Assembly: GCA_900095095.1 (NCBI GenBank)
Contig: FMBT01000308.1
Span: forward strand, 372,001-436,000
Direction of reading: 5' to 3'
Source: Fragilariopsis cylindrus CCMP1102
Taxonomy: Eukaryota; Bacillariophyta; Bacillariophyceae; Bacillariales; Bacillariaceae
Length of the DNA stretch: 64,000 bases
Shown: positions 1 through 64,000 of the stretch, piece after piece
How positions within the stretch are numbered: position 1 is the stretch's first letter
Layout of the letters: the number at the start of each line of letters is the position of its first letter
The notes under the pieces: generated by a model
The model's database searches: none
Told to the model about the DNA's origin: nothing
The model's input: the letters and a program-made list of their open reading frames with translations, nothing else
Program-made: the position numbers and the translations under genes

Positions 1-704
1 CAAAAATAGGCCATTCCCCTTATCTTATATGCCTCTAGATGTTTTGGATATGTCTTTAGAATTTGACCTGTGTCAGAAATGACGCTATAATAGTCCTCAC
101 CTACCTCGAGCACTGCCGTTGCTTTTTGTAACAACAAGTCTGTTGCACGACCGTCTGCATATTTTATGGCTGCTGTAAAGTAATGTGCAGCCTTCTCGTA
201 TTCTTCATTCATTAGGGCCTGTTGGGCCATTATTATCACATGATCGCATTCTGAAGCTTCTTTCATGAGAGCCTTCACGTCATCACCGACCTCCGTAGTT
301 TCCATTAGTTGCGTATATTCAATTACGGACCGGTCGCATTGTCCCAATGATTTCAGTAATTTAGCTTTTTGTATACGCCAATCTGAATTTGATGGGTCCA
401 ATTCAAGGGCTTTTTCGATGTCCGTCAATGCATTCGCATACTTTTTCATACGATTGTGAACTCGGAAAAGCTTATAAAAATTGGTACCGTTGTCTGGTTC
501 CTTTTCAGCAGCCTTTTCATAAAGTCGTAAGGCTTCGTCGAATTGTCGTAAACTAAATGCTTCTTCGCCTCTGCTACGAAGTTTACCAGGCGACCAACTA
601 TTGATATCATCACGTGCACCTCCTGCTTGGCCAGCGGCTGTGGAGGCAAAGTAAACTAGCGTTGCCAAGGCAAAACGGCGACCGACATATAAAAAGTTGG
701 TCAT
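1..704 (-). CDS. DNAJC3/P58IPK-like ER TPR co-chaperone, 3' part missing
   Basis: The reading frame is open from an ATG at 704 to the window edge, so about 234 N-terminal residues are present. The product starts with a hydrophobic, signal-like segment (residues about 1-24, ending near TAAGQAGG). Tandem TPR helices follow, including EEAFSLRQFDEALRLYEKA and YANALTDIEKALELDPSN, and then further TPR-like units (residues about 155-234). A secreted N-terminus followed by TPRs with this spacing is typical of DNAJC3/P58IPK, an ER-lumen co-chaperone of BiP whose J domain lies at the C-terminus, here off the window. The J domain is therefore inferred, not seen. The ATG was chosen because it is the first in frame and gives a good signal peptide. 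Another ER or secreted TPR protein is the main alternative. Confidence 0.72.
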   Translation of the reverse strand, partial: MTNFLYVGRRFALATLVYFASTAAGQAGGARDDINSWSPGKLRSRGEEAFSLRQFDEALRLYEKAAEKEPDNGTNFYKLFRVHNRMKKYANALTDIEKALELDPSNSDWRIQKAKLLKSLGQCDRSVIEYTQLMETTEVGDDVKALMKEASECDHVIIMAQQALMNEEYEKAAHYFTAAIKYADGRATDLLLQKATAVLEVGEDYYSVISDTGQILKTYPKHLEAYKIRGMAYF

Positions 705-1186
705 ATTGCTGTGCCGATATTATTTGATGGTTGTTTCGATTATGACCAGGGGGGTGCTGTGCTGTGGAAGAAATATTTTTGTAGACGTGTCGATTTGCAT
801 TCACAAAACACAAAATGCCTTTTTGTGTGAAAAAAAAGCACAACAATTAAACGGCTTTATTTTCAATGAGTTCGCGACTCACTTTAATTCGTGATTAAAT
901 AATAGGATTTTACAGTGAAAACTACCGTCAACATTCTCTAACATTATTATTTACTATATTTTATAAGATAACATACAATATATTGTAAGCAAGCTATTGC
1001 ATAGCTTAATTACCTGAACATAAAAACAGCAACAGCTGAATGCAAGCATCGACCATTTAGTATCGTCGTATGATCTACTTGACCATCTACAGTATTACAC
1101 TGTAGCAAAAACACTTAACATAAAAAAAGGATATGCAGTATTTTATTAGTATTTGACAATTATGCTTGCTGATTCATTAATTCGGT
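705..1186. other. Intergenic, no gene seen
   Basis: AT-rich spacer between two minus-strand genes. It must hold the promoter of the TPR gene and the 3' end of the next gene. No coding, RNA or repeat signal was recognised. Confidence 0.5.
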
Positions 1187-2361
1187 CTATCTCTTCTTTT
1201 TGAAAAATGCAGCAGGTCTCCCTTTTTTCATTCGTGAACTGCCCAATGAAGGTTGCTTTTTCGCTCGTTTCCATGGCTTAATTTCTTCACCTGATCGATT
1301 ATTTTTTCGTTTCTTAATATTATTATTGCTTCTATTATTATCGTTTGCGCTGCTGCTATGATTGGTATCAGTTCCGTCTATCAATTGATTTCTTGAATAA
1401 AGGAGTGCCGTTTTCGAAAAAGTAGCTGTTGTTTGTGTCGCAAAAGAACTGCTACCTGATATTGCTGTCGCGTTAGAATGAGTAGATTGATTCTTAAGAA
1501 CGACCACTTGGATGTTATCATCAATTTGAACTGGTTCACTATTCATAACAGCGTCATCGTCTGCATTATTTTGTGAGAAAACAAATGTTGTATGTTTCCC
1601 TTTTGCATCTGCCTTTGCTGCTATCATTTCTAACTCCTTCCGTTTTTATCTTCTTCCTTACGAACAACATCAAGCTGTGCGAAGAAATCTTCGTCCAAGT
1701 CTTCATCGTCTTCGTTGCCATCCTTATCGCCCACTACTGTCTGTTTAGATTTCTTATTAGATTTCTCTTCAGCAGTTTTACGCGGCTTTCTCCTTTTCTT
1801 TTTTTTTGATTTAAGGGATTGTTTTTCTTCTGTTCTTAATTGCTCCTTTACTTTCTCACGGGCTGCCTGACCTTGGACCTCCTCAACTGCATCGTCGTCG
1901 TCGTCATCATCATCTTTGGCATCAGTGGGTTTCTTCCCCTGCTCGTTACTATTGTCATCGTCGTCGTCATCATTTTCTGATGGTAGATTAGTATCATCGA
2001 AGACAATTTTTCTATTTGTAGGGGTTATTTTGCTACTACTTGAACTATCTAGAGAAATCTTTAATCCAACTCCAGTATTTTTTGACTTCAAATCTTCTTT
2101 GCGTTTCTTTTGCTGAATTTTCTTTTTGTTATTTCCACCCATAATTATATTTTCGATCATTTTTACGCCCTTCACGAAAAGTCCCTTTACCTTGTTGTTG
2201 TCCTCATCATCTTCTTTTGCTGGCGACTCATCGAGGACGGCCTTCTTCTTGTTACGGGACGATGATCGCGTCGGTGTCCCCTTTTTCTTCTTGTCGCTAT
2301 TATTCACAGCAACATCTATATCCTCGGGTTCCTTTTTAAGGGATCTGCGTGTAGATACCAT
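1187..2361 (-). CDS. Highly charged, probably nuclear protein; one frame break
   Basis: Two frames abut: 2361-1630 (243 codons from ATG) and a second that continues to 1187. The first ends in an artificial-looking NGRS tail. Adding one base to the five-A run (minus sense) at 1643-1647 joins them as ...KEEDKKRKELEMIAAK..., a continuous charged helix, giving a product of about 390 residues. The sequence begins MVSTRRSLKKEPED and has acidic runs and many Lys/Arg stretches (KKKKRRKPRK, KSNKKSK). It ends with a basic tail, MKKGRPAAFFKKKR. This composition suggests a nuclear or nucleolar protein, but no domain was recognised. The break is best read as a one-base sequence error or a recent indel. 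Confidence 0.6.
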
Positions 2362-2758
2362 GATTAAGTCGCCTACCTATTATTATTTTTGTGTTGTACT
2401 AGTACCGGTAATAGAAATAAGAAGATTGAGATGATGAGATGTGAGAGAGCAAGCAACAGTGAAATTCTTTCGCGCGGAAACTATTAGTGGTGCTCTATGT
2501 TTGACGTCCGTCCTTCCCCAATTGGCTGATTTATGTTTTGTTATTTTCAGTCATGGAAGTTTTCGAAATTATTAAATTAAGTCACACTTCAAAACGTAGT
2601 GCATCGCGTAAACTTGTTTTCATGTCGCAATGCACTGGGACACAATTAGTGACTCATTATATTCAGTCTTGTTTTAATTCCCCATAAAATTTGTGTTGCT
2701 TCATATCTTACCTACTATTTTACTTTGTTTTTCATGTTTCATGCCATTGTCATGAATC
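2362..2758. other. Divergent intergenic region, presumed bidirectional promoter
   Basis: About 400 bp separates two divergently transcribed genes. No motif was recognised with confidence. Confidence 0.4.
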
Positions 2759-3720
2759 ATGAACCGGCCCAATGATCATACTAGTAGTCACCACAACAAG
2801 AGATCATCATATCTAATGCGGCCGCTATCATATTGCCATATTCTTGTGCTTGTGCTGTCTTCGATCGTACCGGTATTATGTCGTGGATACAGATACGGCG
2901 ATAGGCAACATTTTTGGACTTCAACAAAAAGAGCAGAACAATTTAGTACTACATTTGATAAGATTATCATTCCTAGAGGAGGCGAGATTAGTAGCGGTAG
3001 TGATAATGACGACAATTTCGTTGTCAACAACAGCGGCAGTAACAACGAAAACAAAAACAATTTCGAAATTATTGATGAAAAAACCGTTTATAGTGGATGG
3101 AGGACTATCGTTCAACGGAAAGTACGCATGAGAAATAATAAGGTAGTTGATTTTGATCTTGTTGGTGTAAAGACAGGAGATTCGGCAGTACTTATTTTCG
3201 CCTGGGATACAAAATCTAAAACTGCTACATTGATACGAGAATATATGCCCGCATCGAACCGTATATTATGGGGATTAGCTGCCGGTCTTGTAGAAGAAAA
3301 ACATGATAATCATAATACCGAATTAGCTGCACGTCATGAATTGGAAGAAGAGTGTCATTTGAAGAATGGCAAATGGATACCACTTTTACATCAACCAACT
3401 GCAATGGATAAGTACTCAACAACGACAATTCAATGTTATCTTGTGTTAGATCCAGAAAAAGAAGATAATCCTAAAGCCTTAGATGAAGTAAGTTCTGGGA
3501 AAATGTTCAGTGACTGCAATATCCTCGTCTGACTGACTATGTGTGACTAACTTATTATGCGTCCATCTGTTTCTTTTAGGAGGAAGATATAGAAATAATA
3601 CCAGGTGTAACAATACCTGAGATATTGCGATGGGTAAATAATGGAGAAATGAATCTCGTTGGTGGATTTGGTTGCCTACTAGCTATTGAAAAATTACGAG
3701 AACTTGGAGAGTATCCATAA
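2759..3720 (+). CDS. Nudix hydrolase with N-terminal secretory signal
   Basis: Exons are 2759-3487 and 3580-3720 (donor gtaagt, acceptor ttttag, 92-bp intron at phase 0), giving 289 residues. A hydrophobic segment (CHILVLVLSSIVPVLC, residues about 27-42) follows a basic start, so the protein probably enters the secretory or plastid route. The Nudix fold spans residues about 95-285. Its box lies at about 176-198 and ends ARHELEEECHL: the catalytic glutamates of the RELxEExG core are kept, but the Arg is His and the final Gly is His. Family members hydrolyse nucleoside diphosphates linked to another group, ADP-ribose being the nearest guess from the YMPASNRILWGLAAGL lead-in. The substrate cannot be told. 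Exon 2 supplies the C-terminal helix (LLAIEKLRELGEYP). Confidence 0.8.
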
Positions 3721-3812
3721 TATTACAATCGTACATTGTAGTCACATAGTAATTGCTTATAAAAATTAAAAAATGATGGTTGTATTTTCTTCTTTTTTAG
3801 AGATATATACTA

Positions 3813-4100
3813 TCAATCGTCTTCTGACGATGGTGCTACTTGTATATCGTTTAAAATCTCCACGAGGACTTCTTGTAATCGCTCTGGATGGGCATTTCCA
3901 CGACTAGTTCCCATAGCTTTACCCAGTAGAAATTTTGTAATTTTTTTGGCAAATTTACCACCCAACTTGTATCGTTCCATTTCCCTTGGACTATTCTCAA
4001 TCGTTTCGCGACATAATGCGTCTAGTTTCTCCGTGTCGGTTATTAGTTGAAAGCCGCGTTCCAATGCTAATTTTCTTGGTGATATTGTTTTTGTTGGTCG

Positions 4101-4135
<35 letters not shown>

Positions 4136-5840
4136 ATAATGATTCATCCATTAATTCACTGTACAAAGCTCTAAGTAGCTGCTTGGCCATTGTGTTAGAA
4201 ATTAATCCTTTTAGTAACAAAGCAACGACTTCTCCTAATTGAGATCCTGTCACCCTCGAGAATCTAATTGACGACGAATCCCCTCCTCCTCCACCACCAC
4301 CGATATCCACAAGACCTTCCTCAATCAATCGTTGCAGTTCGAATTCACGCACTAGTGCAAACAGTTCATTACAAAGTAAATTAGCGACAGTTCCTGAAAT
4401 CTTTCGTTTCTCACGGTCACTACAATTAGTATTTTTGTTCTGATTTAGTTGTTGTATAGCCTCACGGACTGATTCATCAAAGAATTCGATAGCTGGAGGA
4501 TCTCCCGTTAGTACACTTGCTAAATACTCTGATAGTCCGTAATCGTCGACGAGTCGTTGTCGAGCATCATCTGGTAATTCGGGTAAGTGTATATCTAGAT
4601 ATGTTTCAACGTCTTTTTCATCCAAGGTCTCTTCGTTCAATATTAAAGGAGGTAGGTCAGGTTCTGGCATAAATCGGTAATCTTTGGCACCTTCTTTAGT
4701 TCGGATAACAACAGTTCGATTGCCTTTCACATCGAATGTTCGTGTTTCTTGTGACGTGGGAGAATTATCGAGTAGTATGGCTTGAGATTGTCTAATAGCC
4801 TCATATTCTGCCGCCAATTGTACTTGTCGGATTGAATTTAGATTTTTAACTTCCACTCGATTACCTGTCTTCGAAATAATATCGTTACCATCGATATCGA
4901 TTTCGGTTTCATTATTGCTATCGATGATGATGGGAGCGATCGATACATTCAGGTCACAACGCAATGAACCTTCTTCCATTTTGCCATCACATGTTCCAAT
5001 ATGCTTAAGTAGATTTCGTATTGTTTCAACGGCAATGGCAGCCTCCGTCGATGATCGCAAGTCCGGATGACTAACAATTTCAATCAAGGCCCGACCAGCA
5101 CGATTAAAATCCACTAAAGATTCCTTACGTAGTGTTATCGGGTTTTTAACATCCGCCAAAGTCTTACCGGTATCTTGTTCTAATTGGATCCGTTCGATAC
5201 GAAGAATGAACTTATTATTATTATCATCACTTTTCTGTTGTTGATTTTTCTTCTTCTTCTTTCTGTTATTATTACTATTACTATTACTACCATTACTACC
5301 ATAATGACATGTCAATATGCCATCCCGCGCTATTGGCCAACGTTGTTGAGTAACTTGATATCCCAACGGTGCATCGGCATAGAAATAATGTTTCCGTTCG
5401 AATCGTGAAACAGGTGGCAGATAACATTTCATTGCCCCCGCTGCTAGTACAGCTGACCGAACTGCTTCTTCTGACAATCGCGGTAAAAAACCTGGAACGC
5501 CAACATCAAATGGCCAAACGGATGTATTAGGCTTTAGATTCTTACTACTTCTACCGGTACGATTAGAAGAAGAAGAATCGATGGGACAACCAGAGAAGAG
5601 CTTAGTCGTAATATCGAGTTGGGCATGGATTTCTAAGCCGATCACCGTCTGGAATCGGGGTTCTCCCTCATATGAAACAACACCCGTTCCTGGATTCACG
5701 GACCATTCTTGATTTTTATTGTGCTGGTAATGCAAATAACGACAAGAAGATGAAGAAGATCTTTGATAGCAATGTTGTCGACTCGAATAGCACAATGTCG
5801 TCGATTTCGGAAGTTGCGAGGAACGTAATATCTGCATCAT
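3813..5840 (-). CDS. gatB: Aspartyl/glutamyl-tRNA amidotransferase subunit B, organellar
   Basis: Single exon, 675 residues. GatB is the tRNA-binding and kinase/amidation subunit of the GatCAB complex, which converts Glu-tRNA(Gln) to Gln-tRNA(Gln) in bacteria and organelles. Diagnostic stretches in order are TVIGLEIHAQLDITTKLF, HYFYADAPLGYQVTQQ, RIQLEQDTGKTL, LVDFNRAGRALIEIVSHPD, RCDLNVSI, EVKNLNSIRQV and RFMPEPDLPPL, followed by the helical GatB/YqeY tail (SNTMAKQLLRAL, GKAMGTSRGNAHPE). Residues 1 to about 60 are Ser/Arg/His-rich and fit a mitochondrial or plastid presequence. The protein is about 200 residues longer than bacterial GatB because of this presequence, an Asn/Lys/Gln insert near residue 190, a poly-Gly run and a Thr-Ala repeat. 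GatA and GatC are not in the window. Confidence 0.95.
4102..4135. repeat. Hexanucleotide microsatellite inside gatB
   Basis: About 5.7 copies of GTTGCT (plus strand). On the coding strand they make an alternating Thr-Ala tract in the linker of GatB, so length changes stay in frame. Confidence 0.85.
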
Positions 5841-6267
5841 CTTTCAATAAATCTCGCCTGCTCTTCTGTCTGCTTCACTTTCATCTTTGAACCTTTGCTC
5901 TGTCTATGGTGGTACAAGTACTACGGTAGTATGATGTTTACATTTGCAAAGTTTAAAAGTTGTTGTTGTTACAATAGATAAATTCGCGTACGTCAGTCGT
6001 CAGTCTTGATTCGTGATACTAGTACGACGCGCTATGTAACTGTTACACGCAACACTTGAAGATATCATCCAATCATCGTATCGGCTAGATTAGATTTCAC
6101 ATCAATCAACATAACGGTATTTGATATTTGCTTGTAGTGCTTGTAGAGCTTGTAGAGCATATCCGTCAATGAATCAATTAATCAACGATTTTTAGTTACT
6201 GTAGTATAGTCAGACAACAAACTCTTCTAAAAGTCTCGATCAAATCAGCATAAATTATAGTAAAACT
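5841..6267. other. Divergent intergenic region
   Basis: Spacer between gatB (minus) and the acylphosphatase-like gene (plus). It contains the short local repeat ttgtagtgcttgtagagctt near 6134. Nothing else was recognised. Confidence 0.4.
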
Positions 6268-7242
6268 ATGCCGAAACAACAGCAAATATCATCATCGAGT
6301 ATTGTGCCATTCCTTTTGTTCGTGGTATTATGCTGCCGCAGCAGCTGGTCGGTACAAGTACATGCGTTTGTATCACCACGATACCCGTCGTCGTCGTCGT
6401 TATCGTCTCAACAACAACAACAACAAGTATTTGATTTCCGTGTATCTGCCGAATCTGGAACTGGAGAACTTGATCCTAAAGAAATCATTGCAAGACGGAT
6501 CATCGTCGAGGGTGATGTTGAGGGTGGATATTATCGGTCATGTGTTCGGAACGAGGTGGGTACTCAACACAAAACAATAACGCAACGAAGCAAAAGAAAA
6601 GAGAGAGAGAGAGGAAAAAGAAACAAACACTAGCACTCTTTTTTCCTCCAGAGTTTCCCAATAGAAGTTCATATAACTGAAATCTTTATTTTGGCTTTCA
6701 TTTCTGGCGCAAATTCTCAATTTCCCTTTTTTTTTCCTCTCGTCGTATTCGTGTGTTTTATCTTTTCTACACAATTATAATTCCATACAATATCAGGCAA
6801 GTCGATTCCGAAGTTTATCAGGTACAATGACCCCTCCAGACGATTCAAGAAGAGCTGAAATTTATGTTGAGGTACGTTTGCTATATTCATATATCATATA
6901 TAAATATGTTTTTAATTCGAGATAAAAGTTAAAATTATCCGAATATGCGAACCATCCATGCTTCGTATTATATATATATAAATTATGCACTCACGGAAGA
7001 CTGTTTCAATCACTAAAAAATTAATCCCTGTTGGTTACAAATGTGGTAATAAACACCATCATATCTGACAAAATTATCAATATACAATAATAATGTAGGG
7101 AAAAAGGAATATGGTAGAAAGTTTTTGTCGATGGTGTAAAAGATCTGACGTTGGTTTGAGTCAAACGATTACAGTATCAGAAGTTTTAGAAGAAGATGCT
7201 ACTGGTTTGTACGATGACTTTTATGTCAAGATGCTTGAATAA
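6268..7242 (+). CDS. Plastid-targeted acylphosphatase-like protein
   Basis: Exons are 6268-6555, 6797-6871 and 7099-7242, all joined in phase 0 with GT-AG borders (gtgggt, gtacgt donors), giving 168 residues. The N-terminus is a signal peptide (VPFLLFVVLCCRSSWSVQVHA) followed directly by FVSPRYPSSSSLSS. This is the diatom bipartite plastid-targeting pattern with Phe at +1. The mature part follows acylphosphatase order: IIVEGDVEGGYYRSCVRNEA with the phosphate-binding Arg, then a turn region, then EIYVEGKRNMVESFCRWCKR. Acylphosphatases hydrolyse acyl phosphates. The catalytic Asn expected in the turn (usually GxVxN) is not evident; the segment reads SGTMTPPDDS. The protein may therefore be a divergent or inactive member. 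The exon joins are predicted from the sequence only. Confidence 0.75.
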
Positions 7243-7946
7243 TTAACAGGAATGTTGGTAGAGGGGCTTAGCTATTTATTGTCTTTCTTTATGAAGATCG
7301 GATACAATAACATTAATATAGTATAAATAAATAAAACAAACAAACAACGAATAAAACGACCATAACATACATAACTGTAATGCCGGTCAGTATGCTATGC
7401 AAAGAAGAAGGATTTATACCTGAATATGTGGATGAATTTAGAGAAGACGAGGATAGAAAAAGAAGAAACGTTTAGTCAATACACAAATCAATCATTCTCA
7501 TTCATAAACACTATTCGAATATACGAAAGATATATTTATTCCGGTGGTTATGCTGAGAAGAGATTTGTTTTGTCACACTGGGTTTACTTTCTACGAACCC
7601 AACAAATAGACTATTAGTGCCTTTTTATTTATCCTATAATTTATTATCTCACTTCACATACACACACACACACACATTGAATGTATATATATATATATAT
7701 AAATATATATAGGACCTACATACACATATGTATATATATTTCCTATATATGCACACACATTTATACATATATACATATATATACACACACATGTACACGA
7801 CAGCTATGGATAGCTCAGTATGATTATTTTCAAAAATGAGATGAGATATTTTTCTAAATTTCCTACATTATAATAGCGAAGGAGAAGTATTCCTTCTTCT
7901 TCTCAAAGTAGAAATTCTAAGAATGGGGATGGTGCTTCACCTTTTG
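7243..7946. other. Convergent intergenic region with microsatellites
   Basis: Spacer between convergent genes. The centre (about 7660-7800) is a CA/TA-rich simple-sequence block. The small open frame near 7426-7617 has no protein-like features. Confidence 0.5.
7661..7796. repeat. Compound (CA)n/(TA)n microsatellite
   Basis: Alternating runs of ca and ta dinucleotides with interruptions (cacacacacacaca, atatatatatatat). Confidence 0.85.
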
Positions 7947-8657
7947 TTAAAGATCGCCTTCAATATGATTTTCAGGTTGACCATTAACTAATCTCTGAAC
8001 TAGTTTATCATCTTGGAATTTTTCTTCGATTTTGTTACCATCCTTCTCCATGGATATAATTGTGATCTTTTGCCCATTTTCAATAATGGTCCGTGAACTT
8101 TTTGAGGAGCTAGTATGTGAACCATATGCTGCTTTATTTTGCTGGAATTTTTTTGCAAATAAATCATCCATATGTTTAAATCCATCCCTCATGAAGGGAT
8201 CGTGTTGAAATAGGTCATTAAATTGAGAAAATGGATCACGATGCTGACGTTGGTTGTGATAATTCTGGTGCTGTTGTTGCCGTGCTTGTCGTTGCTGTTG
8301 CTGCTGTCCTCCATTATTGTTATTCCCTCCACCACTACTGCCGCCACCACCACCATATCTAAGAGAATGGTCATACTCGGATCTACTTTTTTCATCCGAT
8401 AATATTTCGTACGCTTCCGATACTTCACGGAATTTAATAGTAACTTCTTCTTTATCTTCAACCGAGTTACGATCAGGATGATATTGAAGGGCCAACGCAC
8501 GGTATTTTCTCTTGATAGCATTGAGTGTACAATCGGGATCTACACCAAGTTCATCGTAATACGATTTTTGTGCATTGACTGATGATGATAAAGATATTAT
8601 AATAGTAAGGGAAGCAAGTAATAAACGTGTTATACGACGGCGAAAGATCATTTGCAT
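7947..8657 (-). CDS. ER-lumen J-domain protein (DnaJ/Hsp40, class B-like)
   Basis: Single exon, 236 residues. Residues 1-29 form a signal peptide (RLLLASLTIIISLSSSVNA). A complete J domain covers about 32-98, with His-Pro-Asp at 60-62 (ALQYHPDRN) and SEYDHSLRYGG at its end. A Gly/Asn/Gln-rich linker follows, then an 80-residue tail (FNDLFQHDPFMRDGF, GQKITIISMEKDGNKIEE) like the C-terminus of DNAJB9/DNAJB6-type proteins. J domains stimulate Hsp70 ATPase, so the likely partner is ER BiP. The last residues, EGDL, are not a standard retention signal. The retrotransposon's LTR edge is only about 260 bp upstream of the start codon and may lie in its promoter. Confidence 0.88.
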   Translation of the reverse strand: MQMIFRRRITRLLLASLTIIISLSSSVNAQKSYYDELGVDPDCTLNAIKRKYRALALQYHPDRNSVEDKEEVTIKFREVSEAYEILSDEKSRSEYDHSLRYGGGGGSSGGGNNNNGGQQQQQRQARQQQHQNYHNQRQHRDPFSQFNDLFQHDPFMRDGFKHMDDLFAKKFQQNKAAYGSHTSSSKSSRTIIENGQKITIISMEKDGNKIEEKFQDDKLVQRLVNGQPENHIEGDL

Positions 8658-8910
8658 TTATTTGATGATAATAATGATAAATGATAAGTTTGATGATGAT
8701 GGGGATATTTCGATTCTATATTCTTTATCTTTGTTGATTATGTGTGTTGAATGTGTTGGTGTTTTGATTGTGTATTTATTGTTATTGTTGTTATTGTTGG
8801 TGTTTGATTTGTCCGAAACAATTGACGACTTACGACGAAGACGAAGACTCGCAACGCGGTACAATATCTTCTTCCATCATACTCGACGTTATATATTACT
8901 AGTGACTGTA

Positions 8911-8915
8911 TTCGA
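8911..8915. repeat. Target-site duplication, left copy
   Basis: TTCGA immediately precedes the left LTR and matches the five bases after the right LTR. Confidence 0.92.
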
Positions 8916-9134
8916 TGTCCTAAACTAGATTGAAGTTAGTTAATAGGTTATATTATATTGTGAGCATGTATGTTACTACATGTTATTCTATTGAACTAGA
9001 GTATGCAATCAGCTCGGATCGCTGATTCCTTTGACACGATTACATAGACGTTGGAACGTCTAGCGCGCCAGGTGAAGTGCTCGCTATTCGCTCGCCGGTC
9101 ATAGTCACTAATGACGGAAGGACCGTTTGCTACA
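8916..9134 (-). repeat. 3' LTR (element sense)
   Basis: 219 bp, reading as identical to the copy at 14009-14227. In element sense it begins TGTAGC and ends GGACA. Confidence 0.95.
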
Positions 9135-9144
9135 CTCTCCCACT
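9135..9144 (-). other. Polypurine tract
   Basis: In element sense AGTGGGAGAG directly abuts the 3' LTR, as expected of the plus-strand primer for reverse transcription. Confidence 0.75.
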
Positions 9145-9192
9145 AAGATCAAGCTTCCGCGTGTAAGCTATCTTAATCTCCATTACAATTCT

Positions 9193-12100
9193 TTATTCAA
9201 TTCCTTTGTACGGAGCAAACCATCGCGTTGATTGTGTATCCGTTACTGTAGGTGTTCTTTGTATTGTTATGGTACCATTGGTATGAGTAGCTAGAATTCG
9301 GAAGGGACCTGAAGACCTTTCCGACAGTTTTGATTTATTCCATACGATTTGCATCACTCTATCTCCTACTCGGAAGTGATGTTCAATTCTTCTTTTATTT
9401 TGTTTGATTAGATTTTCATCAATCATCTGTTGACGTCCATTTCGGATTGTTGCTAAGTTTGCTAATAATGGTACATCCATAATCATATCTCTACCGTACA
9501 CCATTGCTCCTGGGGAAGTTCCTATCGGTGCACTGACTGAGCATCTCATTGCATGCATACATGTTGCTAATGCGTTATCCATTACTTGGTTCGCATCATT
9601 CATATTCTGTGGTGGATTAGTATGTAATACTACTCGTAGTATGTCACCTATTGTCTGATGCATTCTTTCGCATATTGCATTTGCTTGAGGATTTCGTACT
9701 GCTGTACACACATCCTTTATACCATATCTTGCCAATAGATCGACGAACGTCAATCCAATGAACTCGGTTCCATTATCATGTACACATCTATTTGGTCTGG
9801 GATATCTTGACAGCCAAGAGTTTTCAAACTGTTCTGCTACATGCATCATGGTTTTGTTTTGAATACGAATCAATTCCACTAAGTTTGTTACAGGATCGAT
9901 GCAGGTTAGTGCTTTAAACACACATATGTTTCCATTGACGACGATTTCCCATGGACCGATTAGATCAATACATACTTCATTCCATGGTGATATATTAGCA
10001 TGTCTTGGTGGTAATTTACCATATCCTCTGCCTTGTTGTTTATACATATGACAGTTTTCTGGGCATACATATTCCTTACAATGTACTGATAATCTTTCGG
10101 CGTGAAATCTAGCCCTTATTGTATTGTATACTTTCGTCGTTCCGCAATGTCCTAGTAGTAGATGATACCATCTAATAACATTTTGTATCATTGATTGTGG
10201 TAGATATATTTTCCATTCAGGTTGTAATACTGTTGCATTGTCTCGATAGCATATTAGATTGCGTCCGTTGATAACTCGTATCGGATATATATGTGGCTGA
10301 GCTAACGACATTTGTATCAGCCTCACATCACCAGCTTGATGCTGTTGTATATTATGAACTGTTGTTGGACAATTCATCTCCTGTAAGGTAGGTAGATTCA
10401 TGAATAGTTCAATCATTTCAATGTCTTCATTTCGACATATTGTTGGTAGTATTTGAGGATCTTTATCGTGTTCATCGTATGAAAAGAATACATCTTGTTC
10501 ATCCGTTGGTACTATTATCTTGTTCCAATCAATAAGTTTTCCTTTTAACTCATTCTTCCCCGGCGAGGGTGCATCCATACGAGGCAGCCTTGAAAAAGCA
10601 TCTGCAAGAACATTGACTTTGCCTGGAACATACTGTAAGTTAATATCATAATCTTCCAGGAAAAGCTTCCATCTCATTACACGAGGTGGCGATAGTGTAT
10701 GAAAAGTTAAATTTTTGTGGTCAGTGAAGACATTCAGTCGACCTCCATATAAAATGTCATGGTACTCTTTAATACACATTACAATTGCGAGTAGCTCCTT
10801 CTCTGTTGTATTGTAGTTCTTCTGTGATTCAGTTAATTTCTTAGACCAATACGCGATTGGCTTTCCATTTTGTATAATTGCAGCACCAAGTTGATAGTCA
10901 CTTGCATCTGTATATATATCAAATGGCAAATTCAAATCGGGGTAAGTTGTCATTGCGTCTGCAGCAATCATTGCTTTCATTGTATCATACGCTTTGACCT
11001 GTCGAGGGCCCCATACAAAGGGTACATCTCCAGTTAATTCATGTAAGGGTGCTAGTATATGTGACCGTCTCGGCCACATACTTTTGTAGAAAGTTACTGC
11101 ACCAATGAATGATCGTACTTGTGTTTTGTCAGTTGGTCGACCTAATTTGAGTACTGCCTCAACTTTGTTTCTCATTGGTGTTATACCTTCTGGCGTCATG
11201 TAATGTCCAAGGAAGTGTGCTTCCTTGACTCCCCATTTACATTTCAATGGATTACATTTCATTCCATTTGATGTTAGTCTTTCCAAAACTGTGTCAACTA
11301 TTTTAAAGTGATCATCAAATGTACCTTTGGTCCAAATACCAAGATCATCCATGTATGCATCTATATCTAGACCATGTAGAATTTTCTTTATCATCGATTG
11401 GGCAAAGTCCGGAGACACTTTGATACCCATTGGTACTCGATTGTATTGATATTTACCAAATGGAGTTGTTATTGTACAGAGCTCCTTGCTCTCTTCATCC
11501 ATTTCAAAACAGTAAAACATCATAGAAAGATCAATCTTTGTAAAGTGACTATAACCTCTCTGTTTTAACATGATGTCTTGTATTTTTGGTACCGGATACT
11601 GTGGACGTTCTAGGTGTTTGTTCAATTCCCTGAAGTCACTGACCCATCTAACTGTATTATTGGATTTTGGAATTATAAAAGTTGGTGAAGCCCAATTTGT
11701 CATTCCACAACGACGAAGCACTCCATCTTTTTCTAGATTCTCTAGTTCGCGTTTGAAGACCTCTTGTCTCGTATATGGAACAGGATATGGCTTTTTATGA
11801 ACTGGTTTTGTACCTTGTTTGATTTGTAAGTGAAGTTTTTCATGTGGATAATAACCCAATTTTCCATCAAAAAGCTTTTTATGCTTGTCTAGCATTCGTT
11901 CGAACTTAATTCGTTCATCTAATGACATATGATCCTGTTCATCCGCACATTCTTTAGGAGTTACTTCCTTGTATTTTCTTTCTAATATTGTTTTGATTTC
12001 GAAGAGTTCATCTTCTTTGTACTGATTTGTATTAACATTGTTGTTGTAATGATGTGGAGTTTTCATCGGTACCGTCCGATCTATCCATTTTATTTCATTT

Positions 12101-12660
12101 GTTTCCCAAGACATAGAGATGCCTGCTAAACGAAGGAAGTCTCTTCCTAAGATGATGTCGTACTGACAGTTGGGAGCATCGAACAGTCTAGTTGATACTG
12201 CTTCTAATCGTCTACCATTGCTAAATTCTGGTAAACTCACATTTCTCATTGTTACTGATAAGGATGTGTCAAAAGACCCTGATGCAGTGGTTGTTATTTG
12301 ACGACGTTCCGATCGACTTGGACATGCTCCAGGGGGTAGACAACGTCTATTCAGTAGTGTTCCACTACTTCCTCCATCGAATAACACTACTAGTGGTCGT
12401 TCGATATATTGTCCTTGTATTGTTTGACACCTTAATATTGATATTGGTGCTAAATCAACAGATTCTTCTGTTTCAGCTTGTAATGCTGCATATAATTCAT
12501 TGTGGTTCATCCACTCATTCATACATAGATTAGATTCGCTGGGATCAGTGTTCAACTGATCGACTCGTTGCTCAAACAATGAGGAGTCGTTGTTAGACGC
12601 CAGTACATTCAGTACTGTGCCTGCCTTCACATCAACATTCTGCACTTCTTGTGCCTGCAT
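9193..12660 (-). CDS. pol: Retrotransposon Pol: protease, reverse transcriptase, RNase H, integrase
   Basis: 1,155 residues from an ATG at 12660, although translation probably enters from gag in the same frame. The aspartic protease motif FDGGSSG is at about residues 94-100. Reverse transcriptase has its YMDD catalytic box near 435-439 (AYMDDLGIW). RNase H begins YTDASDYQLGAA near 580 and includes TDHKNLTF. Integrase has an HHCC zinc finger (LLLGHCG...CPENC, about 830-865) and DDE core residues in CIDLIGPW, HDNGTEFIG and ANAICERMHQ. The domain order and the primer-grip region are typical of Ty3/Gypsy. All catalytic residues are present. The C-terminus ends FAPYKGIE without a chromodomain. Confidence 0.97.
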   Translation of the reverse strand: MQAQEVQNVDVKAGTVLNVLASNNDSSLFEQRVDQLNTDPSESNLCMNEWMNHNELYAALQAETEESVDLAPISILRCQTIQGQYIERPLVVLFDGGSSGTLLNRRCLPPGACPSRSERRQITTTASGSFDTSLSVTMRNVSLPEFSNGRRLEAVSTRLFDAPNCQYDIILGRDFLRLAGISMSWETNEIKWIDRTVPMKTPHHYNNNVNTNQYKEDELFEIKTILERKYKEVTPKECADEQDHMSLDERIKFERMLDKHKKLFDGKLGYYPHEKLHLQIKQGTKPVHKKPYPVPYTRQEVFKRELENLEKDGVLRRCGMTNWASPTFIIPKSNNTVRWVSDFRELNKHLERPQYPVPKIQDIMLKQRGYSHFTKIDLSMMFYCFEMDEESKELCTITTPFGKYQYNRVPMGIKVSPDFAQSMIKKILHGLDIDAYMDDLGIWTKGTFDDHFKIVDTVLERLTSNGMKCNPLKCKWGVKEAHFLGHYMTPEGITPMRNKVEAVLKLGRPTDKTQVRSFIGAVTFYKSMWPRRSHILAPLHELTGDVPFVWGPRQVKAYDTMKAMIAADAMTTYPDLNLPFDIYTDASDYQLGAAIIQNGKPIAYWSKKLTESQKNYNTTEKELLAIVMCIKEYHDILYGGRLNVFTDHKNLTFHTLSPPRVMRWKLFLEDYDINLQYVPGKVNVLADAFSRLPRMDAPSPGKNELKGKLIDWNKIIVPTDEQDVFFSYDEHDKDPQILPTICRNEDIEMIELFMNLPTLQEMNCPTTVHNIQQHQAGDVRLIQMSLAQPHIYPIRVINGRNLICYRDNATVLQPEWKIYLPQSMIQNVIRWYHLLLGHCGTTKVYNTIRARFHAERLSVHCKEYVCPENCHMYKQQGRGYGKLPPRHANISPWNEVCIDLIGPWEIVVNGNICVFKALTCIDPVTNLVELIRIQNKTMMHVAEQFENSWLSRYPRPNRCVHDNGTEFIGLTFVDLLARYGIKDVCTAVRNPQANAICERMHQTIGDILRVVLHTNPPQNMNDANQVMDNALATCMHAMRCSVSAPIGTSPGAMVYGRDMIMDVPLLANLATIRNGRQQMIDENLIKQNKRRIEHHFRVGDRVMQIVWNKSKLSERSSGPFRILATHTNGTITIQRTPTVTDTQSTRWFAPYKGIE

Positions 12661-12717
12661 TCTGCAGCTGTTGTTTACATCACTTGATGCTGTGGGCGCT
12701 GCTGTTGTAGCCTTATT

Positions 12718-13959
12718 TCAACGATTGTAATAGCGTCCATCCGAACACATGTAGACTTCATTGTGAGTAGGTGCTAACGACGGTGGCTGACTTCCACCGC
12801 GTTGTGAATAATAGTGGCTCTCTGATGGGCTCACTGAAACATGGGATACTGGTGGTGGTAAGCTTGCTGGACTACCATAGTACGGAGGTGGAGGTAAGTG
12901 ATTGTAACCACCAGTTGGATAACTGTTCGCATGATAAGATTCGTATCCTCCACGTCCATTACCTCGGCCTCTTCCACCATCGCGTCCACCGCCTCGACCT
13001 CTTCCGGCTCCGGCAGCTTTTCCAGCTGGACTGTTGAAGTTGGCTGGACATAATTTCCAAAGATGTTCTCCATCGTGCTGTCTGCATCGTTCATTGTCGC
13101 CACGACCTTGTCCACGGCCACGACCTTCTCGACCACGACCACGACCACCTCTTCCTTGGTAGCCGCGTCCTCGACCACCCTTACCTTGGTAGCCTTTGTT
13201 TTCACCTTTGTTGTTTTCTTTCTTCTTGTGATTTTTCTTCCATTCCAGGTCTGCATATTCCTTCTCTCGTGCCATATATGACATCAAAGTCTCTACCGTC
13301 GCATCTCGTGCCGAAACCTGAGTTCTATTCCAATTGATTTGCCATGCTAATGGAAAGGATCGAAACAAGATCAACTTCTGTTCCTGTTCTGTTAGATTTG
13401 GTCTTGATCCTTCTAACATGGTAGTAAATCTCATCAATTCTTCCATCCGATCTTGATGTGTTGCCACTGTTGCCTTCATAGGCTTTCGGCATTCCTCCGA
13501 CTTGAGATATTCGATTAGATCTCCTTTTGAATCCGTACTTGTACAGTACATCCTGATGAAATCTTCCAATAGGATTTGAAATGCGGATCCGATGATTGTT
13601 ACATCCACATTCAACACTTGCCCATTGGCATCTTGTTGCTGTTGGACCTCTACTCTATCCACGTATCTTCCGAGGTTCTTGGCCCTTAATCTCTTGAACT
13701 TTTCCGAGGACCCATGTCCTAAGATCTTCTTGAAGAATTCAATGTGTTGATCTGAAGTAGTGATGTTCAAAGAACTTGCTGCAATCAGAAAGTCCTCAAT
13801 CACATACAGTAAAACTTCGATGCCTCCTTTGTCAAAGGACGCACAGTTTTCCACACCGTCTCCTCGCCCTTGGGCGTTGACAGTTTTAAGCTTAGTGCGT
13901 TCCAAGTCTTCTTTCTTGAAACCTTCTGCATACTTGATTACTGATTGACTTGCGCTCAT
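12718..13959 (-). CDS. gag: Retrotransposon Gag (nucleocapsid-like)
   Basis: 413 residues, beginning MSASQSVIKYAEGFKK only about 50 bp after the 5' LTR. The N-terminal half is helical capsid-like sequence (ILLEDFIRMYCTSTDSKGDL, EQEQKLILFRSFPLAWQINW). A long Arg-Gly-rich RNA-binding region follows, interrupted by a CHHC zinc-knuckle-like motif (CRQHDGEHLWKLCP). A Pro/Tyr/Ser-rich tail ends at a TGA (12718-12720). The pol frame is the same frame: 19 sense codons separate the TGA from the first pol ATG. Gag-Pol could therefore be made by stop-codon readthrough, or the TGA could be a mutation in a formerly single gag-pol frame. Confidence 0.93.
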   Translation of the reverse strand: MSASQSVIKYAEGFKKEDLERTKLKTVNAQGRGDGVENCASFDKGGIEVLLYVIEDFLIAASSLNITTSDQHIEFFKKILGHGSSEKFKRLRAKNLGRYVDRVEVQQQQDANGQVLNVDVTIIGSAFQILLEDFIRMYCTSTDSKGDLIEYLKSEECRKPMKATVATHQDRMEELMRFTTMLEGSRPNLTEQEQKLILFRSFPLAWQINWNRTQVSARDATVETLMSYMAREKEYADLEWKKNHKKKENNKGENKGYQGKGGRGRGYQGRGGRGRGREGRGRGQGRGDNERCRQHDGEHLWKLCPANFNSPAGKAAGAGRGRGGGRDGGRGRGNGRGGYESYHANSYPTGGYNHLPPPPYYGSPASLPPPVSHVSVSPSESHYYSQRGGSQPPSLAPTHNEVYMCSDGRYYNR

Positions 13960-14008
13960 CTTGATTGATTTGATTAACCTTCTAGCCTGTAAAAGGTAGT
14001 AATTACTG

Positions 14009-14227
14009 TGTCCTAAACTAGATTGAAGTTAGTTAATAGGTTATATTATATTGTGAGCATGTATGTTACTACATGTTATTCTATTGAACTAGAGTATGCA
14101 ATCAGCTCGGATCGCTGATTCCTTTGACACGATTACATAGACGTTGGAACGTCTAGCGCGCCAGGTGAAGTGCTCGCTATTCGCTCGCCGGTCATAGTCA
14201 CTAATGACGGAAGGACCGTTTGCTACA
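14009..14227 (-). repeat. 5' LTR (element sense)
   Basis: 219 bp, reading as identical to the copy at 8916-9134. The following leader (13960-14008, element sense starting GTAATTACTACC) does not start with the TGG expected of a common tRNA primer-binding site. Confidence 0.95.
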
Positions 14228-14232
14228 TTCGA
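14228..14232. repeat. Target-site duplication, right copy
   Basis: TTCGA, equal to 8911-8915. Confidence 0.92.
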
Positions 14233-14974
14233 ATATTCACACAAAATGACTTGACTTACTTCCTCCGGGCAACGCCTGATTCGTACGCGCTATCGTCTGG
14301 AAATTAAGGCAAGCTAAAGCACGCTAAAATCTTAATTCTACTCAGAAAATGCGAAATGTACGAAAAAATAAAAATAAGCGAAGATTTTACGAAGATTTTA
14401 AGGGTTCAAAGCGCTTTTATAGTCGAATAATTCCAAGCGATAGCGCGTGTGAATTAAGCGTTGCTCAGAAGAAGTAGGCATCGTAAACGATTTGCTATTT
14501 TAATTACAGTGTACCAGTACATTTACTTGTACAACAATTATTGTACGACTTAACTTTATGACTACAGTACGATTACTAGTTTAAAATTGTCACCCCAAAA
14601 CGGTTGTTGTACAGACTCCTCGAATTTGTGCTGTTGTAACAAAAAATATAAAAGATACCAATAAAATTAAAAATGAGAAGACGAAGATTTTTTGAAAATA
14701 AATCGGAATACTTTTTACCAGTACAATATACTGTACTGTACTGTACTGTAACATACTTATATATTCGTATTCGAGTGATATGCAGCAATTTTCAAAATAT
14801 GCAGTAACAAAAAGTTATATCTGAATTATTGAAGAAAACTTAGCTAAACATGAAAGCAATAAAATTATTGAATATATTGACAACGGATCCAATGCAATTT
14901 TTAGAATATATATATATATATATATACTTGATAAACTAAAGTAAGGTAAAAAGCCATGGTATGAATGTTGTTAT
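14233..14974. other. Intergenic, simple repeats only
   Basis: No gene was recognised. It contains a tandem (TACTG)n-like stretch near 14731-14752 and a (TA)n run near 14910-14930. Confidence 0.5.
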
Positions 14975-15438
14975 TCATCTTCGACATGTCTTCTTATTGA
15001 CATGTATTTTCTCATTGGGATCATGTATGTGCTGTCGTCCGTCCTTTAAGGCTAATTCCATTTGCTTCTGTCGTTGTGTGAACCGTTGTTGTTGCTTTTC
15101 TGATAATTGACCAACACAATACTTGCAGGAAAGACCCTGCATGTAATCATCTCGTTTCAAGTCATCACATGATAACGGATGTCTACATGCATGACATTTC
15201 TCTCGAAATACCATACTTGGTTTATTTCCATAAGTGACAGCTACTCTTTGATCGAATACATAACAATCTCCTGTAAAAAGTGATTCATCCTGTTTTCCAT
15301 TAAATTCATCCAAATACGCTAATATTCCACCCGCTAAGTGATAAACAGATACATCCTTCGTTTTTGGAATAAGTTGCAGGCATGCATTTGTTGCCTTTTC
15401 ACATCGAATACCACCAGTGCCTATTATTATTATTAATG

Positions 15439-15472
<34 letters not shown>

Positions 15473-16654
15473 TAATAGTAATAATATTATGAGTATACAT
15501 TATATATTAATCAAAACAAGAAAGTTTGTTGTAAAAGTTAGTTGAAAAGAATAGAGAAAATGAAATAGAATCTAGAACGAAACACTAATAATAGAATTGC
15601 TTTCTAATGCATACATAGGAACCAAATTGGTTTTTAACTTACAAAACATAGCGATTTTTTTCTTTTCGACTGGTAGTGGCGTCTTCTTGTCTTTGCTGTA
15701 ACTGGCATTACCATCATTATCATTGTCATTATTATCTCCAACGATATTTTTTTGTATCCAATGAGGAAATTCTACAAATGATTGTGTATGTGGGTTAATA
15801 GCATTCTTAAATGTCCCAACATCAATCTCATATTCATTTCGTGTATCTATGACGATCGTATCTGGATCAAGCAATAATTTATTCCATTCACGTGGATTGA
15901 CATATTCACCGACCTGCTTAGTTGGACAGCATGGACCACAAGACTGCTGCTGCTGATGATTGGCAGTAGTAGTTGTAGTAGAAGAAGTATTCTCGTCGTC
16001 GTTGGTGTTGTTGTTACTACTGCTACATTTAGCATCACCTTCCCATTGCATGGTAACTATTTCTGATTTTATCCGTATCTTGAGTCTAGAAAATACCGGT
16101 TGAACGGCAGTGGAGATTCGGATTCTTAAGGAATGATCAAATTTGTTTTGTAGAAAAGATAGTAACTCATCGTCGTTGTCATCGTCGTTGTCGTCGGTGT
16201 TATTGTTTTGTTCTTTATTTTTGCTGTCATTATAGATATCATCATTATTATTGATGTCATTACCATTGCTTTCTGTTGCTGTTGCTATTGTTGTTGTCGT
16301 GTTGTCGTTATTTTTGACCTCGTCGTCGATAATGGTCGTCGTCAGTGTCGTCGTTGTCGTCGAGATTTTATTACTGAACGGATAACAAAGTGTCCCATTT
16401 ATACCCTCTTCTGCTATCAATAACGTCCCCCGTGCAGAATATTGACGACAAACAGTCATAAGTTCTGATTTGAGATCAGGTAAAGATGATGTTGGTATGA
16501 TTACAAATTTATACAATGCTAAAACACGATAGTTGTTTTTGTTATCATCCTCATCTTTATCGGTGACTGCATTGGTCGTCGAAGACGCCAAAAGATTAGT
16601 TAGAACGGCTGGTTGTGGCCAAGATGATGATGATGATGATGATGATGATGGCAT
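14975..16654 (-). CDS. trhO: Rhodanese-domain tRNA hydroxylation protein, TrhO/UPF0176 family
   Basis: Exons (minus) are 16654-15643 and 15420-14975, joined T|GC at the codon for the catalytic Cys, giving 485 residues. The N-terminal part ([29 protein letters not shown]) and [13 protein letters not shown] belong to the acylphosphatase-like N-domain of UPF0176. The rhodanese domain follows: [36 protein letters not shown], then [15 protein letters not shown] across the splice and [15 protein letters not shown]. It ends with the family's Cys-rich tail ([19 protein letters not shown]). Bacterial TrhO makes 5-hydroxyuridine at tRNA position 34 with oxygen. An Asn/Asp/Thr-rich insert of about 90 residues interrupts the N-domain. 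The 222-bp intron carries an (AAT)n microsatellite. Confidence 0.9.
15421..15478. repeat. (AAT)n/(TTA)n microsatellite in the trhO intron
   Basis: Trinucleotide run beside the 3' splice site of the predicted intron. Confidence 0.85.
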
Positions 16655-17003
16655 GATGGGAGATTGTCTGTTCGGAGTTTTCTGCCTCGTTCGATTTATG
16701 TTACTCGTTATTACTATGGTTGTATTTTCGAACTTGTCTTTTCACTTTTCACTACAGTCTACACTTATAACGTCGTTGTATTATCAATTTTATTCTGTCA
16801 TAGAATAGAGGAGTTTCTTGTACTGTATTAATTTGTGGCGGGGAGAGCGTCGCGTTTTCATTGATCAATGTGCGGCTTTGGGGATGCAACGGCTATCATC
16901 CGACTCATTCGATTCGATTCATCATTCTACTGCGTCGTACTAGGTATTGTACACTTAACTTGTAGTAGAGTACTATAGTAATAGCTATAAAAGTTGAGGA
17001 ACG
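16655..17003. other. Divergent intergenic region
   Basis: Spacer between trhO (minus) and a small plus-strand gene. No specific motif was recognised. Confidence 0.35.
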
Positions 17004-17359
17004 ATGTTTATGGGCCAAGGAGTTCAAACATTCCCCAGCAAATACAAGAATAGATTTGATCTCGTAACAGGTACAGGAGCTTTCGTACCGAAACATATCC
17101 CATCCTTAGCATTTTATGATGCACATGCTGCATTGAAATTGGTGGCATATTTTATTTTACTCTTAGATCGAATATTTGGCACGATGATCATGATCTTGGT
17201 TATAATTATGTTATTAATAAGCTTGTTGCCGATGGAATTCCTTCATCATGTTTCAAAGGAATTTTGGAGAGGAAAAGAGGAAGGAATAAATCTCTTCGAG
17301 AGACAACAATCTTAACTATTCGCTTTGAAAAACTTGCAGAAACATTGATTGAACATTGA
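17004..17359 (+). CDS. Small conserved-looking protein, two exons predicted
   Basis: The ATG at 17004 opens a frame starting MFMGQGVQTFPSKYKN and continuing GAFVPKHIPSLAFYDAHAAL. Read straight through, it runs into an unlikely Leu/Ile/Met-only tail. Splicing out 17142-17221 (gtggca...aataag) instead gives exons 17004-17141 and 17222-17359 in phase 0. The 91-residue protein then continues the helix as AALKLLVADGIPSSCFKGI and ends EKLAETLIEH. The donor is weak, so other splice choices are possible. The product has no clear membrane helix after splicing. I do not recognise the family; a small mitochondrial protein is one possibility. Confidence 0.45.
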
Positions 17360-17646
17360 ACATTGAACGTTGAATATATCATAATCTTCTTAACTGAATA
17401 TGTATATATATAATTTATAGATTATGATTCCAAACTCACTTTAAGTTGTATCTAGAATTTTCTCTCTCTCTCTCTAACTATAGTACGTACAAGCTGGTAT
17501 TTATTTTGAAGAATGACGAAATATTTCAATAAATACTGAATGATAATCCCGTAATGTTTCTTACTCGTCAAAAGATGCTCGACCGTACAGTTCCAATGGT
17601 AACGTCCAACCTTTATTTTGCTCCCTTTTCTTTGCTGGGTTGTAGT

Positions 17647-18783
17647 CTAGTTATTGTTAGTGTCACTGGAATTCGAAGCATTCGGATTGAATTTATCCAT
17701 CAAATCCGACAAACCATCCCCCAAACCTAAACTGAAACGATCAGACCATGACTGCTTAGGGAAAGCAGAAAATCGATTCGCACTCGACGTAAAGTCTTTT
17801 CCATTACTGTCAGTTCCAGTCCATACCACATATAGCATTAAATCACATTCTGCTTCCGCAGAATCTTTGCATGCAACGACGGAAGAATGACAACCACCGA
17901 CAGGTTGCTGGGCATCCGCCTCAGTTGCGATTCCACCATTGAATCCGTATGTGTTATCTTCGCATTCGTCGTTGGCACAAAATACACAAGCATTGTCCCA
18001 AGTTATTCCGGTAACATTACCCTTTTCGACCGCAATAATAGCCGTTAAAAAGGGAAATACTTTATCAGCACCATTATAGTACAATTTTTGGAATGACAAG
18101 CTGTACGTTGTTTATACAATTTGTAGCAGAAGTCAGAATGGAGAGAAAAAATAGTGGTAAGAACAAATGATAATAAGTGCAAAATCGCAGTATTCAAAAC
18201 GAAATAAATATTAAGTACAAGCGAATCATCGAATCAATCCAACCCGCATTGAGGTTACTATATTATCTTTTCATGGCGTGGCATAGCATCAAATAATGAT
18301 ATAGACTTGTACCGTCATCATTTCTAATCTATTTTTCTATATGTAGCATTTAACATCATTAGCCATTGCACTTACGCTGTTTGTGATTCACTATGGACAG
18401 TAATATTTCCAGGAAATATTTTAGTCAACGCTTCTTTTGGAGAACCAATTAATTGTGTGAAGGAATCCGGGACGTGAAATCGGGAATAATCATCTGCGAT
18501 CGGTTGAAAATTAAGTCTCATATATTCCATATCGGTGGACCAATCACCGTTGCTGCTAAGACTAAACAAATCGTAGTAGGTTGTCCAATTGTTACCGCCT
18601 CATACCCCTTCACGGGATCAACACAACCCGTCCAAACCGGTCCAGACTCAGCTTGCGGCGATGAAACGGGGGCCTCGGCCTCGGTTGCTGCTCCTGGGAA
18701 GCAACGGGAACAGTAACGAATGACAAAATCAACGAAACAAATAATAGCAAAAACGCTACCATCGATAATCTATCTGACATCAT
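17647..18783 (-). CDS. Secreted Cys-containing protein, two exons, frame breaks in exon 1
   Basis: An ATG at 18783 starts a signal peptide (MVAFLLLFVSLILSFVTVPVAS). Two one-base gains, one in a GGG run at 18696-18698 and one near 18598, would join it to EAEAPVSSPQAESGPVWTGC and then to NWTTYYDLFSLSSNGDWSTD. Exon 1 ends at 18376 (gtaagt donor) and exon 2 is 18100-17647, joined in phase. Exon 2 has paired cysteines (CVFCANDEC, GGCHSSVVACKDSAEAEC) and YVVWTGTDSNGKDF, and ends in an Asn/Ser tail. Asn-linked glycosylation sites (NIT, NVT) agree with secretion. No family was recognised. Because the pieces fit each other so well, sequence errors seem more likely than decay. Confidence 0.55.
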
Positions 18784-19682
18784 TTTTTATTGCTGTTGCT
18801 GTTGCTGTATATTGTATATTGTTGATTATTTTTTTTAAAAGTTTCCGTAGTATAATTAGAGTGCTCCGCAGTGGACAATTTATTTTATTTTTCTATTTAG
18901 TTTCTCCCAATCAGTTTTGATACGGTACTGCAGTTAAAGCTGTCTCGTTGCTTCGATATGTTTTGGTATTCGATTCTTCTAACTTTAATCAAAGTCGGCG
19001 TTGTGTGTAGTGTACTTTTTATGTTTTATGATGCTGTTATTAGTTATATGATGTACTGTATGTTGTTGTCATAATTATTTGTGCACTGAAATAATTAATA
19101 ATACAAATGTTACCGGTAGCTAATACAGTAACTAGTAGTCTCAAAGTCATATGACAAACGAGAAGTCTCAAAGTATGTATATACTATATAAATACCTACA
19201 AGTAATACTAACATACATGACATATTCAGTCGAACGCTTTCTCTTGTAATCTTTATATTAGCTACAGTATTGTGGGGGCGAGATAGTAAGAAGTAAGGAC
19301 AGGAAAATCGAACAAATCAGAGCGCGTCGAAAATAAGAAGAATTGACTCTTTTTCAGTCACGAGGGAACCACGAAACGATCAAAATTGAGACGTGGCAAA
19401 AACATCCCTTTCGCTCTCGGACAAAAAAAAAGGCGTTGAAAAGTCGTGAAGGAGAGAACCTAAATCATCTGCCACCATGCAAGCCACCAACAGAATCACG
19501 CCCAACAATAATACCGTAATACAATAACAAAGGCATCATAAGCAATCCTCGACAAGAGAAACAAGACTGGAATAAAAGTAGTAACATCCCATATTCCTAC
19601 CGGTAAGGATATACAAGAACAAACAAAATTACATGATTTGCAATCCGAACAGAACAATACACACCGCTTTAGATAACTCAGC

Positions 19683-19714
<32 letters not shown>

Positions 19715-19752
19715 AACTTCAAAAAAGCCTGTAGACAAGAACCAATCAAAGA
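18784..19752. other. Long intergenic region and 5' leader of the ERO1 fusion gene
   Basis: About 970 bp between divergent genes. The last 70 bases carry a (CAA)n run, presumably in the 5' untranslated leader of the downstream gene. No other feature was recognised. Confidence 0.45.
19682..19715. repeat. (CAA)n microsatellite upstream of the ERO1 fusion gene
   Basis: About eleven CAA units, about 40 bp before the start codon. Confidence 0.9.
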
Positions 19753-22700
19753 ATGATGAGTTGTCGTCGTCATAAAGCACTCATCAGCAGACATCATAAC
19801 GTAACGAAAGTATCGTTATTAATAATACAGCTATTAATAATATGTTCTTCTTTTCTGCCTGATGGGTCCACTCTTTCCGTCGTTCATGCAGCTCAAACGA
19901 AAAAACAAGAAAGCTCGTCCACCACTCCCTCTCTACCTTCCCCCACGTCGATGCAGTCCTTTCCTCTACCACCTGCATTCATTCCTAGCTTCTTTCAAGG
20001 AAGAGATGAAGAAATCGTAGATGCACTCTGTACGATGGATGATTTGGAACGAGCAAATGATATACAATTACATATTATATTTCGTGAATTACAACAAACC
20101 AATTTCTTTCAACATTTTGTGGTTGATTTAGAACATAAATGTCCCCTCGTTGGATTTTCGTCGTCATCATCGTCATCATCATCATCGTCGTCGTCGTCGA
20201 CGGGCGGTAAGAAGGAATCGAAAAAGAAAACAGTGATTCCTTCTCCGTTTTCATTTCCATCTTCAAATGGATTGGACAGCAGCAACAACGACGACGAAGA
20301 AGATGACGATTTTCAATGTTCGGGTGGTGCTGAAGAAATTGACGAAGACGCACCACCACTCTGTACTATCGATGCTGGTAGTGATGTAGACAGTAGTATG
20401 ATGTTTTCAGGATTAGGTGGTGGTGGTGGAGGAGGAGCAGGAGCAGGAACAACACCCGGTATGACATCAATGGGATCTAATGTGTTACAGAGTCTGTCAC
20501 AGACAGGATTTTCGGGGGCCGCACAACGAGATACCTTTGCGTGGAAACAAACAACTGACATGGTCGTTCAAGATGATGACACTCCCTGTGATACAGATGG
20601 ACCGGAAGATGATGGTGTATTTAATGTACCTGATACATTTTGGATGGACATGTGTAGTAATATTTATAAGGGAGAGGGAACTAAACTTGTCAATCTTGCT
20701 CTAAACCCCGAACGCAATACCTACTACAATGGTACACATATTTGGAAGGCGATATACGACGAAAATTGTATAACGAATGATGAATCTTGTTTAGAAGAAA
20801 GAGTTTTGTATCGATTATTGAGTGGGATGCATACGTCCACTACACTGAGTATTGCAAAGAATTATTATCCACCTTCGAAACGACATAATCGAACAGATTG
20901 GGAGGCTAACCCACAATACTTTATGTCACGGTTTCACGAACATCCAGACCATATTCGTAATTTACATTTTTCATATGTGGTATTACTCCGTGCTATTAAA
21001 AAGGCCAGTGTGTACCTATACAATTATGATATCACCTCTGGAAATGTCGTAGAAGACGAGGCATCGAGTATTTTATTAAAACGATTACTTGATACAACCA
21101 TTTTACGGTCGTGTTCGGACGTATTTTCCGCGTTCGATGAGTCGGTTATGTTTCAGGCGGGAGTAGATGACGGAGACAATGAAAGCAGCATGTTACTACA
21201 AAAATCCTTTAAGGGGGTATTCCACAACATATCAAGTATCTTAGATTGTGTTCAATGTCAGCAATGCAAATTACATGGTAAATTAACCATGCTTGGGTAC
21301 GGCACGGCGTTAAAAATTCTGTTCACTAAATCATTGGATAATTTGATCCTTGAACCGAATGAGGTTGTAGCACTTATTAATTCTGCTGCCCGATTATCAG
21401 AGAACCTTGTCGAAGTTCGAGAATTAACAACCATGTACTGGGAAAAAGAACGGACCAAGATCGCTGACCTAGAGGCAGCAACAGAAGCTGGTAAAAGTGC
21501 TGTAGTGACAGTTTCCCAATCGTCGTCGTCATCTTCCTCTTTGTCTTATGATAGCTTGGATGTTCTTGATGTCACCGTTGGTTTGATTTCCAGATCCGGA
21601 CAAAGGGAATTAATCTCGTTGGATAGAGAAACAGAACTCATTAATATGGCATTGACAAGAAATCCAGAGTTAATGATTTTGGGCAAACATTATCACAATG
21701 ATCCCGAAAAGTTTGTATCTATGTCGAACAATTTGGGAAAATTAGGTGGTAGTAGTATCTCTACTTCTCTACCTGTGAAGCCGCCAGATGCTATTGTTAT
21801 TGGTAGCGGCCTTGCTGGATTGGCAGCCTCGTTGAATATTTTAGACCGAGGAGGTACTGTAGTTATATTAGAAAAAGAGCACTTACTCGGAGGGAATTCA
21901 AACAAAGCAAGTTCGGGTATCAACGGATACTGCCCCCATAACGAAACATGCCATGATTCTGTTGAAGTCTTCCGGAATGATACGATTCGATCGGCTGGAA
22001 AAGTAGCAGACTTGGATCTCATTGAAGTCCTGGTAACGAAAAGTGAGCAAGCAGTTTTGTGGCTGAAGAATCGTGCAAACGTTGATCTATCTCTATTGGC
22101 TCAGCTAGGAGGTCATACTAACAAACGCACTCATAGACCGAGTAATGGAATGGCCGGGTCAGAGATAATTTACCATCTTCAGAAGACAGTCCGCTCGTTC
22201 GAAAAGACAGGTCGTCTCAAGATTTTGATTGATACCCAAGTAAAAGAACTACTAACCGAAGAAGAAGGCGACCGAGTTGTAGGTGTTCTCGTAGAATCCA
22301 CCAATGATGGATCTGTTCAAGAGATTCTTGCGGACAATATAATTTTAGCCACAGGTGGTTTTGCTTCGGACCGTTCTTCTGGATCGTATTTAGATCAACA
22401 TCGTCCCGAGCTTATGTCGTTTCCAGCCACGGCAGGTGGGTTTTCTACCGGAGATGGTATTAAGCTGGCCACCACTCTAGGTGCCGCCACCAGAGACATG
22501 GATAAGGTTCAGATTCATCCCACGGGATGGGTCGACCCTTCTGATTCTACAAATCCAACCAAAATCCTTGCTGCGGAACTATTGAGAGGAGTTGGAGGTA
22601 TTCTGATTGACCATTCTGGCGAACGGTTTTCGAATGAGTTGGGAACTCGAGCGTACGTGACGGAACAAATGTTAAAACACGACGCAGAGTTTATGAAAAC

Positions 22701-23514
22701 AGGGCAGTGGGATCGTTCTTCGGAGGTACCTACATTCTACCTTGTGCTATCTTCCTCAGCAGCGTTAGACGCCCAAAAGCATGTAGATTTATATTCTCAC
22801 AAAGGCCTGTTGACGAAAGTTGAGGGCATTGATGCCCTTTCTAAATACATGGAAATTGATAGAAAAACGGTCGCAAAAACGATAAGGGACTATCAATCAT
22901 CAGCTGCTAAGGGACTGGACGAATTTGGTAAGACATCCTTTCGCGGTATTCCCGCAAAGGATTTAAAAGCAGAAACTTTCTTTGTTGGTACAATTACACC
23001 AGTTTTGCACTACTGCATGGGTGGAATCAAGATCAAACCAGACTGCAGTGTTGTCAGAGAGGATGGAACAGTCATTGATGGGCTTCATGCTGCTGGGGAA
23101 GTAACGGGTGGCGTTCATGGTAACAACCGACTGGGGGGCAATTCGCTCTTGGAGTGCACCGTGTTTGGAACTATTGCCGGTCAAAAAGTTCCTATCAAGG
23201 AAGAAGGAAGTTATCGGTTAGCCATCGGACCCGAAGAGAAGAATAAGGGACATGCAGATTCTACAGCTCAAAGACCAAATGAGATTCCTAACGTGAAGAT
23301 TGAGGAGCTGGCTAAGCATAATACAAAAGAAGATATGTGGGTGGCTATACATGGATTCGTCTATGATTTAACAGAGTTCGCTGACGAGCACCCTGCTGGA
23401 TTCGATTCGATTTTTAATCTTGCTGGCACAGATGGAACCGCAGCATTTGATGCTGTTCATAATTTGGGAATGCTTGAAGACTTTGAAGGAGATAAACGAG
23501 GTGTACTCGTATGA
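19753..23514 (+). CDS. ERO1 thiol oxidase fused to soluble fumarate reductase and cytochrome b5
   Basis: Single exon, 1,253 residues. Residues 1-46 are a signal peptide ending VVHA. ERO1 covers about 90-600: LNPERNTYYNG with R321, RLLSGMHTS with S357 and H360, LLRAIKK with R413, and the active-site CVQCQQCKLHGKL (C499, C502, C505) followed by GYGTALKILF. These match the FAD-binding and catalytic features of ERO1, which oxidises PDI. The fumarate reductase flavoprotein covers about 676-1150: AIVIGSGLAGLAASL, HPTGW (H922), LLRGVGG (R945), HYCMGGI (H1086) and HGNNRLGGNSL (R1126), the catalytic set of Osm1/FrdA-type soluble enzymes. A cytochrome b5 domain covers about 1180-1253, with haem ligands H1213 (HPAG) and H1236. 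Poly-Ser, Asp/Glu and Gly inserts lie within residues 145-260. The canonical CxxxxC shuttle pair is absent; C189/C204 or C279/C301 may replace it. No C-terminal retention signal is seen. Confidence 0.95.
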   Translation: MMSCRRHKALISRHHNVTKVSLLIIQLLIICSSFLPDGSTLSVVHAAQTKKQESSSTTPSLPSPTSMQSFPLPPAFIPSFFQGRDEEIVDALCTMDDLERANDIQLHIIFRELQQTNFFQHFVVDLEHKCPLVGFSSSSSSSSSSSSSSTGGKKESKKKTVIPSPFSFPSSNGLDSSNNDDEEDDDFQCSGGAEEIDEDAPPLCTIDAGSDVDSSMMFSGLGGGGGGGAGAGTTPGMTSMGSNVLQSLSQTGFSGAAQRDTFAWKQTTDMVVQDDDTPCDTDGPEDDGVFNVPDTFWMDMCSNIYKGEGTKLVNLALNPERNTYYNGTHIWKAIYDENCITNDESCLEERVLYRLLSGMHTSTTLSIAKNYYPPSKRHNRTDWEANPQYFMSRFHEHPDHIRNLHFSYVVLLRAIKKASVYLYNYDITSGNVVEDEASSILLKRLLDTTILRSCSDVFSAFDESVMFQAGVDDGDNESSMLLQKSFKGVFHNISSILDCVQCQQCKLHGKLTMLGYGTALKILFTKSLDNLILEPNEVVALINSAARLSENLVEVRELTTMYWEKERTKIADLEAATEAGKSAVVTVSQSSSSSSSLSYDSLDVLDVTVGLISRSGQRELISLDRETELINMALTRNPELMILGKHYHNDPEKFVSMSNNLGKLGGSSISTSLPVKPPDAIVIGSGLAGLAASLNILDRGGTVVILEKEHLLGGNSNKASSGINGYCPHNETCHDSVEVFRNDTIRSAGKVADLDLIEVLVTKSEQAVLWLKNRANVDLSLLAQLGGHTNKRTHRPSNGMAGSEIIYHLQKTVRSFEKTGRLKILIDTQVKELLTEEEGDRVVGVLVESTNDGSVQEILADNIILATGGFASDRSSGSYLDQHRPELMSFPATAGGFSTGDGIKLATTLGAATRDMDKVQIHPTGWVDPSDSTNPTKILAAELLRGVGGILIDHSGERFSNELGTRAYVTEQMLKHDAEFMKTGQWDRSSEVPTFYLVLSSSAALDAQKHVDLYSHKGLLTKVEGIDALSKYMEIDRKTVAKTIRDYQSSAAKGLDEFGKTSFRGIPAKDLKAETFFVGTITPVLHYCMGGIKIKPDCSVVREDGTVIDGLHAAGEVTGGVHGNNRLGGNSLLECTVFGTIAGQKVPIKEEGSYRLAIGPEEKNKGHADSTAQRPNEIPNVKIEELAKHNTKEDMWVAIHGFVYDLTEFADEHPAGFDSIFNLAGTDGTAAFDAVHNLGMLEDFEGDKRGVLV

Positions 23515-23703
23515 TGAAAATGTTATTTATTTTCCTTAGGAAAAGGAGCAGTTTTAGTTTTTTAGTCTAAGTTAATTCCACATTTTGAAAGATTAATAAC
23601 TATAAAATTTAAAGAACAAATGATCGCATCCATTGACCGATTCAGGAAATGACTAAGTTGACCTTAGTAAAAGCTAGCACAAAGCAATGAAAGCGTAACC
23701 GAT

Positions 23704-26559
23704 CTACAGAACGAAGGAAACTCTTGACATAATCTCAGGAGTGGCTTCTCCTTCGACGTGGATGGCAAAGAGCAGTCCTGACTTATGTAAAGCTGATTTC
23801 GTCGTAGAAAAAGCAGTCATGGACGGACTGTCCTCTATCATTTCTCGACTACAAAGCTGGGAGTCTTCAGTAGGACAGTCTAGTTCTACGGCTACAAGAG
23901 CCCCTCGATCGACCTTGAGGATGTCATCGCGGAGATTGGGTATATTTTTTGGATCATACAAGCTCTTTACCATTTTATATGTTTGGGTGTTGATATTACG
24001 GATACAATGGACGTCGTCGCCCATAGATTCAATCGCATCCATGAGCTGTTTTATGACTTTCTTATCTCGTGAAAGAATTACCGCAGGAGCAAGAGTCATG
24101 GAGAACCAGAATTCCAAAATAACAGCGAGTTCGGTAATAGTGGCAGCAGCATCTTCCACCATTAAATTCAACTTTTTACTTATAGATTCGATTCTTGAAT
24201 CGAAGGTAAAAGGATCGGTTGGATACCAATTACTTAAAATTCCACTTTTCAAATTTTGGGACCTTTTTTGACTCGTTATTCCTCCATCTATTTTCGATTC
24301 CACCGTAAGGTAGCAATTCTCTCCTTCTTGTGATACTTGTATTCTCTCTACAATAACCTGTCCTCCCGTTTTCTGAACAATATCGCTTCTAATTAATTTT
24401 TCAAGGTAGAATGCAAACATTCTAAGCTGTCTCACTAGTGGCCGAGTATCGCCATCTCTGTCATTCGTTAGAATATCGAGACTTACATTACCTGTTGAGA
24501 TGCCAGTACAATCATTCGTCTCCAAAGAATCGACCAGGCACTGCACAAGATATGATTTAGCAAATTGACATCGATCCGACCCTGATATAGACGTCAATTC
24601 TATTGGTTCTAAATAATGGTATAGTTCAAGTTGTTGAAGAGCTAGTTTCGAATCCTCGTTTAGGGGATAGTTGGAGGTAAAAACAGTCACTAAAGAGAAA
24701 TCTCGTCCAATGCTTCGCTTGTCTGAATTGCGAGGAGCTGCTGACTTGTTATTGATGCTACCAGAAAGACTATTTCCTTGCTGTTGTTGTTTTCGATAAT
24801 CTCCTGCTCGACCACCAAATCGATGACTGATCAATTGTGTGACAGATAACTGGTTGGGGTTGCGTTGGGAAGAATACATAGGCATTTCTTCAAAATTCAA
24901 CACCACAAGGCCTGGTTTAGATTGACTCATTGACATCCGTCGACTTTGAACGATACTCATCACAGATAAATTGTTATTGTTGGGACGGATTTCTAATTCT
25001 AATTCTAACGTATTCATGCATTTGTTAAGATTTTGTTTCACAAATCGTGCGATGCACTCTGGGTCCAGATGCTGTTCTATAGTACTCTGTAATGCCACTG
25101 GTAGTACTTTTGCTAATGAACTCTTGCCTGGAAATAAAAACAAAAATAGAAAAAATCAATATGAGACAAATAAATAATAACTATTAATGAAAAATTGATT
25201 ATTTCTTTGACGCATATATCTCGCACGAATAATTGAAAACGTACCTGTACCCGCTTTTCCATGCAGATATATAGAAAGTGGGTGTGTCGGATTAAAATTT
25301 GCCTTTAATGGTAGAGGTAAATTGGTGGCATTACGGATTGGATTATTCGCTGTTATTGTTGTTGTGACAATACCCGACAAGAAAAATTGACGCAATTGTG
25401 AATCGAGTGCTTTTTTGATTCGTGTTGTTGGGAAGTATCCATTTCGAAGAACGTGAGACCAAAAGGATTCAATCATATTAGAAACAAGATGTAATGGCCC
25501 TTTAGTAACAACGGTATGTAGACTTGGAAGGAATAAGAATAAATCGGATTGTCGACAACGACCTTCATTATTTTCGTCATCATTTGATAAGTGAATAGTA
25601 ATTCGTTCGTATTTGGATTGTTCCTGTATACTAAATTTAAAGAAAATATCCTTAATATGCATCTCATGTGTTGATTGTAGTAACGTAATGTATGCGTTAG
25701 ATAATGTAGAATTCAATACACAAATACGTTGATATTCTTTCTTCCATTCCTCTACTCGATAAAAACTACGCTTCTGCCTTCCTTTTATATTCGTTGAAAG
25801 TTGAATAAGTTCATCGACTCGTTCCTCGGCATAAGATCTACTACTATAGGATGAAATGCTGCCACGAACATTAACATTAACAGTATCATCATCATCATCA
25901 TTATCATTTTGTTGAATTTTTTTCATAAGCTGACAAGTCTGTTCGATCTTATTTAAGAGTCCTTTTAGATCCTTGTCTACACTATCATCACTGGTATCAT
26001 TTTTCTTAAAAGATCTGGAATTGAATACTTGATGCATCTTTTGACAGAACAAAATAATACAGTAAGCATCTCTCACAAATAATCTGTAATTCTTTTCGAT
26101 CTCCTCCTGTTTATGATGAAAGCCGAAACAAACAAGAAGAAATTCTCTACCCTCCCGAATCTCAGCATCATATTGTTCATTGTTATCATTAACATTATTC
26201 ATCGGTTGACACGAATCCTTGTAAATAGATACTGCTTGGTGAGGGGATAAAATCTTTGTCGTACGAAATCCGTGGCTGAAGAATAATCTTTGTAACTTGT
26301 CATGATCTTGTCTGACTTTAAATTCACCACGCCCATTATCACCACTGCCACCACCACCACCAAAAAGAGTGACAGGAGAGTTTGACATCTCGCCGTCATT
26401 ATGATGTAGTAACCATTGAGGAGTGATATAACAATTCATCTTCTTCAACGTACTACTATTCCCAGCAGTAATAGTAGTCTCCAATAATCGAGTTTTTTTC
26501 TTCGCTGGACAACAATCATTGTCAATAATCCTATTATTACTGCTCGAAGAGCTCGGCAT
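23704..26559 (-). CDS. Orphan P-loop ATPase, AAA+-like
   Basis: Exons (minus) are 26559-25245 and 25127-23704 (gtacgt donor, ccag acceptor, 117-bp intron), giving 912 residues. The splice falls inside the P-loop: exon 1 ends KAGTG and exon 2 starts KSSLAKVL, giving GKAGTGKSS at about residues 433-441. About 75 residues on, LVVLNFEEM fits Walker B, and LVTVFTSNYPL near 588 fits an AAA+ sensor 1. The N-terminal half (residues 1-430) is charged and Asn/Asp-rich, with helices but no recognised domain. The C-terminal part (EFWFSMTLAPAVILSRDKK, DDILKVDRGALVAVELD) is also unfamiliar. There is no signal peptide. Its role is unknown. The stop lies 190 bp from the convergent ERO1 fusion gene. Confidence 0.75.
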
Positions 26560-27110
26560 ATTTCTCTCGACTATTTGCTTCTATTCCGTAGGCTTTACAG
26601 TCGTTTACATCGATTGTCGTCCGAAGACGTCATTGCAAAAATTGGGTGTGTTGATGAAGAGATGAGAAATTTTAAGATTGTTTGTGATTTGTCATTTGTG
26701 ATTTGTGAATTTTTTGTGGATAGAAATTAGATTTCATAAGGGGGTTGCGATTATTTAACTTTTCGTACAAATTTGTATTCACGATGCATGAACGGAAGAT
26801 GATCCTGTTTGACGCGCGCATTCCGGTCGATGTAGCTTGCATATTTTTTGAAAATAACTAGCTATTACTCATTTTTGCCGTCTAAAAAATCTTGAAAGCC
26901 GATTCGATTTCTTGATTTCTTTCTTTCTTTGTCCTCCTTATTGTCCTCATATTTTATATTACAATTGTTGTTTTACTGTACCGTGTAGAGATTATTATTC
27001 ATACAGGTCTCTCTTTTTGTAGAACTTACGGAAAGGATCTTATAATTTATCAGTTACGAATAGCCACAGTTTTCGGGTGTGTAAGTACTACTACTGTAGA
27101 CGACGATACG
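26560..27110. other. Divergent intergenic region
   Basis: About 550 bp between the AAA+-like gene and the SNF2 gene, containing both presumed promoters. No motif was assigned. Confidence 0.35.
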
Positions 27111-30100
27111 ATGCCCAAGATGAACGACGGCAACAAGAACAAAGAGAAAAAACCATCTCCTGATAATGTATTTGACCTTACTGGTGGTACCAGCGATGAG
27201 GACGACCACGAGCAAGACATTCGATTAGGTGAGGTAAGAAAAGAATTAGAACCACCATCCGGCAGGAAGAAAAGGAAAAACAAACGATACAATAACGGTA
27301 CAGAAGGTCTAAAGACTACTGGTTTGGCAGACGATGTCATTGTCATTGCTGATAGTGACGACAGCGATAATGATGATGATGATGATGATGATATCATTGA
27401 AGTTGATCCTTTGGCAGCGGCGCTAGCAGTTTCAAATGGATATCGTCCCAACAAAAAAGTCAAAAAGGAGGGATATCGCAAGTACAAAACTGCTGTTGAC
27501 GACGACAACAACAACAACAACAACGATGAATGCATGATTGTACCGGCGACCAAATATAAAATAACTACAGCTACTGCCGCTGGAGGAGGAGGTAACGGTG
27601 GCGTCAACGGCGGGGACGACGAAGACGTTGTTGTGGCAGGAGTTCGTAACGAAATGAGACTACCACATATGAGACAACACTGCACAACATTTCGATTCAA
27701 TTCGACCGGTCCAGCAGCAGCAGCAGCAAGTGCTAGTTTTAACAACAACAACGAGAATTATCAGATATCAATTCTGGAAGAGAATAATAAATCATGTGAC
27801 TTATGCTACTGCTATATATGTGACGGTCCCGTCACAGATTGCAAGCAATGGTTCTCGTCAACATCATTCACTTCACAGAACAATCACTGCTGTGCTAGTG
27901 ACAATAATGGGAAATGGGAAAGCATGCGGATGCGTTGTCGAGCAAACAAGGCCCGATCATCGTCGTCTTCGGGTGATTCGAACAAGAATAGCGGCGACGG
28001 CGACGACAACAACGATCACTCTCCCCATGGAAGGCATTTGATGAAGGATTGTATCAGTCCCTATAATAGAACATGTTGTACAAGTTGTTGGTGTTATATC
28101 TGTGATACACCAGCAAACTTATGCGATGAAGTATACAATCACCGATATGCTGATCCTACCAAATCTTCCGATCGTGAGTTACGGGCACGAAGAAAATTAT
28201 CCACATATGATCAAGATGGACCATTCGATCCGAGAACAACACCTGACGCACTCCAAGATCCATCATTATCGCAGTGTCGTCACTGTTCGTGGTATGTCCG
28301 ACTTTCCACGAACCATCGTCGTAGTTCACCCAGCTCTGCCGATTGGTGCGGAGCTTGCGGCCGTGTTGCGATGGACAAAGATCTTGAGAAACAACAACAA
28401 CAACAACCAACGACATCATCAACGAAGGGGAATAGTAAGAAGCAGATAGTAGTAGATTCGTATTTTTTTGGACAGAAAGATATTCCATTCCGGATCAAAG
28501 CACACGATCCGAGATTATTTGATGCGTACAAGAAAAATTGGGAGGATAATAATAATAATACTTCTGAATGGAACTACGATGCAACAGAGATCGAGGAAGA
28601 AGTCTTTCTTCATCGCGTCGGTAAGGCTCCGAAGCTTGCAAATTTGTTGCAGTCCATATCGTTAGTGAAGGAAGAAAATATCCCTTCAAAGCCATCAAAA
28701 GGTCTTCCGTTTGCAAAAGGCCGAGACATATATACTCTACGAGATGCTACCGAAGCTGTCATTATTGACAATCCGAACCATGTGCAACTAATCAGCCTCC
28801 TTGCTGGGGGACAATGTGGAGATGCTCTCTACAATTGGATTGATGTAACTGCATCGTGGGATAAAGATTCGAGAACTGGTGTTCTAAAAGTCCAACTTTC
28901 TCTTCCTAAACAATCATTTTTGGGGAATTACAACAACAGTAACATCAACATCCGCACATTCAGTCCGCGTTTGGTTGGAATTCTAGGTTTGTGGTGTAAT
29001 GTACTACCATTGGAAACGTCGGAAATCTGTGGTCTATTGAAGATTACAGAACCACAAGATATTATTGACGACATTAAGAAACTCAACAACTATGGAACCA
29101 AAAAAGTTGTTGATATTCCAATTGAACCGTTCAACGTGAAACTAGACTCTGTCATCCCTCATATCTACAATCAGCTTCTTTCCACCAAGACCAGCTTAAT
29201 GAATGGAAAAAATATCTACGAAAGTCAACTTTCATTGAATTCGAGCAATAATTCTCGCTTAAGCGGTGGCGTGTGTGGATCTTCTTCGTCCTTCCACGAC
29301 TCTCTTGTTCGTTATTTTTCTGAACATTTTGGATCATTGAGTTCGTCCGTATCGTATCGAACAAGCAAAAATTTGATTTCGAATAGTCAAGGGATGATTC
29401 GACGAAATCACACCGGCTCTGACAATCATAACCATAGGCACCATCAATCCACCGACACCTCTCTCCTTGATTGTGTCCTTGGATTCCAGCCTGCGATTTA
29501 TGCCCAAGCTTGTTTTGGAAAAGATTCTCAAAAGATCGTAACCTCAGATCTTCGATCTATCAAGAATACTATGATAAGTCTTGAGAACTTAGGTCATCCT
29601 GCTGAAGAATTTGTTGAAGGCCTGAACGTTGAGCTATTGGACTTCCAACGTCAATCGTTGCGATGGGCGCTAGACCGAGAACGTAACGGATCTCAATCCT
29701 TCCATTGGTTGAAAGTTCCCAGGGATCAAGGAGAGGAAGATCTATATTTCAACCCCGTTTTAAAGCAGTTCAGAACTGATAAGCCTGCATTGGTCAGAGG
29801 TGGATTTATATGTGAGGAGATGGGTCTGTAAGTTATCTTGACACGTACTAGTACTCGTTTGTGTGATTGAATGTGTTTCTTGTTCTCTTACTAACATCAT
29901 GCTCATTGCCACCATATTCATAGTGGTAAGACTGTTATATCATTAGCACTTATCTTGAAGGATCCAGCACCCGAGAACCCTTTAAGTGGAAGCCTAACTT
30001 CGATGCTTGGTGCTTCTTCAACCAGCTACTCTAATCTTGTGTCTGATTCACCTGGTTGGGACAATGATATGTACAAGAAGACATCGGTTGACAACAAGAA

Positions 30101-32124
30101 GAGAGGTAGTATCATATCTAAAGGGACATTAGTGATCTGTCCCGTTAGTCTCGTGGGACAATGGATCGAAGAGGCAAAGTCTAAGCTGAAGAATCCTGGT
30201 CTTATCTATCCTTATCATGGAGGAAATCGGAAGCGAGATCCACAGTTGTTGTCCGGCAATTCAATTGTCGTGACAACCTATGATGTCATTGCTTCAGATG
30301 CTTTCCATCATTCAAAAAAAGGGGGAAAATATTATTGTCCGCCTTTGGAGCAGATACGTTGGTGGCGTATTATATGCGACGAAGGACATTCGCTTCGGGA
30401 AAGCAATACTAAACGGTCGAAGGCAGTTCTTTCTCTTGTTGCCGATCATAAATGGATTGTTTCTGGTAAGTGTAATATCCAGTTTTTAATTCTCAAGTCG
30501 ATAGAAGTTTTTTTTCTCATTCGAAATAATTTCTTACCTCGTATTTTCATTTCATTTCCGTAGGCACCCCCATCAACACAGATTTTAGAGACTTGAAAAA
30601 TCAGCTCAAGTTTTTAGGATTTGAACACGTTGATAAGACAATGAATAGCATATACAGTTCGAGCGGTCGAAGTAGAGGTCGGGTTGAAGCTGATATGCAG
30701 CTCCTCGTGTTCTTCCTTAGGCCAATTATGATACGCCACGCCCAAGGCCAAACTTATCGTGGTACTACTACAACACTGATGTCGTTACCACCAAAGACAG
30801 AAAGAAAAAGAGTAGTGATTTTCTCCAAAGAAGAGAGAATTGAATTTGAAAAAATCGAAAAACAGGCACAAGACTGGTACCTCCGATTTCGTTTGGCGAA
30901 TAGAAAGAAAATGTCGAAATATTCTTTAAAAGTATCATCCAAACTACTTCCACTAAGGATCGCATGCTCGGGTGGGAAATATCCTATCTATGACTACTCT
31001 GATGACGACGAAGAGAATGGTGATGGTGATGGTGATGCAGAAGACGTAGTTGACGTACAGAACGTCGACGGAAACGACGGAGAGGAGGGAGGAGGAAAAG
31101 TCAAGAAGAAGAAGAGCAAGGAGACTGTTTATTCGAAATTTTCATTCAATACCAAGTTCAACATTCTGCTTGAAGAACTTCAGAAGATTCGCGACAAGGA
31201 GCCTGATTGTAAGTGTTTTTTATCTGTTTTGGTCTGGTTTTTTTAAACGTTAAAATCTTCTCCTTTGAAGATTAACAATGAATTCTTCTGCTTATTCCAA
31301 TTTACTCATTCATCTTCCTTTACATCCGCCCTCTTGCAGCCAAATCTCTTGTTTTCTCTCAATTTAGTGCAACTTTGAATTATCTAAAAGCTGAACTACC
31401 GAACTATGGATTCCAATTTAGATCTTTATCTGGTGACATGAGTATGAATCAACGAGCGAAGGCACTAAAGGACTTTCAAAACGACCCACCCACTACTATC
31501 TTTCTCTTAAGCATGAGGTACGTTCACTTTTTTTCTTTCCTATTCTAATGCTGTATTTGATCTATTTTTTAATGGTTCACGTTCGAATGTTGGATCTCAC
31601 GCTTGTATTCATAATATCATATCCCCACCGTGTCAATTGTACCATCATCTTGTAATTGTTATAGAGCGGGTGCCGTGGGTATTAATCTTACCCAAGCAAA
31701 TCGTATATTTTTAATGGAACCGTCTTTCAATCCCGCTCTGGAAGCACAAGCTATCGGTCGTTGTCATCGCCTTGGACAGAAGCGACCAGTAGAGACTATT
31801 CGGTTGATTGTAAAGGATAGCTTTGAAGAAAGAATGGCAAACTTTATCGAGAAGAAGTATGGTCTTTCTTCGGGGGAGAATGTGGAGGATTCAAACGAGG
31901 AGAATAAGGATAAGAAGAAAAGCATGGATAGGATGGATAACTCAAAGGTCAGGGATCTTGCTGGGAATTTGCAAACAGACAAATGCACTTTAGTGCTAGA
32001 GGAGTTTGATGCCCTTTTTGGTGTGGAGGATATAGTTCTATCAGTAGAAAATTCATCAGATGCAACAAAACCTGAAGCAGGCGGTGGTGTAAAAGCTGAT
32101 AAGATCATATCAGGCATTGTCTGA
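27111..32124 (+). CDS. SNF2-family DNA helicase, Rad5/HLTF-like, without RING finger
   Basis: Five exons, 27111-29827, 29924-30465, 30564-31208, 31340-31517 and 31665-32124, all with GT-AG borders and kept phase, giving 1,513 residues. The ATPase begins DFQRQSLRWALDRE and has CEEMGLGKTVISLAL (motif I), LVICPVSLVGQW (Ia), ICDEGHSLRE (II, DEGH) and IVSGTPI (III). The C-terminal lobe follows: KSLVFSQFSATLNYL, FRSLSGDMS, AGAVGINLTQANRIF and QAIGRCHRLGQKRPV. DEGH and the overall layout point to the Rad5/Rad16/HLTF group, which acts in DNA-damage tolerance and chromatin remodelling. The RING finger usually between the lobes was not found; an acidic insert lies there. The N-terminal 450 residues contain three Cys clusters (CYCYICDGP, CWCYICDTP, CRHCSWY...CGACG) similar to plant RIN13-type Cys motifs, probably zinc-binding. 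Confidence 0.92.
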
Positions 32125-32490
32125 GCTTGGGTGTGCTGTCTGCCTTCCTAATCACTGATACATGTGAAATCAAGAATCAAAAATACAGGTACCTGTAATC
32201 CTCCCATCCTTTCTCTAAAGAAGATAATGTTAGTGATCAGTATTGAATATAGAGAACGAGCATAGGGATTCGTCGTTCATATATACAGAACCATATCAAT
32301 AAAAAATATATATCTATAAATGTTTTGTCCTTGTATGTAGGACGTCGTGTAATTATGCAGCTACGTAATATGTGTTTGGTTTGATTGTCCGATTGTTTGA
32401 GTTTCCGTCCAATTATCTTTTAAACTTTTTAAACACACACACTAGAAACTATGTTTGATATACTTGTATTCAATTGCGGTTCAAACGAAA
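32125..32490. other. Convergent intergenic region
   Basis: 3' ends of two convergent genes. AT-rich, nothing recognised. Confidence 0.4.
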
Positions 32491-35400
32491 TCACCACCAT
32501 CCTGAGGTCACATTTAATCCCGTACCGTTCAGAAAGGCTTGTTCCTGTTCTTGGCAGGCTTCTTTGAAGCTGCGGGTAGTATTCCCAATTGGTAAGGGCT
32601 CTGGGTAATCTATTTTATTTATGTATTTTGGAAACAAAAGCATGTGAGATTTTTTCAATATTTGATTCAATGTACTGTATAATTTGACTTTGTGTGTTCG
32701 TTCGTTCGATGTACTCTTACCAAAATTAAGGACGCAGCGACAGATAACAGGACTACCATTTGAGCCACAGCGGTAATTGATCTCGCATACGCTGTAATTC
32801 CAATTTCGATACACAAGAAAATTAATGAATACGGTAGAACAAGAATATTGTAGTTGACAAAGAAATAGGTAAGAAGAAGAGAAACGGAATCAACATCAAA
32901 TCAACGCCGAAAGAATCAGAAAGTTAGCAGTATCCAGTATTATTCTTACCTTCGCCACATACTATGACAACCAAACAGATTGCTAACGGATGCATTGCAC
33001 TGCGCTTCCTGGTGTTGACGAGGACGACCCCCAATACGACCTATATAGTCTCTATCCGGTATAAAATTGAAAACTCGCTCATTGATATCCTGTATGCTGA
33101 CGGGAGGATCTAGGGTGTTACGAGAAAGCTCGGCACCAAGTCCAGATATAGCAACGGCAGATACACCAGTCTGAGCTGCAGTGATAATGGCGATACCACC
33201 GCCAAGACTTGCTCTTTCAAAATAAGCGATAGGATGAGATGTTCGAAAAGGAAACTGCTATTGATCGTGTTCATGTTCATGTTTGAGAAGTGCAGTGTCT
33301 GCATTGCGTTCTCCAGTACTTACCCTGTTACGCGTAAGCTATCATAAGTATCCGAAATTGAATTTACAAAGTCAGTTGTCACAGTATAGTAGGATACTTT
33401 CTTTAACGAATCAGATTGGATAATACTGACAAAATATACGAGCTATCCCAAAAGAGATGAGAATATGTAAGACAACATGTTACGTATCTGGAAGGGGGGG
33501 GGGGGGGGTAGTATTACGCACATTACGCACAGAGTAAATATTCAAAATTGAGTAAACTCACATCATCTAGTACAGGGGTCCATAGCCAGCCATACGGTGT
33601 AAGCCATTTGACTATCTGCGCAAGACCAGAAGCAGACCATAGCTGCATGTTAACCATCCAATCCCATGAGGTTTGGGACCCCCTAATCGCAACAACTGCA
33701 GTTTCAGGCACAGACGGAAATGTAAATAATTTGAAGTACGTTGGATTTCCATCGGTACCAGATTCTTCTCGATACTGCTTGACGAATTCATCCTCGTCAA
33801 CAGCAATTCCTCTTGCCCCGAACCATTGGGGCAAAAGATAACCAGTGACGCTGGGGACTTCGTACGCCATAGCAGAAAGGAAAGCGTAGTCTGCAAGAGC
33901 GGAGTTAAAGTTTTCCCCATCTACGGAAAGTTGAAATCCCTTACTCATAGAGCATGTGGGGTACTGTAGTGTATTTTCTCCAGGGTAGTAGTAGTCATCA
34001 ACTAGAACGATGGGAGGTCTATCGCCTAGTCCATCATCTTGACTTATAGCCCCTAAAAACATCACGAAAGTTAGAAGGACCAAGAAACTAAACAAATACA
34101 TCCAACGAACAACCGAGCCACTCCTGCTGATATTACCGACAACGTCTGCTAGTCTTGATTTCAATACCAACGTCTTGTCTCGGCCCTTCAACGACGAATA
34201 TTTCTTGAAAAACGGAAGACCTTTGGATTCTTTTCCGGGCTCCTTTTCGATGTCAATTCTATCCATCGAACCAAGTTCACAGAGTATGGCGGCGGCATCA
34301 AAATATTTTCTCAGAAATGAAAAAATCGAAACAATCAAGAATACACCCCCGACAGGATTGTTACCAACAAGAAAAAGTGTGCTGAGCGGCCATAGAAATA
34401 AAAAGAAAAACTCGAGAAACAAGCCAGTATAGCATACCCAAACCTTTGGCTTGGTTAGCATAGCTGTCTCCCAAAGTCGGAACATCGTCGTCTTCTCTGC
34501 CTGTTTCTCTCTGGTACTGATTGGTTTTTGAACACCCACACCCTCCTCTTCGGTAGTCACATCTCCTCCTGACACCAATTCATCGACGTTACTTCCATCT
34601 CCATCCTCTTCTAGTCGTATTGAATCGTCCTTGTTGATATCGGTATACAATTTGAGCACGGCATTATTGCTTCGAATCATTGGCAAAAGACAGCAGAAAA
34701 AGCCAATGAATGCGACAAGGATGTATGATTTTGTTCCAGTAGACATCCAAACGGAGATACTGATGAAAAAAAGGATGATGAATATAGTTCCAATAATGTT
34801 GCAAATTAAGCTGGCCATGACCTGGTCTGTAGAAAGAGCAGATGGTCCCTTAGCAGAGATTACCTGGCGACTTCTTATGCCGCTACAGAACATGCGTTCG
34901 AGACTCCAGTTGTGATTTGTAACGAATGGCAATACATCTCTTACTTCTTCGATACTATAAATGCGTTTGACAGGATCCAATGGTTCCCACATGAATTGCA
35001 GACACTTCATTTGGGTAAGACGAGTGTATAGACTTCTTTTGACTTGCATTGGTTGGTGTACCTCACTAAAGGTGTACCCCCCGTTGGGTGCGATATCTTC
35101 ACCAGAAACGAGGTACTCCTCTTCTTTTTTACCAGAGTACTTCTGCGTTTGCATGATGAGTATGGATCGTTGGATTTGAAGTAGTACATTAGTATCTTCA
35201 TCGTTATCGTTGTAATGGATTGACAAAAGCAGGAAACAGGTAGAAACTTCAGTCCAAACAATGGCAAGCCCAAAGCAACAAAAGGTGAAGGCGGTAGTCG
35301 CAATCCATACATAACAACAAACTTCCCATGGATTTTCGAGTTGTAAACATAACGCAATGATGAAGGTAAGCGCGGGCATCAATAGGAAGAAGGTAAAATA

Positions 35401-35724
35401 TATTATCTCGCTTATGACGACCGGAAGGGTAAATACAGCTCGAACCAGATACCCTCCTGACCAGGAGTCTGCGACGAAGGTCGTGCCGATGGCCATCAGT
35501 GAGGATAAACCAAATAGGAAAACCGGAACGCTAAGAAGAGTGCTGATAACTTTGTTCAATTCTTGATCGGGACTCCCGGTAGTGAGGCCTGCATCGACGG
35601 GTAAATTTAGAAACAGGAAAAGTATGATCTGAAAACAAAGGGCAAAAGTATACCCAAATATGAGAAGAGAGATTAGGGTATACGCCAATCGAAGCGTACG
35701 CAAACCAAAACTGGTGCTATCCAT
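32491..35724 (-). CDS. Polytopic membrane protein with class-3 lipase domain
   Basis: Exons (minus) are 35724-33562, 33442-33324, 33213-32950, 32791-32721 and 32609-32491, giving 911 residues. The first 560 residues hold about nine hydrophobic segments (LRLAYTLISLLIFGYTFALC, YFTFFLLMPALTFIIALCL and others). The lipase domain begins near YAFLSAMAYEVPS, then VVAIRGSQTSWDWMVN (oxyanion region), DSLRVTGASLGGGIAII with Ser763 in a GASLG elbow, an Asp in FIPDRDYIGR and a His in FGCHSMW. The Ser-Asp-His order is that of lipase_3/diacylglycerol-lipase-like enzymes, so a membrane glycerolipid is the likely substrate. The elbow has Ala where most relatives have His. The nucleophile codon lies two codons after a splice junction. 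Upstream of the ATG, a one-base shift would add an acidic N-terminal extension (ending near VGSNTVIPLR). Confidence 0.83.
33494..33508. repeat. Poly-G tract in a lipase intron
   Basis: About 16 G on the plus strand, C in transcript sense, upstream of the predicted 3' splice site. Its length is uncertain in any assembly. Confidence 0.8.
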
Positions 35725-36735
35725 GCGTTTTACCGTAACGGTATGACGGTGTTGCTGCCGACTGCGAGATTTTCCATTGTTATCTCATCCTCATCATCGT
35801 TGCCATCGTGGTCACCTTTGCTATCTTTATGTGATCGACGATCTTCTAGTAGAATCTGTTCATTGGCCGATTCATATACGTGTACTCTCGAGCCTCAAAT
35901 CTAACTGTACTTGACGGGTGACGAAGTGAAAAATGATCCACAAAGTTTGGACCAGTTTCGTCATCGTCGTCATGATCACGGATAGATCGAATATTTTCCG
36001 ATTCTCAGTTGCGATGGACGATCCCAAAGGCAAAGGTGGAGCATCTTCACTTATCTTTATTGAACTAAGAAGCTCTTATGAAATAAAGTGATATAAAGAA
36101 TCAAGTTCGAAGTGCAAGTCCTACTTCATACTTCGGTGTAACAACCAACAAGAACCGCACTTCACAAAAATGCAAGAACGATGCTGCTTTTTGAAAAAGA
36201 TCTTGATACTCAAATATCAAATACGTAGTCCTACGGTATGTTGTGCGTCGTGTTGCATCTGGAACACAGTAAACTATGAAAAACTTGCATATGTACTTAC
36301 TGCTGCTGCCTATTAAAAGGAGTGAAGTAAACAATGATTAGATTTTAGTCAAAGATTCACGCTAACTAGGTAGTATCGCGATACGGATAGGGCTTATATT
36401 ATTTTTAAAAATATTATTTTATTTTATGTGCTTACGCCTAAAATCACCTAATTATGGTTTACATTATCAGGGCCGGCCGGTGATAAATTTTTAGAGTGAG
36501 TGAGTGAGTCACGGATAACATATCATGCTTATTTGGGGGGTAAGAGAAAATTGCTATTTCGTTCAAGTTTTATTATCATTCAATTAGTGTCAAAACTTTA
36601 AAAATTTAAATTTTAAAATTTCCATGCAGCTAACTACTTGAAGTATAATTGTGTTATTCATTATTAGGCACAATCATCAATAATGACAATACAGTAACAG
36701 GCGTCACAATATGAATCCAGACAATACTGTTAGCA
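35725..36735. other. Divergent intergenic region, about 1 kb
   Basis: It may include the true N-terminus of the lipase gene: 35734-35895 on the minus strand is open and protein-like (EQILLEDRRSHKDSKGD). It also has a (GAGT)n run near 36495-36510. No other gene was seen. Confidence 0.4.
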
Positions 36736-39454
36736 ATGAGTGAAGATCCAGTTGCATTCGATCCTTTTGCCAACTCTTCTCATCATCCTGAATCTGAGAT
36801 AATTAACATTGACGACGACGATGATTACAGTGATGATAAAGATGATGATGACGATCACTCGTATGAAGAAATTACCCTCGGCTCTCATGAGGACTTAGAC
36901 GACGATGATTCATCGGAAGTAGAAATTCTCATCTATAGCGATGGGGATGGTAGTGATTATGTCGAGGAAGTTGTTACAAACGACATCAAAACCGATCGGC
37001 TCAACAATAAGCATCGGGAAGATGATTGTTCCAACGAAGATTCCTCCTTCGCGTCGTTGTCTTTACATGACAATATAAGGTCAGATGTTGATTCCGCACG
37101 GTTGACTTCAGCGAACCCACTGCATTCCAACGTAACGAATAGCTCTTCGAGACGTCGAAAAGATACTGATAAAGCTGCGATGAATAACTCACAGAGAAGA
37201 ATAAAAAGTATAAATGAAAATTCTCCAATCCCATCATGCTGATAATTCCAATCGAAGACGACGACGACAACGTAGCGTCAACAGCAATTCCTCATCGTCT
37301 CGTATGAGTGGGCCATCAATCTCAAGCACGGGACGTTCTCCAACACAGATTCATGACACTAGTAAGCCAAATCGTACAGGGCAGCAATCAGCTTCATCAA
37401 TGGCAAGCTCGTGTGGGACTTCCAGTACGAGAAACGATGATGATGATAATGATGATGATGATGACAGACGATGCAAAAGTATTGCAATTTTAGGAACCAT
37501 GTCAAACGTAGGTAAAGCAACTATATCCGCAGCTATTTGCCGAATATTAGTTAATGGTGGGACGAAATGCGCTCCCTTCAAGGCACAAAATACAGGCAAA
37601 AGCACGTCACCCGCTCTTCTTCCAGACTCGTCTCGAAGGGATAGGCTTTACGAATTACTTGCAATTGGAGCAAAGATTGGGAATATCGAAAGTCCCAATT
37701 CGTATTCGTCAGTCGCTCCGACAAAAGATCAGGGATATGGTCAGATAGGAACAGCACAGAGTATACAAGCTGAGGCGTGTAGGATTGTTCCGCGAGTAGA
37801 AATGAATCCCATCTTCTTCAAGTCAGGTGGACAGAACGATAATAACGAAAACTTATGTGGTGTGATTGTTACGGGGAAACAAATCATTCAAGACACGTAC
37901 GCTAATTTGTCCAGGAGGATTTCGTCGTTACAGAGCATGGTTCTAGTATCTCATCGTTCTCTTGCAAATGCCACTGGTGCCGAAGTTATTGTCATTCAGG
38001 GTGCTGGATCATGTTCGGAATTGAATCTCATAGACGGAGACATTGTGAATCTTCCACTTGTACGATGTCTACAGGTACGTATAGAAGATGCGTATATTTA
38101 GCATATTATTCGTCAATCCCCCCTCACTAACCCATTTTATGATATAATTTAGTGTCCTTGGATACTTGTGGCAAATGATGAGAACGGGGGCGTCTTTGCT
38201 CAAGTCGTTGGTACTAAAATGTGCGTTTCGAACAAAGATTGGGAATTATGCTTGGCCGTAATTGTCAACAAATATAAAGGCGAGATTGAGGATTCTGTAT
38301 CAGGCTTCAAAATGCTAGAGAATATGATAGGAAAACCTGTTTATGCGATGAACTTCACTGATGATTGGAATGTACCAAAACAGGTTGGGATATGTATTGA
38401 AAGTAAACTCGCTTGGGAGAAAAGAGGAGACGACGATAAAATGACAAAAAACAAAACAGTTTCAACAGTGGTAGTAGTGGTAGTTTATCCTCACACTACA
38501 ATATCAAACGAGGTCTATCCTCTTGAACATGATCCAAGATTTCGCCTTGAATGGCGGAGGAAACGGCTGCCAAAGCCGTATCCAGCTACAACTGCAATCA
38601 TTCTTCCAGGCTCAAGTCTTACTCTACTTGACTTAAAATGGCTGCAGGTAAGTTTGTCTAGGAATGACGATACGAGATGTAGGTCATTTTGTACGGAGTG
38701 CTCACATATCTCTTTGTGGTTGACAACAATTTTCTCTCCTGTTGTTACTTTTTGTTGTAATCTAAATACGCGGATCATATCAATACCAGGATTCTGGGTG
38801 GGCCGACTTGATTCGTAAGCATGTTGCAGCTGGAGGGGTTGTGCTCGGTTATGTGCAGGTTATCAGATGTTGGGTTGGAGAGTCAATACCAAACAGGCAA
38901 TAGGACTCCTACCCATAGCTTCTACAGCTCAACCCGCAGAATGCAAGCTTGTCAATCGAATGAAAGGTCAACTCTATCCTTCTGGAGTACATATTGATGG
39001 TTTCGAAATAAATTGCGGATTCAGTAAAGTAGCCCAATCGGAACAAAAAAATGTTGCGCATGGTAATACCATGGAATTCACCACTTCTAGCTTACGAAGA
39101 TGGTAAGTCAATCAATATAGAACTAAAAGGAGAGATATATTTTGTCATCGATTGAAATTACTGATTTCGTTTTTGTTCCCCGTCATCGTTGGATGAATGA
39201 TAGGCAAACCAGAAGGGATGGTACTCGGTCGTGTAAAAGGGACATATCTTTACGGTATCTTGCGATCAGCAGATGCTCGAGTTGAATTGTTAGTCCCTAC
39301 CGATGATAGAAATAGTTTCGATTCCATCCAAGTAAGTGATACTGTCGGGGATCCTGATCCTATAAATAAGCTTGCAGAACAATTGCAAAAGAATTGCGGG
39401 CTTGATCATGATAGATTACGAAAAATGATCTTTGGAACAAATGCATCGCAGTAG
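36736..39454 (+). pseudogene. cobQ: Cobyric acid synthase (CobQ)-like gene with frame breaks
   Basis: An acidic Asp/Ser-rich extension (from ATG 36736) leads into CobQ. Exons are about 36736-38074, 38153-38647, 38790-39102 and 39204-39454. CobQ motifs in order are AILGTMSNVGKATISAAICR (P-loop), GTAQSIQAEACRIVPRVEMN, IVTGKQIIQDTYANL, IQGAGSCSELNL, ILVANDENGGVFAQV and ILPGSSLTLLDLKWL, then the amidotransferase elbow LCAGYQMLGW with the catalytic Cys, and GRVKGTYLYGIL. CobQ amidates adenosylcobyrinic diamide in B12 synthesis. The frame breaks at a CCC run (37230-37232), a TT (38849-38850) just before the catalytic Cys, and an A7 run (39045-39051). The His expected in GTYLHG is Tyr. Either assembly errors hide an intact gene or it is decaying; the lost His favours loss of glutaminase function. 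Confidence 0.8.
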
Positions 39455-39849
39455 GATAATTTTGTAGTCGGAAATTGATTGATAGGGATAACAATTATTT
39501 CCAAATATTTCCTATTAAGTATGCGGCAATTTTTGCTTGTCGACACGGTATGTGTGTGAACTTTATGATCATCCCCTAGTTTTCAACCCCCCCCCCCCCA
39601 AATAACAACTGATACAGTTTAAGAAAGAGAAGACGCAATCTTTAATTCGGTGTCATATTTTTTAGATTCGAACACAAGAAGACGAGATATCAAGCGCGGA
39701 TTATAAGGCCAAAATTCGACTTCATGATTCATACAACTAAACGCCAGTATTCAGTATTACATATCGTCACTATTACAATCAACACCATCGCCTGTCGATT
39801 GCTACTGTCTACTGTACTGTACTAGACAACGTGTATCACAACGTTAATC
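39455..39849. other. Intergenic, with poly-C tract
   Basis: Spacer between tandem genes, with an approximately 11-C run near 39588-39598. Nothing else was seen. Confidence 0.4.
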
Positions 39850-40575
39850 ATGGCATCAATAACATCGATTCGAGCTAGTCCCATTTTTACAACACTCCTG
39901 GGGACTATATGCCTTTCTGCAATATCGATCGCACGTGCCGGGATAGGACAAGATCTTAACGTCGATAATAGAGGAGAAGGAGGAGAAGAATGTTTCGACG
40001 CCAAGCATTACGATTTAGTAACAGATTTTGTTGCTAGGATGTATCGTGGTCGAGGAATAAAGATATCTGTTGTCGATGCATCTTCTAACAATAGCTGTGA
40101 CGACAATAATAATAGTAATAATAATAATAACAACACGCATTGTGCCGTCGTTAGTGATAATAGCGGCGTCAAGTTGTCACCTACAGTTTCTTTTGAAGAT
40201 CCAGCTGCCGTTTGTGTGAACATGAAGGAAGTTCAAGAAGCTTTTCGTGCATTACAATCATTAAATCCCGTTACATTGTCTCCACCGAAATGCATCAATG
40301 TAGAACCACAAGGTGGTTCGATTAATTTAACTTTTCTATTGAATCAACAATATACATTGCCGCTGTACAATAGTCGACCACTGAATCTCAAATCTTTGTT
40401 AATAGTAACGGTACAACTACAACAAATGCAAGAAATACCGGAAAGTGAATTTCTTGTTACATCTATGAAAGAATTATGGTATGGTAATCCATTGATACAA
40501 CCATATTTACTTTTCTATGTTCCTAGAAGACTCAACGGAATCATATCGTACTATCTCACCTCTTGGTTATTGTAA
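39850..40575 (+). CDS. Hypothetical protein, possible secretory N-terminus
   Basis: Single exon, 241 residues, ATG at 39850. The N-terminus (SPIFTTLLGTICLSAISIARA) looks like a signal or transit peptide. An Asn-rich tract lies near residues 80-95. The C-terminal 110 residues are globular: CINVEPQGGSINLTFLLN, NLKSLLIVTVQLQ, MKELWYGNPLIQPYLLFY and VPRRLNGIISYYLTSWLL. The alternating beta-like strands followed by this ending are faintly like NTF2/SnoaL-type domains, but this is a guess. No catalytic motif was recognised. Confidence 0.6.
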   Translation: MASITSIRASPIFTTLLGTICLSAISIARAGIGQDLNVDNRGEGGEECFDAKHYDLVTDFVARMYRGRGIKISVVDASSNNSCDDNNNSNNNNNNTHCAVVSDNSGVKLSPTVSFEDPAAVCVNMKEVQEAFRALQSLNPVTLSPPKCINVEPQGGSINLTFLLNQQYTLPLYNSRPLNLKSLLIVTVQLQQMQEIPESEFLVTSMKELWYGNPLIQPYLLFYVPRRLNGIISYYLTSWLL

Positions 40576-42025
40576 CAGTACTTCACAATAAATAAGAAGT
40601 AATCGTCATTAATGTTGTCATGTCATGATATTGAATAATAAGATGACGTCCGCCTTAAGTTAATTTACAATAGTCTCAAATCGCAGAATCCTTCTTCACT
40701 AGAAATACAAAATTATGGTGATTCGATTCGATTCGATTCGCCGTCATTAAATTGAAGATAGTTTAACCGTTAGGCTTAGCTCAACGACAGTCTAAGGAGC
40801 AGTCAGTCTAAGGAGTAGTTTCAAAAAAGTGAAGACCTTTGATATGATTAGAAGCAACATACGCGTGCTGTACAATACTATACACTCCTTTGAAAGGTCC
40901 TTTGAAAGGTCTCAACCAGTGCATTTTTTATAGAAGTTATTGAATGTCATTATGCTACTTTAGATTCATACATATATTATATTATCCAGAGATGATGATG
41001 CATATATAATGTTCATATTCATGCTATATTCATTTCAGATTATGAAGTTTTCCAAGCCTCTCAAAATGCAATATTTATTAATTTGGTACAAATTATGATT
41101 GAAGTTCTCTAAATTTAGACTTCTTCTTTTAACTAGAGTGAGAGGCATACATTGTATATTTAGTTTTTACATGTACAGTATCTCCTGAATGTAGTTCTTG
41201 GCACCCCTCCCCCTACTTATTCTAGGAGTGTGCAACTGATTTAACTGTACACATGCATGCACGCACGCACACACATAGATTATGATTTGATCATCTATAT
41301 CTGCCATCATATCTGTCTCATAAGGCATGTGGACCATAAATAGTACAAATTTACAGATACTAATGGGAAGATTTGATGTGAGTGATAAGATATAGAAAAC
41401 ATAGAAATGAAGAGTGGCAATAGATGTCTGATACTACTAACTATAGATGATGTCTTCATTTGAAGAGTATATGTCAAGATATTCATTTGAAACGATTGCT
41501 TGGAATCTTGCAATTCGAAACAGATGGGGAAGAAATCTAATAGACTAGTAGTCATTATTGATGATTATACAAGTACTAGTGTGATCAGCTATCAGCAGCA
41601 CTGAATTGTAGATTTTTTACTGGATCCTTGTTTTGTGTCCTTTCGTCGTACGTTATGCCGGCGTTTTTTCATTTTACCTAATCTTACGCGGTGCGACGTA
41701 TTAGCGGCGGTGAACTGCTTACCCACCGCCGATAAAAAGATAGTAAGCACATCAATGTCGAAATTGCCAAGAAGGTAGAAGGTACCATCGTCAATCGCAT
41801 TATTAGCTCCTCATGACATATCGTTGATCGGCACGATTAACACTTCAATAACACCTCCCAATAAGCAACCTTACCAGATTATACATCTTCTTACAGTTCC
41901 TCTAACTTCATCATAACACATTTGAACATTCACCAATCTGCAGTCACTGGAGGGCAAGCAAACCCATACTAATTAATATAAAGTAGAAAGCGGGTCGAAG
42001 ATATATTGTTATTACTTCATCTACA
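40576..42025. other. Intergenic, 1.45 kb, simple repeats only
   Basis: It contains a (GATTC)n run at about 40720-40741, a short tandem of cctttgaaaggt near 40888-40911, and an alternating (CATG)/(CACG)/(CA) purine-pyrimidine stretch near 41252-41276. An open frame on the minus strand at 41307-41555 has no protein-like features. The RPB2 promoter must lie at the right end. Confidence 0.5.
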
Positions 42026-45000
42026 ATGAGCTACGAAGATGATAATGCTCCTCATCCGGAAGAAGTAGAAGCAGGTGACGAAACCATGATAGTCGAGGAG
42101 AACGGTGATGTAGTAGACAATGAAGATAATAATAATATGATGATGGGCGATGGCGGTGATCATGAGAGTGCAATGGACTTAGAGGAAAATCCCGTCACAC
42201 AAGAAGACTCATGGGCTGTCATTTCTGCCTACTTCGAAGAAAAGGGTCTAGTACGTCAACAATTAGATTCATTTGATGAATTTATTCAAAATACGATGCA
42301 GGAACTCGTCGATTCTTCGGGAGATCTTCGTGTTTCGCCGGAACTCCAACACATGGTCGGTTACAATGACGAAGATGATGCGGACGCAGCCTTTGCGGAA
42401 ACGAAACCCGTATTTGAAATCAAATTTGGTCAAGTTTATTTGTCCAAACCAACTACAGTTGAGAAGGATGGAACTGTAACGAATATGTTCCCCCATGAGG
42501 CACGATTGCGTAATCTTACCTACTCGGCCCCATTGTATGTTGACGTTACAATGAATCAGTATCGAGTTGCTAGAGAGGCCAATATCACTGATCCAAATGA
42601 AGATATGGGTGAAGCAGAAAATACGGAAAATGCTAAAAAAGAATTCTTGGGATATGTTCCCATTATGTTGCGATCATTATTCTGTGTCTTGAGTGATAAG
42701 GATGATGCCGATTTGAGTGATTTAGGGGAATGTATCTACGATCAGGGCGGGTACTTTGTCATTAACGGAAGTGAAAAGGTTATCATCGCACAAGAACGTC
42801 TTTCTAACAATCATGTATACGCATTTAGGAAGAAACAACCATCAAAGTTTTCTTGGGTAATCGAAACACGATCTCAAGTGGAGAATTCTTCCCGTCCCGT
42901 TTCTACCTTGTACATCCAAATGTATCAAAAGGGTGGTCGAGGTGCTATCGAGGGGAACCAAATCCGTTCGACATTGCCATATATTCGTACAGATGTACCG
43001 GTTGTTGTTATTTTTCGTGCACTGGGATATGTGGCTGATCGAGATATCATAGAGCATGTAGTTTACGATCTAACCGATGGAGAAATGATGGACATGTTCC
43101 GACCCAGTTTGGAGGAAGCCTTTGTTATTCAACGACAGGAGGTTGCCTTAGATTTTATAGGACGACGTGGTAGTGCAAGAGATGTTACCAAGGACGATCG
43201 TATCCGTTATGCCTCAGCTATATTACAAAAGGAAGTCTTACCCCACGTCGGTGTCGAAGAACATTGTGAAACGAAAAAGGGATTTTTCATAGGGTACGCC
43301 GTCCATAAATTACTTTCGTGTAAATTAGGACGGGCTGAAGAGGACGATCGTGATCATTTCGGGAAGAAACGATTAGATTTAGCAGGACCATTATTGGGTG
43401 GACTCTTTCGTCTACTCTTTCGAAAACTAACCCTGGATGTTCGTCGGCATTTGCAACGATGTTTAGACGAAGGCAAGCATTTCAATATCGGTGCTGCTAT
43501 TAAAAGTAACCATGTTACCGACGGTCTCAAGTACAGTTTAGCTACCGGAAATTGGGGAGATAAGGGAGCGAGTGCTCCAAAGGCTGGTGTGTCGCAGGTG
43601 CTGAATAGATTGACCTATGCCTCGTCCTTGTCACATTTGAGACGTTGTAACACCCCTCTTGCTAGAACAGGAAAGCAGGCAAAGCCTCGTCAATTGCATA
43701 ACACCCATTGGGGTATGGTCTGTCCGGCAGAAACACCCGAAGGTCAAGCCGTTGGCTTGGTTAAGAATCTTGCACTAATGGCGTACATTACCACTGGTAC
43801 CGCACAGGTTCCCGTCATGGAGTTTCTGGAAGAATTCAGTACCGAAAATTTGACTGATATCTTACCATCCGTTGTTGCGGAACCTAATACGTGTAAGATT
43901 TTTGTCAATGGTAACTGGGTTGGTGTTCACCGTGACCCAAGAGCGTTAGTCGATACATTCCGTTCCCTTCGTCGTATGGTGGATATTGACGCTGAAGTAT
44001 CCATCGTTCGAGATATTGCCGCCAAGGAGGTTCGTATTTATACAGATGCCGGTCGTATTTGTCGACCACTATTTGTTGTTCAAGAACAGCAACTTGTTAT
44101 TAAGAAACAACACATTATGCAGCTTCAGGGACTGAGCGGGGAAAAAAAGTTGACCTGGACAGATTTGCTAATGGAAGGTATCGTTGAATATATCGATACT
44201 GAAGAGGAAGAAACAACCATGGTAGCTATGGATCCTGTAGATCTAAATGCAGATGAATCCTATTCCTCCACATACACACATTGTGAGATTCATCCGTCGA
44301 TGATTTTGGGTGTATGTGCCTCGATCATTCCCTTCCCGGATCACAATCAGTCTCCTCGTAACACCTATCAAAGTGCTATGGGTAAGCAAGCCATGGGAAT
44401 ATATGCCTCCAACTATCAGGTCCGTATGGATACCATGGCGCACGTTTTGCACTACCCACAAAAACCATTATGTACCACTCGTGCTATGGAGTTTCTTCAC
44501 TTTCGAGAACTTCCCAGTGGGGTAAATTGTATTGTCGGTATTTTGGTCTACACAGGTTACAACCAAGAAGATTCCCTCATTATGAATCAGTCTGCTATCG
44601 ACCGAGGTCTCTTCCGAAGTTCCTACTACAGATGCTACATTGACCAGGAGAAGGCGAGTTCTGTGGGAACGCTGGGAACACTAAACTCCGAAATCTTTGA
44701 AAAGCCAACCCAAGACAAGACTCGTGGTATGAAACACGGAGAGTACGGTAAATTAGACGAAGACGGTCTTGTCGCACCTGGTACTCGAGTCTCGGGAGAT
44801 GATATTTTGATCGGTAAAACGGCTCCTATGGATTCTAGTACCAACATGCCCTCTCGGTATACCAAACGCGATTGCAGTACATCCATGAAGGCCAATGAGA
44901 ATGGAATTGTAGACAATGTACTTATTAGTACAACCAAGGAAGGATATCGCTTCACTAAGGTTCGTATTCGTAATGTCCGTACTCCGCAGGTTGGGGATAA

Positions 45001-45757
45001 GTTTGCCTCTCGTCATGGTCAAAAAGGTACAATTGGGATGACCTATCGTCAAGAAGACATGCCCTTCACTGTGGAAGGCATTGTGCCCGATATTATTGTG
45101 AACCCGCATGCTATTCCATCGCGTATGACCATCGCCCAGCTCATTGAATGTTTGCTGGGCAAGGTCGTCGTCTTTCAAGGGTGTGAGGGTGATGCGACAC
45201 CCTTCACCGATGTGACAGTTGAAGATATCAGTACACGTCTTCATGCTATGGGCTATCAAAAATTCGGGAACGAGCATTTGTTTCAAGGACATACAGGACG
45301 ACCTATGTGCGCGCGTGTCTTTATCGGTCCCACCTTCTATCAGCGTTTGAAGCATTTGGTTGATGATAAGGTTCACTCTCGAGCACGTGGTCCCGTTGCT
45401 ATGTTAACGCGGCAGCCTCTAGAAGGTCGTTCCCGTGATGGTGGTCTACGTATGGGGGAGATGGAACGTGATTGTTTAATTACCCACGGCTGCGCAAATT
45501 TTATTCGTGATCGTTTCTTTTGTAATTCGGATCAATACCGAATTCATATTTGTGAACGTTGTGGTTTGACGGCACAAGCGAATCTAAAAAAGATGACGTA
45601 CGAATGTCGCACCCCTGCATGTCATGATAAGCCAACCGCAATATGCCAGATTGAGATTCCTTACGCTTGTAAGTTGCTCTTACAAGAAATGATGTCGATG
45701 TGCATTAGCACAAGAATTTACACAGATACAAGGGTGACTCGAGACAATTCCTACTAA
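42026..45757 (+). CDS. RPB2: RNA polymerase II second-largest subunit
   Basis: Single exon, 1,243 residues, close to yeast Rpb2 (1,224). It forms the active-centre half of Pol II with RPB1. Conserved stretches in order are [24 protein letters not shown]-equivalent [66 protein letters not shown] and [17 protein letters not shown], then the C-terminal [40 protein letters not shown] and a zinc site (CERCGLTAQ...CRTPAC). Motifs such as [17 protein letters not shown] and the length fit Pol II rather than Pol I or III. An acidic N-terminal tail precedes the polymerase fold ([20 protein letters not shown]). All core motifs are intact. Confidence 0.98.
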
Positions 45758-46058
45758 AAAGGAGAAGAGGAGAAGATGGATCATCTAAAATTCTATATTA
45801 GTACATTTGCTCTAAAATAGCTATTGCGTGAAATATTCATCGGGAAATAAATAGTACAGTAACAAACTATGTAACAGAAAAAATATTTTTAAGTAAAACT
45901 TTATTTTCAAATTGACGTAAAGGAAAACACATTTTATCCTATATTTCTATATTTCAATCTCGAAATAACTAAATATTTACTTATTTTAAACGCGTTGATA
46001 GAGCCCAAGACACCATTTGGATCTTCGTCCTAACGTTAAAGTGCCGCATTCCTCCCCA
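45758..46058. other. Convergent intergenic region
   Basis: 3' ends of RPB2 and the CSC1-like gene. Positions 46022-46057 repeat a stretch of the neighbouring coding sequence. Confidence 0.45.
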
Positions 46059-46148
46059 TCAGACAATTGTACTATGTTCGGATGTTAACACGGGGGATTC
46101 TTGGAAAAGACCTCTTCGTCCTAACGTTAAAGTGCCGCATTCCTCCCC
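46022..46148. repeat. Direct repeat, 36 bp, across the CSC1-like stop codon
   Basis: Positions 46022-46057 and 46113-46148 read as identical (starting tcttcgtcctaacg). One copy is inside the last coding residues (around EECGTLTLGRR); the other lies just past the stop. Confidence 0.9.
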
Positions 46149-49100
46149 CATCAAAATCGAGAAAAAGTTCTGATCTCCACACCTTTGCATTTGATCATCC
46201 CACCAACGATTTGTCAGCTTTCGGTCTTGCTGACTCATCGATTTTAGACGTACTGTTGCACCACTATCGAGCATTGAGTCATCAACATCAGGTAAGCATG
46301 AACTGCTGTTGTTTTTGTTGTTGCTACTTTGACGACCAAATAATACATCTTCTCGTCCAAGTTGAGCTGCTGGAAATGGTTGTTCAGGTTTAGCCCTCGG
46401 ATTTGCTCTTAAAGCCGGTTGGACATAAGCCTGTTCGAAAGGATCGTACCCACCAATTAGAGTACCTAAATCAGAGTCGTATTCGGTTGCACCTGTATCT
46501 GGTATAGAACTGGTTGTGTGCGTTCGATTATCAACTTCATACGAGCGTCCGCGTGGTAAGTTACTTGGAGGTCGAACATTATTATTATTAATTTCGGATA
46601 TTTTTTCAGCTTCCTCCTGCGCTCTTCTTCTTGCCTTCTCTTCTTGGCTCAAGCTTATATCCATTACTGTTGCAACCTCAAGTGGAAGTGTAGAGCTTGT
46701 CGGATCATATCGAGCACGAGTGCTTCGTAAAAAGAGATATGTCATGAACATGAGTGCAACAGTCGCATACGCCTCATGTCTTGCCTCCTTTAGAATAAAC
46801 TGACCAGTGATCGTCATTTGAGCTATAATCAAACCAAACACAAATCTTCTAAATATCTTTGGCCAAAATTGCCCTCCGCTCTCGAATACACTTTCGTATA
46901 CATATAAATGATGGTGGGTCCACATGATTCGTGAAAATAGGCAGAAGAGAGCGCACGGAAGTAGAACCAAAGGTGCAACAACGGCAAAGACAACAGAAAT
47001 AACAACGACCAGCATGTCTTGAGCCAAAATCTTGTGAAAAGGGAACCATCCAGGATCATCAATGGCTCTTAATCCACAAACAACTCTTCGAGCAGTCCTC
47101 AAGGTCGCGTTTGGAATGACAAAAACGCGTATAGTGGCTTGTAGCAAGGACATGGTACGAACCAATTCAAGTCCAAGACCGAAGAAGGTCTTGATCGTCA
47201 CAAATGTGATGAAAAAAGAAGACATGCGAGGAAGAGAATTACCCAACATCAACAAGGCTTCTTCTGGTTTCTCCACGATAGTTGCAATTGTATCAAATAT
47301 ACTCCCTGCAATTGTCGTAACTAAAAAGACATTCAAGACCTGAAAAAGAAAATATCTCGAGAATGCTCTCATTTGGATGTCACTGAAGCATACCAATCCC
47401 TCCAAACGACCAATTGCCATAAATAAAGGAGGGAGTATTTGTTGCATTAGCATGATACATAGTGGCTGTACCAATGCGATTACCGATGAGAATAGCGCTG
47501 TCGCCTGGTCCAGTTGTGCCAAACGAGGAGACGAGGACACCAATGCCTGTTCGCTGACCAACAACGATACAAGAGCGACGGGGATAATGTAAAAGGATAT
47601 GATCAATATAACGAGAAATTCTCCCAAAATCGAACGGGTCCGCGTTGCTCCCTTGCTAACATAAACATTGGACCACAACACGTCCCTCGGTTCGGGTGCT
47701 GAGCTCACCTGCATTGCTCCCGGCTTAGAACTATGCATGGACTGAATTGCAATTGTTGCTGCTGCAAAAGTGCGCATCACTACAAATGCCTTATCTGTCA
47801 CCTCATTGATATGATCTTCTATGTGACCCTCGGAATCTAACGCTGCTGCAGACCGAATCGGTCTTCCAAAGAAAGAAACGTCTCTTGTTAATCGCGAGTA
47901 TCGTCGAATTGCTGATTTGGCTTCGCCCACTTTCTTTCCGCCAGACTTTCTAGGTGACTCCTCAAACCCAACTCTTTTTTGATGTTGTTGATTTTTCCCC
48001 TGCTGCTGCTGGTGTTGTTGATCCTCTGGTCGGGGACTTCGTGCTCTCAGCTGTGATCCATGTATGTCTGCTGCTGTGGATTGGTTGTTCCCGGTTGTAT
48101 TAGACATCGATGTTGCGCCCGAAACATATGTTTCCTTATTATCTGGACCTGGAGGTTTGTATCCTCCAACAGAACCAAATTGTTGAAGTCCCAATAGTCG
48201 GCGTTGATTAGGGTCATGTTCCACAACGAATGGACTAGCCAGAATGTAGTCGATTTCTTTTCTCCCTTCTCCCGCTTCCATCCTATCCAACTTTTTCATA
48301 ACTCGTAATCTCCTTCGTTGCTCCTGTTCGATATCACCATTAAGCTCTTCCAGTTGGGTATAGAATTTCGCAAATCTTTCTTGACTACCATTAACAATCC
48401 CATAATCTTCTAATTTTCCAAGAAATCGAAATGCGGTAGCCGAGGAAAAGTGGGATGATGATTTTTCGAATAGACGAGCTTTCTCCTTACGGCACAGCAA
48501 CAATAATTCCTGTTCGATGTTAGCCAAAAGCGTCGTGCGTTTAGCTACAAGAGCCTCCAAGTATACCAAATTTTGACACATAACAACATGCTTAACGGCA
48601 TTAGGATAAACATGCGTAAAGTATGCAGAAATCTTGTTTGGGCTGCGCAAATGTCGAGGAATATTAGTTACGAGGACCGTTCGCAAATGAGGTTCCCTCG
48701 ACAATAGATAACAATGACGAATACTGTTAAAAGTTTCGTATTCAACCAATAATTCTCTTACTACAATGGCTGTAAGCAAATATGCCGCAAAACAATGGAC
48801 CCAAAGTCGAGGTGAACCTCCTGCTACGTTTGCCATGGTAAAACGTAGAAAATCTGTAACAAATAACGATACGACGTATCCCTGAATATCTACCGCGTTA
48901 GCTCCTCCTCCTCCAGTGTAATTCAAAGGAAGGAGGACAAGGAAGCTGAAGATACTCATTTTTACGATACATCGAAGAGCCAAGCGATGAAATCGTAAGA
49001 ATACCAAAGCATCATAACCAATCCGTTGGATTATTTCCTGATCGGACAAGTAAAAACATACTTTAACCTTTTGTTGTTGTTGTTGTTGTTGTTGTTGTGA

Positions 49101-49792
49101 GGGCGGACAAACAAATAAAGTTAGCAAACCTCACACGATATACCATGGTTTTTTTGATGTTGTTTCAGTACTATTCAAACTTAACTTACCCAATCAAAGT
49201 ACCCTTCCACGGGCAATGGAGGAGGAACCAATTTCGGCAAACGATGCCGACGTGGACTGATAAATAGCGGACTCGTCTTTTGATTGTGATAAAAGCAACT
49301 CAAAAAGATAAGTAAAAGACAGGACATAGTTCCAAATAATGTAATGAGTGTGGCAAAACTCATCGATGTCTCGAAACGAGAGGAGGAAGCATTTTCTATA
49401 TATTCGGGTAAAAACCCTAGACGTCGATGCATCGTCTCATTGTTGTACAGTAATTCGTGTTCGTAGTAATTATTATTGTCATTGTCATTTTCTCCGAAGA
49501 TTAATGATGTTTCATGTTTCATAGTTGCAGACGCAGTAGACGCCCAAGATGTTTCTGTTTCATTGTCATCTTCTATTGGACCAAGGATCTGAATAATAAT
49601 AGGTTCAACCGTCTGTAAGAATAGACGTTGACGAAATGCCATAAATTCTACCATCCATGTAGGAGCGGTTGGTACATACACCGAAGACGTGTTCGACGAC
49701 GACGACGATGACGATACATTGTTCATGGCCGCCGAAAATATCGCTGAAACAACGGAAGACGCGTTGGTCAGCGATGTTGCATTCATCATCAA
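46059..49792 (-). CDS. CSC1/OSCA/TMEM63-like membrane channel
   Basis: Exons (minus) are 49792-49190 and 49067-46059 (gtaagt donor, aaaag acceptor, phase 0), giving about 1,203 residues. Exon 1 carries an extracellular Ser/Asn-rich start and the first membrane helix (ATLITLFGTMSCLLLIFLSC), then RHRLPKLVPPPLPVEGYFDW. Exon 2 starts VKVCFYLSDQEIIQRIGYDA and LVFLRFHRLAL, then LLSREPHLRTVLVTNIPRHL (the cytosolic RNA-recognition-like region), ending in the DUF221 bundle (DVLWSNVYVSKG, SRYFLFQVLNVFLVTTIAG, FPFHKILAQDMLVVVISVV). Relatives are mechanosensitive or hyperosmolality-gated cation channels and lipid scramblases. An unusual charged loop of about 200 residues lies in the cytosolic domain, and the C-terminal tail is long and disordered. 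The intron holds a CAA repeat. Confidence 0.9.
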
Positions 49793-50604
49793 TGAATGGT
49801 TTTTAGTTTTGACTTCTGAAAAATGGGGAAGGTTGCCAGTTATTAAACCCTGTTATCGTTCTTGCTTGCCATTTTTATGCTTAGTTGATTATTGTTTGTA
49901 AAACAATTGGATCGGATTGGTGGGACTTGATTCGATTCATTCCTTCTCTTATTACTGTTTGTTAAATTTTCATCTCACGCATTGGCGTGATAAATTTAAA
50001 AAAGAGGATAGTAGCGTTAAAATCGCGCGCACGCGTGTCAATTTCACCGGTAATAATGAGGAGAAAAAATCCTCACACTTTTGTAGATAATAGTCCTATG
50101 TCTTCCGCATTTCCACTCAGCGCGTCCGCAATTAAACGACGAAACCCTCCACGTGGAAGAAGCCACGAAAATAATAATAATTACTATAATAATTACTACT
50201 AATAGTAGTCGAAACCACTCTGATAATATCTGCTATTAACTTATTACAGCACTGCTACAAACTTAACATACATTAGAAGTAGCTGCATCACCAAGAGCAT
50301 GAGATTGGATTCGCTTTACAGTACACTTTCTATGTTTCATACGATATACAGAGGACAGTACATATACAGAAAGAATATAATATAAACTCGAGGATGAGAT
50401 AGATTCACACCGATACATTAAGATCTACAGTGGTATAGTTCTTTATATAATGTTACTACAATGAAGAGTACAATTAAAACTTCTTGTTTCAAGGCCATTA
50501 CAACATGACAACGGGTATTGTTATCAGTTGTTAAGATGCTTCTTCTTCTTTGATCAGTTGTAATTTTACTTGATAATACAATCTATTATTATAATATGGT
50601 GGTT

Positions 50605-50720
50605 CCAAACCACAGCCAAGGTTCCGAACCATGTCTTTGAGAGGCCTCCAAACCACAGCCAAGGTCCCAGACCCATTCAAAGCAGGTTCGGAACCATGTC
50701 AGAGATGATTCCGAACCATA
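50605..50720. repeat. Imperfect interspersed short repeats (ACCA-rich)
   Basis: CCAAACCACAGCCAAGGT occurs at 50605-50622 and 50648-50665. GGTTCCGAACCATGTC (about 50621-50636) recurs with one change at about 50685-50700 and again in part near 50708. Confidence 0.8.
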
Positions 50721-51097
50721 ACCCAGGTTTTGAAGCAATCTATTTAATTATTTATTTTAGAAAATACAAGGTGATATTTTTTTCTGTACAGTTGTTATAT
50801 TATGGAAACATCTGTCCATATTAGATGGATTGAATTGTGTTGCTGAGTCTTGATCGCAATAGTTCTATTTCCAGTCATTATTGTAGGTTGTTGTTGTTAC
50901 TGTCTCCCTCAGCACTTGTGAAGATCATTCAATTTAATTATATCTGAACACATATTCAACTGAATTATACAGTAAGGATTGGTTATACGATAGTGGTGTC
51001 AAACTATCACTTCCCATTGTAGGAGGTAATTCAAATTTGGTATCTGACCAATGTCAATCCTGTTCTCTCCTGATAATTCCTTACTACTGTCAGTGGT

Positions 51098-51122
51098 CCT
51101 GCTGCTGCTGCTGCTGCTGCTG
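51098..51122. repeat. (CTG)n microsatellite
   Basis: About eight CTG units (plus strand) in non-coding sequence. Confidence 0.85.
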
Positions 51123-51253
51123 TATCTATTGTAGTAGCAGTCGCTTCCATTGTGGATCCCACTCATATAATTATAATTACTACTACTATTATTGAATCAA
51201 TGATTGCATACCACACTAGTCGTCCTTAGGAGAACTAGTGAAAGCCCTCCATG

Positions 51254-52445
51254 TTAGAACTTGTGAGAAATAAAGGAAGGTACATACAACAAACTCATTG
51301 GTCGAAATTTATTTCTTCTAAGTAACAGAACAAAGAATCTTCGTAGCATGGAAGTATAATCTGAATAAAAGTTAATGTGATCGTTGTAAAAGGCCATAAT
51401 GAAAAGAACCAAAGTAATCAACCAACTTGCTAAGCATTTGTTCATACGTTTGGCACTTAGTGTCTCTGTCGGTTTGGGTAAAAGAAGTTCACATATTACG
51501 GCACCTAACCAGTGAATTAAACCTTGCAGAAAAGATATCTGAGTAAACAAATATTCCAATCTAATATGGGAAGCAATAAAAGGACATTCATTTCATTAGT
51601 ATATATCTTTTTATTTGCATTTCTCGAATCGAAAAAGAAGAAAGAAAAACATGATAGTATGTTTAATATATTGCTAGAGATAATTACTTACTCATAGTGG
51701 TGATGCAGGAGTTGCAACGGGGAAGCGTATCCAGCTAGCTTTTTGGCACACGTTTGTGGTCCTTTACCTAAGAGCATACTGCCTGTCATATTACCAACAA
51801 ATATCGACGCTACTTCAAATGCAAATGATGATAATAATAGAAATCTCATGGTACGTTTAAGGAAACGTGTCCATGATTTGTCCAATTTCTTAGGTGAGGA
51901 ATCCAATCGTGTTTCCGACAAGGTGACCAGAACAGCTGCCGCAATCAATGCTGCCGGAGCTCCCATATTGCTAGTCCATTCCCATGCTTCAAATGCTGTG
52001 GAGGTGTCATCGTACAGTACCTCAGCAAATTCTACAGTACCAAATACGGAAGGAAGGTGAACATACAGCGACGTTAACGAAGTGTCAGATTGTAGAATAT
52101 ACCGTTTTCTTTCTGTGGAAGCTGGTTGCTGTCGAGCTGCTATATTTTTTCCAAATTGACGCCAATGATTAACGCCGATGGGTCGTTGTTGACCAGGTTC
52201 TTTTAGTGTAGGCTTGAAAATGAATGCCGATGTTGTGTGGTTTTTGTATGAATGGAACTAAGAAACAGAGGCAGGATACAGTAGCAAACGATAGCTGCAT
52301 GCCATTCAGCAGCACCCAATACCCGCATTGTGTATCTACTCGGATATGTCGTTTCGTCGTTTCTGTTGAAAGTTATTGCGGTGTGATAAAGTATGTTTTT
52401 ATTTGTTGATGTGATTGCGTTGTTTGAGGACATGACATATATCAT
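51254..52445 (-). CDS. Unknown integral membrane protein, two exons, one frame break
   Basis: Exon 1 runs from an ATG at 52445 (or 52433 or 52331) to 51692 (gtaagt donor) and exon 2 is 51560-51254, joined in phase. Near 52241-52245 a T5 run (A5 in sense) needs one more base to join LPLFLSSIHTK to NHTTSAFIFKPTLKEP. The product is about 390 residues, with hydrophobic segments HAAIVCYCILPLFL, MGAPAALIAAAVLVTL, LLLSSFAFEVASIFVGNMTG, YLFTQISFLQGLIHWLGAVI and ASWLITLVLFIMAFY, alternating with basic loops, so about four to five membrane helices. No family was recognised. It is divergent from the BASS transporter, with about 250 bp between start codons. Confidence 0.6.
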
Positions 52446-52691
52446 GCATCCGCCGACTTATTTATGGCGCGACAAAAATAATAAAAAGATTTTTTTGCGC
52501 GACATTGGTTCGCAGTCACGATATTATCGCGGTATTATATATGGCGTTGGATACGGATAATCTAATGCAAATCATAAATCACAACACGGACATCAACACC
52601 CACCAATCAAAGACATCGCTAATGGTTTTTCTTGACGTATTATATATCACATTGCCTTACTTTCTTTTCCTCGATTAATAACGAATCAACG

Positions 52692-54016
52692 ATGAAGATG
52701 ATGAAGACGTTATTCGTGAAGCTCGCGATTTGTTTCATATCTTATTATCGTTCATCTTGGGTCAGCGCATTCGCACCTCTGCGTGTTGTTCATCGTCAAC
52801 ATCCAACATTTACGACAACGAACACGAAATCGACAAGAATGACGACGGCAACGACAATTGTGTATTCCTCTCTTCGCGAGGATGACGACAACGAATCGAT
52901 CGCATCATCTTCTACGTCTATAGGAAGTGCTAAGAAGGAGGATATGCAATCAGTACTAATCGACTCGATGATATTCTTTCATCACTTACTTCCGCATTCC
53001 CATTCTTTGTACTCGGAGCTGCAACGTTAGGTATATATCGACCGTCCACATTGATGTGGACAAATAGGGGGAATACCATTACACTCATGTTAGCTTTGGT
53101 TATGTGTGGCACGGGGTTGACGTTGACTAAAGACGATTTCACTGTTGTTCTTAAAAAGAATTTGGGAGCTGTTCCTGCTGGTGTGTTGTGTCAATTCCTT
53201 ATTATGCCCATGACAGCGTTTGCAATCGGAAAGGCATTATTCCTTCACTCGTCTGTACCATATGGGAACTCTTTATTTTTAGGATTATGTCTCGTTGGTT
53301 GCTCGCCCGGCGGAACGGCATCAAATCTTGTGTCATTAATTGCTAAAGCCGATGTTGCCCTTTCTGTCTTGTTAACGTCATGCTCTACGATATTAGCTTC
53401 AATTGCGACACCTCTACTAGTGAAACTTCTTGTGGGGAGTACCATTGCTATATCTGGATGGACTTTGTGTACAGCAACAGCACGTGTGGTCTTATTACCG
53501 GTGCTATTAGGAATGATTATAAATTCAAAAGCACCAAATCTTGCAAGCCGGATCTCACGATTTATGCCGTTTTGTAGTGTGGTTCTGGTAGCACTAATTT
53601 GTGGAGGGGTAGTAGCAGAAAATGCATCACTCCTCTTTTCGACGACGTCGTCATCAGGGGCAGCTTTGATTCCTCGTATCGTATCCGCAGTTCTTGGCCT
53701 TCATTGTATTGGCTTTTTGGCTGGTTACTTTGTTCCTCGGCGTGGTCTAGGCTTTGGAGAACGAACATCTCGAACGATCTCTATCGAAACAGGTATGCAA
53801 AATTCTGCTCTTGCAGTTGTCCTTGCACGATCCATTGGTGCACCATCTATTGCTAGTTTACCTGGGGCTATTTCAGCCACAGTTCATTCTTGTTTAGGGA
53901 GTATACTGGCAGCATATTGGAGGGGAGTTGACAATAGAAACGGTGTCGTCGAAGGAGAAAATAATCTAAGTCAAGTGAAAGAAAGTCCAGATGATTATCC
54001 CGAGCTTCTCATCTAG
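52692..54016 (+). CDS. Plastid-envelope BASS-family sodium-coupled symporter, one frame break
   Basis: The ATG at 52692 starts a signal peptide ending WVSA, followed by FAPLRVVHRQH. This is a near-perfect diatom ASAFAP plastid-import motif. Around 52937-52941 one missing G breaks the frame; restoring it joins the transit peptide to TNRLDDILSSLTSAFPFFVL and RPSTLMWTNRGNTITLM. The rest is a typical BASS fold of about nine or ten helices: MCGTGLTLTKDDF, PMTAFAIG, LCLVGCSPGGTASNLVSLIA (the sodium-site motif) and ISIETGMQNSALAVVLA. Plant plastid BASS2 imports pyruvate with sodium; other BASS proteins carry other organic acids, so the substrate here is open. The total is about 441 residues. Confidence 0.85.
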
Positions 54017-54396
54017 CTAGATAGATACGATACGTATTCAAACATTGGATAAAATATTATTCTTTTGGAATGCAAAATAGATAAGAATATTAAATTAAAT
54101 ATGACATTATCTTGACACCAACTAGTATTGAAAAGTTACTGGTACTAATACATCAATTCGTTCATTCGAATGTTACATCTTTGTTACAATCTTCACTGAT
54201 TGATTCGCAAGATCTTCGGGATGCGAGGGTTTCACAATAATTAGAATACGTAGGTTTCTACGTGCAATGTAGAGGCTTATTGTTCGGCTTATATATTTTT
54301 TCGGCGAATAATGGCTAAACTATGACGAACAAAAACAAAACACAAAACACACATTATATTTAATATATATTGATATTGAGAATAAACAGATCAACC
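54017..54396. other. Intergenic between tandem genes
   Basis: About 380 bp, AT-rich; nothing recognised. Confidence 0.35.
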
Positions 54397-55842
54397 ATGG
54401 TAGGCGACGACGAAAACGACGAACTATCAAGTCAAGATTCCAATGATGCGAACTTGGCACATCGATATCGCCTTTCCTTACCATCATCTCCGACGCAATC
54501 ATCTTTTAGAGTTTTGGCATTGCTATTTTACGAAGAGGTAGAAAAAAAGGATACACGTACTAATAATTTTTCAACATCGCATCTACCACCATGGGTCAAG
54601 CAGCAAGTGGGAACACGAACCTTCATCGTTGGGACTAATGATGAACCGGGATATATGGGAGGTGCGTGTCATTTGGTGCGCTATATAAATGTTAGGACGG
54701 CGACGACGATGCCAATGTCAACGACCCTGTGTTAGGTAAAAAAAAAATGAAACCATTATTCCGTCAAAATCTGACTCATTCTTCTTCTTCTTTCCTTAGG
54801 AGCTATCTGCGCCGAGAGGGCGGCTATGGTTCAACTACGATTCGTTCCATCCTTTCGTGTTACGAAGCTGGTGATTGCGACAGATTGTGAAAAGGTACCA
54901 ATTTCACCTGGCATGGTAAGAAAGATGAATACTATAATTGTAATATTGCATGTGTACTTTTGTTGAGATTGAAGGACTTGTTCTGAACTAATAATTGGTT
55001 GTTTGATACTCTGATCTTAAAAAAAGCTATGTCGCGAGTTTCTAGCTGGACATGGAGCGAGTGTTCCTTGGGATCTTCCGGTGATTAGTACCGGAAGTCA
55101 ATGTTTACGTTGTCAACAAAAAGACGATGCGATATTTAATATAGAAAGCGATACGACAACAACAATAAATAACGAAAGACCAATTTGTATTGATGGTAAC
55201 GTCGAACACTTGCTTCCCACTTTAAAGACAACTCTCGCTGTATTGTATCCATTTCCGAGCCCATATACTCGTTTGACTGCATCACAGTCAGTCTTCTTGG
55301 GGAAAAAATATAACGAAAGTCAGAATAGAGATCGTGATTTAGATAATCTCAATGTTACGGCGAAACGATTGCTCGAGCTAGCTATCTTGGAAGCGAAACG
55401 AAGTCTTTCGGATGACGACGACATGAATCATCCTATTTATTTTGGGGCTGCAGTCGTATTTGAAGATCAGAGTATAGTTACGAGTCGCCAACGGTCGGCC
55501 TTAGAGTATGGTTGTACGTTGGACGCTGTCAGTCAACTTGCACCATACCTGCAAGATGAGTCCTACGCTCCTGTTTTACTAGTACAAGCAGATCAATATG
55601 GTATCGCTCACAGTCCATTCGCTCCAGCGCGTGCATATTTAAGTGAACACGGCTACGAAGATTGTCATGTTTTAGTTCATGATACATCATCATTGTCGAA
55701 CGATGATGATGCGACTCAGTTAGATAGATGGGAACTAAAGGAAGTTTTGGTTGCAGATTTGGCTCCTACTCCACCGGCCTGGACGCAAACAGCTTCTGAT
55801 GCGACGAGCAGAAAAGATAAGGATAACAATGCTACTGATTAG
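54397..55842 (+). CDS. Cytidine-deaminase-like zinc protein, one zinc ligand missing
   Basis: Exons are 54397-54661, 54800-54915 and 55027-55842, GT-AG with phase kept, giving 398 residues. The first splice rebuilds GYMGGAICAERAAM, the zinc motif (C-A-E) of cytidine deaminases with its proton-shuttling Glu. The second rebuilds ISPGMLCREFLAGHG, which aligns with SPCGxCRQFL: the second Cys is present but the first is Gly, so one of three zinc ligands is missing. The C-terminal part (YFGAAVVFEDQSIVTSRQ, ALEYGCTLDAVSQLAPYL) looks like a second, degenerate deaminase repeat, with YGCTLDA at the C/HAE position. CysCysHis-like use of another ligand cannot be excluded. The 3' end lies inside a 139-bp tandem duplication. 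Confidence 0.75.
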
Positions 55843-56095
55843 GAGAAAAAGGATGACGACAGCAATTCGTAAGGGGACAGTCAATTTATTAATAACGAAA
55901 TTTCTCGCGACACAAGTTAACTGCTGTACTTTATATTCTATCTATTTCTTAGATTGTAAGGATAACAATGCTACTGATAAGGAGAAAAAGAATGACGACA
56001 GCAATTCGTAAGGGGACAGTCAATTTATTAATAACGAAATTTCTCGCGACACAAGTTAACTACTGTACTTAATATTCTATCTATTTCTTAGATCG
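55818..56095. repeat. 139-bp tandem duplication at the deaminase 3' end
   Basis: Copy 1 starts at 55818 and copy 2 at 55957; they differ at only a few bases. In copy 1 the coding frame ends GAT-TAG, while copy 2 has GAT-AAG and would read on for nine more codons (EKKNDDSNS after AAG). Confidence 0.9.
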
Positions 56096-56275
56096 ACGAT
56101 CGATTTTCTTCTTATACAGTATGGTGACAGAAAGCTTGAACTTGTATGTCTAATGGTGGGATAAGTTCCAGTTGATTTCTAGCTAATTATGATATTGTCG
56201 TTTATATTGTTTCTATACAAATTTCAAACTAATAATCTTGACATGTCTATTCTTGTTTCTTCTTTTTTCTTCTTT

Positions 56276-57325
56276 CTAAGTTTGAAAAACTCTGGCTACC
56301 GCACTAGCGTAACTGACACTACTTTCTCTCATACTTCTCACCTCTGATGACTGAGCATACTCAACAAATTCCAACGATAAGTCTTCGCCGTTGTTGGAAG
56401 TGTTTTTGCTGTCACACTTAGAGTATACCACAGCATTCAAGTAAGTTTGGATGGCATGTCGTCCACATATGGTATTTCGAGTCTCCTTTAAGTACTGCGC
56501 AAATGCACCAGGTTGTTGCATTGAAATGTGTTCCATTCCTCTTTGATCGAGATCTCGAATGAATTCAAATATTTCTGTAGCCGTATTTTCCTTCTGAGCT
56601 GTTTTCCCGTTGTTATCACGAGGTGTTGGTTGGTAATTAAACCTGTCACCCCAGTGACAAAAATCAGACGAGACAATAGACAAAACATCCGGCCTTGATA
56701 CTATTTCTGCCAATAATTTACCATATGTAGACTCTTTTGAATTTGAGAGAGAACCGCACATGATTGGCAAGACTGGAATTAGCTTGGTAGTTCCTTTCTT
56801 TTTATTTGCATCGTTTTGGACCTTAGCTATATACGGGTACTGCATTTCTCCACTATGTTCACACTCGTCAACATTCTGATTCATTATCGCAAATTCTCCG
56901 CCTTTTAGATTAAGAATCTCTTCCCGAAGGAGAATATCGACTGGCAAATTTCCCAAAGGCGTCTCTAGCACTTTAGCCCCCGAGACGGCGCATCCATCAA
57001 GATAGAAATGATGGGATGGATGGAAGACGAGTATGTGTCGAATGGGTGAGTCTTTCTTGGAAAGTTCACGTTCTAAATGGTGATAACCATATGCTGCCGT
57101 CGGACCAGAGTAATCAAATCCAGCATGAGGGCAGATTATAGCACGAAGAGAAGACTGACGAAGATTATTTTGTTTAGATATTTCTTCCTTTGCGGCTGAC
57201 ATCAAATACCTATGAAGGTCTTCGTCAAGGATTTTTCCATCGTCGCTGTACCACGAACCTGCATGATTTGCCCGTCGATTGTAATTATTCATCCTGGTGT
57301 TTTTATTGACGGATGCATTTCCCAT
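56276..57325 (-). CDS. MEMO1: MEMO1 family protein
   Basis: Single exon, 349 residues from the ATG at 57325. An upstream ATG at 57409 is in frame, but its extension looks like untranslated sequence. Family motifs are NRRANHAGSWYSDDG, ICPHAGFDYSGPTAAYGY, VFHPSHHFYLDGCAVSG, DECEHSGEMQYPYI and IVSSDFCHWGDRFNY, and the C-terminal GRHAIQTYL is also present. The His-His-Cys set that binds copper or iron in human MEMO1 is kept (in AGxW, HAGFDY and DFCHWG contexts). MEMO proteins are linked to metal and redox handling and to cytoskeletal signalling. The chosen start gives MGNASVNK, a good N-myristoylation site, which would put it at membranes. Confidence 0.93.
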   Translation of the reverse strand: MGNASVNKNTRMNNYNRRANHAGSWYSDDGKILDEDLHRYLMSAAKEEISKQNNLRQSSLRAIICPHAGFDYSGPTAAYGYHHLERELSKKDSPIRHILVFHPSHHFYLDGCAVSGAKVLETPLGNLPVDILLREEILNLKGGEFAIMNQNVDECEHSGEMQYPYIAKVQNDANKKKGTTKLIPVLPIMCGSLSNSKESTYGKLLAEIVSRPDVLSIVSSDFCHWGDRFNYQPTPRDNNGKTAQKENTATEIFEFIRDLDQRGMEHISMQQPGAFAQYLKETRNTICGRHAIQTYLNAVVYSKCDSKNTSNNGEDLSLEFVEYAQSSEVRSMRESSVSYASAVARVFQT

Positions 57326-57409
57326 TGCTTCGACTTTTATGATGTGATGTGTTGATGTTCTTATAAAATAAATAATGTTGTGATGATAATAAATTCTGAG
57401 AATTGTCAT

Positions 57410-57870
57410 TGATGTTTTGGACAGGACCCTCCGTGATCTTTTGACGCTATTTCTGTCTCAATTTAGTCGTGCTATATTACGTAGTAATATATAGCTATTA
57501 TTATTACTACCGTACTAGCTATTAGTGCGGCATGGGGATCACTTTTTTTTGAATTTGTTCAAAAAAGATGAAGGCATAGAAATGGCACACAATTTTTTGA
57601 AAAGAACACAATATTAAGCACACACAAGCAATAAAGACAGAAAGAAAACACTTTTCATCAGTCACAATATCCTTAGCAGCTCGTCCAAATCGATCGTCCT
57701 TAAACTAGCTCTAATTCGAAAACTTTGAGGTATTCATGCTTTAGTTCTACTTCTCGACACAAAACAGGGATATAGATTTCATTTTGACCAAGTGTCAATC
57801 TTACAATCCGTGAATTTGTTCTCCCGCTTCATACTTACGTTGTAAGGGTATTCGAATATCAAGGAATAAT
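57410..57870. other. Divergent intergenic region
   Basis: About 460 bp (545 from the chosen MEMO1 start) between divergent genes; no motif was assigned. Confidence 0.35.
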
Positions 57871-59553
57871 ATGACGGACTTTCCTCAGCTTCCCGAAATA
57901 GTGACACCTTCTGTTGACAGTATCTCATCGCATGATGTTTCTAGTAGAAGATCTCGTCAGGCAACGGCAGACATTCTCATTAATAATTCAACTGAAAATG
58001 TATCGACGTCTCGGCCATCATCTTTTCTTGAACAAGATGAGGGTGTGTTGATGGAAGTTTTAGAAGAACTTGATAGGGAACGCCATAAGCGTGCTGAGCT
58101 TGAAGCAAGAGTCAGAGTATTGGAGCAGGAAGTTCACATCCAACGAAGAAAAAATAGCAAATCATCGAAGACGTCTGTTAGAGATTATACTCTTGTCAAA
58201 ACAGAGCGAGACGGGTACAAGGAGATTCTTGATGCTATCACGCAAGACCGACCCGCTTTTTCTACTGGAAGCTGCAATAGTAGTCGACACAATCAAAACT
58301 CACACCAAAGCCTTCCAATTCACATCGTACGGCTGCTCGAAGTCATGCCATGGGATTCTCGTGCACAACAATATATTTTTGGTGAAGAACAAGTCTACGA
58401 ATGGCAAATTTATTCCGCTGATAAGAGATGGCAAAAGGATCAAAGTCACTGGATAAAGGAGCTACGATATTTTCCTACATTTTTCAAAACCTTGCCAGTT
58501 GTTTTTACACCAGGAAAGATTGTATCAGACGAAGCAGCGAAAGGTTTTCCTTACTTCGGTCCCACTGTCACTCCTCCTAAACAATGTGTGTTAACAAATC
58601 TAGAAGGAACGACCATATTTAATATCGACAAAGGATATCCGCTACCTGAAGATGGATCGATATGGACGTGGGTCGGTCCTTGGAAGGTTGAAAAAAATAA
58701 CGATACTGATGAAAAAGGATGGGCCTATTCGAATGGAATTGAAATCATGTCGGATCTATCATATCATGGTGAATTACGACTTCCAGAAAAAGGCACAGCA
58801 AACATTACGAAACGACGACGAAAATGGATTCGATTACGAACTCTTATCGACTATCCTCATGCCTCTAATATGACCCGAGAATATTTGAAATTAATCGCTG
58901 AAAGGTCACGACTGGATGTTAACGTTGGAAAACTTTCGAGACAACTAGTCGACACCAAAATGAGCTTAACAACACTTGAAGAAGACAAGGAAAGAACCGA
59001 TGTACGTACTCGAGAACTTGAGCGTGATCTAGAGGATAAGAATAAGATTTTGGGACTTGCTGAATATGGAGCAGGACTAATTTTGACGACGAAGGGCACC
59101 AGCAATCATAGTAGCTCCAACGTCTCCTCCAAATCAATCGATTCGACAAAAAAGGCTGGCCAGGTAACTGATCTTCGATCCACAGTATCTCAATGGGTCT
59201 CGAAACTCCAATCTACGAATGAAGAAGAAACGAAAGTCGATGAGGATGTTGACAAAGGCAGTGGAAACGAAACCGATGGTGATAGTATCGTCTCAAATAA
59301 TACTGAAAAGACTGAACAATCTCAGCAACAAGAGCCCAAACAACAATTGTTTGACTCACTTCGTGATAAGGGTACAGGATTTTTCGAAATTTTGAAACAA
59401 AAAGGCGAACAACTAGAAAAAATCAAGCATCGAAAGGATGACGATACCAACGAAGATAGTAATGAATGTGATTCCTCTGTTTCTACCACCAAATCCAACG
59501 TTTATGTGCCCTCCCCACGAGTGCGATTCTCAAGCAGTGGTAGTATTGAATGA
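57871..59553 (+). CDS. DysF (peroxin/dysferlin) domain protein with coiled coils
   Basis: Single exon, 560 residues. A coiled coil (VLMEVLEELDRERHKRAEL, residues about 55-95) precedes a DysF region. DysFN is near 175-195 (VYEWQIYSADKRWQKD) and DysFC covers about 265-322 (WTWVGPWKVEKN, TDEKGWAYSNGIEI, RRRKWIRLR). DysF domains occur in dysferlins, TECPR1 and yeast Pex23/30-32 proteins at peroxisome and ER contact membranes. A second coiled coil (LDVNVGKLSRQLVDTKMSL, about 345-395) and an acidic disordered tail follow. No membrane helix is seen, so it is probably recruited by a partner. Confidence 0.8.
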   Translation: MTDFPQLPEIVTPSVDSISSHDVSSRRSRQATADILINNSTENVSTSRPSSFLEQDEGVLMEVLEELDRERHKRAELEARVRVLEQEVHIQRRKNSKSSKTSVRDYTLVKTERDGYKEILDAITQDRPAFSTGSCNSSRHNQNSHQSLPIHIVRLLEVMPWDSRAQQYIFGEEQVYEWQIYSADKRWQKDQSHWIKELRYFPTFFKTLPVVFTPGKIVSDEAAKGFPYFGPTVTPPKQCVLTNLEGTTIFNIDKGYPLPEDGSIWTWVGPWKVEKNNDTDEKGWAYSNGIEIMSDLSYHGELRLPEKGTANITKRRRKWIRLRTLIDYPHASNMTREYLKLIAERSRLDVNVGKLSRQLVDTKMSLTTLEEDKERTDVRTRELERDLEDKNKILGLAEYGAGLILTTKGTSNHSSSNVSSKSIDSTKKAGQVTDLRSTVSQWVSKLQSTNEEETKVDEDVDKGSGNETDGDSIVSNNTEKTEQSQQQEPKQQLFDSLRDKGTGFFEILKQKGEQLEKIKHRKDDDTNEDSNECDSSVSTTKSNVYVPSPRVRFSSSGSIE

Positions 59554-59815
59554 ATGAATTGGATACATACACAGTAACCATTCACTCAATTTTATAGTAA
59601 ATATCATACTGTAATTATTCTACAGCCACCAGCTGCCATCAAAGACACATTTTACATTACATTTTGTTGTGATTTCCTGAGTCTTGTATCATCTGTAGTA
59701 GGACTGTTTCTGTACTAAAGTACATACTTTTTTTTTTGAAAAATCAAACAACATTATTTATTAACATAAAATATATTTAAATATCATAAGAACATACTAA
59801 CGTAGTATTACGAAG

Positions 59816-61545
59816 ATGATGGTGTTATTGCTGACACTGTATTTTCTGCTTCAGGTTACACTGACAAGTTCTTGGGCTCTACCTAATGCTTCATATAGAT
59901 ATGGGCATGGACTTCTTGGACCTAGTACTTGCAGTAGTCGTGTCACAAGAGGATGCCGAATAGCAATGGCTGCCGGCGACAGTAGTGGCAGTAGTAATAG
60001 TAGTAGTAGTAGCAGTATAATTTTGGGGATAGAAAGTACACCCAATCCATCATCCTTTCTGATAAAACTTTCTAGGCCCCTTCCAGGGTTGACGAGTCTT
60101 GCCGGGAGTCTCCGAGGGAACACCTATTCTGCCACTGCTGCCTCTGCTGCACCGGATGAGATATGCTCTATTTTGCAAATCGACGGAATCGATTCGGTAT
60201 ATACTATGGCAACAATTCTAACAGTCAACAAGAAGGCATCGGCAAAATGGGAATCTGTTTTACCCCTGGTACTAGAATCTCTCTTGGAAGGAGACGACGG
60301 AGACAGCGCACAGCAAGTTCAGGAGCTATTGCTTCCGGGATTGTTGCAAGCGTCGTCGTCGTCCTCCAATTTAAACCAAAACGACCAAACAACAACAATG
60401 GGACAAGTCCGAATGAGAATCCAGTTATCCAACAAGATTCCTATTCAAATCGAGGGGACTGGATCATTAGGCACCGTGCAACGATTGAAGCTTGTGCCAA
60501 AATTTCAAGAGTACATGGAGGAACTGCAACAGGATGACACGATTGACTTTTTCGCGGGTCGAAAATGGATGGATCGAGGCATACGATATTATTTGCCCGA
60601 AGACGACGGCAACGACAAGGGCGACGATTCACATGAAACTTTTGGTAATGGTAGCAATAGTATTGATTCGTTTACTTATTCGTCTTCGACAGAAGAAGAA
60701 AAAGAACTTCTAGGACTACAATTTATCCTTCAAACAGAAGCGAAAGAAGTGGATGATGCGTACCCTCCTCAAAGACTAGCTAGAATCGTCTCGGAGAGTA
60801 GATTGGATGGTAAAGGCAGAAGCAAAGACGTCCATCCTACAAAAAAGGTAACCCGTTGTCCGTTGAAGTTGAATCATGCTCCCCTCAATCTCCTTTCGAT
60901 TTGACTCTGGAGGATGTGGATCGGTATTGTAATTTGGCCGATGGCGACTACGGCAACGGCGATATTAATCAAGATTCTACTCATTTGGAAGCTTTGAATG
61001 TATTGGTGGAATTTGTGTCGTCGAGCAATCAAGGCTTGCTAGCAGCACGACGGAATGCGATTGCATACTTGGGCGGGACCGCTGCTGCTGGTCCTGGTAT
61101 TGACAATACCCAAACGGATTCAACTGCAAATGTAATGAACGACCGCGTTTTTCATGCTGTATCATTGGCCTTCCAGAACGAAAAGAATCCCATGATGCGA
61201 CGCACGGCGGGAGATGCATTCAGTGACTTGGGAGACCAACGTGCCGTGCCATATGCTGTAACGGCACTCGAGGGAGATCGCAGCAAACTCGTGCAGTGGC
61301 GGGCGGCTCGTATTCTTGGAGAACTCGCAGACTCGACGGAAATCGCAGGGTTTTTAAAACAACAAACGTTCGACGGCAGCGGTAAATACGCATTTGAAGT
61401 AGCATTCGAGATCAAGGACGCACTTCGAAAAGTCCAGGCTCGTCTTCGACAAAATGATAATAACAACGACGGCAATAGAAATGTAGCACCGGCACCCAAG
61501 GGACCTATCTGGAAACAGATTCAAGAAAGAGGTGCATCATCATAG
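59816..61545 (+). CDS. NFU N-terminal/HEAT-repeat protein (CvfC/YpgR-like), one frame break
   Basis: Two frames (59816-about 60846, then to 61545) are joined by adding one base to the A6 run at 60841-60846, giving about 576 residues. A signal-like N-terminus (LLLTLYFLLQVTLTSSWA) and a Ser tract lead to the NFU N-domain (IESTPNPSSFLIKLSRPL, residues about 72-90; GIDSVYTMATILTVNKKA). The middle region (VRMRIQLSNKIPIQIEG, FFAGRKWMDRGIRYY) and the HEAT part (NPMMRRTAGDAFSDLGD, KLVQWRAARILGELADS) follow the order of bacterial 'conserved virulence factor C' proteins, which despite the name are broadly distributed and of unclear role. The full order is kept, so this is one gene. Organelle import is likely. 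Confidence 0.78.
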
Positions 61546-62106
61546 GTACATTATCATCAACATCGACAATGACGACAGTAGATAATGACAACAGTGCGAA
61601 GAATTGGTAGGTTCGTTCTTCTTACTTCGCAAACTTTCCGAAAGTCCATCCAAAACAACACGTTTGACTCTTTTTCTATCCCAGCAAGTATGCCGTATTG
61701 CTTATATTAGTTGTTGTTGTTGTTGTTGTTGTTGTTGGCCGTTAATCATGTTCATAATTGATGATGATGACGTAATGATGCAGTCACGGTCGGAGAAAAT
61801 AACGCCGAAACTACATCGGCAAGGATCAGAGATGATGATATCATCAACGAAGAAAAAGAAATGAAAGATGATTCTGAAAATGATAAAAATCTTGACGACG
61901 ACAGCAATCGACAAGAGATTCGTTTGAAAAGAATATAGATATACTAATAGATAAATAATAATTATAATGATATGCATTTTTATTTTTTTAGGCCAAGCAT
62001 ACATTTTAAAATTATTATTACATACCGTATAATGTTTTATCATTACTATTATACTAGCTACTTGATAAAAGCATAGAAAATGTAAAGTATATAATGATCT
62101 TGAAGT
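61546..62106. other. Convergent intergenic region
   Basis: It includes a (GTT)n run near 61711-61736 and AT-rich sequence. A short open frame at 61604-61864 is low complexity (poly-Cys from the repeat) and was not accepted. Confidence 0.45.
61711..61736. repeat. (GTT)n microsatellite
   Basis: About nine GTT units in the intergenic region. Confidence 0.85.
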
Positions 62107-63393
62107 TTATGATAATAGTTGGTTTGTTCCATTTTCTGCTAATTTCATTATTGTTTTAATATTTTTTCTTTTGAGTCGAGATATATCCCTTACGCACAAT
62201 GTACCTAAATCATTATTTTGAATTAAATGTATTGTAGGATATGGTGTTTGATGCATACAATTATCTAATAATGGTGGTCGAACTGTTGTTGTTGGTGGTG
62301 GTGAACTATCAGCAGTAGTATTATCATCATCAAATACTATCCAATCGACAGGAACATACTGTTCTTTTTTAACATTCGAAATAGTAGTTTTTTTTCTGTC
62401 AGCAGCATTGTTGCTACTGTTATCATTATTAGTTTGTTGCTGTTGTTCTCGTCCATCTTCCAGGAATTGCACTTTGATCCGCCGTTGACCAAATATTGAA
62501 TTGCTAGTTTCAAGTATCTTTGCTAAATATATTTCTTGACTTTTTGTAAATCCACTCATTCCTTGATGACATTGTACGATACTACCAACTTTTATATTAT
62601 ATGGCAATCCACGCCAACGTGAAAATTTTGGGTGGAACGATACCAATGTGATTTGATTTTGAAGTTGTTGGAAAAATAATTGCATCAACTCGTCCTTCCT
62701 CTCATTATTTATCTCATCATCACGACTGTTGTCATAATCATAATCATTGCTGGGTACTTGTAATACGTCGTGATGACCATATTTTGGTTCTCCATGATTT
62801 TGTTGCTTCCAAAATTTCTTGACGAAATTATCAAATACCGTAAAGGTATTGTTCCATTCTTCTATAAAAGGACAAATGATTAACGTAGTGCTCAACGGTA
62901 ACGGTGGTGATGATGATGATGATGATGATGACGACGACGACGACGACGACGATAATTCTGTGAAGCACAGAATTTTAATTTCATTTATAATAAAATCAAA
63001 TACATCGAAAGGATCGGTTGCAAGACATGATATATACTTGATTCTATTTTGTCTTTTTGCTTTTATTGCCCATGGACAAAATCTCAACCCAATAGGTACA
63101 CGTTCTGTCCAATTTCGAGTTTCGGTACAATATTGATCATCCTGATTGATATTGATATTGATAGCACTGTTGTTGTTGTTGCTGCTGTTGATGTTGTCGG
63201 ATTCTTCTCCATTCGACAACAACGACGATGAAGTGCTACTCCCGCTAATAGAACCGTTGGTGCTACTACTGCTACTGCTGCTGCAAACACTTATACCCAT
63301 GCTGCTACTGAAACCACAAATACTTTTCTCGCTGATGGTCGCGCTGCTGTCACCACTATTGCTGTCATTCTGATCTACATCACATTGCTCCAT
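62107..63393 (-). CDS. DUF1415 protein with a nested Tudor-like segment
   Basis: Single exon, 428 residues. After a Ser/Asn-rich start of about 95 residues come DUF1415 blocks: RVPIGLRFCPWA (usually GLNLCPFA), STTLIICPFIEEWNNTF and NQITLVSFHPKFSRW, then HQTPYPTIHLIQNNDL. Between the last two blocks lie about 130 extra residues. The first part (VGSIVQCHQGMSGF, YLAKILETSN, RRIKVQFLEDG, YVPVDWIVFDDD) has the strand order of a Tudor/agenet barrel, followed by linkers. Bacterial DUF1415 proteins are about 180 residues and of unknown function. A poly-Ser tract near residue 150 is a (GAT/GAC)n repeat on the plus strand. The Tudor-like reading is inference. Confidence 0.75.
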   Translation of the reverse strand: MEQCDVDQNDSNSGDSSATISEKSICGFSSSMGISVCSSSSSSSTNGSISGSSTSSSLLSNGEESDNINSSNNNNSAINININQDDQYCTETRNWTERVPIGLRFCPWAIKAKRQNRIKYISCLATDPFDVFDFIINEIKILCFTELSSSSSSSSSSSSSSSPPLPLSTTLIICPFIEEWNNTFTVFDNFVKKFWKQQNHGEPKYGHHDVLQVPSNDYDYDNSRDDEINNERKDELMQLFFQQLQNQITLVSFHPKFSRWRGLPYNIKVGSIVQCHQGMSGFTKSQEIYLAKILETSNSIFGQRRIKVQFLEDGREQQQQTNNDNSSNNAADRKKTTISNVKKEQYVPVDWIVFDDDNTTADSSPPPTTTVRPPLLDNCMHQTPYPTIHLIQNNDLGTLCVRDISRLKRKNIKTIMKLAENGTNQLLS

Positions 63394-63954
63394 GCTCTTT
63401 GTCGCTCGTTTTTAGGTTTTACTTTTCATCGACTTATTCTCTCTGATTTTTATTGATGTTCCTGTTTATCATCACTTCACCACGTCGATATTCGTTTTTA
63501 TTGAATTCATGCATTGTCATGGTGTATTGTTAATAGACGAGATATACGACGATGTTATGAATTTCTGAAATTCTACACGCCGTTGTAGTTTTGGTCAGAT
63601 TTGAGATTGACAACGGGATTCAGAATCGCGACAATACTCAATACTAGGAAATTCGAAAAAACTGGATTATTTATCATCGTGTAAAATTCTACGTGTTTTG
63701 TACTAGATCCTCAATTTTATGAGGAACTAGATTTCGATCAACGATCAACGATCAATCAACGATCAACACAATAAAGCAACATCAATTATTGAACAACAAT
63801 TTCTGAAATTGAACAACAAGCACTAAGAAGTAATTATTCTCACAACTATCTAGACTTTAAAGTGCTAGCAGAATCTACTACTCGAGGACTAAAAGCTGAT
63901 TCATTTAACCTGTTCACTTTTTAAACGCGATACAGTACTGTATCAACGAAGATC
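63394..63954. other. Intergenic, with GATCAAC tandem repeats
   Basis: Near 63736-63769 the unit cgatcaa(c) recurs about five times. No gene was seen. Confidence 0.45.
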
Positions 63955-64000
63955 ATGGCAATGTGTGTTAGAAAATATGACATCGCTCGTTGGACTCTCT
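63955..64000 (+). CDS. Possible start of a truncated gene
   Basis: An ATG at 63955 opens a frame (MAMCVRKYDIARWTL) running off the window. Only 15 codons are visible, so coding status is uncertain. Confidence 0.2.
   Translation, partial: MAMCVRKYDIARWTL

What the first reader, a model, noticed from the sequence alone, without database searches (positions are those of the whole stretch)
19753..23514. One polypeptide joins ERO1, fumarate reductase and cytochrome b5
A continuous 1,253-codon exon encodes a secreted ERO1 thiol oxidase followed by a complete Osm1-like fumarate reductase. Both catalytic sets are intact (C499/C502/C505; H922, R945, H1086, R1126). In yeast, soluble fumarate reductase Osm1 has been linked to Ero1-driven disulfide formation without oxygen. 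A covalent fusion would hard-wire that link: PDI to ERO1 FAD to fumarate reductase FAD to fumarate, giving oxygen-independent oxidative folding with less peroxide. I know of no description of such a fusion.
Basis: partly seen in the sequence, partly recalled or inferred. Interest (0 to 1): 0.95.

Follow-up and report, generated by a model that had tools for sequence, protein, structure and literature searches.

The report
Disulfide-making enzyme fused to fumarate reductase
A diatom gene encodes one protein that joins the enzyme that makes protein disulfide bonds (ERO1) to a fumarate reductase and a haem domain, and the same fusion is found, with its catalytic residues intact, in other diatoms and in distant algae and protists, so it may let cells fold secreted proteins without oxygen.

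Summary
Window 19753-23514 (+) is one intact 1253-codon frame: signal-like N-terminus, ERO1, linker, Osm1-class soluble fumarate reductase (FRD), cytochrome b5. It is not a local oddity. Of 301 proteins held, 206 match both halves and 183 pass coverage filters with b5. Some are transcripts; named members are diatoms, Guillardia theta (cryptophyte), Prasinococcus capsulatus (green lineage) and Mucochytrium quahogii (thraustochytrid). In 183 of 183, the ERO1 active-site cysteines and the six FRD residues that were mutated in yeast Osm1 are unchanged; both b5 haem histidines are kept in 182. The two halves have concordant trees: 18 of 19 well-supported ERO1 splits recur in the FRD tree, with no strong conflict. 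This points to one old fusion inherited as a unit. The genome also has separate ERO1 genes, and no other Osm1-class FRD was detected. Best reading: a luminal, fumarate-using disulfide generator, the covalent form of the yeast Ero1-Osm1 couple, with b5 as a possible electron bridge. Fusion, conservation and co-inheritance are shown; electron flow to fumarate, the role of b5 and ER location are inferred. No structure could be predicted. Nine searches of an open-access library found no description.

The parts
19753..23514 (+). Whole fusion ORF, 1253 aa, single exon, stop included
19753..19890 (+). N-terminal signal-peptide-like segment (residues 1-46, end placed by eye; most hydrophobic 12-mer at residues 20-31)
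   Evidence: mean Kyte-Doolittle 2.97; 118 of 137 fusions with a usable N-terminus pass 1.8, against 366 of 2740 internal 80-mers
20068..21408 (+). ERO1 domain (residues 106-552)
20317..20364 (+). Presumed shuttle cysteine loop C189-X14-C204 (long-loop form)
   Evidence: spacing 10-43 residues in the 171 of 183 fusions that could be scored
21247..21267 (+). ERO1 active-site motif C499-x2-C502-x2-C505 (active pair C502-C505)
   Evidence: 183 of 183; yeast C349, C352, C355
21550..21720 (+). Linker module, residues 600-656, conserved in the fusions, no Pfam match
   Evidence: D606 176 of 183, E626 181 of 183, F654 173 of 183
21787..23184 (+). Soluble (Osm1/flavocytochrome c class) fumarate reductase domain, residues 679-1144
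22516..22518 (+). H922 (Osm1 H281, Fcc3 H365)
22585..22587 (+). R945 (Osm1 R304, Fcc3 R381)
22648..22650 (+).
23008..23010 (+). H1086 (Osm1 H435, Fcc3 H504)
23128..23130 (+). R1126 (Osm1 R477, Fcc3 R544)
23302..23463 (+). Cytochrome b5 domain (residues 1184-1237) with presumed haem ligands H1213 and H1236
   Evidence: each H in 182 of 183

Best explanation
It is a luminal disulfide generator that carries its own non-oxygen electron acceptor enzyme. PDI-like carriers are oxidised through the C189/C204 shuttle pair and the C502-C505 active site of ERO1, reducing the ERO1 FAD. The electrons then pass to the FRD FAD and reduce fumarate to succinate, so disulfides can be made without oxygen and, when fumarate is used, without hydrogen peroxide. 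The conserved b5 haem is the most likely relay between the two flavins. Shown here: one polypeptide, all catalytic residues, conservation and co-inheritance of both halves. Inferred: ER location, electron flow between the halves, fumarate as the acceptor, the b5 relay.
For: Three domains in one intact frame. In 183 full fusions: C499, C502, C505, W331, H360, S720, S721, H922, E942, R945, R966, H1086, R1126 and G1129 183 of 183; b5 H1213 and H1236 182 of 183. These include the six residues that Kim et al. 2018 mutated in Osm1 as critical candidates (PMC6242907, passages). In the window protein yeast Ero1 FAD contacts R187, T189, W200, S228, H231 and R260 are kept (contacts recalled; mapping). 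The same paper reports that purified Ero1 and Osm1 pass electrons to fumarate and form disulfides in an anaerobic-like assay (passages). Halves co-diverge: distance correlation 0.878, shuffle maximum 0.163; 18 of 19 supported ERO1 splits found in the FRD tree, no strong conflict. Signal-like N-terminus, and no other membrane-like stretch in 177 of 183. Conserved N-glycosylation sequons in the ERO1 half (N326 178 of 183, N492 182 of 183) and, in about half the rows, in the FRD half (N730 102, N742 98 of 183). No other Osm1-class FRD found in the genome, while other ERO1 genes are separate.
Against: No activity, localisation or structure data. Osm1's second flavin pocket is only partly kept: W295, F297, F362 and N359 become T936, I938, L1013 and H1010, and P162 becomes M800 or a gap depending on the alignment, so electron entry may differ from yeast. 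Some diatoms have FRD-b5 or FRD-b5-b5 proteins without ERO1, so b5 and FRD can work apart from ERO1. No KDEL-type tail in any of 183. Separate ERO1 genes in the same genome mean the fusion need not be the main disulfide source. A fumarate supply to the ER lumen is not shown.
Confidence: 0.6

Rival explanations
1. Two activities are tethered but not wired to each other. ERO1 uses oxygen as usual, and FRD-b5 is fed by another donor (a b5 reductase, free reduced flavin) to balance redox in the lumen.
For: ERO1-less FRD-b5 and FRD-b5-b5 proteins exist in diatoms, so b5 can serve FRD without ERO1. Osm1 oxidises free reduced flavins (PMC6242907, abstract and passages).
Against: Both halves stay joined through deep divergence with concordant trees, and the free-flavin pocket is only partly conserved.
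Confidence: 0.2
2. The reductase half reduces another unsaturated acid (urocanate-like, acrylate-like or aromatic) rather than fumarate.
For: The flavocytochrome c family includes urocanate reductase, which also matches (6t85). Substrate was not tested.
Against: All six residues singled out in Osm1 and Fcc3 are kept, H922 included, in 183 of 183. From recall only, urocanate reductases carry a tyrosine at the H365 position.
Confidence: 0.1
3. The protein works in a secretory-derived compartment other than the bulk ER (silica deposition vesicle, periplastid space, vacuole) and makes disulfides there.
For: No KDEL-type tail in any of 183.
Against: Human ERO1 also lacks KDEL (recall). The fusion is also in Guillardia, Prasinococcus and Mucochytrium, which have no silica walls (recall).
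Confidence: 0.08
4. Gene-model or assembly artefact joining two neighbouring genes.
For: One haplotype contig has frame-breaking indels in the N-terminal part.
Against: 206 of 301 held proteins match both halves, including 22 transcriptome-derived rows, with a conserved linker and concordant trees.
Confidence: 0.01

Closest known systems
Yeast Ero1-Osm1 couple (Kim et al. 2018, PMC6242907; abstract and passages seen)
   Same: ERO1 and an Osm1-class FRD; electrons from Ero1 FAD to fumarate, disulfides without oxygen; all six residues mutated in Osm1 are kept
   Different: Two separate yeast proteins with weak affinity (about 200 uM) and no haem domain; here one chain plus b5 and a conserved linker module; the second flavin pocket is altered
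Canonical ERO1 (yeast Ero1, human ERO1-alpha; separate ERO1 genes on C439/C216 and C184 of this genome)
   Same: ERO1 domain by Pfam, C-x2-C-x2-C motif, FAD-contact residues
   Different: Those are not fused and have a short shuttle loop (C-X4-C on C439 and C184); the fusions have C-X10 to X43-C, sometimes duplicated; yeast regulatory C295 (role recalled) aligns with T428
Shewanella flavocytochrome c3 fumarate reductase
   Same: Same FRD family; a haem domain in the same chain feeds the FAD (PMC6242907, passage)
   Different: Tetrahaem c-type domain at the N-terminus, periplasmic (recall); here b5 at the C-terminus plus ERO1
Trypanosomatid NADH-dependent fumarate reductase (recall, not compared here)
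   Same: FRD domain in a multidomain eukaryotic flavoprotein
   Different: Carries NADH-side reductase parts instead of ERO1 (recall); no such Pfam domain found here

Membership tests
ERO1 thiol oxidase | Pfam ERO1 domain over cut-off | tested here: met
   261.9 bits against cut-off 27, residues 106-552
ERO1 thiol oxidase | Active-site cysteine pair | tested here: met
   C502, C505 = yeast C352, C355; 183 of 183
ERO1 thiol oxidase | Shuttle cysteine pair | tested here: inconclusive
   A pair at the expected place is kept (C189 in 171, C204 in 174 of 183, the rest gaps), but the loop is 10-43 residues in 171 rows against X4 in the own standalone ERO1s; pairing and activity untested
ERO1 thiol oxidase | Oxidises PDI, binds FAD | not testable with these tools
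   FAD-contact residues kept (contacts recalled)
Osm1-class soluble fumarate reductase | Flavocytochrome c / FRD family membership | tested here: met
   TIGR01813 365.5 bits against cut-off 285.45; best PDB match yeast Fumarate reductase 2 (Osm1), 5glg
Osm1-class soluble fumarate reductase | Six critical residues (Osm1 H281, E301, R304, R326, H435, R477) | tested here: met
   H922, E942, R945, R966, H1086, R1126, each 183 of 183
Osm1-class soluble fumarate reductase | Second flavin pocket described for Osm1 (K76, S78, P162, W295, F297, L298, N359, F362, Y363) | tested here: not met
   K76, S78, L298 and Y363 kept; P162, W295, F297, N359 and F362 changed in the window protein. K718 is not constant in the divergent rows (K in 10 of 39). 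This is an Osm1 trait, not one that defines the whole FRD family
Osm1-class soluble fumarate reductase | Reduces fumarate | not testable with these tools
   No assay
Cytochrome b5 | Pfam Cyt-b5 and two haem-ligand histidines | tested here: met
   66.8 bits against 23.7; H1213 and H1236 182 of 183 (ligand role recalled)
ER luminal protein | Signal peptide | tested here: inconclusive
   Hydrophobic N-terminus by a simple hydropathy test, 118 of 137; no dedicated predictor available

The most novel reading that the evidence does not exclude
An ancient, undescribed class of oxygen-independent oxidative-folding enzyme, ERO1-FRD-b5, is spread over stramenopiles, cryptophytes and green-lineage algae. 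Its built-in b5 haem is the relay that the separate yeast Ero1 and Osm1 lack, so these cells have an anaerobic branch of ER disulfide formation with succinate as the product.
Probability: 0.38. Interest if true: 0.92.

Novelty: new variant of a known kind. Interest (0 to 1): 0.82.

Why it matters
How eukaryotes make disulfides when oxygen is short is an open question outside yeast; [quoted passage not shown] A natural covalent ERO1-FRD-b5 enzyme makes the idea directly testable with one purified protein and one knockout. It also suggests that fumarate-driven folding is old and widespread among algae and protists rather than a yeast speciality, and it offers a possible peroxide-free disulfide-making tool.

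Tried and rejected
Artefact of assembly or annotation: rejected.

Diatom-only innovation: rejected after a profile of divergent fusions found named non-diatom members. Diatom contamination of those is unlikely: the FRD halves of P0263, P0276 and P0299 are 43-44% identical to the window's and they lie outside the diatom part of both trees.

Standalone FRD elsewhere in the genome: PF00890 hits on C571 and C260 look like SDHA and C66 like L-aspartate oxidase; these names are my reading of the pieces. The weaker PF00890 hits were not looked at. A gene could still be missing from the assembly.

Viral origin or carriage: none of 27 pattern matches in viral contigs encodes a relative.

Phaeodactylum N-glycoproteome as luminal evidence: 'Fumarate reductase flavoprotein (B7FVF5)' is listed with four sites (PMC8678454, passages). 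I could not show that B7FVF5 is the fusion, and the same list holds glycolytic and mitochondrial proteins, so I give it no weight.

Single origin: the ERO1 tree puts 52 fused rows on one side (SH-aLRT 99) but has only four standalone rows, on very long branches and from yeast, human and this genome. In the FRD tree the fused label needs 4 changes, because diatom standalone FRDs nest among fused ones; starred branches force only 1. 13 of its 15 standalone rows came from the search with this FRD as query, so the set is biased. One of them (P0161) keeps a linker remnant, which suggests loss of ERO1.

Clusters are at 90% identity and most rows are unnamed metagenome sequences, so counts are not species counts. 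301 proteins held; 95 match FRD but not ERO1, 23 more fail coverage or b5 filters, 183 used. The bolidophyte-like label of P0157 and P0190 is my inference; the one named Triparma row (P0175) is a partial FRD-b5 model without ERO1.

Neighbouring genes gave no functional link.
Full report
WHAT IS THERE. The frame 19753-23514 (+) is open for 1253 codons. It has an N-terminal hydrophobic segment, ERO1 (106-552), a soluble fumarate reductase (679-1144) and cytochrome b5 (1184-1237), all far above curated cut-offs. The nearest solved structures by sequence are yeast Osm1 for the reductase and yeast Ero1 for the oxidase.

CATALYTIC RESIDUES. Alignment to yeast Ero1 and Osm1 puts C499, C502 and C505 on Ero1 C349, C352 and C355, so the active pair is C502-C505. 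Ero1 FAD contacts R187, T189, W200, S228, H231 and R260 (contacts recalled) are R321, T323, W331, S357, H360 and R393. Osm1 H281, E301, R304, R326, H435 and R477, which Kim et al. 2018 mutated one by one because their Fcc3 counterparts are critical (PMC6242907, passages; the measured effects were not in the passages seen), are H922, E942, R945, R966, H1086 and R1126. The second flavin pocket of Osm1 is only partly kept (K718, S720, L939, Y1014 same; M800, T936, I938, H1010, L1013 different).

HOW WIDE IT IS. All 120 listed hits of the first search match ERO1, FRD and b5 together (568 hits in all). A search with the FRD half (120 listed of 6185; 118 new rows) returned 23 new rows with both halves, ERO1-less FRDs, several of them from named diatoms, and a partial FRD-b5 model from Triparma laevis. 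A profile of five divergent fusions returned 120 listed of 408; the listing shows the ERO1 and FRD Pfam domains for each, and all 62 new rows match both halves. Named members outside diatoms are Guillardia theta (P0263), Prasinococcus capsulatus (P0276) and Mucochytrium quahogii (P0299) (lineages). Named diatoms include Pseudo-nitzschia arenysensis, Cylindrotheca closterium, Thalassiosira profunda and oceanica, Leptocylindrus danicus and Pseudictyota dubia. 22 of the listed fused rows come from transcriptome sources.

CONSERVATION. Of 301 proteins held, 206 match both halves and 183 pass coverage plus b5. Across the 183, C499, C502, C505, H508, W331, H360, S720, S721, H922, E942, R945, R966, H1010, H1086, R1126 and G1129 are unchanged in all; H1213 and H1236 in 182. 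C189 is C in 171 and C204 in 174, the rest being gaps. 39 of the 183 have FRD under 50% identical to the window; in them the ERO1 motif, the FRD residues and the b5 histidines are 39 of 39, while K718, C1088 and some structural cysteines vary. The linker holds a conserved module with no Pfam match.

CO-INHERITANCE. For 52 fusions the ERO1 and FRD distance matrices correlate at 0.878 (2000 shuffles, maximum 0.163). 18 of 19 ERO1 splits with support of 95 or more are in the FRD tree, 19 of 24 the other way, 24 of 49 splits are shared overall, and no two strong splits conflict. Domains re-paired many times would not show this. The ERO1 halves fall on one side of the tree from four standalone ERO1s (few and long-branched). 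In the FRD tree some diatom standalone FRDs lie among fused ones, and one of them (P0161) keeps a linker remnant, as expected if ERO1 was lost from a fusion.

THE GENOME. The window's genome (67.9 Mb, 818 contigs, unnamed; a diatom by the relatives of this gene) has the fusion on two haplotypes (C164 and C797, colinear at about 98%), an ERO1 with C-X4-C shuttle on C439/C216, and a third ERO1 on C184. No other Osm1-class FRD was detected. So the fusion is an addition to, not a replacement of, standalone ERO1.

COMPARTMENT. 118 of 137 fusions with a usable N-terminus have a strong hydrophobic stretch in the first 80 residues, against 366 of 2740 internal stretches. 6 of 183 have another membrane-like stretch. 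Sequons are nearly fixed at N326 and N492 in the ERO1 half and present in about half the rows at N730 and N742 in the FRD half; no KDEL-type tail. This suggests the secretory lumen but does not prove it.

MECHANISM. Shown by others in yeast: Ero1 and Osm1 together form disulfides with fumarate in an anaerobic-like assay; their affinity is low, and the docked flavins are over 20 A apart, so the authors propose either a conformational change or indirect transfer through amino-acid residues or components they may have missed (PMC6242907, passages). Inferred here: fusion removes the affinity problem, and the b5 haem, with its ligands kept in 182 of 183, is a good candidate for the missing relay. 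By textbook potentials (recall), PDI to fumarate is downhill by roughly 0.2 V. Against a relay special to ERO1: ERO1-less FRD-b5-b5 proteins exist in diatoms.

NOVELTY. Nine searches of the open-access library listed no paper that by title, abstract start or the passages I opened describes such a fusion; the library lacks most subscription papers and all bioRxiv preprints. One sequence source already labels a member 'Endoplasmic Reticulum Oxidoreductin 1 (ERO1)/FAD binding domain' (P0232), so the architecture is in databases. I file it as a new variant of a known kind: the likely chemistry is that of the yeast Ero1-Osm1 couple, while the architecture, the b5 part and the spread are new to me.

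LIMITS. No structure, no expression data for this species, most relatives unnamed, and only the top 120 hits per search seen.

Noticed in passing
Fusion proteins P0053, P0054, P0056, P0059, P0063 and others: 57 of 161 scored fusions have 4 or 5 instead of 2 cysteines between C130 and C279; in the four printed the acidic C-X14-C-like shuttle loop is duplicated. All 33 scored divergent rows have 2.
   Followed up: partly
window 21550-21720 (residues 600-656): Conserved linker module with no Pfam match, seen across the 183 fusions and kept as a remnant in an ERO1-less Fragilaria FRD (P0161).
   Followed up: partly
G000:C184:498651-499770 (L004): A third ERO1 gene whose N-terminus (AVCTAF-SVP) resembles a diatom plastid-type signal-peptide cleavage motif (motif from recall) and whose presumed shuttle loop is C-X4-C; a possible plastid or periplastid ERO1.
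   Followed up: no
Proteins P0146, P0173, P0185 and others: Raphid diatoms encode FRD-b5 proteins of about 760-800 residues with an N-terminal extension and no ERO1; P0146 and P0173 end in two b5-like repeats by eye.
   Followed up: partly
G000:C797:2487-6231: The second haplotype of the fusion gene has several indels in the low-complexity N-terminal part that break its frame; real allele or uncorrected read errors cannot be told apart.
   Followed up: partly
Protein P0055 (Asterionellopsis): A fusion whose sequence appears to end in two b5-like repeats (read by eye).
   Followed up: no
window 9193-12660 (-): Large ORF with reverse transcriptase, RNase H and integrase-type domains: an LTR-type retrotransposon.
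   Followed up: no
window 27111-29831 (+): 906-codon ORF without a Pfam match at E 0.001.
   Followed up: no
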